Source of the DNA: Thereva unica | Taxonomy: Eukaryota > Arthropoda > Insecta > Diptera > Therevidae | NCBI GenBank assembly: GCA_949987705.1 | Contig: OX465286.1 | Span: 19,357,676-19,421,675, forward strand | DNA length: 64,000 nucleotides | Direction of reading: 5' to 3' | Shown here: one piece after another, positions 1-64,000 of the stretch | Layout: each line of letters begins with the position of its first letter | Position numbering within the stretch: position 1 is the first letter of the stretch | Notes under the pieces: model-generated | Told to the model about the DNA's origin: nothing | Database searches by the model: none | Seen by the model: only the letters and a program-made list of their open reading frames with translations | Program-made: the position numbers and the translations under genes

Positions 1-186
1 ATTGAAGGATTTGTGGAGTGGGCATCCTTTTTGTGTTTTGTGGTTTTTTTTTTAAATTTTTTTAATTAATTTTTATTCGTGGCTTAGTGAAGAAAATAAA
101 ATAAAAATGAAGTGAAGGAAGAAAGGAGAACCTCCAAATAAAATTGTGTGGCGACTTTCTCTTTTAACTACTTTTTTTAAGCATAT
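1..186. other. AT-rich spacer without a gene
   Basis: Low-complexity T-rich and A-rich sequence. I see no open reading frame, RNA gene or repeat terminus here. It may include the 3' tail of the minus-strand LINE fragment that begins just to its right. Confidence 0.5.
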
Positions 187-1147
187 TTATTTATTCATTA
201 TAATAAGACTTATCCATCCATTCAATGGCGCTACAGCCCTCCTACAGGCCTCCTCTAGGGCATTTCTCCATGTCTGACGGTCCCTTGCAGCATGTCTCCA
301 GTTCCGGATGTTGAGCATTGACTCTGCGTCAGCCGTCACAGAGTCTATCCATCTCCTCCCGGATCTACCTATTGGCCTACTTCCCGAAATTTCTGAGGCT
401 ATAAGCCATTTTGGGATACGATTGTCCTCCATCCTGATTACGTGGCCGGCTAATCTCAGTCTGTTAATTTTTATTAAAGTTGAGAGTTGTCGGTCGTCAA
501 AAATTTCATTCAACTCGTTGTTGTATCTCCTTCGCCATATTCCATCCTCTCTGGTTGGGCCTACTATGCATCTGAGAATTTTCCTCTCAAACCGGTTGAC
601 TCGTTCCTCTATGTGCTGGGTGGGTCATAGTCCAAGTCTTGCTGCCATAGCACAGTACTGGTCGTATTTTCTGTTTTGTAGAGTGAGAGTTTTGTTTTGC
701 TATGCACAAATCTTAAGTACAGGATTCGTTTTTGGGCATAAAAGGCTCTATTAGCCAGTAGTATTCGTCTGGTTACTTCTTCTTTTTCTTCGTTTCTTTT
801 TGTGATAGTAGACCCAAGGTAGACTGTTTTATCGACTACTTCTAGGTTATGTTCGTCGATGATTATATTTCTTCCCATTCTAAACCTTCCTGCTCTGGAT
901 TGTTGCATCACCTTCGTTTTTTCTTCGTTTATCTTCAGGCCTATGTCCTTTGCCGCCTCTCTTAATTCGACATAGACTTCTTTTGCTGCCAAAAGGACCT
1001 TCCCACGATGTTTACGTCATCCGCATATCCAAGTAATTGTACCGATTGGGTAGCTATTGATGCACTTCTCTGGACTGACGTTGTCCTTATCACCCATTCT
1101 AGGGCCAGGTTGAAAAGCATGGGGGCCAGTCCATCTCCTTGTCTAAG
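187..1147 (-). pseudogene. RTE-like LINE reverse transcriptase, C-terminal part (broken)
   Basis: Minus-strand remains of a non-LTR retrotransposon polymerase that would copy its RNA at the insertion site. Reading from 1147 down, the sequence shows a GLRQGD palm motif, then LLGYADDVNIVG with the catalytic YADD pair, then a thumb with VYLGSTITKRNEEKEE, and a C-terminal tail with RLRLAGHVIRMEDNR and GRSGRRWIDSV. These motifs are usual for RTE-type LINEs often labelled craniofacial development protein 2-like. The frame changes near 600-660, so the protein is split. The endonuclease and first RT motifs are missing, and at about 1147 the sequence switches abruptly to an unrelated plus-strand LINE. 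A diverged second copy of its C-terminal region lies at 42360-42720. Confidence 0.85.
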
Positions 1148-1149
1148 CC

Positions 1150-1700
1150 CTTATAAGCAAGCAAACTTCTGCAAGAAGACCTAAACACCTTCTATTCTTG
1201 GTGTTCCAACAACAACCTGGTGCTTAATATTAGTAAAAGCGAGATCATGACTTTTAATAGGAAACGTGGTGTTATAATTTATGACTATAATTTTTCGACA
1301 ACAAGGTCTCCCGCGCTAACTCTGTAATCGATCTTGGGGTTTGGTTAGAAAGTAAGTTGGATTTCTCCACCCACATCAATTATATCTCCTCCAAGGGCAA
1401 TTCAGTCAAAAAGATGGTCAAAGGAATTCAACAACTCTCTCATAACTAAATACTTGTACGTATCCTTCGCTAGGCCTTTGCTTGAATACGCCTCCCAGGT
1501 ATGGTCTCCTTACTACTCCTCCCATGTTGGTAGAATCGAATCGGTTCAAAGGAAGTTTGTCCGGTTTGCACTCAGCCATCTCCCGTGGGATGACCCACTT
1601 ATTCTTCCGCCTTATGAGAGCAGACTTAAATTACTTAACTTAAGGTCTCTCCATAAGCGTCGCCAGTCGCTGACGTTATATTCGTTCATCGGCTGATGAA
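1150..1700 (+). pseudogene. CR1/Jockey-like LINE, C-terminal RT fragment
   Basis: Plus-strand fragment beginning LQEDLNTFYSWCSNNNLVLN, which matches the thumb region of Jockey/CR1-type reverse transcriptases (the stretch after the catalytic aspartates). It continues with FARPLLEYASQVWSPYYSSH and a VQRKFVRFALSHLPW segment typical of the C-terminus of these proteins. A frame change and stops occur around 1290-1450. Only about 550 bp remain, with no catalytic motif. It abuts a minus-strand LINE on each side, so the position is a graveyard of three insertions. Confidence 0.8.
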
Positions 1701-3330
1701 TGATAAGGTGGACTCAGGTTTCTTAAGAAGCCGCACGTCGTACTGACCCTGGAAGCCTCCTCCCTATCTGAAGGGCCGACTCGCGTGCTGAATCGCAGGA
1801 GCTCTGCATTCAGTCCATCGGCTCGTTCGTGTGGCACACCTCTATCCCGACGGTAAACGTGGTATATTAAAGGTACTCCCTCTCTGTCTTGTATCAGTCC
1901 TAATGTATCTAGCCATTGGAATGCTTCGTGTGGTACATATCCTGTCCGTCTTGTCGTGTCATAGTCGCTTAGTCTGGGGAGAGGATTGGCGCTCTCTGCC
2001 GCTCTCACAACATAATTTCGGGTCAATCTGATTATGAAATTGTCTATCCTCATGGTTGCTGCTTTTCCGTACAGGATATCATTGGCATGGAAGTTTTTGA
2101 AAGTTTGACTCAGGCGTTCTACACATGCTTAAGCATGCCCATGGTGTTTACTAAAAAAGAGCCTCTTCGTCATTTGGAAAGCCTTATGGGTTTTGGCTAT
2201 AGCAGCACGTATATGACTCTCGTAATACATGGACTAATCCAGCCAAATTCCTAGATACTTAACCTCGGTTCTCTTCTCTAGCGTTTGTCCTCCATGGCTC
2301 CGAATATGAAACGATCGCCAGTTTCTCCTAACATCGCGTGGAGCGTTATTAAGAGGGGTCCTAAAGAGGATCGTTTCGCATTTTCCATGATTGATTTTCA
2401 ATTTCCTATCATCAGCATATCGCTCTATTTTATCGAAATCATGTTGCAGTCGCGTCTGGATTACGTCAATCTTCGGTCCTGTCCTGTATATAATAAGGTC
2501 GTCCGCGAAAGCCACGGCATGCGGAAGAAATCCAACTATATCGCTTATATAGATGTTAAAGAATAGCAGCGAATTCACTGCTCCTTGTTGCAACTCTTTT
2601 TTAATTTCTAAGACCTGTGAGGTAAGGTTCACACTTTTAACGAGAAACTTTTTCCCCGTTATCATGTCGTAGATTATGCGAAGCAGAGAATCGTTCATCC
2701 CATACCTGGTTAGCTTTAGTAGTAGCCCTTCAACCCATACAGAGTCAAAGGCCTTCTGCAAGTCAACCAGGCATGCTCCCGTACACTGTCTCTTTGCAAA
2801 ATTCCAGTGTATAACGGACAGGTATAGTGCCATGCTCCGCTCGAAATCCGAACTGGTTGTCCGGAATTATTTTATTTTCCTCAACCCAACTTGTCAGCGA
2901 ACGACTAATTACAACTTCAAATACTTTGCTGATGCTTGGAAGCAAGCTTATTGACCGGAGATTAGCTGGGTTTGATCTATCTTTAGTTCCTTTAGGCATA
3001 GGATATACCACAGCCGTTTTTCAGTTTTCTGGAAAATAGGCATTGTTCAAGCAATTGTTGAACAACGTGGTGTAGATGTCGATTGCGTACGGAGGTAGGC
3101 GCTTCAGAACCACATTCGGGATGCCGTCGATTCCTGACGATTTCTTATTGTTCAGCATTTGAAAGATTCGCAGAAGTTCATCCTTCTTCACGAATATTGA
3201 GTATCCGGTGCCCCTTGGGATGTTGTCCGCTGGGCAATCTTCATTGAATTCAACTAAATGTCGATTCTCAGATCTCCATACTCTGATTTCGTTCTGAAGG
3301 TTGAAGTGATTCAACAGAGCTTGATTCTCC
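1690..3330 (-). pseudogene. I/Jockey-group LINE reverse transcriptase (broken)
   Basis: Minus-strand RT domain spread over several frames. From 3314 down: a segment ending in SSGIDGIPNVVLKRLP (RT motif 0/1), then PANLRSISLLPSISKVFE and NQFGFRAEHGT (motifs 1-2), then LVDLQKAFDSVWVEGLLLKL (first palm aspartate), a QQGAVNSLLFFNIYISDIV motif, and FADDLIIY with the catalytic pair. A C-terminal tail runs to about 1690. Frame changes lie near 3015, 2830 and between 2234 and 2053. The endonuclease and ORF1 are absent. The VNSxLLFNIY form of the palm motif suggests an I-like or related clade, but I cannot fix the family by eye. Confidence 0.82.
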
Positions 3331-3583
3331 AGGTCGAAATTCTGTCAAACACTCTTTCAACTACTTCTACTAAACCGATTCTTATGAAACTTTGCACGCA
3401 CATATTCAGTTCCTTGGTGACAATCTGATAATTATTGACAATTGAAACTTGGTGACGGGCGATTTTCATAAGCATAAATAACGAATCTGTGTTAAAAAAT
3501 TTGAAATTCAAAATGGCGGTTCCAATATGGCGGATGAATTTTGCAAATGCCTTCGGAATCCATTGAAAATCGGGTTTGGTGGG
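3331..3583. repeat. Dispersed noncoding repeat with AAATGGCGG motif
   Basis: Noncoding stretch containing AAAATGGCGG and TATGGCGGATGAATTTTG, next to phrases about 40 bp apart that recur at 40480-40700 (AAAATGGCCGG, AAAATGGCGGACGG, GATGAAAATCG). The two places look like diverged members of one dispersed repeat family. No coding signal is seen. The right end is the TSD of the hAT-like element starting at 3584. Confidence 0.45.
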
Positions 3584-5307
3584 CAGCGCCGGCCCTAGCC
3601 CTTGTTTAGGGTGGAGCGAGATTGTCTTTTGGCGCCCTTTGTTCGACGCTTTCACTTCACATAAATTGTATTTCCAGTTGTCCTAGGGTTGGGTTGTTTT
3701 AGGGTCGCAGTAGCGGTGCCTATAGCGGCAATAGAGGAAGTGTGTCTTCTCAGAGTTGCTTCCCCGACGTTTCGCCACGAGCACCACCTTCTTGGAGGCT
3801 TTTTGGTGTTGCATGGTTGGGCATTAGGGCTTGCCCAGCTAGTAAGGTTGAGATGGTGGAGAGAGTCACCTTCTCGTTAAAAGAGGCTTCTCCTGCCTTC
3901 AGCCCAAAATTGCAGTGTTCACCATGATGACAACTTCATCCCTGTGAATTTTATGCGGTGCACTTTGTGGAGTATTCTCCACTCCTATACCCTTAGGGTC
4001 TTCTTTTGGACCACTATCCCTTCAACATAATGCCAGTGGGACCTTCTGTTGCTGCCGGAAAATACCCGATTACAAAAAGGCTGCGCGGCAACTTGTTCCC
4101 GTCTACAGCAACAAGGCTTGCTCCTTCCAAGGCTTAAGGCGGCCCATCATAGAGGGCGCACCGACCCCTACTGACCTGGGCTGTTCTGAGCCCTGAGCCA
4201 ATTCGGCTACCGCCTCTAGAAGACTTCCTTGCACGGTAACTGGTTGTTTCGTGGTCAGAAGAGCCTCCGCATTGTTAGTCGCAAGCACTCAAATTCTGAC
4301 ACTTTCCGTATTTGACAGAAGGTCAGCTTTGGAGTCCGACTTTTCTGAAGGCTTTTCAAACCGTATGGCCAAAGCCTTCGACCTTTTCGCCGGGTTATCG
4401 TGCCCTAGAGAACATCCAGATGATCTAACCCTTTTCTTATTAAGAAAACCGGTAGCCCTTTCTTTCTCAGGGGCCACGCAGACCGTACCAGCCTCTACCC
4501 GGGAGTAGCCATCTTGCAGATATCGCATAAAACGTTTTCGGGCTGCGCCGCCCCGTCTTTTGAAAGCGGTCGTTTTTTCGAGTCGCCTCTCCGATTAGGT
4601 GCCCCTACTTCCGCAGGAGATCTAAGAAGATCTCCCAATGAAGGAGTGATCTCAACGTACTCCATCCCTGGGTTTACGAGCTCAGACTGCCCTCCCTGAA
4701 GAAGAATCCCGAAAACTGTCCTTCACTAGGACCATATTCGACACCTTGTGAAGCATGGATCCAAAAATAGCTAACTGGCCTTGCATGTCGTTCTTTTGGG
4801 AGCTGTGGGAGCCCCAGAAATGTTTGGAGCGTTAAGAAGTGCTCGATCTTCAAAAGTTTTTTTTAAGGTAATTTTATATTAATACCACAAGCTTGGCGAG
4901 AAAGGGCGGTCGCCCATGGCAGAGATCCGTATCACCAATGGAAAGCTAATTCAAACCGAAGTTCGCCTGGTATCCGCAGAACATTCATAACTTCAGCACG
5001 ATTGTTTTCGATTTGTTAGGATTGCGGCTTTCATCGAGCTTAGGTCCGCCGTATTCATTCTGCTCCGTGGATCTCGAGCAGAATGAGGCCTAAGGCAATG
5101 TACGATCGGTCTTGGAGTCAGTGCTACCTACTTGTGCCATGTTCGACTGATATTGATGAGTACACAGACTTGGCCAGCTACAAACAACGTCCTCAAAAAG
5201 TGCCATCAAAAGTTTATTTTTTTGCTCGAAATTGTTCATTTTGGCGCGCCTTATCACCTGGCGCCTAGAGCGACCGCTCCACTCGTTCTACCCTAGGGCT
5301 GGCGCTG
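3584..5307. mobile_element. hAT-like DNA transposon, nonautonomous, 8-bp TSD
   Basis: The left end reads CAGCGCCGGCCCTAG and the right end, read inward on the other strand, CAGCGCCAGCCCTAG. The flanking 8-mers are TTGGTGGG (3576-3583) and TTGGAGGG (5308-5315), seven of eight identical, as expected for an old hAT insertion. The terminal repeats continue with related GC-rich sequence. The interior has no intact transposase. On the minus strand at about 4528-4100 a few short open segments (KKRVRSSG, NPAKRSKALAIRFEKPSEK) look like LINE ORF1-type protein, so LINE sequence was probably captured or nested. A second copy of the left 0.9 kb lies inverted at 7735-8948. Confidence 0.7.
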
Positions 5308-5524
5308 TTGGAGGGGGGGGGGGGTGGTGTTTTAAGGTTACAAATATCGAATCTATGGTGAAAATTTGAATATTCTAAAAATCGCCGCGTTAGCGGTGGT
5401 ACGGTTTTGGTAAGTACGATTCAATTTCAGTGAAAATCACTATTTGGGCGGTGTTTAAACAAGGTCGGAAATAATTATATTTTCTTGTCAAAATTAGAAA
5501 ATTAAAAATCGCGCTGACAATATA

Positions 5525-6001
5525 CACTCACAGGCACAATTAACCGCCCACTTACATTTTTTGTCACCCTGTTTATTTACGTTAAGTATGGCATATCGCA
5601 GGCTTTGTTTTTTATTGAGTGGATATTTAGAAAAAAAAAAATAAACAGTTGGCCTTGCGTGGGGTCTCCAATTTATTTCGCAGAAGCCTTTGCAAAAATT
5701 ATTCAATGTCTGACCTAATTACCGCCACGTTACCGCGGTTACATTTTTCTGCTTCTCTTTTCATCTAGTGTTTAAAAGTTATTTAATTTGTGTCTTTAAT
5801 ATTCCTTTTGGTGATTCAAAACATAAAAATGCCGATAAATGCAACTAGTGCAGCTAGGGCTGTCGCCTTCGCTGATGCTGGGTACAGTCAACGTCGCATC
5901 GCTCGAATACTCGATGTACCTCGAACAACGGTACGGGATGCAATTAGACGATATCGGGAGACTGGCTTATACACCCGGAGACCAGGGGCCAGTTCACGCA
6001 A
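5525..6001 (+). pseudogene. Tc1-like transposon fragment: terminus and transposase N-terminus
   Basis: Starts after TA with CACTCACAGGCACAATTAAC, which resembles a Tc1/mariner terminal repeat. An ATG at 5829 opens a short frame with AGYSQRRIARILDVPRTTVR and RYRETGLYTRRPGA. That is the paired-like helix-turn-helix DNA-binding domain at the N-terminus of Tc1-family transposases. The second DNA-binding subdomain and the whole DDE/D catalytic domain are missing, because at about 6001 the sequence passes into a CGAC-rich terminus of another element. It is therefore inactive. It lies between two opposed copies of a hAT-like element. Confidence 0.8.
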
Positions 6002-7733
6002 TTCGACACTCGACGTCGACACTTCATGACAACGACATTAGTTTCAACGACGTTGAATTTGGGTTCAAGTAAGTCGACGCGTCGAATGTCGTTTTCATAA
6101 AATAATTGCCGCCAAAATGTATGCAAAATTTCATGGAACTGCTATAATAACACTATTATACTTTCGACATTGTCCATAAGCGGGAAGAGTTACACATAAT
6201 ATTAAACTTCAATTAATTAATTAATTAAACAAATTCATAATAACATTTGAAAATCTTAACTCTGTATTTATTTTTCTACATTGTGGTTTTTCTAAATAAA
6301 CTCTTCTTGGAGCAGTTTTATTTTTCGACTAGCACGTAGTTTATCTTTATCTATTGCAGTGGTTCCCAAACTTTATTTCGTACGGAACCTTTCTACAAAG
6401 TATAAAATTTGGCGGAACCCAACCATGAAAAAATAAAATAATATATGATATATGCATATATTTTAGTTATTCCAATGTTCAATCTTTTATTTCTAATTTC
6501 TATTTTTATTTCCTAATTGTCAATTCATTTCCGATCACCCTGAAATTTTGCACATAACTTCAGCTCCGATGACAATGCAATATGGTATACTCAATATACC
6601 TTTAGATCCATGGCGACAGTCTCAGGAGGGGGGATTGAAATATTCTTCACAACCCCTTCGACATGGGTATCAAATGAAAGAGTATGATAAGTACAACACC
6701 ATAAGCAATATAGTATACCCAATATATGGTTTGGTCCATGGCGCCCATCTCAAAAGGGCGGATTAGCATTTTCTTCACAACCCCCTAAACATGGGAATAT
6801 GGAATGGCGGAATTTCAAGGAAGAAGGGCCACTTGCACTTTCTGATTAGCAAGAACGCGTTAAACGGCCGGCGCGGCGCAGCGCCGGTCAGTCTGCGAAT
6901 GTATTTGCGTTTTGGCGCTGGTGACACGGAACCCTAAAATTTTTTCGTGGAACCCTAAGGTTCCGCGGAACCCACTTTGGGAATCACTGATCTATTGTAT
7001 TTTGCACGTTCAGAACCGCAAGAAGTATTGTGTGAAATTATTTCTTCTCTTGCAGTTCTTCAAGAATAATGTGTGCTTCAGGAGATAAAAATGGTTATTT
7101 TCCTGTTGTCGCTAATGGAAGCGTAACATACTTTGGCTGCTTGATCCGTAGTCTTAGAGGCTTAGATGGAAAAATTTTGTTTCTACCCTCAGGATTTGAA
7201 TCTTTTAATAAGCTAATGAAATTGGCTTCATTCATTCATCCATGAGACTATTTCTTGTAAAGGTCTACTTATCGAGGAAGAACATTTTGATTACTGCTGC
7301 CAGAGCCAAGTCGATATGATCTCGTATGTGAGACACTTCCAAGCATACTGTTAATATAACGTGGCGCTAAATGAAAAACTTCATAAAATCCACAACCAGT
7401 CTTAGCAATTGAATTCTTATTTGTCACTTATGTTTTTTTGGATGTTATATTTAAAACCTCGCCATACCTAAAATATGAGTAATACAATTGTAATTTTTTT
7501 ACTTTATTTATTTGAGATACTTTTTACTACCCATTATAACTATATCTTCGATCCGTTTGAATTTAATTTTTCAGTTAATTGGTACCACAACTAGTTTTTT
7601 AACACACTAAAAGCAAAATTCGACACCAACTTTGGCGTCGAGAAGATTAACGACACTTTTAAAACGACAAACATAAAACGTCGACTTGCGTGAACCCAAA
7701 ACGACATCTAATGTGTCGTTTTCAGTCGACGTC
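6002..7733. mobile_element. DNA element with CGAC-rich terminal inverted repeats
   Basis: Both ends start AATTCGAC and are rich in GTCGAC/ACGAC: left 6002-6110, right 7625-7733 read inward on the other strand. The arms share GACGTCGAC, GTTTGGGTTCA-type and AAGTCGACG words in order, about 110 bp per arm with mismatches. No target duplication is visible, since the left flank is Tc1-like and the right flank is a hAT arm. The interior contains a hAT MITE (6357-6989). At about 7080-7300 the minus strand has an open stretch containing PSKPLRLRIKQPKYVTLPL, which could be the tail of a lost transposase; I do not recognise it. Superfamily unassigned. Confidence 0.5.
6357..6989. mobile_element. hAT-type MITE with perfect 8-bp TSD
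   Basis: Begins CAGTGGTTCCCAAACTTTAT and ends CACTTTGGGAATCACTG, so the termini are inverted copies. The flanking 8-mers are identical: ATCTATTG at 6349-6356 and again at 6990-6997. Both subterminal regions repeat the word GGAACC. The 633 bp interior holds no transposase; short open frames there are not meaningful. The termini match the widespread arthropod hAT pattern CAGTGGTTCCCAAAC. It sits inside the CGAC-terminus element. Confidence 0.92.
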
Positions 7734-7734
7734 G

Positions 7735-8948
7735 AATTGGCTACTCTCGTGTAGAGGCTAGGGTCTGCGTGGCCCCCGAAGGAAGAAAGGAATACCGATT
7801 TTCTTAATAAAAAGAGGGCTAGATACGCTGGATCTTCTCCAGGCCACAACATCCGGCGAAAAGGGTGAAGGCTTCAGCCATATGGTTTGAAACGCCATCA
7901 AAAAAGTCGCACGCACCAATAAAGCCGACCTTCTGTCAAATGGCAGAAAGTGCTAGGCGACTGGCTATCCGGAGACTCTCCTGACCACAAAACAACAAAT
8001 AGCTGCGCAAGGGAGCTTTCTGGAATCAATGGCCGAGTTGGCTCAGGGCTCAGAACGGCACAGGTCCCTGTGATGGACAGCCTTAAGTCCATTAAAGAGC
8101 AACAGACTACCCCACTGACATTATGTTAAAAAGGATAGGGGACTAAAACAAGACCCTAAGGGTGTAGAAGTGGAGAGAGAGTACTCCACAAAGTGCACCA
8201 CACAACATTCATAGAGATGACGTTCTCTGGTGAACCAAAAGTCTATTGACGAGCCGAGACGGACTGGTAGCCAATTTGCCTACAAGATTGCTTGGGCAAA
8301 ACTTAAAATCAAGGCGGCAGAAAAGCCCCCTTGCAATGTCCCCACAGCGACCGCCAGCGGCCACCTCCACTGCAATCACCAAGGCAGCAAAAATCCCGCG
8401 ATTACCAACTGAAGCCTCGGAGGAGTCGGCTCCGGAAATGGAAGAAGGAAGTTGGTCAATTGTTAGGGGCTGCAGCGCGTAAGTTGTTTCAATCGAGCTT
8501 TTTGTATGAAGAGGTCGATTGAAACAGCTTACGTGCTACCACCCCAGGATGGAAAATCTGCAATTTTGGGCTGGTGGTAGGAGAAGCGGAGGTGACTCGC
8601 ACCGCCATCTCAATCTTACTGGCGACTGGGGAAAGCTCTAATGCTCAACCATCCGATACAAAGAACCACATAGCCTTCAGAGAGGTTGGCGCTGTTGGAA
8701 AAGACCACGGGCATATAACTCTGGGAAGAAGTGACTCTAAAACCACCATCGAAATTCTTAGGGGCAGCACAAAAAGGCTCGAAAAGGGCGAAATAAGTGA
8801 AGAGGTGCTGCAAGGTAAACCTACATCACGCCTTGGCAGTGCTCGAAAAAACAACTGAAAATGCAATTTATGTGATGTGGAAGCGTCGACCAAAGGGCGC
8901 TGAAAGACAATCTCGCTCCACCCTCAACCAGGGCTAGGGCCGGCACTG
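7735..8948. mobile_element. Second, inverted and truncated copy of the 3.6 kb hAT-like element
   Basis: The right end GGGCTAGGGCCGGCACTG is the reverse complement of the left terminus at 3584. Going left, the sequence follows 3584-4510 in inverse order, for example the CCCTAAGGGTGTAG word at 8155 and the GCGTGGCCCC word at 7768. It is cut at 7735, so the other terminus is gone, and no TSD is visible. Relative to the first copy there is an extra segment of about 325 bp at 8228-8552. That segment includes TAAGTTGTTTCAATCG and its near inverse at 8513-8535, a phrase also found near the LOA-like LINE at 51330. Confidence 0.7.
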
Positions 8949-9013
8949 ACCATATGGTTGGTAACCTGCCTTTACAATGGAAATTCAGGGTGGTTGTTGC
9001 GGAGCGCCTTGAG
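8949..9013. other. Short LINE-like spacer left of a SINE
   Basis: Sixty-five bases between the hAT terminus and the T-run that marks the SINE tail. No feature can be assigned with confidence. Confidence 0.3.
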
Positions 9014-9464
9014 TTTTTTTTATGTGAAAGACTAGAGTCTCAGGAAAAGCCCTTTATACTTTATTTTCTTCGTATAGAGTGCAATGTCGAACAGCAGCTC
9101 TAGTCGGGAAGGAAGGAACTGCCTCAACCTACCCGCGTTATTTGTTAGTCCACCAACTCCCAACCATTACTATCGCGACTTTGACATCGGGGCATCGAGA
9201 AACAACTCGCTGGAGTGTTATGCCTCCTGAAACGAGTTGAGTCTCATCAACCAACCGATAATATGCGCTTTGGTGGAGCGGGGAAGGGCTAAGGAAGGCT
9301 ATGACAGGAGGAAATCAGGTATGTAAAGAGGGAAGAAGAAAGAAGGAAAGTTATGTAGGTGGGAAAGTGGAAAAGGCGAAGGACCGTGAGGCTAGCCGGG
9401 ATTCGAACCCGGGACCTCTGGGATGGTAGCCAGACGCCTTACTTCCTAGGCTACCGAGGCCCCC
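9014..9464 (-). repeat. tRNA-derived SINE, copy 1 (full length)
   Basis: On the minus strand the head reads GGGGCCTCGGTAGCCTAG and has a B-box GGTTCGAATCC inside GTCCCGGGTTCGAATCCC. This is the internal RNA polymerase III promoter layout of a tRNA-derived SINE. The body of about 380 bp contains an AACTCGTTTCAGGAGGCAT segment and ends in TTTCACATAAAAAAAA, so the tail is a short A-run. Three other copies lie at 46785-47218, 50148-50599 and 52214-52484. It is transcribed by Pol III and would be moved by LINE machinery. A tRNA gene proper is unlikely because the same head is fused to the same body each time. Confidence 0.88.
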
Positions 9465-9990
9465 TAAGTGGGTGGAGCGTGCCATTCATGGGAGTCCAAA
9501 AAATCTACACAAACGAAACGGCCGCTATTGTAACAGCGACTCAGGGTAGGGTAGCTAGCCCAAGGCCCAACCTCTCTACAAGGAGGATCCGATACTTGAG
9601 TTTTACCCCATCGGATAGACTTGCCCAGCTATACATCCGAGAGCAGTAGGTACGTCCGTCGTTAGTTTGATATCTAGTAGGCACCAGCGAGGAGGTGACG
9701 GTGCGATTTTACCCCCCATTTTGAAAACTAAACGTAGTTTATGATCAGAAGTATCGAAAATTGTTGATCCTTTTGGTTTAGAATTGTGTGATACTCACTT
9801 ATTGGCCACAAACAACCTCTAGATATTCCTAAAGGAGGAAAATCTGGATGTCGCCTTTATACATAAGCCCTGGGTACGAGGGGGCTTTCGGACAGAGCAT
9901 ACAACACACCTTTTACTGATCCTGTTCCTGATCCATTTCTTGGTGGATCAGCGATTCAGAAATTAAATATTTTGAAATGGACTAGATTAG
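9465..9990. other. Unassigned spacer, probably old LINE sequence
   Basis: No intact frame and no recognisable domain. The sequence lies between a SINE and a minus-strand LOA-like C-terminal fragment, and may be its 3' untranslated part. I cannot support a more precise label. Confidence 0.3.
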
Positions 9991-10039
9991 GTTAAAATGG
10001 CTGTTACGCCACTAGGGAGCCCACTTTTTTATGTGATAA

Positions 10040-10343
10040 CGTCAAGCTTAGCAATCACCCTTTGTAGTAACCTTGGAACCATCTTTTTCTCGCGAGGGCC
10101 GGACATGTACAAAGAAGATGGGAGACAGCTTCATTGCCACAACTTCTGCATAAGTCGTTGTGGGGGAGTCGCAATCTTTCGGCGTGCGGGCCAAAGGGAC
10201 AGGGAAAGGTGCCTTCACTACATAGCTTATCTCTTTTTTGTTCAACTGAACAAGAGATTTTGAATGCTTCGCGTCCAAAGTCTGCCATATTGTGTGCCCA
10301 ACTAACAAACTCTCCAGAGAAAAACTCTTGGAAATTGTGAAAT
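10040..10343 (-). pseudogene. LOA/R1-like LINE, extreme C-terminus
   Basis: Minus-strand open frame containing GPHAERLRLPHNDLCRSCGN followed by VSHLLCTCPALARKRW. This cysteine/histidine arrangement (CxxC...H...C) is the zinc-binding tail found after the RNase H domain in LOA and related LINE polymerases. The upstream protein would continue past 10343, but an AT-rich element begins there. About 100 residues remain. Further RT sequence of the same type on the same strand appears on the other side of that element at 11480, but the two pieces are not adjacent in a normal LINE, so parts were lost. Confidence 0.75.
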
Positions 10344-11464
10344 TATCTCATAAGACTCTCTTAACACTCTTCGATACCCTCAAGAAGATAGCTCTTGTAA
10401 TAAGAATTAAATTAACACTCATAGTAGTATTATTATGAGATAATAAGTCTACTAGAGTTACTAAGCCTTTCATTCTCATAATGAGATAATGTTTATACTC
10501 TTATATTGAGTGCAAGAAAACCTCTATTCTTATTGTGTCTTTTTTATTAAAGCTTTACTCTCAAAGGCTTTAACTGTCAAAAAATGTCCTTATGAGTGTT
10601 ATGACACTTATAAGAAAGTTCTTACAAGACTTCAAGTATATCCCTTCTTATATAAATGCTCTTATGAGACGAAAAATGTTAAAACATTTATAAGAAGACT
10701 TTTATTAGTGCAAAAAGACTACCATCTCATAACCAGAATTTTGTTCTTATAAAAAAACGTAAACCATCGAGCGGCCATACTTTCGTTTAATATAGAATTT
10801 TATACTGAAACGAAATTCCACAAATCAAGCTAATTTACCTAATTGAATATGCGCAAAGTATACAAAGTTATTTCTTTCAGATGATAAATCAATTTAAAAT
10901 AAATTATTGAGCGATACTAAAGCTTTTATTTTTTTCTTAAGAAATAAAATTTCAAAAAATATGTTAAAGTTTGATTATTTTTAAGGCGCTTTGATTTTTA
11001 TCGAGGTAGAATGGTTGTTATTATCGGTAAAGTTTCAATCGCAATAAAATTGCGACTAATATTTTCGTTAAAAATCGAATTCTAAAGTTTATTATCATAC
11101 ATAATAAATATTAAATTCTTAAGTGTTATATTTTTCGAATAGATTTTTATGACAGTTATTTAGAGCAAATAACTCTCATAAAAATTATTTTATTCTAAAC
11201 CACATCGCCTTTCCATATATTGCTCCCTTTCTAACAGTTCTGTTAAGGAGAGTATAGCTCTTACAGCGCCCTTATAGTTACCCTTGCAAAGAGAGCTAAG
11301 GTATTTTTATAAGACAAAAATAACTCTCATAATTGTGCCATTTAATTCTCACAACGCACTCATAAAGCACTTGTAGTGTTCTATAAGAGTAAGTTATGAG
11401 AGTGATACTCTCTTAAAAAAGTCGAATATCCTCTCATAAGACACTAGTAGAGTCTTATGAGACG
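10344..11464. mobile_element. AT-rich element dense in CTCATAAGA / TCTTATGAG motifs
   Basis: About 1.1 kb, strongly AT-rich. Left end TCTCATAAGACTCT and right end AGAGTCTTATGAGA are inverted copies of each other. The outer 400 bp on each side repeat variants of CTCATAAG, CTCTTATA and ACTCTCATAA many times in both orientations; the middle (10780-11160) is plain AT-rich. The open frame at 10510-10752 is made of these repeats and is not a gene. The flanks are LOA-like LINE sequence. Subterminal arrays of a short motif are typical binding sites for a transposase encoded elsewhere. I find no clear TSD, and the superfamily is unknown. Confidence 0.55.
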
Positions 11465-11479
11465 AATTTTGTTACTTGG

Positions 11480-13300
11480 GTGAAGAGTGTGGCACACTGT
11501 TGCTGTAGTCCATCTCAGGCCCGAGCTAAGCTGATTTTTCTCACAGTCACTTTAAAGGTGGCTTAGAGCATTCCCATCCGGGTTAAGTGTGGTGTCTTTT
11601 CCATCTCGGTTCTCGGTCTAGCTTGGTCCTTGAATTCAATGCATTTTTCGATGGCCGCTACCAGGGAGTGCAGCGCAGTGTCTACCGATTTACCTTTCGT
11701 GTAGGCATGCTACGAAGGAGAAAGCAATTTTCCATCAATGCTTTGCCTAATATAAATCTCCACAAGTCTTTCGAGCATCTTGAGGACAAAGGATGTGAGA
11801 CATATAGGTCTCAAGTCCTTGGGATTGTGGTAGGAGATTTTACCCGCTTTCGGAATGTTCATCTTCCGTCGTTGATGGCGAAGAAACGCCCGGGATTTAA
11901 ATATCCTCTTCGGATAAGAAAAGGGGGTCTTTTGGACCAAGGGTTGGTAGGTGAGTACCCTCAGGGACCTTAGGATTAGCTACTTCCATTCCTGTGTCAC
12001 CCGCAATGCCAGGCCTGTGTTATTCACAGTGCCCGAGGGTTTACTATCTGCAGCTGCAGGTGGAGCAGTTGAAACCACTTCACTCCGCTTGACGGTCAAA
12101 TTATCTTTTTTGAAAGGCCTCAGAACTGTGAAAGAGAAACCGTAACTTATGACGCGACTCCTTGCTAAATACAAGTGTAACCGCTCGACTCTCACCTTTC
12201 GGATCCTCCAGTTTCGTAATATTCCACGATGATGCCAGTAGCTGTGAGTTACTCAACCGAATATTTTCAGAATAGCCTAACGCTTGGATCCAGGAACGCG
12301 TTCTCGGTCGACTCGGGATTTCCTCCCTCATAACGACCTTGAGTTTGGCGCCAGGCCATACTTAACCGATTCTGGATATGGCTATTTTATAGAGATCGAC
12401 GACAGATCTCTGATCGGCACGTGCAATGAGCTTCATAGGGCCGTGATGCCATCTGCCATCACGACAGTAAGGAACAGTGCCAGGATTCTCCTGAAGAATT
12501 GGGATCGTCGCTAGCCTCGATTTTCCTCCATTTATCAGGCAGAATGGTGCCTCCTTGATCGCTTTCGTCGATTACGGCGATCGCGATCAGGTCTTAGTAG
12601 TAGGAGGAAGCAGATTGCTACTTTTCCTACTACGCTCAGCCTCAGGGTGATTCGGTTCCTCAAGAGACGTCTGACGTTTTGGTGTTGTGTGTTGGTGTGT
12701 TTTGTTGTTGCCCGTTGCTTCTTCTCACCCTTAGAGGCATTGGTTATCTGCACGGGTGCAGTTGAGGGGCCTACTGCTGTCGAAGCAACTGGCCTAGAGG
12801 CATTGGTGGTTTCAGCCTAGAGTTTAAAGCTCCCCTTTTCCCTTTACCAACCATACTGCCCTTAAAAACAGCAGAATTGGTTTTCTGAGCCTCCATACTG
12901 GGGGAGGGAAGCTTTTAATTCTGGGGTTTTTCCATAAAAGATCCCACTAGCGGTGCGGAAAAGATAATCTATCCTGCCAGAGTCGCTTACCAGAATAAGG
13001 CGCTTGTACACTCCAACCTTGCTCGGGTATCGGAGGTAGCCGTATCGACCAGCACTCTTTAATCACTGGCTGCCCACGCAGCCATCAGCACGGTAAACAC
13101 CTTGGCTTATAAGTGGAGAAATGGGAAGGGGAAAAAAGGAAAAAGAAAAAGGATAAGGGAAGAGAGTGTACCTAGCTTTGTCTGGCCTCTTCGCAACTAG
13201 CCTATTTGGCATGGATGTCCCTAACGGTGGCTTGCTGATTCCCAACTAACCACCGCCGACATAGCCAAATGCTACCACGAGGCACGCAAGCCCCACCACC
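11480..13300 (-). pseudogene. LOA-like LINE: ORF1-type and N-terminal RT segments (broken)
   Basis: Minus-strand remains. At 11940-11640 the frame shows NPKDLRPICLTSFVLKMLER then a VDTALHSLVAAIE segment, the first RT motifs of LOA/R1-type polymerases. Upstream at 12330-12100 it shows MREEIPSRPRTRSWIQALGY and SRAVTLVFSKESRHKL, which resemble the single-strand nucleic-acid binding region of ORF1 in these LINEs (compare DUF4780-type proteins, from memory). Further upstream, 12535-13250, the sequence is open only in short pieces. Palm motifs and endonuclease are not seen, so this is an inactive, internally deleted copy. Confidence 0.65.
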
Positions 13301-13396
13301 ACGACAAGGTGTAGGTACCCGGTGGGGATCGAATTTATTAGATATTACAAAATCTCATCAATTTAAGGTGCTTCTGACCCTTAGCCGAAGTCTTCA

Positions 13397-13682
13397 TTTA
13401 TCCAAAAAAAAAGGCCTGACCGAATGATATGAAATTTGTTTCAAATCACGTCTTCGTTAATGTGCTTCGATCGGCACCTCAACGAAGTCTATATCGCGCG
13501 ATATCGTGCAGATACGAAAATCACGTACGTCGTTTAACCAAAAAAAATGGCTCAACCGAATTTTATGAAAATCGTTTCAGATCATGCTTTCGTTAATACG
13601 CTCTGATCCGAGCACCTCAACGAAGAGGATATTTTTGGCTCGCGTAATCCCGTGCAGGAAAAAATTACCATGGACGTACGCA
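13397..13682. repeat. Diverged tandem duplication, about 140 bp unit
   Basis: Two adjacent units share the phrases CCAAAAAAAAxGGC, ATGAAAxTxGTTTCAxATCA, TTCGTTAATxxGCT, GCACCTCAACGAAG and a CGTGCAG near the end. Unit 1 is about 13397-13535 and unit 2 about 13538-13682. Divergence is clear but the order of shared words is identical. I see no coding sense. It could be part of a longer repeat array or an internal duplication in an unrecognised element. Confidence 0.6.
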
Positions 13683-14345
13683 CACATAGGGACGCGGTAC
13701 TCGATTCTTCACTCATATGAGTATTTGGCTTTCGATTCTAATCATATCAGTATTCAATACTTTTGACCGATTACTTTTTCCCATTTCAGTACTTATAGGG
13801 TAGAGAATAGAGTAACCCAGTACCAAATTTCCATACGAGTCAGAATTCAAGCCAAAAATGCAAGTTTATCTCAGGCGTGAATATTTTCCATATTTATTTT
13901 TCTGCCTCAATTTCAGTGCCTTATACATCCCTAAACTCTTCTTAATTGAAGCACAAAAATACATCCCAAACGCAAATTGGAATTCTTTTATAGCAGAGAA
14001 ATTTTAATGCCTTTTTCTAGCACGAACGTGGAACCAGACAGACTGAAATACATACAAACAAATTTCTGTGCGATAAAATAGCTCTAATTTACTTTCGGGA
14101 TTTAAACGGGCTTTTTATAGATTTAAATTTATGTCCTATCACGAGAGTAAAAATCAGACTCACTCGTTCTTAGCCTGAAACAGGCACGCTGAACGTCAAA
14201 ATGGCTGCATGGCACTCGTAACAGCCACGGTATGTTTGAGTAAAAATTCTACTTTTCTACAGGCATAATCGAAGTACGCTACGCTCACACTTTCCTATAC
14301 TAAACGGATAAAAATTGAGGGCTTTAAATAATAAAAGGTTCAACT
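13683..14345. other. Spacer without recognised feature
   Basis: AT-rich sequence with scattered stops in every frame. No terminal repeats, RNA gene or coding domain found. Confidence 0.4.
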
Positions 14346-14445
14346 AAGCATACTCAGTAGACCGATTTTCGTTCGATTGTGTAGATCAAGCAGCATTGGA
14401 CGTGGTTAGTACTTAGTTGGGGGACCGCTTGGTAAATAAAGAGCG
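14346..14445 (+). repeat. 5S rRNA-derived sequence, copy 1
   Basis: Contains GATCAAGCAGCATTGGACG and GGTTAGTACTTAGTTGGGGG followed by ACCGCTTGGTAA. This follows the 3' two-thirds of insect 5S rRNA, including the internal control region used by TFIIIA and Pol III, with substitutions. The 5' part is only weakly recognisable (GCATACTCAGTAGACCGATT). It is not a functional 5S gene. A second copy with the same changes (CATTGGA in place of the usual sequence) is at 38592-38717, so both may be members of a 5S-headed (SINE3-class) SINE or related pseudogenes. Confidence 0.75.
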
Positions 14446-14642
14446 ACACACACGTTTAAAATGGTCGATTACGAATACATTCATACCTGTTTTTTACTCC
14501 ATTTTTATAAAAAGGAAATAGTTAGTCACTAGAGATCTTCAGACTGGAGATCAGATCATTGATAAGCTTCCTATACATTTCACAGGATGGCTTTAGACAT
14601 CCGTCACACCCAACCAAACAACCACTGCATACGAGGTACAGG

Positions 14643-15834
14643 TAGGGCCGGTGCTTGGTTTTTTGCGCCCGGTGCATAATGCCATATTGCGCCCCATCAT
14701 TTTTTTGGTCGCAGGGAAGGACATTGGAAAGAGACAATAAACAACAAAGCAAAAAAAATTTTTTTTTTGAAATTTAATAAACCAAGAAAGATCTATTTAC
14801 TAGTTCTCCTTTTTTCATTTCCTTACATTTAGGGAGTTTTGTTCCCCTTACTTCATTCATTTGGCTATAATTATAGCAACTGTGCTCCAACAACGCCCAA
14901 AGAGTTGATATGGCACTTTTTAAAGAAGTGCCTCAGAGCAGAATAAATGAATGATAGATTTTCCTTTCACTTAGCGAATTTTTCTAGTTTATTTTTACTT
15001 CTCGAAGACGAACGTCACTTTATGGGTAATATTTTTTTGTGTTGAGATATTGGTCAAAAAGTACCGGGGCCATTAGCTTGGCCTGTTGTACTGCAAGCCT
15101 ACACCTCATGGAACAAGTGCAACAGCCTGCCTAGTGGCTTGTCGCTTACACTTGACTGTTCAAGTTTCCCGATCTCGCGGCCGCAGTCCTGACTTCGGTC
15201 GAAAGCGCTCTCGGGTATGCTCCGTTGGCTCCCCAATTCCACTCCGGCCCTCGTTTTCCTTTAAGGAGGTAAGTCAGAGTGACGGCGATCTGGATCCCCT
15301 TGTTGTCTCAGTTGGAAGGTAATTGCGATTCCACCCTTTCCTGGTTGATCGCCCTATATTATATGAGAGCTGGTGCTGCTAATTTTCCAGCTGGTCAAGA
15401 AATTTTTAGCAGAGGGGCCGGCTATCTAGGTCTACTTCTTGGGTATCCGAGTTCCAGGCCGCCATCCTGCCTTTGATCTGTAGGGAAGGAGTTCACGAAA
15501 GCATCCATCCAGACAGAGCCTCCATATCAGAATAAGGCATTATACAACTCGGTGCGCCCGGTGACCAGAGCAGATCCTTAAACGACAGTGCAAAACCTAC
15601 CCACTGCCATGCAACCTTCGGCAGGATAACTTTACATCTTGGCTTGGTAGGCCCGACCATATTAGACCATGCCTTTCAGGACAACTTCCAGTGATCACCA
15701 CGAGGAGGTTATGGTCGCACTTCCACAAGTCCGAGAATGAATTTGAATTTTTTTCTTCAAAATCTTAAATTGCGCCCCGTACGATTGCGCCCGGTGTAAG
15801 TGCACCATACGCACCTATGAAAGCGCCGTCCCTG
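14643..15834. mobile_element. hAT-like nonautonomous element, GCGCCCGGTGC family, copy 1
   Basis: Left end TAGGGCCGGTGCTTGG followed by TTTTTTGCGCCCGGTGCA; right end TGCGCCCGGTGTAAGTGCAC and ACCTATGAAAGCGCCGTCCC. Both ends match the better preserved copy at 60866-62008, which has a perfect 8-bp TSD. Here the flanks GGTACAGG and GGACAGG are similar but imperfect. The interior at about 15070-15720 differs from the other copy and holds unrecognised, GC-richer sequence, probably a nested insertion. No transposase is encoded. Confidence 0.75.
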
Positions 15835-18800
15835 GACAGGGCATGCCAAAGCGCTAATTGGGCCTCCGGTCGCCTTACACCTACCTAATTCGATTGAAAC
15901 GTCACTTTCTTCAACTCAAACGACTTGTCACGTCACGACACGAATTTCATTCAGTGGCCAGAGACGGCAGTCGGTTGAGGGCAACTGTTTGCGCCCTTTA
16001 TGTCCCAATAAAGAAATTAAAGGAGCAATAATAAAATTCAAATAAATCTGATTGAAAATGACTTTTTTTGGGTGGGGGGAGGGGGGGGGATTTATAGTTA
16101 ATATAATTATCTATATAAATTGAATGTGAATTTTGGAATATAGAAGCCATATACAGGAGTCAATCATATGCACACACATACATACATGTAATAATCAAAA
16201 TCTACGTAAGTCAAGGATAAAATCATTAAGGTCCCTAAAGCGTGGCATAAGAGGATACAAAGTAATTATAAAGCGTCTTTCATAAGCTTTTGCCTAATTA
16301 GGAAAATATATCCCCTAAAGCCAATATTCATTTTGTAACTATATCTTACGATATTTATATAAAATATATATACATGCTTACATATCTAGGGATACAGAAA
16401 ATGAAAGAGAAATTTGTGTATATGTACATTTAAATATGGTTTTGAATGCTAAGTAACCTTAATACACACCGTAAGTAAATTCAAAAGGATAAAATTAAGT
16501 AAAGGAGGAAGAAACAAAACCAAGTTGTGGGGAGGTAGGTGGTTTTGGGTGGGGGGAGGTTGTTTTGAAGAAGAATAAAAAAAATACCCAAGAATATTAT
16601 TATTTTACCATTCAACCCCGATCAAAATTTATGTTATCACACACACACACATGCACGCAAAAATACACACCATCTTTGGAAATTTTCTTTCAGCCATTTA
16701 TACACAAGATATGTGAGAAAGCAGCTTCAAGATGAATTAATGGCGGTTGAACAACACACACAGCCCCCCACCCGCGAGCCATAGCATCACACACAGCCAT
16801 CCATCCAAAACACACTATATTCGAGCCATCGAAAAAGCAGCACACGCCAAAGCCAGCAGCCAAGCCGCCCTCTATATCTGGGGCTAGAAACGAAACTCTA
16901 TAATATAAGTCCTTTTTAATATAATAAGAAAACCCTCATCCTAATTTCGCCCTTGTGAGTCGTCCCCCCGCCACAGCCCGCCCGCCTGTCAAGTCATTAT
17001 TTTGGAAGAGACAAAAACCCGAAATCCTTTCACATCATATTCGCATCACTGATCCAAAGGATACACATCCAGGCACACATCAATCTTAATTTTACACGTA
17101 TAATCATACATCAAGCCTGCTTGTGCTCTGTGCGCGCTTCTGCCAACCATTTTGGCATATCCTGACGCCTCCATCCAATCCTCGGCCGCTCACTCAACCC
17201 TTCACCAGCATGCCTGTGCCATGCTGCCCTGCCACCCCCGCGCGCCGGCCCACCGACCTATCCACGAAGGGCCCACCATCATCATGGCTGAGAAATTGTA
17301 AAGAAGAAATTTTCTTGACTACATGTAAGAGTGGTGAAAGAAGGATGGATGAAGCCGAACACGTGGTGGGGGTGCGATGGTTAATGGTGGAAAGTGTAGT
17401 GTTCTCGGATATTTCTTAACCGTTAGGGAGCAGCATTGCGTATAGCAGCAACAGCACAGCGTACAGGCCCACTATACACAGCCTGAGTTTAGCAACCGGG
17501 AAAAGTGTATAAGAGTCTCTGTACACCACCCAGAATCAGCGCGACTCTACACTTAGCGCGCGCTCCCCGAACGGGGGGCAGGGCTGGTAAAAGTAAAGCG
17601 GAGGGATGGCAGGAATTCCCGTTTTTGAAAATCTTCATTTTGTACATCTCCCACAGCCATGGCAATTTCTTTTCCAGGAAGCCCTCTTAACTTTCAGAGC
17701 ATATATATTCTTTGCAAGGATCCTACACCGAGAGCTCCTCCATACATACATGCACACACACATACACACATATACTCGCGCGGCAAAGAAGCCAAAAAGG
17801 AACACCATCTGCAAATTCACTTAAACCGTCTCGTAAATGTGTATCCGTATTTTTCTGTAGATGTGTGTAAGCATCTTTTATAAAGGCGCACGTAAGAACG
17901 ACCACAAGTACAACAGTAAAGGCAGCCGCCATATCTCGTGTCAGGGGCTTGAGAAACAGCACCAGCAGCAAAGGCACTAAGAAAATATAAACTTGGAGTC
18001 GAGTTTCGCAGCCAATAAGGACGAACTATTTCTTAAGCATTTTCTCATTGGCTGGTATATAAGATGTTTGAGGAATATTTTCCGCGAGGTCCTTTTTACC
18101 CTTTATGTTTTTGGGGTGCCACCATTTTCATGAATATATTATACGTAGATATGTGTGTCTATGTGTATTCCGGAGTGTAGATCCTTGCCCGAATGCGCCA
18201 TATAGCAAAACTTTTCCCTCTATACACACGCTCTATAAGTAGTTCCAGCTGTTATCCTGCAGCAATGGGTTGCCTTTTCTTTTTAATATTCAAGGATACA
18301 CAGTATGATTTACATATCTATCTATATACATACGTATATGTGTATAGATCCGTAACGAACGGCGTGTATTCACGCAAACATCCTTGCACACGCGAGAGAA
18401 GAGGTTGCTTTTAATAAATAATCTCAAACGCCGGAAGGAAGACAAACTTTTGCGAAATGAAAGGACGAGAGGAGCGCCCACCAGAGAGGCAGTCAAAGTG
18501 AGTGGTGAGTCTAGAGATGGTGCTATTCAGAAAACGACGATGGATGCCATAGATGGTGGGCTGATGATGGAATATAGAGGTGCCAGTGGTGGGGGAGATA
18601 GATACGATATGAAAAAGGAAAACGGCTTTGGCGGTGGTGGTGATGGTGCTGCTGAAGATAGGTTGGTGATGGCGCTTGGCTTTGGCTGTTAGAGGCGACG
18701 ATATTTTATAATTCGGCACGGGGGAGGGGGTAAGATTGTAAGGAATCAGGATGGCGACCGGGGATTGATGATGGCGGAACACAACTTAGCTTGCTGCAGA

Positions 18801-18979
18801 GAAAATACTTAAGGATGAAGGATATAAAGAGAGGCGACACTGTGTACCCACCCGCAATAGAGAGATTAGAATCATCGAATATATCACGTTGTTGTCGTGT
18901 TTTTTTTGTTTTGGGACGGATTAAAACGCGCAGAGAAAGGAGGGTGATGGTTGCGCGATGGTAGTGTATCCTGGATAAG
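15835..18979. other. Long spacer island, non-repetitive in this window
   Basis: Three kilobases without recognisable mobile-element protein. It holds homopolymer G runs (16072-16090), an AC microsatellite (16638-16652), many ACATACATA/TATATG words and C-rich stretches (16760-17280). Open frames here are short and low-complexity (serine, histidine or proline runs caused by repeats). The texture resembles introns or untranslated regions of a long insect gene, but I find no exon that I can defend. Confidence 0.45.
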
Positions 18980-19045
18980 GAGTCGTCCACAATTACGTGT
19001 GACGCTTTAGGGGGCAAGAGAGGGGGGTCTCACGTATTTTTTTTC
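18980..19045. repeat. Possible terminus of an ACGTGACGC/poly-G repeat
   Basis: GAGTCGTCCACAATTACGTG followed by TGACGCTTTAGGGGGC and a GGGGGG run, ending in GTCTCACGTATTTTTTT. This resembles the terminal region of a common insect MITE type whose ends contain ATTACGTxACGC and a G-run. A similar but longer example starts near 63925 and runs off the window. I see only one end here. Confidence 0.45.
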
Positions 19046-20100
19046 CATCAAGAAACAGTGTAAAATTGCTAGAAAGCTGGATTGAATTAATTACAACATG
19101 TTTCTCCACTAAAGACCCAAATTCACTTACAGGCTGCCGGCAGGCCAGGTCGGCAGGCACGGCCCGATGAAAGCAATTCTCTGACTGAGCGATGAGGACT
19201 TCAGGTAACCGCTTGACAAGCCGTGGCATGCAGGTGAGGTCATGATTCCGTACAGACACACAGGCGAAGACGACAGTTTAGCATAGCAGATTGTTAATTC
19301 AAGTGCAAAAATGTTCATGGCTTCAACGAAAACTTTGAAGTCATAAACAGATTGGTGACTGGAAAAACCTTTAAAATACACGGACCACCATATTTGCTGA
19401 GAAATTAAATGTGTTGGCAATTCTCTCGCCAGCAGACGCCGTCACCGCCTCCACGCGAACATTTTTGTACCTTAAGGCAGCTCCAGATTCACGGAATGAA
19501 CACCCGCTAACAAGACCGAATGCGAGTGTGAATGATTTTCGCGCCTACTTCGCGCCTTGCTTTCAGGTCCGACTGGATACGGCCGCCTTAATTTGTGCCG
19601 TAAATTCACGGCTCGAGAAAGAATAGAAGTTCAGAAATTTCAGGCCACGGCCTACCATATACCTGTTTGTGAAATTTTTATGCGGACGCCAGAAAGTATC
19701 ATAGTAGCGCCTCAATTATGTAGCCGCCACCGTCTAGCCAAACGCGCGACGCGACGAATGGTGCGGCGCACAGTGGACCAAAACGACTTGTTGGCTATCA
19801 AAAATCTGTTACTTTTGTTGTGTTAAAGATATCATAATGAAATTTTGGGAAATAAATATTGACATTATTACCTCTTAATTGAAAAAAAAAGTTCAATTGG
19901 TTTACAGGGTGCCTCAAAATAAATCAACAAAATTTGAAGTAGTCCATTAAATGAAATATTAATGTTATTTAAAAAGTTTTTACCACATTTTTTACTAAAT
20001 CTTTTATTATTTTATTATCTCCATAGCAATATTTAATTATAAATTTTTTTTTACAAATATAAAAAAAAAATAAAAAATTATATAATACTCATACACTAAT
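19046..20100. other. Spacer without supported gene
   Basis: Mixed-composition DNA with short frames only. At 19755-19785 there is GCACAGTGGACCAAAACGAC; a near match to part of it (GGCCAAAACGA plus CACAGTGGG, other strand) lies at the truncation point of the copia element at 34540. That shared phrase may mark an element end, but one phrase is not enough to annotate. Confidence 0.35.
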
Positions 20101-20228
20101 CAGTTGGCTAGTACACTTTCAAACATATTATCTATATTTTCAACTGTGTCTAGTAAACAGGCCATTTCTTGGTGTATCCTGTATTTCTCCTCCAGTCTCT
20201 TTTGCTTATTATCAGGGTTATCATTTAC

Positions 20229-20635
20229 CTTTGAATAGAGAAGATAAGGAACCGAAAATAGCGTACATGTACACGGATTTGAGGGAAGCACTTGGGATCA
20301 AGAAATTTTCTCTCTAATTCTCTCCCTCCACTTTAACCACAACAACAAAATACATTCACTTTAACCACAACAACAAAATACATTGTCTATCCCGGACATA
20401 GGCGTAGTGAAATTTGTTCAGGTTTTGCGAAGGGTCTGCTTCAAACATTTAGCCAAGTGAAGCGTTCTCACCGAGATGGTTGCTGAGAAACGATATCCCT
20501 CCCGGGTTTTGAATAAATATAACAAAGCCACTGTCCGGGATTGACACAAATACGTAAAGAATGCTATTCATTAGTGTTGCCAAAATGCTTCCCCGTGTGT
20601 AATAAATTGCACTTCCTCGTCTTCTCTATTCAAAG
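20229..20635. mobile_element. 407-bp MITE with perfect 8-bp TSD
   Basis: Left end CTTTGAATAGAGAAGATAAG, right end CTCGTCTTCTCTATTCAAAG, which are inverted repeats with one mismatch over the first 17 bases. The flanking 8-mers are identical, TCATTTAC at 20221-20228 and 20636-20643. An 8-bp duplication points to hAT or P-type mobilisation. It contains no gene. It interrupts the unidentified reading frame on the minus strand and carries a 28-bp tandem duplication (20329-20384). Confidence 0.88.
20329..20384. repeat. Perfect 28-bp tandem duplication inside the MITE
   Basis: Two adjacent identical 28-base units beginning CACTTTAACCACAACAACAA. No coding role. Identity of the two units suggests a recent slippage or duplication event. 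Confidence 0.85.
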
Positions 20636-20944
20636 TCATTTACAAGGTACACCCTCATCAGTAAAACTCAAGTCGTAACTCATGTGCAATATAAATTCCA
20701 TAAATCGAATCCTTGCATGAAGAGGCGAAAGCCCGTAATGATAGTTTTCTTCAACATCGCATCCTTGTTCCGTATTTCGAAAATCTTTTGGATTTTTTTG
20801 GCAAATAGTACTACCTACCCTACTTGTATTGTGCTGTTCTGTCGGCTTCGTCTGTAAAGTACATTTGATTTTATGGTGCCTGTCGCCTACAAGTCGCTCA
20901 TCTATAACCTTCTTTCTTCTATTTATTGTCTCTAATTTTTACTA

Positions 20945-21199
20945 ATTGCTTCTGACAACTTGTCCTGATAGTTGCTTTCACTCACCGGCGCGAGAAGACG
21001 ATTGTCTTAATAGGTGGTGGGCCTTTTACCTCAATCTGTTCACTAAAACAACAACAAGCACAAATCAAATAAGTATAGTCTTAAAAGTCATAAAATTCCC
21101 CCATTTTTTTACAAATTCCTGGGATCATTGTCTGGAAATACGCACACGACTACGAAGGTAGACTTTACTTCAAACACGATTTCTCTTGAAATTTCTTAC
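20945..21199. other. Spacer or distal 3' LTR of copia
   Basis: No gene seen. The 3' LTR of the minus-strand copia starts at 21406 and runs leftward, but I cannot find its outer edge because the matching 5' LTR is absent from the window. This stretch may be LTR or flank. Confidence 0.3.
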
Positions 21200-21419
21200 A
21201 TTCACTTCACTTCACGGGCTTATTACCACGATTTTATTTGATTACTTTTTGACATCAAAAATAATACAAACCAATTTGATACTTAAGAAAATGAAGAAGA
21301 AGAAGAAGAACTTCCTTTTTTATTAACATCTATAGGTGAAATTAATTATTAAACAAAATTAAAGTACAGATTACATTTCAGTTAAACTTTGTTTTCAACT
21401 TCAACACCCCCACTCAAAG
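21200..21419 (-). other. copia polypurine tract and start of 3' LTR
   Basis: On the minus strand the copia coding region is followed by a purine-rich CTTTGAGTGGGGG (21407-21419), then TGTTGAAGTTGAAAAC from 21406. TG at the start of an LTR directly after a purine tract is the standard layout for priming plus-strand DNA synthesis. A GAA microsatellite lies at about 21291-21311. The outer end of the LTR is not determined. Confidence 0.6.
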
Positions 21420-21434
21420 TTTATGGGTATTTCT

Positions 21435-22442
21435 AGGTTAAAATATCTCGATTTTGCATCCCTAAGGATAAGCTGCAGCGGTAGTGCTTCTGTCCGGTCA
21501 GTGGTTTAGTTAGCACATCAGCTGGCATATCGTCTGTCTTCATGTATTGTAGATTAATTGTCCCTCTGGCCAGGACCTGCCGAATAAAGTGGTGTCTCAC
21601 ATCGATGTGCTTGGTTCGCTTATGGAATGTTGGTGTAGACGCTAATTTCTGTGCTCCCTGGTTATCGTTGTATATTGTGATAGATGAAATTTTATGTCCT
21701 AGTTCATCCGTAAATCCTGCCAGATATAACGCTTCCTTTGCTGCCTCTGATATAGCCAAGTACTCTGATTCGGTGTTCGAAAGTGCAACAGTTTGCTGCT
21801 TCCTTGATTCCTACGATATACACGCATTTGACATTTCAAACCGAAACCGAAACCGGTGTATGACTTCCTATCTTCTGCAGATGTCGCCCAATCCGCATCA
21901 GTATATCCAACTAAGTTTTTGTCATTTCGCCTGAAAACTAAACAAAGATTAGTAGTATCTTTTAAGTAGCGTAGTACTCTCTTCGCTGCTGCCCAGTGCT
22001 CTTGTCCATAACACGAATTAAATTGGCTCAATAAACTGACGGCATGCGCCAAATCCGGTCGAGTTGATACCGCCAAGTACATTAATGATCCAACCAAGTT
22101 TTGATAAGGGTAGTTTTTCTCTTTTTGTCCTTTCGAAAATTCTGCATCTACGTTCTTTTTCTGTAATTTCATGTTTGGGTCGAGTAGCGTCGATAATGGT
22201 TTACAATCTGTCATCCCGAAACGTTTCAATACCTCATTTGCATATTTTCTTTGACTCATGATTATTTCTTGATTATCATTTCTTTGATCAAACTCAATAC
22301 CAAGGCAATAGTGGATTTTTCCTAAATCCTTCATTTCGAAGCAATTCTTCAACTCTTGCTTAACATTTGCCATTATTTCTGGTTCGTCTGTCGTAATAAT
22401 TAAATCACCAACGTAAACTGCTATGACAACTGTGTGTTTTCC
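21435..22442 (-). pseudogene. copia pol: reverse transcriptase palm to RNase H
   Basis: C-terminal third of a Ty1/copia polyprotein. The RT palm shows IAVYVGDLIITT, in which the usual YVDD catalytic motif reads YVGD, an inactivating change. Then come LGIEFDQRN, LVGSLMYLAVSTRPDLAHAV and an RNase H with GYTDADWATSAEDRKSYTGF and NDNQGAQKLA, KHIDVRHHFIR, ending at a stop at 21433. A frame change lies near 21810. The protein is interrupted at 22443-22450 by a hAT element flanked by an 8-bp duplication. It continues at 23091. Confidence 0.92.
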
Positions 22443-22450
22443 TTTTCTTG

Positions 22451-23082
22451 TAGGGTGACCAGATTTTGTGTTGCGAAAAAGAGGACCCAAGAGGAATTCA
22501 GAAAAAAATGACGAAATATGTACAAAAAAATATCATTTTGGATTATGTATCTTAATTTATGTAATACATACTATAAATCAAACAAAAAAAAATACAGTTC
22601 ATTAACAAAATAAAAGTAAAAAAATATGACGAAAAAAATATAAATTATATTAATTATAGAATAATTAACGAAACAAAAATATAAAATAAATAAAAAACTT
22701 AACAAAAAATAAATTCATAAGTTCAAATAATTATCAAAATTACTAGTATTTTTCATTTGAAGAAATATTTCTTAAAATATTTGGTTTTGTTAATAGATAA
22801 TTATAAAATTGCGAACATGAGTATTCTTTAAAATTAAACTTGCATGAAATAATACTTTTAATAGTTTCTACGGACAACCTGTTTCTCTCATCAGTCCATT
22901 GGCTTGCTATTACGGAAAAAATTCTTTCCACGTTTGCATTATTTAAGGGAATTTTAAAAAAGGCCAATGCACAATGGCCAAAAAGAGGACAAGAACCATT
23001 ATTTTGAAAAAAGATACCGGACACATTTTTTTTGCTTCAAAAGAGGACATGTCCTCTTAAAAGAGGACTTCTGGTCACACTA
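22451..23082 (-). mobile_element. hAT transposon remnant inserted in copia, 8-bp TSD
   Basis: Ends TAGGGTGACCAGA and TCTGGTCACACTA are inverted repeats with a one-base difference. The flanking 8-mers are both TTTTCTTG (22443-22450 and 23083-23090). Subterminal AAGAGGAC words repeat at both ends. It is a deletion derivative: only the C-terminus of the transposase is kept. The duplication interrupts the copia RT frame exactly, so the order of events is certain: copia first, hAT later. Confidence 0.95.
22743..23024 (-). pseudogene. hAT transposase, C-terminal dimerisation region
   Basis: Minus-strand frame of 93 codons with FFKIPLNNANVERIFSVIAS, then QWTDERNRLSVETIKSIISC and a KFNF tail. This is the hAT C-terminal dimerisation region (Dimer_Tnp_hAT), where the conserved N-x-E-R-x-F-S core and the NRLS segment are clear. 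The BED zinc finger and RNase H-like catalytic core are deleted, so the fragment cannot transpose. The termini of the TAGGGTGACCAGA type and this domain agree on the superfamily. Confidence 0.88.
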
Positions 23083-23090
23083 TTTTCTTG

Positions 23091-23357
23091 TAATGTACAC
23101 ACATGGGTCAAAATCACTCTTCTTAAATCCAAGTTCAACTAGTTTTTCATCCAATTTATCATACCATCTTTTCCCTGATTGCTTCAGTCCATATAATGCT
23201 TTCTTCAATAAGCATGCTTTCGGTTTCTTACATTGTAATTTCTTGATCCAATTATTTAATGTTACGTAGCATGTTGAGTCTTGATCAATTTCTGCTCTCA
23301 TCTCTTCCAATGCCTCTAATAATAATTTTTCTGGTATCTCCATACAAACTCGATCCA
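23091..23357 (-). pseudogene. copia pol: RT fingers/palm segment
   Basis: Continues the copia polymerase between two insertions. The frame reads DRVCMEIPEKLLLEALEEMR at its upstream end, then ACLLKKALYGLKQSGKRWYD and KLVELGFKKSDFDPCVYI, all standard in Ty1/copia reverse transcriptase. The upstream edge is the TCA target duplication of a PIF/Harbinger element (23358-23360). The downstream edge is the hAT duplication. Confidence 0.92.
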
Positions 23358-23594
23358 TCAGGCGTGAAACACATTCAGAGCAGCAAGCACCAAGCCGCAA
23401 GTCCAAGTCGCAAGTACCAAGAATCTGATACCGAAAGATACCACATTCAGAGCTGCAAGCACCGAGTATCATACAGCATTGGCAACTTGACATATTTATA
23501 AATTTTCACTAACAAAAAAACAAGATGGATTTTGAAGACGAATATGAAATCTTGCTTTTGCTCTGCAATGCAATTTTTATAGGTATATATAGTT

Positions 23595-24817
23595 ATGATT
23601 GATTTCGTAATAAATAATAGAAGGCTTTGGACAAGAGAAATTAATGAACCCAAAGAACGCAGATTACGTGGTTTTTTTTTTAACCGAGTTTTCGCAGTAG
23701 TTAAAAACAGAGATGAGGAAGAATTTCGGAAAATTACTAGGATGGGAGCTTCTCAATTCGATCTTGTTTTGAATTTGCTTAGAGAAAAGTTAACAAAGGT
23801 TTCCAATAGAGAACCTATAGGTGCAGAATGTAGATTAGCTTTGACTTTGCTGTGAGTCAATGCATTTATTTTAACCCTCTCTAATTTGCATATTTTCATT
23901 GTAGTTATTTATCGCATGGGTCGTCTAGACAAGTACTTGCATGGACTTTTAGAATGGGGAAATCCACCGTGCAAAAAATTGTCTTAGAAACTTGCGAAGC
24001 AATATGGGAAGAGCTTAATGGCATTTATTTAGCAGTTCCTCATGAAAATGAGTTTAAAACCATTGCAAACCAATTCTTTCTGAAAACTGGTATGCCAAAC
24101 TGTGCAGGTGCCATAGATGGTAAGCACATAAACATATTTTGTCCACCAAATGCCGGCTCAGAATATTACAATTATAAAGGACACCATAGTATCGTTTTAT
24201 TGGCAGCTTGTGACGCCAATTATTGCTTCACTCTGGTCGATATTGGCGCATTCGGTAGCCAAAGTGATGGTGGAATTTTATTTGAAAGTGCATTTGGAAA
24301 AATGATACTAAATGAAACGTTACCACTTCCTCCAAACACCGTCCTACCAGACTCAAACATATTATTTCCCTATTACTTTGTCGCCGATGCGGCGTTTCCT
24401 TTGAAACGAAACATCATGCGGCCATATCCTGGAAGAGACTTACGCAGGAGCAAAGAAGTTTTCAATTACAAACTTTCATCAGCGAGACGATACATCGAAA
24501 ACTCATTTGGAATAATGTGTGCGAGGTGGAGGATTTTATTAAATAACATACATTGCCATCCCAAGAATGTGGATAAAATCGTAAAAGCTGTAGTGGTACT
24601 ACACAATTTTGTAAAGCTCCATGATACCAATTATTGTCCCGCAGGCTATGTCGATTACTATGAAAATGGTAATGTTGTAGAAGGTCTTTGGCGGCGGGAA
24701 ACTGAGAATCTTTCATCGTATAATATATCACGGGGCCTTAATGCAAGACGCGAAGCTTTTAGATTAAGAGATTCTCTTCAAGATTATTTGTTTTCAAAAT
24801 ATGGAAATTCAAATTAA
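23595..24817 (+). CDS. PIF/Harbinger (HARBI1-type) DDE transposase, two exons
   Basis: Exon 1 (from an ATG at 23595, possibly earlier) encodes [20 protein letters not shown] and [20 protein letters not shown] 53-bp intron follows, GTGAGT at 23852 to AG at 23904; joining gives an in-frame [19 protein letters not shown], as in other Harbinger proteins. Exon 2 has the DDE_Tnp_4 catalytic residues: D in [13 protein letters not shown] in [16 protein letters not shown] in [16 protein letters not shown]. No stop or frameshift breaks exon 2, which ends at 24817. It would cut and paste the element with the partner DNA-binding protein. The upstream ATG at 23525 is in another frame, so the true N-terminus is uncertain. 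Confidence 0.9.
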
Positions 24818-24972
24818 AACTCAGTTCCAACGTTTTTAATAAACAATGTATTAAATTAATTAAACATAACAATATTTCATTTATTAAAAAAAAACAACAA
24901 AAGAATCCACTTATATCCAAAGTGACCCAAAAGGAAATTCAATTTTTAATTTACAGATGTGTGTCTGTAGGT

Positions 24973-25752
24973 TCATTCATCTGTTTCCGAACCTAACTTA
25001 TTTTTGGTTTTGTAGGTAGTAATGGAATTGGTTACAGTACTTAAAATTTCTCCCTGCAACTGAAGAGTAAGTGATTCGAAAAATGATGACATAGCTGATC
25101 TTTCCTTATTACATCTTTTCTCTATTGCGTCCGATATTTTTTCAAGTTTTGCCTCAGCTGACTTCAAAATTGCTTCGTTACCGATGCATCTTTTATTCCG
25201 TTTGGGCAGAGTTGATGTAACATTCAGTTCTCTAGAACTACTATCAGCGGAAACATCAAAATCAACACTTACTTCTTCTATTATTTCATCGAACAGATCC
25301 TCGTCTGATAGACATTTTTCATTATCAGATCTCAGATTCTCATTTGGTACACTTACATTAGTAAAAGTGCTATAAATATCAATTAGATTTATGAGACGAG
25401 ATATATAAAAGCGTAAATATTATATTACTAACTTTCTTTTTTTTTACTCCCTAGCAGAAAAGTTAAATCTTCATAATATTTCCACTTAGGTTTTTTACAC
25501 GTACCACTGCCAGAAGAAGCATTTAATCTTTGGTCCTCTCGATGAAAACCATTTTTCAAAATTTTCCATTTTTTTTTAATTTCATTAACCGCAACATTTA
25601 TACACTTACAATAAATTCAACTTATTTTTGTTTACATTCCACTTACCGGTTACCCCTAAGTCATTAGCGATTTCTTTCCACTTCTTTTCCTTTATTTTCA
25701 TGTTTTTATAAGTACTTGAATTTATATTATGCATAAAATTATTTTCTTTCAT
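24973..25752 (-). CDS. Harbinger partner: Myb/SANT- or MADF-like DNA-binding protein
   Basis: Minus-strand gene in about three exons. The first, from an ATG at 25752, reads KIKEKKWKEIANDLGVTG. The second (about 25600-25440) reads NEIKKKWKILKNGFHREDQR and PKWKYYEDLTFLLG. The third (about 25370-24973) reads an acidic region, then AEAKLEKISDAIEKRC and LQGEILSTVTNSITTY with a stop. W-spaced helices and the KKWKxLKxxFxRE segment are typical of the MADF/Myb-SANT partner that brings Harbinger transposase to DNA. Oddities: an in-frame TAG lies six codons into an upstream ATG frame, the first donor is unclear, and exon 2 to exon 3 phase fits only if the nine-base A run at exon 2's end lost a base. It may be recently disabled. 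Confidence 0.7.
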
Positions 25753-26021
25753 GAACTATATTATTTTTTCTTCCATTTTCAAAGGAAACACAACCTGTCG
25801 ACATTTTGACAGCTATGAAAATAACATTTTTGTCTTGCCATAACTGCGGCATCAAGCAGCAAAATTTAAAATTTTCCAAACTTGGGTACCAAGCATCATT
25901 TGTTACTGGTATCAACCGTGAATGTGAAAGCTTTCATAAAGTTTACGTTGTTTTAAACTTATATTTGATGCTTGGTAGTTGCGGCTTGGTGCTTGCTGCT
26001 CTGAATGTGTTTCACGCCTCA

Positions 26022-26448
26022 GATCACCATTTCAGTATGCGGTGACCACGTCCATTTCATGGACTTCCCACTTCTTTTGGACAGCCATTGCCAACAATAA
26101 TCTTATTGAACTTAATCGAGTCACTGGAGCGAATGTTTACTGATAGTTCAATCCCTGAATTGGTGAGAAACCTCTTGCGACTAAACGTACCTTTTTGCGC
26201 TGGACTGTAGCATCTACGTTATATTTCGTTGTAAGTACATTGCTGGTGATAACATTCTCATCTTCCGGATAATCGATAAGTTCCTATGTTTTATTTCTTA
26301 GGTGCGCGAATAACTCCTTTTTCAACTTTGACTTCCACTGGGCTGAGTTTTCACCACTCAAAGCTCCTTCCAAGCTTAAATGGTCATCGGTTATAGCTAA
26401 ATTTGCACTTTCATATTCCAGGTCGTCTGATGATGAGTTATTTATAGT
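26022..26448 (-). pseudogene. copia pol: hinge and start of reverse transcriptase
   Basis: Minus strand reads INNSSSDDLEYESANLAITD, EGALSGENSAQWKSKLKKEL, then KVRLVARGFSPIQGLNYQ, FAPVTRLSSIRLLLAMAV and WEVHEMDVVTAY just before the Harbinger site. These are the first RT motifs of Ty1/copia. A stop replaces a glutamate-type codon after LNYQ and another occurs after VVTAY. The left edge (26449-26460) is the 12-bp duplication of a LINE insertion. Confidence 0.9.
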
Positions 26449-26460
26449 TACCGTGCCCTT

Positions 26461-28223
26461 CTTCTTCTTAAATGGAGCTACAGTCCTTGCAGGACTCGGG
26501 CCTATTGAAGTCTCCTCTTCCAGTCTTCTCTACGTCTTGCTAGCTCTCTCCAGTTTGATATACGAAGTTTTCCAATATCTTCTAGTACGTCATCCATCCA
26601 CCTATTTCTTGGTCGTCCTACTCTTCTTCTTCCAGATGGCCATTAAAAATCCTGGCTAGCATTCTTTCTTCTGGAGCCCGTAGAACGTGTCCAAGCCATC
26701 GCAGTCTGTTCAATCTTATGTATGTATGTAGATATGTTTATTTCATCATACATTTGTTGAAGTTCCTCATTTGTCCTAATGCGCCATTCGTTTTGGTTAA
26801 CCCTTACAGCACCAAATATTCTTCTTAAGATCTTCCTTTCGAAGATTTTAAGCTGGTTTTCTGTTTGTTGGGTCAATGTCCAAGCCTCAGACCCATAGCA
26901 TAGAACTGGGCGGATTAACGTTTTGTATAGTCTGTTTTGCATTGTCTTTAAATTTCTTTGTTTTTGAAGACCGGGACTAGTGCGAAATAGGTTTTATTTG
27001 CGGCTACGATGCGTCTATGGATGTCGTCCTTTATATGGTTCTTTATATTGTCCCTAAGTAGATAAAGTTTTCTACAATTTCCACAATATAATCGCCAAGG
27101 CTGATACTTCGTCCTAGCCGATGTCCTTGTTTTGATACGATCATATATTTTGTTTTTGTGTCATTTACTCGTAGATTGAACTTTGCTGACCTTTCTACAA
27201 TATTGAAAAAGGTTTCCTTTACCTCTTGTGCTTTGCGTCCAATTATGACTATATCATCTGCGAAGGCTAGTATCTGGATGTTCCTTGTGAAGATGCTATT
27301 TGCTCCATTAAGCTGTGTTTCTCTCATTATTGCTTCGAGAGCAATGTTAAAAAGTATTGGTGAGATTGCATCTCCTTGTCGCAGACCCGATTCTTGAGGA
27401 AAATTGGTTGAGTTACAACCTCGTATTCTCACTTGTGTTTCACAATTTTTGGTCATCATCCTGCAGAGATCTATTAATTTTCTGGGGAAACCCATTTCAC
27501 TCATCTTATTCCACAACTCTCTTTTATTTAGCAGATCGTAAGCATTTCTATAGTCTATAAAAAGAAGATGTATGTTAATGTTTTCTTCCCAGCATTTTTC
27601 AAGTATTTGTCTCATTATGAAAATCTGGTCTGTTGTCGATCTGTTCGTTCTAAATCCTGCTTGGTAATCACCTACTTTATCTTCCAAATGTGCTTTCAGT
27701 CTATTAAATAAAATATGTGAAAACACTTTGTAAGCTGTGTTCAGAAGAGATATTGGCCTGTAGTTTTTGCAGCTCATCAATTCACCTTTTTTATGGACTG
27801 GGACTATTGTGCCTAAAAGCCATTCTTCTGGCATCTTGCTGCCTGGCATAACTTCTCCCCACCATTTTTTAAGATTTCCGTGGGTATGCCATCTGGACCT
27901 GGAGCTTTGTGATTTTTCAGTTTCGCTATGGCATTTTCAACTTCCTCCATTGTAGGATCTGGCGTATCGTTTTCTGGGTCATCTGTATTACGGCTTTCCG
28001 CTGCTCCCTGTGTTAGGCTTATATTCTCTTTGAAGAAGTCTCTAAAGTATTTCTCCCACACCTTGAGTATGTCATCGATACTACTAGCTATAGTACCATC
28101 TTCTCTTCTTACCATGGTGCAGGTGGGTTTGTATCCTTTCTTAATCATGTTGACTTCTTTGTAGAAACTTCTAGTGTCTTTATTACTGTAGCTTTGCTTG
28201 ATCGTACTTATTCTAATTCTGAA
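26461..28223 (-). mobile_element. 5'-truncated RTE-like LINE in copia, 12-bp TSD
   Basis: The 1763 bp body is flanked by perfect 12-bp direct repeats TACCGTGCCCTT (26449-26460 and 28224-28235). Removing it with one repeat restores the copia reading frame. The LINE is in the same orientation as copia and lacks its 5' half, the usual result of incomplete target-primed reverse transcription. Its 3' end is an AAG-rich stretch, seen as CTTCTTCTTCTT on the plus strand. Confidence 0.93.
26643..28223 (-). pseudogene. RTE-like reverse transcriptase of the inserted LINE
   Basis: From the 5' side: FYKEVNMIKKGYKPTCTMVR, NHKAPGPDGIPTEIL (RT motif 0), NYRPISLLNTAYKVFSHIL, DYQAGFRTNRSTTDQIFIMR, LLFIDYRNAYDLL (first palm aspartate), SGLRQGDAISPILFNIALE and LAFADDIVIIGR (catalytic FADD). 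The C-terminal part reads LYKTLIRPVLCYGSEAWTL and KIFERKILRRIFGAV. The main RT frame (27849-27043) is open over 268 codons, so decay is limited to frame changes near 27830 and 27040. The endonuclease is lost by truncation. Confidence 0.9.
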
Positions 28224-28235
28224 TACCGTGCCCTT

Positions 28236-29201
28236 AGCTGACACAGATTGACTTCGTGTATTGTACGCTCGCTTTGTATAAACTTTTCGTGACCGCCCGT
28301 TGAACCTTGTTCGTAGGATCTTCGGTTTTTCTTTTATTTGTTTCCTGTTTTCTTTTGTACCTACTTTAGTGTCATTTTCTGGAGTAATTCGGATATTTTG
28401 GTTATCCTTTGTGAAGGCTCACTTCTTATTGTCTTTCGTCTTCATTTATTTTGCTGGAGGTAACATCTTCTATGTCAAAGCAATCTTCATATTTGCTTTT
28501 AAAATAAGGTGCGTTCATAAATTTTACATCTCGGCTGATAGTCACTTTCCGCGCCTCTGGTAACCATACACGATAAGCTTTGGACTCACTTGAGTATTCT
28601 AAGAAAACTCCTTCCTTAGACTTTATGTCAAATTTTCCCTTGTGTGGATTCTTATCTAAAATGAAGACTTTGGATCCGAAAATTTGAAAATAACTTACTG
28701 TCGGTTTTATTCCGTTCCAGACCTTAAATGGCGTTTCTCCTTTTAATGGACTCGAAGAGCATCGGTTCCTTGTGTAGTTAGCAGTACCAATAGCTTCCAC
28801 CCAAAAAGATGGAGGTGATCCCGCTTGGATCATTAAACTTCTTGCAGTTTCTATCAAAGTACGATTTTTACGCTCTGTCAATCCATTTTGCTGCGGTGTA
28901 TGCGGAACACTAAGTCTTCTCCTTATTCCATTTTCTTTTAAAAATTCATCAAATGCTTGGTTGCAGAATTCAGTCCCATTATCTGTCTGAAGATATTTAA
29001 TCCTTTTACCAGTGTGTGTCTCGGCAAACGCCTTATATTCTTTAAACACTGCGAACACATCGCTTTTGTTCTTCAGCGGATACACTTCACACCAACGAGA
29101 TCTGTCGTCGATAAAAGTGACAAAATATTTGGCCCCTCCTAACGATGTCGTTCTAAATGGCCTGCAAACATCACGGCTTTGATACAAATTTCACATTGTG
29201 G
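28236..29201 (-). pseudogene. copia pol: integrase core
   Basis: Integrase catalytic (rve) domain of Ty1/copia. Visible segments are SLGGAKYFVTFIDDRSRWC with the first catalytic D, IKYLQTDNGTEFCN with the second D, and PHTPQQNGLTERKNRTLIE with the catalytic E. Then follow GTANYTRNRCSS, FQIFGSKVFILD and the linker KPKILRTRFNGRSRKVY. The long frame (29187-28426) is uninterrupted, then a stop or frame change leads into the hinge. The right edge at 29201-29204 is the CAT duplication of the 3.5 kb element. Confidence 0.92.
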
Positions 29202-29204
29202 CAT

Positions 29205-32200
29205 TAGTCCAGTAAATAGGTCGAAAAAAAGGCCTTCGTAATGCGAAAAATACCGCACGCGATTTTTTTTTACCAAATATTTTTATATATTTTTATGAGC
29301 TTAAATTCAAAATGGCGTCATCCCCACCCTTATGCTTCACTTACAATGAAGGGAAACGCGTTTAATTCTATATCTCAGAAACTATGCGTTTTACGACAAA
29401 AATGTATATAATCTTTTTTGTAGATAAATAACTTTACATTTTTTTACATTTAACTTTTTTGTTCAGAATTTTTTTTTGTAAAGTCAATATGTTCGGAGTT
29501 ATAGTGCTTCAAACTTTATGTATCACTTTCTTTGCACTATATTTCGTGAACGGTTATCCCGCCATTAAAAAATCCTCCCTAAGACTTATAGAACACACTA
29601 TTATCTATAATTTTTGCTTTAATCATTTTTACATAGGACTAATATTTCACGAGTTATAGCGCCTTAAATGTAGCAAAACGTAAATAAACTGATTATATCG
29701 CTCATCATTGCCCACATTTGTAAAGGCAACTTTTTTCTATAAAGTTGATATTTATGGATTTATTACACCTCAAAAGTTTATTAAAAATAGTTTTTTTCCA
29801 ATATCTAGTCAACTATTTATTTACGATGACAAGTTATACCAACAAATTTGTTTATTATAAAACTCCGTATAAAATTTAATTCAAAATTTTTTTTCTAGCA
29901 TTGTGGTTTCCCCAGTAGGCCTAATCCACAAGAAAATAAAGCAATGATGCTATAACATGTTATTTAGCCTCATATGTTTCGAAGATGTCGGTTGACAATC
30001 GGATAGACAAATGAAGCTGCCATCTAATGACTTGACGTTGTCTTCGTCGAATAATATATCTGGGAGACTTGAAAACTCGCAAATGTTCTCATTTATTTTA
30101 TTGTCTACAATTTCGCAATTTCCTCCACTGCAGTTGAGCAAATTATGGCACATTTGAGACCGGCCTTGCGGCATCCACAGGCACCGCCACAATTTTTCGT
30201 ACATTTGCAAGATATTAATTTTAATAAATTTGCTGGTGCCGGAGCAATTGCCATTGGCACTGGTTGTAAGCCAAATCTTGTTCGCTTCCAGCCCCATTCC
30301 TCCGGGTCTTGATAACTATCAAACCAAGTTTGCACTTGATGATATACTCGAAATGAGTGAAGTCGAGCAGCATCTTAAGTTGGAGGCAGACCTGATAAGT
30401 TCTCTTTGGTTTTTGTAGCCGATTTTCCAAAACATTTGAATCTAAGTGAATTAATATTGGTTTCTGACGAGCTACCTCCATACAGCTCAATAAAGAAACA
30501 CTCTCCAGCTTCAGCAACCATATCTGGATCTATTTTTTTTTTCTTTAAACAATTCTACTGAATTTATGAGTTGTGGATTTTTTTTTTGAAAATTGGATAA
30601 AACTTTTGCTTTCTCCATGCCGTATATTGAAGACGTTGTGTCACAACCACTGAAAGCGCGAAGAAAGAGAATATTGTTTGCAACAATATTTGGAAATTTT
30701 AAGCACTGCGGAGTATACAGTGCTTCCGGAATACGACCCTTCCCCAGTTTTCTGAACTGAAGTGATCGCCGACATATTTTACATATTTTCCGCAAATATT
30801 TACAAAGGAAACATTCTTATCCCATATGACTCGATGCAAAAGAAAACCACCATCTACGACCTCCATCCGATAATTTTTTATTTTGCCGTTATCTGTTAAT
30901 GGCGTAAAACAACTATATAGTGAAGATTTTGTACCCTTCCGCATTCCTTCTTCATTGAATAATGATAAAGGATAAGGCGCAAGCTCATAAATAATATTAT
31001 CTTTTAAATCCTTTTCTGTTTCCTTCGAAATGCACATTCGTTGGAACAGAAGAAGTGGATCGATGGGAATTAGTGTTTCATCAATTTTGATGCTACTACT
31101 GGCGGTACTTATTGGAAGAACACGATCATTTCGCCTAAACTTCACCGACTCTATAGGATGACCAACTATTCGAGAGATCATGTTAACGCCTGTTTCGTAT
31201 GAAAGATGACAATTAGCGGAACATGCAACGATACCTGTGCTAATAGATAGTAACACTGGATTTTTTAAAAAAGGATCATGCTGAGCAAACCAGTTATCTA
31301 ATTTTACGACGTCAGCATTATCACGAGTTACTCGAGCGGATCGAGAATCAACGTGTTGTTCTGAAGTAGAGCTGAATATACCGCAGTAAGTTTCAACCGA
31401 TTCGCTAACGTTTTGTAAAAATAACATCCCTAAAGTCCACCTAGCAAGTGCAGGAACAGAAAACCTTCGACCTTCGGTAAGACCTCCCGAAGTTTTCATT
31501 GATCGCATCATTGTTTGTTCGATGGTCATATCTACATAATTCCTGACCAGAATTTATCAGTTCGTCGAATGGTGAAGTAAACTTTCGTTGTAAACTTTTC
31601 AAACTCATATCGTGGCATTTTTTCGTGCAAGACAGCCATATCTTGCGTGGAAATAAGGCAACATTTTTTGAATTACATCTAAGAGCAAATTCCAATTACC
31701 AGATCGCTCGGCTTCGATAAATTGCTTCACTAACGTAATCACACGGAAATATTGAATCCAGAGTTTTGCCGTGGGACCCCTTTTTTCAATTTCTTTCAAT
31801 TTATTCATCGAATCTCATATAAGCTTGTTGCACATCTATATCTATCTCTGCCTGAAGAACGGCAGACCTATCAAATTTATTAACGGCGAGATCCATTGCG
31901 TCACGTTCACAATCAGTGAATTCAGTACAATTCAATTTTTTTTAGCTAGCGCCAAATGAGTAAGGAAGTGAGCTCTTATTGCTCTGGAATATGCATGGGC
32001 GACCATTATCTTTTCAACGCTATTGGAAGCGTATACAATTTTAAAGACATCTTCTAGACCACTGCCAGCCATAATGTAGCCGACAGAGCCCAAGAATGAC
32101 ATAAGTAAATGAAAACCCCCTAAACCCCCTAGATATTTGCAAAAAAACATTTTTAATAAACTTTTGAGGTGTAATAAATCCATAAATATGAACTTTATAG

Positions 32201-32742
32201 AAAAAAGTAAAGACAACAAATATGGGCAATGATAGCGATATAATCAGTTTTGAAATGACACGTGGAAAGAAAAAGATATTGGGAAATTTTTTTGAATTTA
32301 CGTTTTGCGACATTTAAAGCGCTGTAACTCGTGAAATATTAGCCCTATGTAAAAATGATAAAAGCAAAAATTATAGATAATCGTGTGTTCTATAAGTCTT
32401 AGGAAGGATTTTTTTATGGCGGGCTAACCGTTAACGAGATACAGTGCAAAGAAAGTGATACATAAAGTTTGAAGCACTATAGCTCCAAACATATTGACTT
32501 TACAAAAAAAATTCTCAACAAAAAAGTTAAATCACTTATTTATCTACAAAAAAGATTATATACATTCTAGCATAGTTTCTGAGACATAGAATTAAACGCG
32601 TTTCTCTTCATTGTAAGTGAAGCATAAGGGTGGGGATGACGCCATTTTGAATTTAAGCTCATAAAAATATATAAAAACATTTGGTAAAAAAAAATCGCTT
32701 GCGGTATTTTTCGCAAAGAAAAAGTACCTATTTACTGGACTA
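29205..32742 (-). mobile_element. 3.5-kb TIR transposon, 3-bp TSD, possibly Academ-like
   Basis: Ends TAGTCCAGTAAATAGGT are perfect inverted repeats, flanked by CAT (29202-29204) and CAT (32743-32745). The inverted repeats are very long: about 620 bp on the left (29205-29820) and about 610 bp on the right (32130-32742), similar throughout but with scattered differences. Between them lies one minus-strand protein region. Excision of the element plus one CAT restores the copia zinc-finger frame. A 3-bp duplication, long inverted repeats and a non-DDE-looking protein fit what I recall of Academ transposons. PIF/Harbinger is the alternative for 3-bp TSD, but the protein does not fit it. Confidence 0.85.
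29950..32130 (-). pseudogene. Large protein of the 3.5-kb TIR element (GCDTT motif, Cys-rich tail)
   Basis: Roughly 700 residues over several frames. In order: FLGSVGYIMAGSGLEDVFKI and NSVEKIMVAHAYSRAIRAHF; GPTAKLWIQYFRVITLVKQF and ERSGNWNLLLDVIQKMLPYF; TIEQTMMRSMKTSGGLTEGR; a 276-codon open frame (31529-30699); ILFLRAFSGCDTTSSIYGME; and a tail CKCTKNCGGACGCRKAGLKC. I recall this domain order from multi-copy, unnamed proteins in aphids, other insects and cnidarians. The GCDTTxxxxxMxKAK segment resembles the GCDYxxGIxGIGPKxA loop of FEN1/XPG nucleases; XPG-like nucleases are reported in Academ elements. That link is inference. Frame changes near 31600, 30750 and 30320 make this copy inactive. 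Confidence 0.6.
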
Positions 32743-32745
32743 CAT

Positions 32746-32877
32746 GCTTTCTTTATTATTCAATTTTATTCCGAGGACTCTCTTCTTCTTGGCCATTTCT
32801 AGCAAACTTCGTAAGTTTATATGACCTAACTTCTGATGCCAGTCTTCAATTAAAGATTTTTCTTGGATTACATTCAC
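32746..32877 (-). pseudogene. copia pol: GAG-pre-integrase zinc-binding segment
   Basis: Minus strand reads SLIEDWHQKLGHINLRSLLE and ends KESM at the insertion site; the next copia piece begins PQCEICIKA. The H-x3-H plus C-x2-C arrangement is the integrase zinc-binding (HHCC) domain of Ty1/copia. It is cut by the 3.5 kb element between histidines and cysteines, and bounded upstream by a Harbinger derivative. Confidence 0.88.
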
Positions 32878-32880
32878 ACT

Positions 32881-33816
32881 GGGGCTTATTCTCCAATTCG
32901 TTTCACGTGAAAAATTGTTCACATTCCAAAAGTGCTATTCTGGCAATCGCCTGAGGTGAATACATTCGTTGTGAAGTGATTAAAGGTTTCACCTAATTTT
33001 TCAAAGGGGAATACTCTATTACGAAGTTGTATTTCGGCAGTTATGTACGAAATGGCAGCAAAGAAGTGAGTATTTCATATTTATAAAATTATTTACTCAA
33101 ATTTTCAATTTTCCGATAATTATTGGTTTTGTCATACTGAAAAGTTACGAAGGGGAAACAGTTTGATGTGCTTTTGGGTGAAATGGAAAAGCACAAACAT
33201 GTAGCAAAAGGGCAGTAGTATTCCGAAAATTTTATGGCCAAAGAACGATACGCGGAAATATGGAAAGAGACTACAGTGCGCTTAAAAAGTCTTGGGCCCC
33301 CAACTAGGAAAGATACCGAAGAAGGTAAACTGCTATTCGTATAAGTTACACTGACTCAAAAATGTGTTGCAATATTTTGGAAATTAAATTATTTGTCCTT
33401 GTCCTTTCTTTGTGTAATAAGAAAGATTGGGCGCAGGATGACTGGGATAATGTAGTTTTTACTAAAATCAGTGTATATGAACTGTAAATGCTTTGTCTCT
33501 TATTTGGCGAAGTCGTAAGGATATTATTTCCAAGTCATCCCTGCTATCACTATTCCTATTACTACTGCTAAACCACAATTCTGCACATGTCATGTTAAAA
33601 CTATTGATCTTTTAACAAATTACTCCAAAAATACAACTATTTTATTTTTATAACGATTGAAATTGTCATTTTTATAGCGATTGACAGTTTCAGTTCCACT
33701 TGTTCCAGGTGAAACTTTTTTTCGATTCATGTGAATCACAGAATCGACTCAATAACATGAAGTGAAATGCAAGTGAAGTGTTTCTTTCACGTGAAACGGA
33801 TTGCAGAATAAGCCCC
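32881..33816. mobile_element. 936-bp PIF/Harbinger derivative with 3-bp TSD
   Basis: Inverted ends GGGGCTTATTCTCCAATTCG and, at the right read inward, GGGGCTTATTCTGCAATCCG, continuing through TTTCACGTGAAA. The flanking trinucleotides are ACT (32878-32880) and ACT (33817-33819). The copia frame is restored when it is removed. It encodes no transposase but keeps part of the second Harbinger gene. The termini differ from those of the Harbinger at 23361, so two Harbinger lineages hit the same copia copy. Confidence 0.88.
33170..33485 (+). pseudogene. Myb/SANT-like domain fragment of a Harbinger element
   Basis: Plus-strand open pieces read HVAKGQ, then SENFMAKERYAEIWKETTVR and LKSLGPPTRKDTEEG, followed by a likely intron (GTAAAC near 33324) and KKDWAQDDWDNVVF. 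The LxSLGPPxRxxxxW pattern is characteristic of Myb/SANT-like partners in PIF/Harbinger transposons. A stop after KGQ and the short length show decay. It supports the superfamily call of the surrounding 936-bp element. Confidence 0.65.
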
Positions 33817-33819
33817 ACT

Positions 33820-34540
33820 ATTTTCATTCTCACCCGTTTTTCGTAAAAAATAGAGGTTATTTCTCCTATCCGCAATGGCTAATGTTTGTCCATCGGGTGT
33901 TTTAATCTCAGCAGCGGTTTTATCAAAAACAACTTTAAATCCTTTGTCAGGGATCTTTGCTACTGACATTAGATTTGTCTTTAAATCTGGTACATACATC
34001 ACATTTTCTAATTAAAGTTTTTGTACCTCTTGATTTATCGAAGATTGTAATTTAACTTCTCCAATGCCACAAATTTTAGTTGATTTGCCGTTTGCTAGGC
34101 TCAAAGGTTTATTCATTTCCTTTATTAGGTCGAAATTTTGTTCTGCTGTCATGTGTGAAGTGCAGCCACTATCAATGCACCTGTCATTTTTAGTTCTTCC
34201 CCCTCTGGAAAGTTTCATCGCAATTTCTTGGCTTTCTTCTGCACAAACTCGGGATGATTCTTGCCTCTCAGATCAACTATGAAATTTTGTCTGACATTCT
34301 GTTGCTTTGTGGCCAAATTTTCTACAACGGAAACATTTATATTTAAATGATTTATTAAATACTTTACGTGTGGGTTTGTTATTTGTGTTTTCCTTCCTAG
34401 TAACATATACATAGCATTTTGATGTGCTTCAGCCTTCTTTGATTTTCTGGCATCGAATTCTTCAAGAATTTTGACCTTTAATGCGTCAGGAGTCGATAAA
34501 CTATCGCGTGATTCAATCACATACCAAAAATCGTTTTGGC
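33820..34540 (-). pseudogene. copia gag C-terminal half and protease
   Basis: Minus strand from 34540: FWYVIESRDS, KVKILEEFDARKSKKAEAHQ, then in another frame a zinc knuckle CFRCRKFGHKATEC, then RCIDSGCTSHMTAEQNFDLI with the DSG aspartic protease active site, and MMYVPDLKTNLMSVAKIPDK. The N-terminal half of Gag and the 5' LTR are missing; copia homology stops at about 34540. Frame changes lie near 34350 and 34215. The element cannot make particles. Confidence 0.9.
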
Positions 34541-34544
34541 CCAC

Positions 34545-34790
34545 TGTGCGGCGTACGGGCCAAGTAACACTGACCCGCGAAAAGGCCGTTAGAATATAGA
34601 ACTACAGGAAGGGTACTCATCGAATTTTAGCGTAATTGTTTAGTATGAATGCTCGCATTTTGGTTGTGTGTGCATTACAGGCGGTAAAGCAAGTAGAATA
34701 GAGGAGCGACCAGTGGCAGTTCGAATTACCAGTTACATATCTTTTATTAAATCTTGTGGTAATGCCCGTAAATACGTATTTTTAGTGTTA
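34545..34790. other. Spacer at the truncated 5' side of copia
   Basis: No coding sense. The sequence directly after the copia truncation (CCCACTGTGCGGCGTACGGG) may be an end of another repeat, as a related word occurs at 19755. I found no 5' LTR here. Confidence 0.35.
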
Positions 34791-35140
34791 ATTTTTTATT
34801 TTTTTATGTGAAGTCTAAGCTCAGGTACCTTTTGTACCTACCAGTCTGTCATTTCGTACATGTCAAGATCAGATTTCTGGTAGCAAGCTTAGCTCAAAGG
34901 ATAGAGATAGATTAAAGGGAGTCTGGGGGTACATGAGGAGCTGCAGATGAAGCTTGCGTTTGAACTCTTGGATGTTGTATGAGTTCGGGAATACTGACTG
35001 TGAGAGGTTGTTCCACAGTCGAGCTGTTCTCGAAAAGAACGAATTTACAAACTGATGTGTGCGTAAAAATAAAGGCTGTAGATTGTGAGGATGAGCCGAA
35101 AGGGCTAGTCTTGTGTTGCGGGAAAACATTGCCGTGAAGG
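34791..35140 (-). pseudogene. LINE C-terminus (CR1/Jockey-like)
   Basis: Minus-strand frame at 35129-34869 with SFFSRTARLWNNLSQSVFPN and YNIQEFKRKLHLQL. RTxRLWNxLPxxVxP is the common last segment of CR1/Jockey-group polymerases. The remaining sequence to 34791 would be the 3' untranslated part. No catalytic motif is kept. Confidence 0.75.
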
Positions 35141-35417
35141 CAGGAGGTTATATATTTCGGTGGAATAGTCGTTATGGTAGATGCAGTAGAATTTCACAAG
35201 AGCCGAAATTTTTTAAAATCTGATAAATCTCACTTGAAATTAGGGGAGGGGGTCGAGCCAAATCTCACGACATCTCACCTTTTTTTATTCTTGTTTCTTT
35301 TAATAATGACGGGCCACACAGCATTTATACACACGCACACACAAGATTATGTTATGTTTTAAATAAAACATATTTCTATTGTTAAAAAAATTAATAAAAA
35401 TATAAAAATCTCCAGGG
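35141..35417. other. Spacer with short microsatellite
   Basis: AT-rich, with an ACACGCACACACA tract near 35330. There is a GGGGAGGGGGTCGAGCC phrase at 35245 that may be part of an old repeat end. No gene. Confidence 0.35.
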
Positions 35418-35530
35418 TCTCCCCCCAGTTGTTACAGCGGCCTGTTCTTACATCGTTGCCTTTCATAAGTTGTTCTAGGTCTTCCAACTCGACGGGTTCC
35501 TTATGCGGGGACCTCAGTCAACGGCCGCCC
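35418..35530 (-). pseudogene. Short RTE-like LINE C-terminal scrap
   Basis: The plus-strand phrase GTTCTAGGTCTTCCAACTCG and its surroundings match the C-terminal VGRPRTTWR region of the LINE at 36523-37216 (GTTCTAGGTCTTCCTACTCG there). About 110 bp, no more. Confidence 0.55.
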
Positions 35531-36512
35531 GTTTGCTTACTGTTAATATAATTTGGCGTATACCTTATTGTGTGTTAAGGTTGTTGGGGCCTAATCTGTG
35601 CGATTAAATCACCCCTAAAAATAAATGATGGCTCTCTCCCTTTTGTGGAATAGAGTGGAAAACCTCATTCAGTCGCATGTTTTTACATATAGTTTAAAAA
35701 AAACTAAAAAATACGCTTGTATGTTATAAAATGAGCTAAAATGTAAAAAAATAATTTTGAGTGTAAAGTTTTTGTTGATCTGGGGCAACATTTGGAAACA
35801 ATCCAATCTTTCAAAATGTAAAACAAACGATTCATAGTGGCAATGGCGTTTTTTTGGGAGGAGCGGGTTGATGACTATCAACCTCAACCGACTTAAAGCT
35901 CTTTAAGTGACTCGTAGATAATTCAACATTCGACCGTCTTCCGTTAGCACGCTCCTTCTGAAGAAGTACCCCAGGGAGCACTGCGGGGACATGGGATTAG
36001 CAGGCCTGCCACAATAGGGTAGGCAACTGGGACGAATTGCCCCGGGCTCCAGATCAGACGAGACCCCGAAAAAGGATTAAAGGCAAAAATTTAAAATCCG
36101 TATATCCCTGCGTCCTAAACTTCAACAAAGTATTCGAGTAAATATTCATGAGATAACTACTTTTTACTCGTTAAAAAATACTCGATTCCTTGAGAATCGA
36201 TGAATACTTCTTCTGACATATATCTATTCCCTCACGAGAGAATATGTATCTGGGAAATGGAACAAAACTTTGCGCAAATCTGCTGATCCTTGCTTTGGCA
36301 TTACTGATAACTTTAAACGAAGGGTTGTTCTATACCTGCATTCTGCCTTAGCGTATGCATTACTCGATTTCCGCTTGGGACAGATTGCAAATACTTATGT
36401 AGCTTGCATGGGATATAAATTCTAACTGTTCATGAATAGAGCGCGAAGCATATAAACTTCTATGCGATAAAACAATTCCAATTTGCGTTTCCAATTTGCG
36501 TTTGGAATGTAA
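35531..36512. other. Spacer, no supported feature
   Basis: AT-rich DNA with short frames only. No termini or domains recognised. Confidence 0.35.
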
Positions 36513-36522
36513 ACCGCTCTAT

Positions 36523-37216
36523 CTTCTTCTTTAAACTCCTTTAATCCCTCATGGGACATAGGGCGGAAACAGTTGCCCTCCAGCGGACTCTGTTTTGCGC
36601 GACAGCTCTTAGCTCCGACCAGGATCTCCCAATTGTTGCGGCTTCTTCTAGTAGGGTTCTCCTCCACGTTGTTCTAGGTCTTCCTACTCGACGGGAACCT
36701 TGCGGATTCCAGTCAAGGGCCTGTTTGGCTAGATTTTCGTTTTCGCGTCGCAAGGTGTGGCAAACCCAATTCCTTTTCCTTCGCCTGATTTGGTCGTCTA
36801 TCCTTTCTTGACCGGCACGGCGCCATAGTTCTTCGTTTGAAATTCTATCCTGCAGGCGGATTTTTAGGATACGACGAAGGCATCTGTTGATGAAGACTTG
36901 TAGGCGCCCGGTAATGAATTGGGTGACTTTCCATGTTTCGCAACCGTACAAAAGAAATGCCTTAACGTTGGAGTTGAACAGCCGCAATTTGGTGTTAGTG
37001 GAGATCACCGTTGATCTCCATATGCGGGACAGGCATGCATATGCGCCTCGTGCTTTATTTATTCTGGAACTTACGTCTTCTTCTGCCCCACCATTTTCGG
37101 TAATAATGCTACCGAGGTAGCAGAATTTATTTACCAGTTCCACGTCACGGTTATTCAGCGCTGTGCGTTCAATGGTGTTTGCATTTATCCGCATTTCTTT
37201 AGTTTTAGTCGGATTT
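36523..37216 (-). mobile_element. 5'-truncated RTE-like LINE with 10-bp TSD
   Basis: The body of 694 bp is flanked by perfect direct repeats ACCGCTCTAT (36513-36522 and 37217-37226). The 3' end is GAA/AAG-rich next to the left repeat, as expected for a minus-strand LINE. The single long frame (37194-36541, 217 codons) reads ELVNKFCYLGSIITENGGAE, KLRLFNSNVKAFLLYGCETW, ISNEELWRRAGQERIDDQIR and GRPRTTWRRTLLEEA, the thumb and C-terminus of an RTE-type polymerase. The frame is open throughout, so the insertion is relatively young. Confidence 0.9.
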
Positions 37217-37226
37217 ACCGCTCTAT

Positions 37227-37900
37227 ACTCTTCTTAATTTGAGGCGCTTATTCTTACCACAGATTTTAAGAAGTATAAAACATTTTTTTTAGGTAAAGTT
37301 TTTTTTCAATTTCAAAATCTAATCATATATTTAGCCTCGGGTACCACAAGGTTATGTGGCGGGCCTCGGGATTAGGACCTGCTTACAGAGCACTGTTAGG
37401 TGTTCGTTTGCAATGATTATTCTCGGGTTTTGATAGAGAAAGTGAGACAGAGAGAAGTGAGAAGATTTATTATTATTATTTTGTGGCTTATACACGCATT
37501 TCTTGGTCGACCTTTGCTTCGCATGGAATAGTTAAAACTAACACACTATTTTAGACTATTTTTCAAGCTCATTTTTTAACTCAGATCCAGGTAGCAATCA
37601 ATTTTCCTCAGGTGGCGGCTACATGGGAATTTCTTGTGGCGCTAGATGCCCCTTGAGAGCCCCATGTAGGAAAATGCACAGGAGCCGCCATGAGGCATTG
37701 GGATTAGACTCATAGGGCCCCATATTTGCACTCGCTATATGCAAAATATTCACATGACTTTCTTTGGGAAACTTACTACATCAACACCAACCAGAACACA
37801 TTCCTCTCTCCACATAGATAGGAAGTGCAAAGGAAGCATTTTTTGATGGTGGAAAACCCAAGCAAGAAATATAAAGCTCTCAAGGCCGGTAAAATTGAAT
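37227..37900. other. Spacer
   Basis: Contains TTATTATTATTA (37469) and a weak hairpin around GTGGCGGCT/AGCCGCCAT (37612 and 37684). No gene recognised. Confidence 0.35.
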
Positions 37901-37949
37901 CAGATGTCGCCCGATTGGAGGAAGCCAGTACACGCTAAAAGTTCTCATA

Positions 37950-40250
37950 TCAGTAACATGTGAGCCATAGAATGAAGAAAAAATAACAGCTGCAGAAACA
38001 ACACACTTAAACCTATTGCATACTCATAAGCGCGCACAGCTCATTCCATTTTGTATAGCTCCAGGCACAACCCATTGCAGAGCAATCGGAACCGTCTGGA
38101 TATCGACGAGCTCCTTAAGAGATATAAGGAAGCGAGAAAAAGGCTGGACAAGGCCATCACTAGAAGTAAATCAAGAACACTAAACAAAAGCGGTCAAAGT
38201 CAAGTGCTCTCCGCTGCTCCAGAATATAACGTAAACGAGATTGTGAAGGCTGCAAAACGGTAGCCATCAATAAGGCCCCTGGCGTGGATGGCATACCAAA
38301 CAAAGCGACTGTGATAGCTCCAAAAAGGCTCACTGAAGCCTTCACTGCGTGTCTGAAAGAGGAAATCTTCCCAGAGCGATGGAAACAATAGAAGCTCTTG
38401 CTCCTACCGAAGCCGAACAAGCCTTTAGGGGACCTATCGTCCTACACACCGACATGTCTCCTTAGTTTACTAATGCAAAACTTTTCAAGCAGAAGTAAAC
38501 TTTTCAAGCATGCTCCCGCCGCAGGCATGCACGAAATCGCCTGTATGGCTTCAAAACAATTTATGGGACAAAGAAAAAGGGCAATTATAGTGGTGACCAT
38601 AAAGGGTGGCAATAGCATACTCAGTAGAACGGTTCTTCTTCAATTGCGTAGGTCAAGCAGCATTGGATGTGGTTAGTGCTTAGCTGGGGGACTGCTTGGT
38701 AAAACAGCACTCGCGTTTGGAATAATATATGCCGATGTGGATTCATATATAAGTTTTCGTGCTTGAATTTTTAAATGTTCGTGTATGTGGCGGGAGCGTG
38801 CATGCCTGTGCGGGAGCGTACGTGCTTTTGTGACATGCCTATTTGTGCGCTATGCGTGCTAGCTGCGGGTGCTTCCTGACGTCGAAAAGGAAAGAGACCT
38901 GTCGGATAAGCAATTCGGCTTCAGAATGGCCAAGTCAACGACTGATGCAGTCAGCAAGGCGTTGGCCGTAGCAAGACAAGGCGTTGGCCGTAGCCTTGGC
39001 TTAAAAAACAACCAAAGTACCTAGTGTAGTGGCAGTTGTAGTTGACTACCTCCGGTATAGGTCATTTCATTGTGATTCGGAAGATAGCTCGAAAATATTT
39101 GGGACAAAAACGGAGTTCCGTAGGGCTCTGTACTGGGCCCTCTTCTGTGGGTCCCAATGTATAACGATTTGTTGGGGCAACACCTCACAAAGCAAGTGGC
39201 GGCGATTTGGTCACGGACGACATCGGGATAGTGGCCGTAGGACAACGCCCAAATGGCATCCGATTGTATGCGAACGTAGCGATCTGAAAAATAAAAGCGT
39301 GGTTAGAAAGCGCTGGGCTGAAGCTGGCGGAGCAGAAAACTAAAGCGGTGCTGATCAGCAAACAGAGAAAGCCAAAGTCCGTAAGGATCAAGGTAGGGAA
39401 ACATATCATTCACTCACAGCTCGCTCTAAGGTGCCTAGAAGTGATGATCCACCGGAGACTAAACTTTAAAGCGCCCTTGGGGGGCACGGCAGATAAAGCG
39501 TATGCGATTTGGGCGTCACTCGCAACAGTTGGGGGCCTTTGGAGTCGCCACCTCCTAATCCTGGAGGATGGTTAGCTCAGTCCTTCTACACACAGTGCCA
39601 GCATGGGCAACAGCGTTGAGCAGGACTGTAAACAGCAAAAATTGGAGGGCCGCATACACTTGGCGCATGCTGCGCATACAGAGCCTCGTCCGACGATGCG
39701 GCGTGCCTGGTAGCGGGGGTAATTACCATATACATCCATCTCTATGACCCAGAATATGGTAGAGGGTAGCCAAAAACGGTACAGCGGCAAATTGCACACT
39801 GCGAATTTGTAAGGGGGTGGCAAATGTAGTGGGACGAGCTTGTCGAGGGTCGCTAGACCCACAGACTTATCCCAAACTTACGAGAGCGTAGGGAAATGAG
39901 TTGCGACCTCACGTCACTCCTGAATGGACATGGTTTGTTAAGGAAATGCTTTCACCGTTTCTTCGGTCAAGATTATTCATTCCGGTATGCCCAGGGATGC
40001 AACAACACGCAGAGCACATTTTCTTTAACTGCTTGAGATTCGCCGACGAAAAGGTGGAACTGAATGAACAGACACAAACTCTATTGCACACTTCCAGCCA
40101 CCAAAAACTTTCACCACATCATGGACATAAACCTCGTCGTATACGTTCAGGCTTTGGCGCCTGCGGGTATGCAAGGATCCCTACTATGGTGCAGGACCCC
40201 AATAGCCCTACTACTGGTATGAATGAAATATTTACCTCTTCCGCATAAAT
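37950..40250 (+). pseudogene. R1-like LINE polymerase, many frameshifts
   Basis: Plus-strand remains in order: LKRYKEARKRLDKAITRSKS, a NKAPGVDGIPNK segment (motif 0), a degraded KPLGDLSSYTPTCLLSLL (motif 1), DLSDKQFGFRMAKSTTDAV (motif 2), GVPxGSVLGPLLWVPMYNDL with a stop in the Q position, GIRLYANVAIxKIKAWLESA and GLKLAEQKTKAVLISKQRKP (thumb). A C-terminal HAEHIFFNCLRFADEKVEL is the zinc-binding tail. This is the R1 clade layout. The expected FADD pair is not readable. A 5S rRNA-derived sequence interrupts it at 38592. Confidence 0.78.
38592..38717 (+). repeat. 5S rRNA-derived sequence, copy 2
   Basis: GACCATAAAGGGTGGCAATA, GCATACTCAGTAGAACGGTT, GGTCAAGCAGCATTGGATG, GGTTAGTGCTTAGCTGGGGG and ACTGCTTGGTAA follow insect 5S rRNA almost end to end. 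The internal promoter elements are recognisable but mutated. It lies inside an R1-like LINE and shares the CATTGGA variant and some downstream sequence with the copy at 14346, so both likely come from one 5S-derived mobile family. Confidence 0.8.
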
Positions 40251-40359
40251 GCGAGGTGAAAATGAAGCATTTTTTATGAATCGTTTAAACACCCTTCGAT
40301 GTTGTAGGTGACCACTTCAGAGAGAAGAAACTTGCACCAAGCTAGCTATGCGTGTATGT

Positions 40360-40770
40360 GTGTGCGTTGTAGCGGGCGCACCAGACATCGCAGAACTTCG
40401 AAATTTTGTATTAATGTCAGTAGGGGTCTGGGTCTCCCATGATATGCACCTTGAAGCCCGATTTTCAAACTTCAAGATGTCCGCCGAAATATGACTGAAA
40501 CTAAAAATGGCCACCCAGATATGGTTAAATTTGTTAATTTTATTCCAATTCCAATGAAAATCAGTTGGTTTTTTAATGTTGCAAAATACGAATTTAATAC
40601 CAAAACTTATAAAATCAAAATGGCCGGCCTAAAATGGCGGACGGATTTTGTCAATTGTTTTCCGATTCGGATGAAAATCGATATATGGCGGTTTTTAAAT
40701 TAGCAATTTTAAATACTTTCAATATTATTTATGTTTGGTGGGTCCTTACCTTTTTAATGATAATTCATGT
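40360..40770. repeat. Dispersed noncoding repeat with AAAATGGCGG words
   Basis: Contains AAAAATGGCCACCC, AAAATGGCCGGCC and AAAATGGCGGACGG at intervals of about 60-130 bp, each near a GATGAAAATC phrase. A shorter relative is at 3331-3583. Open frames in this stretch follow the repeats and are not genes. Confidence 0.45.
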
Positions 40771-42350
40771 GTGTTTATTTTACCAGAAAGACCTAGGTTC
40801 ATCACGGGCAACGCCGTGTGGGTCATTCTAGTCGTACAAAAATAAGCGAAACTTTCCGTGATAAAAAATTCTGTTTCTCGACCCATGGTTTTTCGGTACG
40901 GGTTATGGAGTGCGAGTATATACGCCCAAACCACCTCAAGTATTTAATAATTTCGGAAGCTTGTATATATGTATTTACATAAAATAAAATGGGGTTTTAT
41001 ATACTAAGAAATTGTGAAATGGAAAATTAATAGAAGAAAGATTTTTAAAGAAAGGGCGTAGTCAATTTTCTTTGCTCTCTGCTGTCTCCTTTCTGTGAGG
41101 GCCATTCTCGGCGACCCTCGTCTTCTCATACATACATACTAACATAACTTTAAAATTTTCTTTGAAAATAAATCAAAACTTGAGAGATAAGAATTTCAGA
41201 AACTTCTTACACTGGTCCCTATATCTTTCTCTTGGGTGAAAGTCAAAAACTTTTCTCCCAAAAACTATATGGGACATACAACTTTATCTAAATTTATACC
41301 ACTGCATAAAAAGCCAGCCAGTTTTCAATCTATAGACAAGGATATGGATACGTATACTGGGGGAAAAGGGATATATGCACGCGTATAAAATATGTATAAA
41401 AGATTCACTACATCTATGTATATATGGGATGTTGTATTTTGCCACAAAATATGGGCTCGCCTTCGACCTTTTCTAATTTAAAATGAAAATTTATCTAAGG
41501 ATTGAATTTTGTTATGGTTTGAGGAAAAGGAAATTTTCGAGGTCGACCCCCGTCCCCCCCCTCCCGACCGGTTAAACTGTAGAGCGTATCCCCGGCTGAT
41601 ATATGAAAGTGAAGCTCGGTCTAAATATGTACATACATATATATATGTAGATTATATTAACTCTAACTAAAAGGAAGACAATTCAGAAAGGTACAAGATA
41701 CACACCAGTCATACTAGAAGAAGTTTCTTTATATCATTCAGAGATTGTGTAGATATACACCATCCACCCACAGTGTACGTAGTCGACCGGGGTATAGCGG
41801 CCGAGGCCCAAAATGTAAGGAAAGGTAAAATGAAAAGATCTTTGTGGGCTAGAATGTGGAAGCTACAAAGTTAAATTGAATGTCCTTCAAAGTAAAGCAT
41901 AAGAATAATATTAAACAGAGAGAAGAGCCTATTAATGTTTATATCAGCCAATTTCATTAAAAGGTTCCTTCCATTTCTCTTCTCCCCTACCACCACTACA
42001 TAGAAACACTTACATCGATACAGATGTTTCTCTGGATAGGGTAGAATGTGAGGAAGGACCAAGGCGGATATATCGGCGGTAAGAATATTTCCTGTGGTCG
42101 ATGGTCGATGTTTTCGTCTAGAGTGAGTGGTGGTCGGTCCATCAACGAAATATCTTGTGGAATTTGTGCAGGAATTTTTGATACACGAATTTGAGGATTG
42201 TTTCATTCCATAAACACACTCAAGAAAAAGGAAATTTTGTTTTAGATTAAATTCGAGAAATAAAATGAATGAAAATCCGTGTTGGCTTAGACAGACAGTT
42301 CAATCTCCAAATAGGATAGGAGCAGGTTAATTTAACGTAAATAATACCAA
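40771..42350. other. Spacer island, non-repetitive in this window
   Basis: AT-rich with TATATG/TACATA words (41395-41660) and a CCCCC run at 41555. Texture like the 15.8-18.9 and 47.8-49.7 kb islands. No exon or mobile-element domain found. Confidence 0.4.
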
Positions 42351-42359
42351 GCCCAAATG

Positions 42360-42720
42360 GAACTTTGGCCTTCCTTTGGGGTGTTTCTCCAGGTTTGACG
42401 GACGGCAGCATGTCGTCGAGCATTGACTCTGCATCATCCATCACATAGCCTGTTCATCTCCTCCTGGGTCTGCCTACTGTGGCCTGTCTCGAAATTTCTG
42501 CTTCCATGACCCGTTTTCGTTGATACCGTTGTCCTCATCATCCTGAGGAGTCTTATCCCGTTAATTTTTATAAAGATTGAAAGTGTTCTGGGTCGTCAAA
42601 ACTCGTATCTGTGCTTCGTCATATTCAATCTTCTATCGTTGGGCCTATATTCTCGTTCCTCTCTATCACCTGGATCAAGTATCGCTACCATAATGCTGGT
42701 TGTATACGCTGCACCATCTC
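42360..42720 (-). pseudogene. Diverged second copy of the 0.2-1.1 kb RTE-like LINE
   Basis: Plus-strand words GCATTGACTCTGC, CATCTCCTCC, CGAAATTTCTG and GTTAATTTTTAT occur in the same order and spacing as in 250-480. On the minus strand this is the GRxxRRWIDxVxxDAESML tail of the LINE. It is older and full of indels, and traces extend to about 43200 (the word CATCGTCTGCG near 43183 fits the YADD region). Confidence 0.65.
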
Positions 42721-44070
42721 CAAATCGCCTGTTTCCATACGCAGTGAGAGATTCAAGTACCTACCAGGGAGCAACATTTCCCTTCTTTTATGGCGCGAGC
42801 TCTACCATGGGCCTAGGATTGGTGGTGTATATTCCAGTACCAGGACTTCGGTTATAGACCCAATGTGGATCCACAAGCTCGGCAACAAGCCTACAGGGAT
42901 CTGCATTTTCTGGTTGTCAGACTATTCATGTGTTGGTTACAGTTGAGCTTGTCATATATAGATAGCGTCACTCCTAACTATTTGGCTCCTTATGAAAACC
43001 TTTTAGTACTGCTTGGGAGGATGAGTTCTGCCAGTCTCGACAATGTTCGTCTCTCGGTGTTTGGAGGCACAGAATCGATTTATCAGGATTGAAATTTAGT
43101 CCTACGCTGGCGCATCAGCTGAAGACCAAATTAATAGTATAGTACCTTCTGTCTCACCTGTTACTACACGATGGCAACATCGTCTGCGTAATCTTAGGTG
43201 GGGAAAAGTTTCGGCCAACAGTCGTTTTTCCAGAGCACCAAAAAATCTTTAAATGCTTTTCTTTATTCTTCTCTCACTCAAATACATAAGCAGCATAGAA
43301 GGGCTCTGAACCTCGGTCGGCCCCAGGAGCTTCTATTGCCCACTACTGTTCTAAGAGTTCATCTACAGCAAGGCTCTACAAAAGTGGAGATAAGATTAAC
43401 CATGGCCTGCCCTTTCATCATCTGATCTATTTGTACATGGCCAAAAGTATAGAGAAATGTGGCAAGTAGGTAATGCGCCAGTTTGGCCAGAGAGTTTACT
43501 GAATATTACGTCACACAATCATGCTTCAATAATATTGGTACTGCTCGGATGCTTGGGTTCGCTACCATGTCACGAAAAGGAAAGCTTTTGCTTAATTCCA
43601 ATCCAACGATCTTTTATTAATAGCAACTGTATATGAAGCTGCTCCCTCTAAAATATACAGGACAGTATCTTGCAAGAATCTGCCCATCTTGGTTTTTACG
43701 TGCCAAGTGGTTTATAGCCATACGTCTGGCAAAGAAAGAGAATTTGTCAATGACGTAAAACTCATCAAAACTGTCTGGCCGAAGTAGCGCATTACCTACT
43801 GTGACCTAAACGCTGCTGGAGTGAAGCTGAGATCGTGGATTTTCAATGGTCAATATCATTAAAACCAAGCGTATGGCGATCCCAAGATTAGAGTTGAGCC
43901 TGACTTACACGAGTCAGTACATTTGTCCCTTACACTATGGCAAATTGTACTGAGGCTTCAAGCTTTTGAAATATCCCGGCTTAAAAATAATGTACTACTA
44001 CTCTTTGTATGAGCGCGCATCAAGATAAATTCATTCTTGATTTGCAATATTTAACATTCTTGCGGAAATG
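42721..44070. other. Degraded LINE-like sequence and spacer
   Basis: Weak continuation of the minus-strand LINE to about 43200, then unassigned DNA. Short frames only; I could not support a protein domain. Confidence 0.35.
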
Positions 44071-44077
44071 AGTCGAG

Positions 44078-44552
44078 GTGTGGCTGCGTGGTGACTCAGA
44101 AAAAAGACTCGCCTTTTATATACTCATTTTATATTCGTGTCCTATCCAACACTACCCAAGATATAAGTGGATGTGGTTGAGAGGAAAACTTCATACAATA
44201 ACTACGAATAGAAGAAGGGACTTCAAGATGCCCGATGGCCCTACAAGGACTGTAGAGAATAGGAGAGTGAACCGACTCTATTGTTGCATGAAATATCTTA
44301 CAGAGCAAGGACTACTTGCAAAGACAGTATCTAAAAGATTGTGGGATGTGCTTTACATTTCATTCCATATATTCTAATCCGAGCAATTGGAGATTTCGCA
44401 AATATCTGATGAGAATTCTGTACGGCCTCCACCACAAAAATGTGGAAGAAGTCTGTCAAGTCATAAACCGAAAATCGACCCTAAAGCTGGCTACGGTATC
44501 GCATAGCCCCACAGTCTACAATATTATGAGAGAATATACAGCAACAAAATAA
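44078..44552 (+). other. Unrecognised open stretch
   Basis: Two overlapping plus-strand frames (44078-44377 and 44316-44552) contain RRRDFKMPDGPTRTVENRRV and NVEEVCQVINRKSTLKLATV. I do not recognise a domain. Given the flanks, old LINE ORF1 or other mobile-element sequence is the likeliest source, but this is not shown. Confidence 0.3.
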
Positions 44553-44821
44553 CCTGACACAATTAAGTAGAATGCCTTAAGCGTCGTAGATGGCACCAAA
44601 AACATACGACACGCAAATGTCAGGTATCAGCTAAAACAAATTCTTAAAGATAAGACACCTGTCGACGGTGCCTCCAGGAGAACAAAACGACCATACATAT
44701 TTGTGTCATTGTCTGTCCCTGGCGAGGAGGAGGCTGCTATTATAGGCTTAGGTTTGGTTAGGTGTAGAGCTACCTCCAGTGCAACCGGAGGCCAGAGCTT
44801 TGATGCTGCAATCTCGTGCAT

Positions 44822-44997
44822 AGGCCGCACCATAAAAGAAGGGAAATGAGCGCCCATATTGAGAATAAGGAAATAAACCGGTAATTTGCGTTTTAACAAA
44901 CAACCAGAGTGGAAGTTGCTCGCTTGTCGGGACGTGAGACCCTCACTTCGCATGGAATCAGGCGGTTTTTAGATTCCCTTCTTTTATGGTGCGGACT
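44822..44997. mobile_element. MITE with CATAAAAGAAGGGAA termini, copy 1
   Basis: Left end AGGCCGCACCATAAAAGAAG, right end CTTCTTTTATGGTGCGGACT, inverted repeats of about 24 bp with one mismatch. The 176-bp body has no coding sense. A relative of 251 bp with the same termini type lies at 55942-56192. I see no clear target duplication. Confidence 0.75.
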
Positions 44998-45029
44998 CAA
45001 TCTAAAGTGCAAATGGTTATTTAAAACAT

Positions 45030-46260
45030 GTTGTTAAAGTTCGATAACGGACACTGTCAATGTGATGATTTACTTAGCAAAGGTCGTAATGCATGTGAAT
45101 AAGAGTTGCGCGCATTGCTAGCCCTTGACGTGAAAAATACTTTCAATACCGCGGAGTAGAGGAAGATGGCCGCAGCGCTAAAATAACCTGGATACATCAA
45201 AATGTCTAGGGTGCATTGTAATAAAATTCCATGTAGGTAGAGAACGAGTCAGACTAGGGTGTGGGGGAGTACAGGACTACCTTTGGAGTCTCCCAAGGAT
45301 TAGGCCCTCCTGTGCTTATCATCATATACTTGGGTTACACTTCCCACGAAAATCAGTCATTATCAGGTTTATTGGTCGCAGGATAGTTAAGAGGAGGCAA
45401 ATAATCTCTACCTATCGGCTAAGTGCTCTTCGAGCATGCTTTGCATACCGTACTACGTCCGATGAAGCATTTTGTCCTTCAGATCAAGTTTACTACTATA
45501 CATTACACCATGACTCGAATGGCATGACGGACTAGTCGTACAAAGAGTGACTCCTAAGCTTCATCGTATCATAAAAAAAATGTGTCATAGCAGGAATGGC
45601 CTCTTTGGATATGTTGTCAGCGGAGATTAGGAGCTTGTACAACACGGAATAAGCAAGGAGAAGCCTAGGGTAGTGTAATGGATTGTGGTGCTTGGCCAGT
45701 CCTTCGCAGCATGGCAGAAAAACCGTGGGACAAGTCTAATAAGCGCCGATGGACCCATAGACTCATACCAAATGCGAAGACGTGGGTGGACATGAGGGAA
45801 AATAAGGTGAAGTGAGTTATTACCTCATACAGTTCCTGAGTGGGCATGAAGGTTATAGGGTAATATCTTCGTCCCGTCAGGTTGGACGATTCACCGTACC
45901 TCCCAGCATACCCGGACGATAACGCGAACACGAAGAACAACCTTTTTAAATATGCCCCAGAGGTTTTCGGAGCACCAGGACTCTGCTGTAAACAACCGCC
46001 GAGGCACCAGCTAATATCGGAGAACATATCCTGGACCATATAATGTTGGAGGATGTGAAGAGAATGGTGGAAGAGATAGCAGCTATATAGCTGAGCTGCA
46101 GCCGGCAGCCCTGTTACGCAATGGCTTAATCCGGGGCATTTGAGAGTTGAGAAGGAGAAGGTGGCAAGCGGGGCGATTGAGAGTTGAGAAGGAGAAGGTT
46201 CTTCTCTCAGGCTAGGGCTAGAGAAGCGCAAAGTCGAAATGCAGAAACTATTCTGTAGAG
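45030..46260 (+). pseudogene. Strongly decayed R1-like LINE fragment
   Basis: Plus-strand traces: LALDVKNTFNTAE (first palm motif), TTFGVSQGLGPP (palm GVPQG motif), MAEKPWDKSNKRRWTHRLIP and NAKTWVDMRENKV (R1 C-terminal WTHRLIP region), with a decayed tail to about 46000. A 188-codon antisense frame at 46231-45665 is a shadow. Older than the R1-like copy at 37950-40250. Confidence 0.65.
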
Positions 46261-46784
46261 TGCTGTCGATGCCCCAACCCCCGCTGGAAGCATGGACGCC
46301 CAGAGTTTAGGGATGCCAAACTGGACGACATAAGCCCAAGAATCGGAACTCAGTAGAGAGAACAGTTACAACAGGCTAGGACCGGATCCCGGTTGTGGAG
46401 CCCTCAAAGAAGAAGCCACTTCTCTTACAAAAAAAATGCATAGACAGTAGGTCGCTAATCAATAAACCCTACTTGTTCGGGCACTGGGGAATACACCTTC
46501 GAGTGAAAGTGACGTTGATGACGCCAGGACAAAATAATACCTTTACGGTTCGTACCATTCAGGACTCAAACGTCATATACAAAAGGGTTGGATGAGTTTA
46601 GTCTGAGAAATAGGACACTACCTTCTGTATTTCCGGCCCTAGCAGCGGTGTCTCCTGTCTTAGGCATGGACCTTAGGCGTAGGTGGACGGACGTATACAC
46701 TCTTTGCTGTTAGACCGGAAGAGAGAACATCAAGAGAGGTTCGTGGAGCATCTTGGAAATTGTCCTTCTACTCGAACGTCTGCA
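46261..46784. other. Spacer left of a SINE
   Basis: No supported feature; may contain further LINE debris. Confidence 0.3.
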
Positions 46785-47218
46785 TTTTTTTTATGTGATA
46801 AACTTAGGGAAAGCCCCTTTGTAATGTCGACAATCTATTTTTTCGTATAGGCTGCAATGCCGAACAGCAGCTATAGTCGGAAGATATAGGGGAGAGAGAG
46901 AGAAGCACTGCCACAACCTATCCGTAATATTTGATTCCACCTACTCCCAACCATTACCACCGTGAGTCTGATCATGGGGCATCGAGAACAACTCGCTGGA
47001 GTTTTATGCCTCCTGAAACGAGTTGAATCTCATCAACGGGGAAGCGGGGAAGGACTAGGGAAGGCTATGACAGGAGGAATTAGGAATGTAAAGAGGGAAG
47101 AAGAAAGAAAGAAAGTTATGTAAGTGGGAAAGGCGAAGGACCGTGGTGCTGCCGGGATTTGAACCCGGGACCTCTGGGATGGTAGTCAAGCGCCTTGCCT
47201 CTAGACTACCGAGGCCCC
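46785..47218 (-). repeat. tRNA-derived SINE, copy 2
   Basis: Same family as 9014-9464. Minus-strand head GGGGCCTCGGTAGTCTAGAG, B-box GGTTCAAATCC, body with AACTCGTTTCAGGAGGCAT and a tail ending ATCACATAAAAAAAA. Slightly diverged with small deletions. Confidence 0.87.
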
Positions 47219-47769
47219 GAGGTATACTCTAAATGCGCCTTCTTTCAGTTCGGCCTAGGCTTCACAGATTTGGTAGAGAAAGGATGAACAAGCGTATACC
47301 CGCTGGTATAATTTTCGCACAGAGCGCGACATAGTTCGCATTGGCATTACAGAAACGCAAATCCCAGTCAGTGGCTTGGAAGAAGCGAATAAGACCCAAC
47401 CAGTTGGCTTTCCCATAGTGCCAGACAGTTTTTTAAGGAGCTGTGGTGGTTGTGGTCGAGGATTAGTATGGGGAACAAGCGCTAGTTTTCCCAACTTTCA
47501 ACCTGGAGGACCAGTCCGGTATTTGCTTCGTTTTTGGAGTGAAACACTCGCCCTTCACACCCTTCTCCGTCTGTTACTCTTGTATATAGACAAGAGCATC
47601 CAGGGGTCACCCGATGTAAAGCCAACATCTTCTTGGAGGTGGAGGTAGGATTCGGTAGCTATAGATCGCGTAGGTCTTAGATCACAGATGGCGTTTCTCA
47701 GGATTTCTACACTTTGATGTACCGGCACCAACAAAGGTCCCTAAAGCTATTACTGCCATTTGACCCGGA
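47219..47769. other. Unassigned sequence right of SINE copy 2
   Basis: A frame at 47376-47648 has no recognised domain. Nothing else to support. Confidence 0.3.
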
Positions 47770-49780
47770 CACGGGCACATTTTAAATAGAAAATGTAATT
47801 GTGATTTAGGAATTAAGATGGTACAAACACACATAGTGTTTGGGGTGGGGGGGGACTAAGGCCGTACAGTTAAGCGAGATTTTTATTGTTATATGGCATT
47901 TAAGATAAAGTATGAAATTGGAGATTGTAAGTAAAAAAATAATACACATATGCACATAAGCACAATACGCATCACCATCAAAACACACACACGCATACGT
48001 ACACAAGCACCACACAAAAACGGAAACCCACTCAAATATTAAATATAACAAAAAGGACACCGCACTTTCTAAATAAGAAGAAGCAAAAGACAACGTAAGG
48101 TAATCCCTCCCCCAACTTAAGACGTTCCCACATGCATACCTAAGTTAATACACGTATATGCACGTCCCACAACTGTGCGGTTTTATATTTATACAGTGTA
48201 TTTACATATGCACATATATATGTAGATGTTTCTATGTATATATAAAAGGCAGAAGAGAACATTTATATTTCTTTGAGAAGAAGAAGGCGGTGAAAACGCA
48301 AAAAGGGCTCACTTGGAAAACCTTCTTCTTGTGTTCTTACCCCATAACGATTTTGGGGCAAAGAAAATATGTAGGAACGGGGGTCGGCTTTTGTGGGTGG
48401 CTTGGAATAGGTATGGGGCTAGTGGGCGGTGTGTGGAGTCGGGGCGCAGCGGTAGGATAGATGGATGGATGGATGGTAGTGGATTGGTGGGATGAAGGGA
48501 AGGTCACCTTTTTGGGGATAGCGAACACAAAACTTAATTTATATTCAACTATTTCTTGTGCACTAAATCCTTGTATAATGCTCCCCTTAGGAGCTTTCTT
48601 TGCGTTTTATTCAAGTTTCTGCTATAACATAAACCCGAAAACCTTTTCTCTATCCTTTAACCGTTCGCCTTTGCCACCATATCAGGGTGCCAGTTCCATT
48701 CCTTCCACAAAATTTCCTCAACTCTCTGTGCTCCTTCGCTCTGCTCGTGTCTTAAAACCATACAAAAGATAGACGAGAAAATGTTCGGTTCGGTTAACAG
48801 CAAAAAATATATACGGAAAAGGGTGCCTGGTTAAAGGATGACTGGCGGTGGCATAGTCGTCAACTGGGCGGCATGAGGGATGCATGCGAACCGTGGGGGG
48901 GAGGGGGGAGGACACTGTGTGTGTGCGAACAGTCTCTGAATATGGAAGCGGCGGTGGCGGGGGGTGGGGTTAAGATTTTTGGTAAGAAAAGCACACGGTA
49001 TATATCAAGAAAATGGTTAAAGATGGGTCTAGTGCTAGGCTACAGAAGAAGAGTTTCAAGTTGCTAAAGAAGAACCGGTGTAAAGGGCTCTGGTAAGCCC
49101 TGTGGGCTGAGGAACCATCATGGGGGAGGGGGGTGGTTGTAGTAATGGTGGTAGTATATTATACTGTATGGTAGGTACATGGTGGGCAATAGTAAATTTG
49201 TTTTTTTTTTGCTTTAGTGGGGGTAAAAGACGAAGGTTCAAAACCTTCTTCTTTGAATGTCACATATCATTTAACTTTGTGCTTTATGTATGTAAAATCC
49301 CCCAAGAAAACAAAAGGGGTTTTAACCAAAAAAGATGTGATATTATAAGACCACAATGCCGTTAAGGGAAGAAACTTTGAATAATGGCTTTTTGTCAGGG
49401 CTTCACTGTGGAGAGAGAATATAGAGTTATATACATATAAATATATTGTATATATGCTTAAAATTATAAAGAAATAACTAAATAAATGTGTATAGTGAGG
49501 AGTGGAATAAGAATAACAGAGAGGTGGGAGAGAGAGCTTGTTTTAGGTGAAAAGGGTCCTTTCTTATCTTTGCTACAGACATTGAGAATTTAATAAGATT
49601 TTCTATAGTATATTATTTATGGTTTTAAATGCTTTTTGTTATTAAAGGCGGGGGGATACTGTTTTCTAAAAAAATTGTTTGTATTTTTTGTATTGTATTA
49701 CCAAGTATTTTCGTTTTGCAGTCCAAAAACTGATAATTTTCTACGAAGGACATAAACAATATAATTTATTGCGTCTATCG
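47770..49780. other. Spacer island with microsatellites
   Basis: Contains ACACACACGCATACGTACAC (47985), ATGGATGGATGGATGG (48461), G-runs (47846, 48895) and AT-rich tracts. Short proline- or serine-rich frames reflect composition. It looks like unique intronic or intergenic DNA; no exon is supported. Confidence 0.4.
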
Positions 49781-49879
49781 ATGGGCAATTAATTGAATTT
49801 TGTAGGGATTTTTTTTTTCGATTTTACAACCAATTTTTCGAATGCTTCTAATAAAGTAGCAATACAGTAGTAGCCAGCG

Positions 49880-52213
49880 TTGTGGGCGTATAAAGAACCC
49901 CCTAGCGGAGCCGCGGAGAAACAGAGCATGGAGCAAATCAGTGTTCCTACCAGCCTCTCCTCCTTCCTCCTGAAGACTATGGACAAGGTTCTTGACAGGC
50001 ATATTAGAGTGGTTCTTACAGCGAACCCACTTCACTGCCTGCAATTCGCCTGCCGGCCAGGCAGATCTACAGAGATTGCCATTCTTGAGCTAGTGAGAAA
50101 TATTGAAAAGTCCCTCAGGGCCAAGGAAATACATATCTCTCTGTGCCTTTTTTTTATGTGAAAGACTAGAGTCTCAGGAAACGCCCTTTATACTGTGTCG
50201 ACAATCTATTTTCTTCATATAGAGTGCAATGTCGAACAGCAGCTCTAGTCGGGGAAGGAAGGAGCTGACACAACCTACCAGAGATATTTTTCAGTCCACC
50301 TACTCCCAACCATTACTTTGACATCGGGGCATCGAGAAACAACTCGCTGGAGTGCTATGCCTCCTGAAACGAGTTGAATCTCAACAACCAACCGATGACA
50401 TGCGCTTTGGTGGAGCGGGGAAGGGCTAAGGAAGGCTATGACAGAAGGAATCAGGAATGTAAAGAGGGAAGAAGAAAGAAGGAAAGTTATATAGGTGAGA
50501 AAGTGGAAAAGGCGAAGGACCGTGGGGCTGGCCGGGATTCGAACCCGGGACCTCTGGGATAGTAGTCATGCGCCTTACCTCTAGACTACCGAGGCCCCCT
50601 TTGCAAACATTGGGGGTGCATTCGCCAACCTTCGACGCGATCAATGAAGCCGCGGTAAAAAAAAGGCATTCATCCCCACTGCAAGATGGATCACGTCGCT
50701 TCTCAACAGCAGAAACAGCTGAGATGAATCGATAACGATAATGGCTGCTAAAAGCTGTTCTCAAGGGAGCGCCCTATCATCCCTATGGTTGGTCAATCGT
50801 GATTGACGAACTTCTTGCCGACCAGAAAAGCCGGGGCTTTAAAGCAAAGGCCTATGCCGACGATGTCGTCATAACAATTAGTGGCGATTATGATGGCAAC
50901 GTTTCAGACCTCTTGCAAGTCGCTCTGTCTAATGTGCTTAACTGGTGTCGGAGCAAGACCTTGGGTATTAACCCGCAAAAAACTGTCATCGTACCATTTA
51001 CTAATAGAAGGTAGCTAAATTGAAAAACTCCCTCTTTGGATGGTAAATAAATGGTTTTATCAAAGGAGGCTAAATATCTAGATATAATCCTGGATCAAAA
51101 GCTATCCTGAAAACCTCGGATTGAGAGAGTAACTGCCAAGGCAATTACATCTCTCCATATTTGCCGTCGATTTGTAGGAAAAACGGGCCTCAAACCGAAG
51201 TTGATTTTTCGGCTATATACGTCATAAGGCCCATGGTCACGTTCGCATCCCACCCACCGCATGGTGGGCCAAGATCAAACAAAACGGTGCTGTAATTAAG
51301 CTGGCCAGGGTGCACCTGAGGTGGTAGCATGTAAGTTGTTTCAATCGACCTCTTCATACAAAAATCCACCCGTGTTCGACTGTGGCTATGAACCTTCCTC
51401 CGCTCCACCTAGCAGTGAAAAAGTAGACTCTGACGGGGACGCGAGCTTTGGATCATTTATCGATTTTCAAGAAGCTGAACCTGGAGCCAATGATATCATT
51501 GTCCGATACTACACCTGCCACTCTTAGCTTTGACAAACCGAAGTAGGTCAGAGTGGCAACATTGCAGGCCCCTCTTTAGAGGAAGCACGGTCTTTTGGTA
51601 TATAGACGGTTCCAAAGCCGATAAAGGGGTAGGACCGTATATGGCCCAAGAAGCAAGAAATATCCATGGCTTAGTGCCCAGAGCTGAGCTGCTCGCCATA
51701 CAGGTGTGTGCTCAGACTTGTATTAATAGAGCTCCAAATAGCTCTAGCATTTTCTCAGACAGTCAAGTTGCCCTGTTGGCCATTAAATCTCACAGGGTGC
51801 CATTAAAGACTGTCCTGGTATCTCTGAAATCCCTCAGCAGGAGCAACAATGTGACGATAGTGTGGATTCCGGACTACGAAAGTCACATTGGAAATGAAAT
51901 AGCCGACGGAGCCTGGATATAGTAGGGACAAACTTACCACCTGTCTCTCCGGAACCTTTCTGCAGCTTAGCAAGCTGCCAGCTAAGAACGGCCATCAAGA
52001 ATGGGGTCGACGAGCTGTTTCTTCATAGCTGGGCAAGGATCCAGGGTGCTCGTCAAGCTAAATGATTCATTGAAATCGATAAAGCTAAAGCGGGCAAACT
52101 TTTAAATATCAGGAGGTGGGAGCTAAAAATAATAACAGAGCTCCTGACGGACCACTGTTTGCTTAACTACCATCTAAACAAAATAGGACTTCAGTGAGAT
52201 CAGATGCAAACTT
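49880..52213 (+). pseudogene. LOA-like LINE polymerase with RNase H, split by a SINE
   Basis: Plus strand. SLSSFLLKTMDKVLDRHIRV and LQFACRPGRSTEIAILELVR are RT motifs 1-2. The protein is interrupted after AKEIHISLC by a SINE (50148-50599) and resumes with ANIGGAFAN (first palm motif, its aspartate lost). AKAYADDVVITISG carries the catalytic YADD, and LNWCRSKTLGINPQKTVIVP follows. An RNase H domain (51530-51922) reads FWYIDGSKADKGVGPYMAQE, PRAELLAIQV, IFSDSQVALLAIKS and IPDYESHIGNEIADGA. The C-terminal zinc tail is cut off by another SINE at 52214. RNase H after RT is characteristic of the LOA/I group. Confidence 0.85.
50148..50599 (-). repeat. tRNA-derived SINE, copy 3, inside the LOA-like LINE
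   Basis: Minus-strand head GGGGCCTCGGTAGTCTAGAG with A-box-like TAGTCTAGAGGTAAGGCG and B-box GGTTCGAATCC, body about 370 bp, tail TTTCACATAAAAAAAA. The LINE frame is cut at a CTGTGCC/TTTGCAAAC boundary. This is the best preserved full-length copy. Confidence 0.9.
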
Positions 52214-52484
52214 AGGGGCCTCGGCTGTCTACGGAGTAAGGCGCCTGGCTATCATCCCAGAGGTCCCGGGCTCGAACCCCGGCAACACCCCGGTCCTTAG
52301 CTTTTCCCACTTCCCCACCTACATTACTTCCCTTCTTTCTTCCTCCCTCTTTACATTCCTGATTCCCCTGTCATAGCTTCCCCTAGCCCTTCCCCGGTCC
52401 CCAAGCGCATTTTATTGGTTGGTTGATGAGATTCAACTCGTTTCAGGAGACATAACACCCCAGCGAGTTGTTTCTCGATGCCCC
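52214..52484 (+). repeat. tRNA-derived SINE, copy 4, 3'-truncated
   Basis: Plus orientation. Head AGGGGCCTCGGCTGTCTACG, B-box GGCTCGAACCC, then GATTCAACTCGTTTCAGGAG. It stops at CTCGATGCCCC (52484), where a 5'-truncated LINE begins without gap. The missing 170 bp of SINE tail is not found on the LINE's far side, so the junction involved a deletion. Confidence 0.85.
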
Positions 52485-53847
52485 TCTGAACATTTGTGTT
52501 GTTAATGCAAGAAGCTTAAGAAATAAAATGGATGAATTCAGATTAATGTTGGAACTCAGGAAAATTCATGTTCTGTTGGTAAGTGAGACTTGGTTGAAAA
52601 CTGGAGTCCCGTCTGCTCTAGTTTCCCTTCCTGGTTTTTTGATGCATCGTAATGATCGCATAGGTCGTACTGGTGGGGGTGTCGCCATATATTGTGCATC
52701 ATTGCTCTCCTCAAAAGTGGTGGGCAAATCGTGTGGCTCGCAACTTGAATTTATTGCGGTAGAAGTAAAATCTGCCGGTGACAAATGTGTTGTAGTCAGT
52801 GTATACTGTCTGCCCAATAGTTTTAACACTGAGATTGGTACTCAACTTGCCAACCTTATTGCAAGGCTCTCTCTGCACTACGAAAACATAATTGTTGCCA
52901 ATAATCGTTCGACTGCACTTAAGCAATTCCTTGTATCGCTGGATTTACATATCTTGAATGAACTACCAACATGTTTGAACTGCCAGAATCCCTCCCTACT
53001 CGATATTCTAGCTACCACTGCCACGGATGCTGTATTAAAACACAGTCAAATCTCCCCGCCTAGTTTTCTTGATCATTACCTACTATTTCTCTCAACTAAG
53101 TTTGCATTTTCTCCTCCCTCTTCTTCTTCTTCCATTTCGTATCGTGACTATAGCAATATTAATTTAGATCAGCTTTCTGAAGTCGCTGCGGCAATGCCGT
53201 GGGATGATATCTATTACACCACTTGTATCGACACTAAAGTTGATCTATTAACTGCTTTTATTCATCACCTGTTTTATCAGTGTGTACCTATAGTAACGAG
53301 AAGGCGCCAGGTATCTCGCCTTTGTCCATGGTATTCCCGTGAACTCCGCGATCTGATAAATCAGCGTGAGTCTATGTATAGGCGCTATCGCAGGACCGGG
53401 ATTCCTAGGTATCGTAATGCTTACAAACAACTACGCAATCTAATCACTTGTAAAGTCAAATCTGCTAAACGGGAGTTTTACTCCCGCAAGCTTGATCCCG
53501 CTCTAAATTCCAAACAACTTTGGTCCAATGTTCGTTCTTTATGTATTAATACTTCTGTACCCACACCTTCCGATGTGGAATTAAATCTTCTCAATGCTTC
53601 CTTTATTCAATCTCCTCCCGATCCCACACTCCCCTCTCCCACGTACTCCTCATCATCTAGCTCACTCAGTACTGATGGTTTCAACTTTCGTTGTGTAGAC
53701 TCCTGTGAAGTTCTTGAAACATTGCTGTCCATCTCATCTAACAGTATCGGTTGTGATGAAGTTTCTCCGCGATTTCTTAAGTTACTCTCTCCACTAATTC
53801 TGGAAACCATCACTCATATCTTTAATTACTGCGTGACAACTTCATAA
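52485..53847 (+). pseudogene. LINE endonuclease and linker
   Basis: Frame of about 450 codons without a stop. LNICVVNARSLRNKMDEFRL and VLLVSETWLKTGVPSALVSL, then RNDRIGRTGGGVAIYC and FIAVEVKSAG, are motifs of the APE-type endonuclease that nicks the target. The later part (WYSRELRDLINQRESMYRRY, LDPALNSKQLWSNVRSLC) is the conserved linker before the RT. It ends at a stop at 53847, and the RT continues in another frame, so one frameshift occurred near 53835-53860. The catalytic residues at the extreme N-terminus are lost through truncation. Confidence 0.87.
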
Positions 53848-53849
53848 GT

Positions 53850-54729
53850 GCCCCTGATTTGGAAAAGTCTGTTGTGATTCCATTACCAAAAAAATCCTGT
53901 CCAGTAGATTTAACAGATTATCGTCCTATTAGTATTCTTCCCTTTCTTGCCAAAGTCTTTGAGAAAATTCTCTTCGGTCAGATCACGAGCTATATTGAAT
54001 CTAACAATTTCCTTTCTAAACTACAATCTGGCTTCCGTAAAAACCATAGCTGCGAAACTGCTGTATTGAAGGTAACTTCAGATATTCGTTCAGTCCTCGA
54101 TCAGGGTGATGTAGGATTACTTGTTCTTCTTGATTTCTCCAAAGCTTTTGACTCTGTAGTTCACTCGCGTTTGCTTTCCAAACTTAGGACATTCTATAAT
54201 TTTTCTTCTTCTGCCATCAGAATTTTCTCCTCCCTTCTGTCTAATTGGTTACAGTGTGTTCGTCATAACGCGGTTGCGTCTTCATTCATACCAGTACTTG
54301 TAGGGGTTCCACAAGGCACAACTCTCGGTCCTCTCCTTTTCTCGCTGTATGTCAACGATGTTACCTCCGTTATTCAACGCTGCTCATTTCATCTATATGC
54401 TGATGATCTTCATTTGCACACCTCGTGTCCCCCTAGTAAAATCAGATCTTGCATCTCAAATCTTAATGATATTCTGTCCCAAATAAATTAGTGGAGTTCT
54501 TCCAATTTTCTCAAATTAAATCCTAATAAGTCCAAAGCACTCATCCTTAAACGTCCCAATAGGTCCCTGGACAATATTCCAAATATCGTCCTTGATAATA
54601 TTCCTCTTCCCTTTGTTGAATGTGTCAATAATCTCGGTATTATTATTAATGACAGACTATCCTGTTGCGATCATGTCTCACTTATACTTTCCAAGATCTA
54701 TGGCACATTGCGTAAACTTTGGCTCTATG
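53850..54729 (+). pseudogene. LINE reverse transcriptase domain
   Basis: KSVVIPLPKKSCPVDLTDYR, PISILPFLAKVFEKIL, LSKLQSGFRKNHSCETAVLK, LLVLLDFSKAFDSVVHSRLL (first palm aspartate), VGVPQGTTLGPLLFSLYVND and FHLYADDLHLHTS (catalytic YADD) form a complete RT core. A TAG stop at 54489-54491 falls in LSQIN-stop-WSSSNFLKLNP, probably a glutamine codon changed to stop; the frame is otherwise open to the hAT insertion. Apart from this stop and flanking frameshifts it is well kept. Confidence 0.9.
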
Positions 54730-54960
54730 CAGTGGCGTAGCGTGGGGGGTGCCGAGGGGGCCATTGCCCCGGGGGGCGTAGATGTTGGGGGCGGCGGCCA
54801 AACTGGACAGAGCTAGAGATGCTGCTGGTAACATCAGGCCCTAACCATTGCCACATCCAACACGATGTCCTGGCTGATGGTGTCTATAGGCCAAACCTAA
54901 ATGTGAAGGGAAGTGAAGTGATGTGAAGTTAGGTACCATTCCATATAAATGTATGAGAGC

Positions 54961-55080
54961 AAGGACGGCGCTTTCATAAGTGAAAATGGTGCACTTGCAC
55001 CGGGCGCAATTTCAGAAATTAAGATTTAAAAAAAAATTGAAAAAGTGATCCCATTGTCATATATTACACGAAATGCACCT
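54961..55080. mobile_element. Terminus of the GCGCCCGGTGC hAT family (fragment)
   Basis: CAAGGACGGCGCTTTCATAA and GGTGCACTTGCACCGGGCGC match the inner-facing right end of the element at 60866-62008 (other strand). Only one end is present. Confidence 0.7.
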
Positions 55081-55089
55081 TCTGTGGGT

Positions 55090-55190
55090 TTTACCATTGC
55101 CTTCTGCAAGGTGTGGCCAATGCAATTTCATTTAGTTCGCCTGATTTTGTCGTCTTTCCTTTCTTGGCTGGCACGGTGCCATAGGTCATG
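55090..55190 (-). pseudogene. RTE-like LINE scrap
   Basis: The plus-strand phrases TTCGCCTGATTTTGTCGTC and CTTGGCTGGCACGGTGCCAT match the C-terminal region of the LINE at 36523-37216 (36780-36830). About 100 bp only. Confidence 0.6.
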
Positions 55191-55495
55191 ATTTGTAATT
55201 CAAATAAGTCGTATTATTATAGATCACTACTTCGGCGAGAAACACCTGGATCGCCTCTGTTCTGAAGTTTTTGAAAGCGGCTTCTACGTCCAGTAAGACT
55301 GTTAAGTGGACTGCTTTGTTATGCAAGACTCTACCGTAGAAACCAATATATGCAGTGCAGTGACCACCTATTATCCTTCGAAATATAAAGGATTGGAGAA
55401 CGACATAGAGACCTTCGTTATGGAGATTCCAGTTTGTAGCATTATTAGTGCTAGAAATAGTTAAGGAAGTGCAGCTTACAATGAAAATCATCGGA
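55191..55495 (-). pseudogene. LOA-like RT scrap
   Basis: The minus-strand frame contains NKAVHLTVLLDVEAAFKNFR followed by TEAIQVFLAEVVIYN. LDxExAFxN is the first palm motif region of LOA/R1-type polymerases. No other motif is present. Confidence 0.65.
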
Positions 55496-55600
55496 GAGCA
55501 TTCATCCTAATTAATTAGCGGGAGAGTTTTTTGAGCTTAAAGCGTAAGTAAACTCAGCACAAAAGCAAGATCGCGAAGCAGATCCTGATTGGACAAAAGC

Positions 55601-55935
55601 AGGGGTGCGCTTTCATAGGTGCAACTGGTATATTTGCACTGGGCGCAATTGGACAGGGCGCAATTCCAAAAAAGAGAAAGAAAAATTCCGTGCCTTCATT
55701 TTCAATGAGTATTTGTGTCTTCTTTCATTTTCCTTTACTGCCATCAAAAGATGATAAAGTTGATGCATCAAAATTATCCAACCAAACTCTCCTATTTGAC
55801 GGGTTATCAATAAAGCGCACGCCTGTGATGGAAGACAAAAATAACTCATGCATGGACCTTCTTTTTGTATCCATGTTTGTGTAAATGGTTCAAAACACTT
55901 GTGTGGGTAATACCTAGCAAACATATATTCCTTAT
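55601..55935. mobile_element. Second terminus of the GCGCCCGGTGC hAT family (fragment)
   Basis: CAGGGGTGCGCTTTCATAGG and TTTGCACTGGGCGCAATT repeat the same terminus as at 54961, in the same orientation. The opposite end is missing, so this is a fragment, not the partner end of the first one. Confidence 0.65.
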
Positions 55936-55941
55936 GATTGG

Positions 55942-56192
55942 AGTCCGTGACATAAAAGAAGGAAAATGAGCAGCTGACAGCGGATTGCCAAATTGTGAAT
56001 AAATCAGTCGCTTAGATTGTGGTGCAAAATTGATTCAGTTGTTTATTTTCAGTTGAATTGTAGTTTTGTTGTAAGTTCGTTCGTTCGTTCGTTCGTTTTT
56101 ATACAAACAGAGTGACGTTGCTCTCTTGTATGAGGCTCTCAATGCGCATGGAAACAGCGATTTTAAGATTCCCTTCTTTTATGACGCGGGCT
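55942..56192. mobile_element. MITE with CATAAAAGAAGG termini, copy 2
   Basis: Left AGTCCGTGACATAAAAGAAG, right CTTCTTTTATGACGCGGGCT. It shares terminus type and part of the body with 44822-44997. Contains a GTTCGTTCGTTCGTTC microsatellite (about 56074-56096). No gene. Confidence 0.75.
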
Positions 56193-57010
56193 GTAAATGC
56201 TGAAGTTTGAGAAGGGCTCCAACAGCTGCCGCATTTGTCGTAAAAATCTCCTGTAATAGTATTGGGCTACGATGATGGGAAATGAAACCTCCAGATATTG
56301 GGACAGGGAAGAGTTTAAGCTTAAGCTTGTGCGTCTACGAGCCTTTCTATCTAAAGAAAGACAGACTGAAATAAATTACAGAGAGAAATTACTGATTCCA
56401 GCATCTCTGGGTTTGTTATAGTTTATAATTTAGGCCAACCTTGAAGCACGGATATAGCCTGCGCCAAAACAATTGGAAATCTCAAAATCGATTTTTTGAT
56501 GCGCAGTGAAAGTCTCAAAATCCTCACCACGAAAGTAGATTCGAAAAGAAAAGTGCATCTCGTCATTCCGATCGTTTAAAACCCCAAATCACCCGCTCAT
56601 TTATATTTTCAATCACAATTAAATCCGTCTCACTGCGCGACTCTTGTCCGTCCTGGTCAGGTGCTATGGTGGAGTGTTGTCCCCGGTAAACGAGTTTCAA
56701 AAGGGAAATTAAAATGCATGTGCGTTTGGATTTTTTTCCATACACGGAATGTTAATGTATGTGGAGTTGTCATTTCCTCGCCTGCGGGTAAAATTCCCAT
56801 TTATTTTGGCGCGCACTATACCGAACATTCATTAGTTACATATGATTCATTGCGTTTACATGATGCCTTGAATTCTTGGATATAAAATTACTTGAAATTC
56901 AAGTTGGGTTTTCGATTCATTGAATAAAAGTATCAATTCGAAATTAGGGGGCAGCAAATTTATGGTTCGCCCCGGGTGGCAGAAATCCACGCTACGCCAC
57001 TGGCTCTATG

Positions 57011-57505
57011 GTAATCTCTTACCACAATCTATTCGTGCCAAGCTAGTTAAAACTCTGGTGATACCACATTTTCTTTATGGTGCCCTTGTTTACATTTCTT
57101 TTGACTCATCCTGTCGTCAACGTCTTAAGGTAGCATTTAATGATTGTCTACGGTATATTTTCCACTTGAGACGCTCGGATCATGTGTCTGGCTATACAAC
57201 ATTCTTTATTAAGTCATGACATTTTTCGTCTTCTTGACATCATGGCACTGGTCCTCCTACATGAAGCATTTTATGCTAAAAGTCCTGTATACCTCTCCGA
57301 CTTCCTAGCTCCTTTACAGTCCCTGAGATCAATCAAATTTCTTATACCTGCTCATTTGTCCTTAATTGGTAGTCGCTCCTTCTTTGTGTATACAATTAGA
57401 CTTTGGAATTGCCTTCCTAAGACAATAAAAAGAATAGGCACAGCAGCAGCTTTCAGAAAGCAAGCATCTAGTTTTCTCTCTTCCTCTTCCTCACCTTTTC
57501 TTTAG
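57011..57505 (+). pseudogene. LINE C-terminus after the hAT
   Basis: Continues the split LINE: NLLPQSIRAKLVKTLVIPHF, LYGALVYISFDSSCRQRLKV, NDCLRYIFHLRRSDHVS, then after a frame change near 57190 IFRLLDIMALVLLHEAFYAK and YTIRLWNCLPKTIKRI, stop at 57505. This is the standard C-terminal part of CR1/Jockey-group polymerases. The 3' untranslated region and AAT-repeat tail follow. Confidence 0.87.
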
Positions 57506-57722
57506 TTCTTTTTATTTCCTTTCTATTTCTTGCTCCTATCTCTATCTTATCTATCCCCTATAATTTTCTTTTCTCTTTATTTTCTTTTCAACATTATTTA
57601 TTAAGGCTAGTTTAAGTTATTTTTTTAAGATTTAAATTTTTTTGCCGTTTGTTCTGTACTTTAAAAGATGTAGTTCTTGTGTACTGCCCCAATAAATGTA
57701 TAATAAATATAATAATAATAAT

Positions 57723-58018
57723 TTGATCTGTCAAGGCGTTCACCACAACTAAAAAATAAATAAATTAACGCTAAATTAGAAAATCTGTTTTGCTCCATAG
57801 ATGCCCGTACTCCTACTTCTTATCCTCACATCGTCGGAAAACTGCGCTCGCAATAGGCTGAGCTTATTGTTATAGCAACCTTAAATATAGCAAAATTCAA
57901 CATAGTTGTGTCGATTTAAGACTGAGAAAAATCCTTTTTTTTAAAGGTTAAAAATTGCAACACATGCGCACTACGCTTTCACAAAAATATTAAAAAAATA
58001 CCTATGTACCTGTAGCAA
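57723..58018. other. Spacer between two mobile elements
   Basis: No coding sense or terminus, apart from the flanking elements. Confidence 0.35.
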
Positions 58019-58816
58019 TCCTTACTAATATTATAAATGCGAAAGTAACTCTGTCTGTCTGTTACGCTTTCACGCCTAAACCACTGGACTGATTTTGATG
58101 AAATTTGCTACAGAGATAGTTAAGACCTTGGAGACGGACATAGGCTACTTTTTATCGAGAAATAAAGGGTTGAAGGGGGTGAAATGGGGTTGAATAGGTT
58201 GTAAGGGGGGTTTTATTTCTTTGGTCAGATTTTCTCCAAACTTAGTAAAAATACTCCTAACCATAAATAATGAAATACGTGCTTCATTATTTTTTGAAAT
58301 TCATTTCCTAAGGGGGTGAAATGGGGTTCAATAGGTTGTGAGGGGATTTTTTTTCTTTACTTTTTTTTCTATTGTATAAAAAATAACTGACTGACAGACA
58401 ATGCACAACGTAAACCGCTAGAGCTAAAGTGCTGAAATTTTGACATTGCATACCTATATTGAAGTCGACATCCACTAAGAAGCGATTTTTCGAAATTCAT
58501 CCCCTAAGGGGGTGAAATTGGGTTAACCCAAACCACTGAAGCTATAGGGCTGAAAGGATAGCTCGTGATCTCCTGAACAAAAGTCCTCACGGCCACAATC
58601 CTCGAGATTTAAAACTTTTACAAGATTTTGATATTTTTTCGATACATACCAAAAACCCAAAAATATTGCATAACATCATTTTTTATCAACTTTTAATGAT
58701 TCTATTGCCGTTTTTTCATTATCTCATCACAGAATATGCAGTTATTTGATCGTAATATTGAATAAAATGTGATATTAGGGAATACAATAGGTATTAAAAC
58801 GATTTCAACGAGTTTT

Positions 58817-59890
58817 TTATAATTCATCATCGTTTATTAGTTGAACATTATTTAAATCTTCCAGGCCTTCTCTGTGGGCAGCGTCAAATGATACATTAAG
58901 GAGGCTTCCATCAGGATATCGGACGTTTTCTTGATGCCGCGCATACCCAAGGTACCACAAAATACTCGCCACGTGTGCACATGTGCCGAGTGTTCTTGCC
59001 CCTGTTGGACATGTGCAATAATACCCAGTTACTAGATCATTTTGTTCTCGTACTTCTTCTTCCCTGTTGAAAGTTATAAAAACTTGATAGTTTTTCGCGT
59101 TTCGAAACCTAGAATGAAGTCCGACCCGTATAAGATTATCGTCGTGAATTGAAGTATCAATCTGAAACTCTTCATTTCCATCTCTTTGCAGTTTGCCTTG
59201 GATGTATGATCTGGGAAGAGCGACTTGATAAACGCCTACTGTCAGGTCTCTCAAATAATCTATATCAAGTCTTGGAAAATGCGGCACCTGATCGTGAACT
59301 AGTTCCCACTGAGCGGCTCTGTTTAAAAGGTTGCCTTGACGCACTCGAGTTTCATCGACATCGTTGGCCTGTTGAGCTCGCTGTAACATTTCTCTTGCAA
59401 GTTCAACCGTCGCACCTTGCATATAGATAAGAGGATGGTATTTGTTGATAAGGGCACCAGCTATTCTATAGTCAGTACCGATGTGTTTTGCATTTTGAAT
59501 GAGAAATGTATGGTCGAAATATTTGAAGATAGTTCGAAAATGTCCATTCCGTGATTCAACTAACCACCTATTTTTCTTAAACAATTGAGTATCATTTGCT
59601 TGCTGTGTCGTGAGTTGCTGCTGGCCACGTTGTAATGGAGCTGGCATTTTATAATTGATACCTAATTGACGTAAGAACGGAAGAACTTCGCGATAACCTC
59701 TGTCCACCAACATTATATCTCCGTTTTGGAACCAATCTCGCAAGGTCTGACCATCTTTTACAAACTCTTCTTGAAGAATGGCGGCGTCATTGTTGTAATA
59801 ATCCGAAAAATATGGACCCAAAACTGCAAGAATGTATCCATCGGTTCCAACAAGTATTGTTGGTTTTAGCAAATGCCGGTGAACTCTTGT
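58817..59890 (-). pseudogene. DDE transposase C-terminal part with SWIM zinc finger
   Basis: Minus-strand frame ending at 58817. It reads HRHLLKPTILVGTDGYILAV and LGPYFSDYYNNDAAIL, then MLVDRGYREVLPFLRQLGIN with the second catalytic D, and KKNRWLVESRNGHFRTIFKY with the catalytic E. These are the DDE_Tnp_4 features of IS5-related transposases. Near residue 325-345 lies a C-T-C-P...C-A-H-V motif (YYCTCPTGARTLGTCAHVAS), a SWIM zinc finger with CxCx(n)CxH spacing. The frame is uninterrupted for 350 codons. Its first 30 codons overlap the upstream frame, so one frameshift lies near 59885. Confidence 0.85.
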
Positions 59891-60368
59891 GAATGTAAGC
59901 GTATGCAGCGTCACATATAACAATCGCTCGGGGTGTCTCTGGTTGCTGATTGTACAGTTGATTTGCGAACGGAGTAACATGCTGATTTATGAAATCCTGT
60001 CTGCTAATGGCACTTGTACCAATATTGGCAGGAACAAATCTCATTGTCAATGATTTTCTGACTGCACTGATAGCCATGCTGACCGCTTGCCTGCTAGAGT
60101 AATTAAACAGAATTTTCAAGAACTCGTCTGGCAAACCTTGTCTCAGTTTGCAAAGATAAGCCATAAGATCTGTTTTTTTTTTCACATACTCGTATCTCAT
60201 GCCGTTTTCTTCAGGAACTGGATCACAAAACGCTAAAAGTTCTTGAAACTGTTCTTTATTGAGAGAGAGCAGATAAGAAAAATCCTCTTCTGATACTAAT
60301 TCGAATGCATCTTCTAGTCGCGGTTGGGAAGTTGCTATATTGCGAAGTTGCTCCAAAAAGACTTGCAT
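59880..60368 (-). pseudogene. Transposase middle part: helix-turn-helix and first catalytic Asp
   Basis: Minus-strand frame of 160 useful codons: LNKEQFQELLAFCDPVPEEN, then KKTDLMAYLCKLRQGLPDEF and LFNYSSRQAVSMAISAVRKS, which form the HTH_Tnp_4-type DNA-binding region. IVICDAAYAYIHKSS then holds the first catalytic D and the AYxYIxKSS signature shared by IS5-related eukaryotic transposases. After this the frame leaves homology near 59885 and the protein continues one frame over. Hence two frameshifts in the whole gene, and inactivity in this copy unless the assembly contains errors. Confidence 0.83.
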
Positions 60369-60369
60369 C

Positions 60370-60837
60370 TGATTTCCAGGTATTCGACAAGGTCTGTTTG
60401 TCGAACGTAATCCTGGTACTAATTAAGCAATCATCAATCCATTCGCATTCAGATGATGTGTGCAAGCAAAATCTCACATTTTCCGGAACGTATATGTTAC
60501 CTTGCACAAAAATATGTACTCTTAATTGTAGAGATGCTCTGATAACATTATTTTCTGCACCGCAGAGAGCACAGGCCCGATCACCTCTTTGATTCATCAC
60601 GTTTAATCTTAAACACGTCGGGTCTGCTTGTATTTCTGCAACTTCAATGTTAATTGATTGATGACAATTCGTACAAACTCTTGTGTTTTCGTCGATATCC
60701 AGGTCAGGTAATTCATTGTTATTTCGTCTATATGCGGCGACTTGTTGGTGATTTTCATCTGGACCGATACGGGGCAGCTGTGGAGGTGCACTCATACGAT
60801 CACAAACATAACATCTTAATCGACGTCTGTTGCTCAT
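60370..60837 (-). pseudogene. Transposase N-terminal Cys-rich domain
   Basis: Starts best at MSNRRRLRCYVCDRMS (60837), since the Met at 60861 lies in the target duplication of the hAT MITE. Paired cysteines CYVC, CTNC, CALC and a later FCLHTSSECEW suggest a zinc-binding, DNA-recognising domain, as expected ahead of an ISL2EU-like transposase. Homology then shifts frame near 60370 into the helix-turn-helix part. The promoter side has been displaced by the MITE insertion about 30 bp upstream. Confidence 0.75.
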
Positions 60838-60865
60838 TGCAAAAATATTCCACTTTATCACCTGT

Positions 60866-62008
60866 CAGGGCCGGCGCTTGGGTTTTTTGCGCCCGGTGCA
60901 CTATGCCATATTGCGCCCCATGATTTTTTTTCAAAACACCAGTTTAGTCCGGGGAAATCAGCATTGAAAGGAGACAAAAATCCAAAATGACTGAAAATTG
61001 GTACACAGCTTCCTTATGACTTTTTAAGAAAACAATTTCGGAATTCAGCTTGCATATAGCTTTCTAGCGTTTAGTTTGTTGGAATAGTTGGCTGTTGTAA
61101 AATCCATGCTATTCTTCATCAAATTTCAAAAGGGAATTAACGATTACATCTAATTTTTGTTGGTTGGCCCGTGTGAAACTCGCCAATATTAATTTGTTAG
61201 ACAGTAATACCCCGGCTTTACCGGCTAAACTGCGCAAGTGTACTGTGTATACTGAACTTCAATTATTGCCTGAGTTCCCATACTTTTTCACATATTAAAC
61301 TCAAGAAAAATAAAGCCTGAGTTCGCCCAACAGAACATGAAATTGAGATTGAACGTAAAATCTCGCTTAGAAGAGAGTAGAATCAACTGGAATAATGGAA
61401 TATTCAGTGAGCTCTTCCATTTCAAACTTCTGGCGAAAAAAACAACAACAATTTCATGCATAAACTGAACATGCCAGCTAGTGAAGCCACTTATATGGAT
61501 TGAATGAAACTTTATAAAGCAACAAACAAAAGAGAGCAAGGAAAGAGGAGTTCTCGCCAGAAGGAGTTTTGTTTTCCTCATTTCGTTTATTTACCTCTTT
61601 TAACAATTCTTGAAAGAGAATTAAAAGTGCAGCAACCGGCACCCAAGTTTATGTGAATCTTGGTAAACAGACACAATACAGAGGCATCGGAACAATTTTT
61701 CTTTTGTGTGAGTGATATGGTGCTTTTTACAGAATTTTTCAAAAAGTGCTCCAATTAAATGAGAGATTTTTCTCTCACTTAGGTGATTTTTTCGTGAATT
61801 TCTTGAATCCCGAAGCAAATATTTCTGGAAACTTCCTCACGAGGAGTACAGCGACAGAAATTGGGTAAATTTGTGTAATTTCTTGCACCCGTGAGAATTC
61901 TTTTTCAAAGTTTAAATTTTTTGTAAATCTTAATTTCTGAAATTGCGCCCTCGACAAATTGCGCCCGGTGCAAGTGCACCATTCGCACCTATGAAAGCGC
62001 CGCCCCTG
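60866..62008. mobile_element. hAT-like nonautonomous element, GCGCCCGGTGC family, perfect 8-bp TSD
   Basis: Left end CAGGGCCGGCGCTTGGG then TTTTTTGCGCCCGGTGCACT; right end CACCTATGAAAGCGCCGCCCCTG (read from 61986). Flanking 8-mers are both TCACCTGT (60858-60865 and 62009-62016). TIRs are short at the very ends, but both subterminal regions carry GCGCCCGGTGC. The 1143-bp body encodes no transposase. It is the reference copy for the family also seen at 14643-15834, 54961 and 55601. Confidence 0.92.
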
Positions 62009-62708
62009 TCACCTGTTACGAAATAAGCAACATTTTAGGTGTATAATGTGTTTTGAACTGATGCAGATATCTGAATCTCTGATAAAAAGAATTATAGATT
62101 TCCACGTTTTCTATATAATTATTGTATAATATCATATGAAAAAGAATATGAATGAAGATTATACCTTTTATTAGTTCGCGACAGTTTCAAACGTTTCACT
62201 CAGTACTTTAAATCTTTACTATACTTTGCTAATATTTTTCAACATAACTTCCAATAATTTGACTCTGTAATACCTGCGTATTTTTCGATTGTGTTTACAG
62301 TATAGATACAGGATAAACAGAGCCCATTTTTATTAGTCAAAGTAGAAGAAATAATCAGCTAACTAATGAAAACATCGTAAAGTATTCGTTCTTCTATCAA
62401 AACAATGTCAGAATTCAAGTGAAATACTCATTTATTTATTACCGTGATGTTCAGAAAAAAATGACGATAAATACTAATCCCATTCCAAGAATTCACAATT
62501 CATTCATACTACGATCAAATAACAGCATATTCGGTGATGAAACAATGAAAAAACGGCAAGAGAATCATTAAAAGTTGATAAAAAAATGATGTTATGCAAT
62601 ATTTTTGGGTTTTTGGTATGTATCAAAAAAATATCAGAATCTTATAAAAGTTTTAAATCTCGAGGATTGTGGCCGTGAGGACTTTTGTTCAGGAGATCAC
62701 GAGCTACA

Positions 62709-62790
62709 ATTCTACGGGAACAATAATCAATTTGACGGAGGGCCATTTTCCATAAGATTTGTGCGGGGTCCTTTAAACAGTGCATCCCTA
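62709..62790. other. Unmatched segment beside the ISL2EU-like right end
   Basis: About 80 bp (TTTGACGGAGGGCC, GTGCGGGGTCC words) that has no counterpart on the left side of the nested transposon, where Helentron-type sequence abuts the inverted repeat directly. Either an older insertion or the result of a deletion on the left. Confidence 0.4.
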
Positions 62791-63534
62791 TAATGACATG
62801 GACATCCATTAAGAAGCGATTTTTCAAAATGCATCCCCTAAGGGGGTGGAACGGGGCTAACCTAAACCGCTAGAGCTAGAGGGCTGAAATTTTGACGGCG
62901 TATACCTATAATGACGTGGATATCCACTTTTTTGAAACTCACCACCTAAGGGGGGAAATCGGGAATTTTTTCTTCAGCCAGATTTTTGCGAATTTTGTAA
63001 AAATACTATAACACCATAAATAATGAAACACGGCGTCATGGTTTTTTCGAAATTCAACCCCGAAGGGGGAAACAGAGTGAAAACAGTTGTATGAGAAGTA
63101 ATTTATTTCAACAGTTGTTCTTAGAACTAAGTATAAAAACTATATAGCATATATAATGAAAACATGTGTTTCTCGAAATTCAAAATTTGTGAGACTCGAA
63201 ATTCTCTTTATTTAGGATTCATTTCTGATTGCTTCATAATTTCTTGCACCCACGTAAATGGGCGAACAAATTTAACGAACGTTCGTCAAACCCTAAAATG
63301 TCACGTCTCTTGATACATGCCAACCTCCGCTTCAAAACTTGCAGATTTGTTGAGGAAAGGTGATATACGCAGCAATTTGTTTACCATATTTATTAAAAAA
63401 AAATGCACTATATCAAACCTTTTTTAGGAATAATAACAGCCGACTTTTTTGTTTTTTTTTTTTGAAGTAAAACAGTGCACAAAATAAACTTTTTTTATTT
63501 AAAGGCGTTGCAAGGCACGCGGGTTTCATGCTAG

Positions 63535-63917
63535 TTTATAATAACTGGGGTATTTCTTGCTTTAAATTTCTCACATTGAAATCTAAATTTTTAGTGGTGA
63601 AAATATCCTTTAAAATTGCCATTTTTGGGTGCAATAAGTTTGTATCGATTAGTAAATCTGTCATTATACGTATTAATGAAGCTTTCGGACTTTTTAAAAT
63701 CTAGCTTAATGAAAAAATCTAGTGATTTGGCAAATAGTAGGTTTGCAAATTTATTTTTGAACTGGTTAATAACATTGTCTAAGACTTGAAGATATACACT
63801 TGTTATCCATGACTCGGAAGAATTAACATCTTATGCTGATGATGGCAGATTGTCTTCATTGTGTTTCCCCAACGCGGTGTCGACTATGAAATCATTCAGC
63901 TTATTCGGTTGCCTTCG
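63535..63917. other. Spacer
   Basis: AT-rich, no gene or terminus identified. Confidence 0.35.
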
Positions 63918-64000
63918 TCTTTTGGACACTAGTAAGGGAGCGTTCAAGTAATACGTAACGCATTTGGGGGGGGGGGGGGAGGGGGTTTGTAAAACGTTAC
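63918..64000. mobile_element. Start of a MITE truncated by the window end
   Basis: AGGGAGCGTTCAAGTAATAC then GTAACGCATTT and a run of thirteen or more G. This is the terminal pattern of a common insect hAT-type MITE (CGTTCA...ATTACGTAACGC...poly-G). The rest lies outside the window. Confidence 0.55.

Follow-up and report, generated by a model that had tools for sequence, protein, structure and literature searches.

A decayed transposon copy inserted in a copia element

The window, a stretch of 64,000 nucleotides from the Thereva unica genome, contains a transposon copy of 3,538 bp at positions 29205-32742 (Table 1). The copy is delimited by perfect 17-bp inverted ends (29205-29221 and 32726-32742). 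With up to 3 mismatches allowed, this 17-bp end matched at 2 places in the window, both of them the ends of the element, while 100 shuffled versions of the window gave a mean of 0.17 matches and only one of the 100 reached 2. The ends belong to gapped inverted repeats of ~0.6 kb that are ~90% identical over two long blocks, and CAT is found on either flank. Thus, the perfect terminal repeats, the CAT target duplication and the long inverted repeats that the sequence-only reading had described are all present, although the long repeats are imperfect. The outer ends, TAGTCCAGT, are common to copies of the window family and to the L104 relative described below.

The transposon copy sits inside a copia element. 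When the flanks are joined with a single CAT, the frame is open for ~80 codons across the site (...HQKLGHINLRSLLEMAKKKRVLGIKLNNKESMPQCEICIKAVMFAGHLERHR) and includes the zinc-binding part of copia that precedes the integrase. As the zinc motif is continuous across the junction, the boundaries of the insertion are fixed. The copia integrase frame starts ~20 codons past the insertion site and is not the joined frame, indicating that the copia copy is itself broken. That removal of the element would restore a whole copia gene is ruled out, as only the ~80 codons are open across the site. A copia-type RVT_2 ORF lies ~6 kb from the integrase part, and the two are separated by one RVT_1 ORF and one DDE_Tnp_4 ORF, so the copia copy may have been broken up at more than one point. 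The window contains three RVT_1 ORFs, LINE-type judging by the matching model, the second of which is near the copia integrase piece, two DDE_Tnp_4 transposase ORFs, which we take to be Harbinger-type, and one DUF6451 ORF.

Table 1 Features of the transposon copy, its copia host and other ORFs of the window
Feature	Position	Strand	Remark
Left target-site duplication	29202..29204		CAT
Left terminal inverted repeat	29205..29808		begins TAGTCCAGTAAATAGGT
Right terminal inverted repeat	32129..32742		ends ACCTATTTACTGGACTA
Right target-site duplication	32743..32745		CAT
Remnant, P0004 residues 312-806	30687..32102	-	end of DDE-like domain (H and E conserved), then middle region and VVDGG; interrupted by several stops and changes of frame
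Remnant, P0004 residues 895-970	30538..30768	-	another frame
Junction of ~370-bp internal deletion	30750..30756		blastn matches to its left and right share 7 bp, a short direct repeat
GCDTT motif	30634..30648	-	counterpart of GCDY (D225) in Exonuclease 1
Remnant, P0004 residues 965-1103	30138..30554	-	post-GCDTT region up to CXC domain
Remnant of C-terminal nine-cysteine CXC domain	30115..30209	-	split by frame change
Copia integrase (rve) and SH3-like domains	28426..29187	-	downstream of insertion site, other frame than joined one
Copia sequence, zinc-binding part before integrase	32746..32922	-	upstream of insertion site; ...NNKESM/PQCEIC...
Copia-type RVT_2 ORF	21699..22532	-
RVT_1 ORF	2234..2866	-
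RVT_1 ORF	27043..27936	-
RVT_1 ORF	53826..54491	+
DDE_Tnp_4 ORF	23885..24817	+	E 3e-29
DDE_Tnp_4 ORF	58817..59986	-	E 8.5e-7
DUF6451 ORF	36541..37233	-	E 4.5e-14

The minus strand of the element matches the ant protein P0004 over three stretches in two frames, with extra frame changes and stops inside the coding remnant; a single-frame reading contains 13 stops in 705 codons, a count that includes the last codon and the out-of-frame stretches. The motifs GSGLEDVFKIVYASNSVEK, GPTAKLWIQY, GCDTT and CKC...CGCRKAGLKC, previously noted on this strand, are all there. The description of this strand as encoding one large protein had to be abandoned, as the remnant changes frame repeatedly, holds stops, and lacks both the nuclease core and ~630 N-terminal residues, beginning at about residue 630 of the 1,484-aa relative P0108. 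The core was lost with ~370 bp that are present in sister copies such as L078, L095, L097, L101 and L103, in which the stretch reads ATIVFDGY...EDADMLIV...VGEDIDLLVLL. Copies L068, L069 and L070 match straight through the deletion junction, and the deletion is thus common to other copies. Of the seven nuclease acids considered below, the window copy keeps only the first (VVDGG) and the last (GCDTT). As its nuclease active site is mostly gone and its transposase has lost the first acids, it cannot give a working protein, and a comparison of the window protein with Pfam, ORF by ORF, produced no informative match. The window copy is a decayed, non-autonomous copy and not itself a nuclease gene.

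Other copies share the ends and the 3-bp target duplication

A search of the 910-Mb Thereva unica genome yielded 189 matches from 40 scored among 1,669 candidates, and the copy set was composed of 36 fetched loci (L068-L103) and the window copy. Both ends, taken as the outermost pair with no more than 3 mismatches in 17, were found in 18 of the 37 copies; in the remaining 19 one or both ends were absent from the fetched stretch, and these were left out of the count of target-site duplications (TSDs). Fourteen of the 18 paired copies, the window copy included, have identical 3-bp flanks, so that the check proposed in the sequence-only reading, whether other copies share the ends and the 3-bp duplication, is answered in the affirmative for most of them. 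When the flanks were shuffled over 20,000 rounds, a mean of 1.67 copies showed 3-bp identity, the maximum was 8 and no round reached 14. The duplicated sequences vary (CAT, AAT, ATT, CTG, AAA, CTA, TGA, TAT, TGG and TTA). L095 and L096, whose flanks are identical, may represent a single site present on two contigs, in which case the count would be 13/17. The four paired copies with no 3-bp duplication are L069, L074, L075 and L103, some of which may be composites; the flanks of L075 share 4 bp, TAGA. Mapping of the 36 copies to the window element showed that the repeats are conserved and that the interior is deleted and rearranged in many different ways.

A relative with an unbroken frame fills a defined element

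Searching the Thereva unica genome with P0004 uncovered several related families in which the frame is open over a long stretch. One member, L116+L104 at C4:52587054-52593310, is 6,257 bp long and contains one uninterrupted ORF of 1,486 aa between inverted repeats of ~475 bp (94% identical blocks), with the outer ends given above and the TSD TAT. Window-family sequence, including a window-family end, flanks it on both sides, and it is thus inserted in a window-family copy. Outward extension of five members of the L104 family recovered both ends in four, of which three have a 3-bp TSD (TAT, TAC and TTA) and one, L105, has none; in L106 the left end was not found. The L104 relative ties the protein family to a transposon independently of the broken window copy. 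The proposal that precise ends would connect an orphan protein family with a defined transposon is thereby borne out, one L104-family ORF filling an element with defined termini.

A third family, L113-L115, shows 48% identity and has open frames of 1,135-1,252 aa. Its copies are 99.6% alike and are probably recent. At their boundaries a left break is common to the three copies, but a search for the ends found neither a long inverted repeat nor a TAGTCCA end. The DUF6589 model gave six matches over its curated cut-off in this genome, at C2:104505628-104506359 and five other places, and none in 14 control genomes. Five of the six lie in open frames of 803-805 aa, and these are absent from the rows of the P0004 search; they possibly represent a further, shorter family.

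A widespread protein family with invariant acidic residues

Three overlapping searches gave 106, 325 and 356 relatives, with the best 120 listed for each of the last two. The named relatives come from ants, wasps, beetles, moths, butterflies, whitefly, aphids, thrips, a mayfly and a stick insect and, beyond the insects, from a spider, a limpet, an octocoral and a single rust fungus; for several of them the database name is 'Tesmin/TSO1-like CXC domain-containing'. These records, together with uncharacterised LOC proteins and those carrying DUF6589, match the present family in sequence and in the nine-cysteine motif, but their entries give neither the limits of a transposon nor a function, to which the present analysis adds ends and TSDs. 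Members in Bemisia tabaci (P0009, P0031 and P0212) belong to a species for which one annotation lists 1,097 Academ copies, 42 of them full-length, in nine lineages (PMC9143410). The Frankliniella fusca (thrips) records P0077, P0220, P0225 and P0226 bear names such as Leucine--tRNA ligase and Elongation factor 4, which for a transposon protein are apparently misannotations. Against viral contigs, alignment A4 gave 58 pattern matches and no relative, and TAGTCCAGTAAATAG matched in 59 stretches, once in each, with no stretch carrying two ends; the latter matches are judged to be chance.

The relatives' protein of ~1,480 aa is predicted to consist of N-terminal Cys/His zinc-finger-like motifs, a DUF6589-related domain, an XPG/FEN1/EXO1-like nuclease and a nine-cysteine CXC domain. 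In alignment A4, which contains 33 chosen full-length members of 1,326-1,547 aa and is numbered as in P0108, residues D437, D440, D603, H634, E770, D844 and E848 are invariant (33/33). The spacing from the second D to the E is 158-168 in the 32 of 33 members in which all motifs were found. The nine cysteines at the C terminus are kept in 31-32 of the 33 members; one row has a gap and one has an alanine instead. The DUF6589-related domain, with its invariant D, D, H and E, is a probable RNase H-like DDE transposase. In Pfam scans at E <=0.1, DUF6589 was matched in 14/33 (A3) and 13/33 (A4) members, followed by Aim19 in 2/33; no DDE_Tnp model and no helicase model appeared among these 33+33 relatives, and the sole transposase-named match was OrfB_IS605 in one of the 66 (E 0.038). 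Residues 400-860 of P0155, used as a query, retrieved 356 proteins, and the best 120 had only PF20231 in the Pfam column; no link between the DDE-like domain and the AcademH proteins, which bear a helicase, was obtained among these 120.

A catalytic region resembling that of flap nucleases

Profiles of three alignments (A1, A2 and A4) were run against 177,635 sequences of the PDB with an E limit of 10. The only protein matched was Exonuclease 1 (4, 4 and 3 distinct sequences), with modest best E values of 0.0013, 0.00058 and 0.0087, and no transposase was among the matches. The three results are not independent, as A1 and A2 share most members and A4 consists of other rows of the same family. 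Single-member Pfam matches to XPG_N (E 0.0019), XPG_I (0.019), 5_3_exonuc_N (0.027) and PIN_4 (0.047) were also seen; unrelated one-member matches of like strength in the same lists, OrfB_IS605 included, look like chance.

The profile alignment places VFDG on VFDG (D78), DAD on EAD (E150, D152), EDvD on EDSD (D171, D173) and GCDTT on GCDYL (D225) of Exonuclease 1. GCDTT, which the sequence-only reading had placed in a nuclease-like loop, is thus part of a nuclease-like region, aligning to the last conserved flap-nuclease carboxylate. Seven acids of XPG/FEN type, D1070, D1110, D1182, D1184, D1207, D1209 and D1263, are conserved in 31-33 of the 33 A4 members, apart from one gapped row and a single replacement of D by E, and in the wider alignment A1 they are found in 48-54 of the 51-54 rows with a letter. 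Six of the seven are aligned to acids of Exonuclease 1. As described in PMC7515719, XPG contains seven conserved carboxylates, and their order is that of the family. The likeness to EXO1, FEN1 and XPG therefore comprises the profile match of the catalytic region and the seven carboxylates in order. Unlike those enzymes, the nuclease of the present family lies within a probable transposase that ends in a CXC domain, and its score is modest. The closest homologue, P0002, reads GCATT at the position of GCDTT.

Probable placement in the AcademX lineage

The AcademX nuclease is of the XPG type. TSDs are TTAA in Kolobok, 7-8 bp in the P superfamily, ~8 bp in Zisupton/KDZ and TWA in Harbinger, and EnSpm/CACTA elements have ends of the CACTA/CACTG type. 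In the description of PMC10045372, AcademX elements have TSDs of 3 or 4 bp and a nuclease besides a DDD/E transposase, while AcademH elements have TSDs of 9 or 10 bp, a difference related to helicase versus nuclease. The present family shares the TSD length and the nuclease of AcademX: 14 of the 18 paired copies have a 3-bp duplication, one has 4 bp and three have neither, and the relatives carry the nuclease. Academ elements are long, with a mean of 5,565 bp in a curated library (PMC10294476), and the unbroken relative here measures 6,257 bp, of which type the window copy would be a 3.5-kb deleted derivative. The best filing is thus very probably the AcademX lineage of the Academ superfamily, a placement made from the description of TSD and nuclease. 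With a probability of about 0.85, we conclude that the locus holds a decayed long-inverted-repeat DNA transposon of the cut-and-paste kind in a copia element, whose relatives encode a transposase-nuclease protein and which is best filed under AcademX.

That the family instead constitutes a separate, unnamed superfamily, combining a DUF6589-type transposase with a flap nuclease and a CXC domain and related to Academ while standing outside it, is unlikely. It would accommodate the finding that DUF6589, a family of 'unknown function', is the only recurring named Pfam family, and that the AcademX placement was made by description; a text search of a limited literature collection found no mention of DUF6589 and none with Academ and XPG together as whole words. 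Yet the pairing of a nuclease with a TSD of 3-4 bp is what PMC10045372 describes for AcademX. We consider it quite improbable that another superfamily with a TSD of ~3 bp (EnSpm/CACTA, Harbinger or Zator) acquired an XPG-like nuclease. Duplications of 3 bp do occur in several superfamilies, but the ends, TAGTCCAG, are not CACTA-like, which speaks against EnSpm/CACTA, and the varied TSD sequences are not the TWA of Harbinger. Moreover, no DDE_Tnp Pfam model was matched, and DUF6589 was found in 27/66 relatives against OrfB_IS605 in one.

There is very little to commend a Kolobok, P or Zisupton/KDZ element, the first two of which the sequence-only reading had named as examples of a refuting outcome; the TSD length of 14 of the 18 paired copies contradicts all three. 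The CXC domain is reminiscent of KDZ proteins, but the TSDs of the paired copies are mostly 3 bp and varied, so that neither the TTAA of Kolobok nor the length seen in KDZ is found, and the 7-8 bp of the P superfamily is equally absent, identity over 4 bp being limited to 1/18. In addition, no Pfam model named for these families was matched at E <=0.1. The locus is almost certainly neither a host gene in working order nor a functional nuclease gene: conserved motifs are still readable, but they are interrupted by stops and frame changes, without the N-terminal part and nuclease core, inside a copia element.

A possible two-nuclease transposition pathway

For the transposon filed here under AcademX, the protein might act as follows. 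The N-terminal Cys/His motifs would bind the inverted repeats, the DDE domain would cut the 3' ends and join them to phosphates of the target that lie 3 bp from one another, and the FEN-like nuclease would trim or cut the 5' (non-transferred) strands. The CXC domain would bind DNA. The window copy would have moved in trans, using protein from other copies. Tentatively, and with considerable doubt, we propose that transposition depends on the flap nuclease as a second catalytic centre, the DDE domain acting on the 3' strands and the FEN-like domain on the 5' strands. The contrast between AcademX and AcademH in the description of PMC10045372 raises the idea that the nuclease helps to set TSD length. 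If true, this would explain the 3-4 bp TSDs of nuclease-bearing elements as against the 9-10 bp of their helicase-bearing Academ relatives, and would define a two-nuclease transposition pathway within a single polypeptide.

A widespread protein family that has been unnamed or labelled 'Tesmin/TSO1-like CXC' now has exact ends and TSDs, and annotators can mask such genes as transposons. With the unbroken relatives in the same genome, the reason for a transposase to have a flap nuclease of its own can be put to the test.
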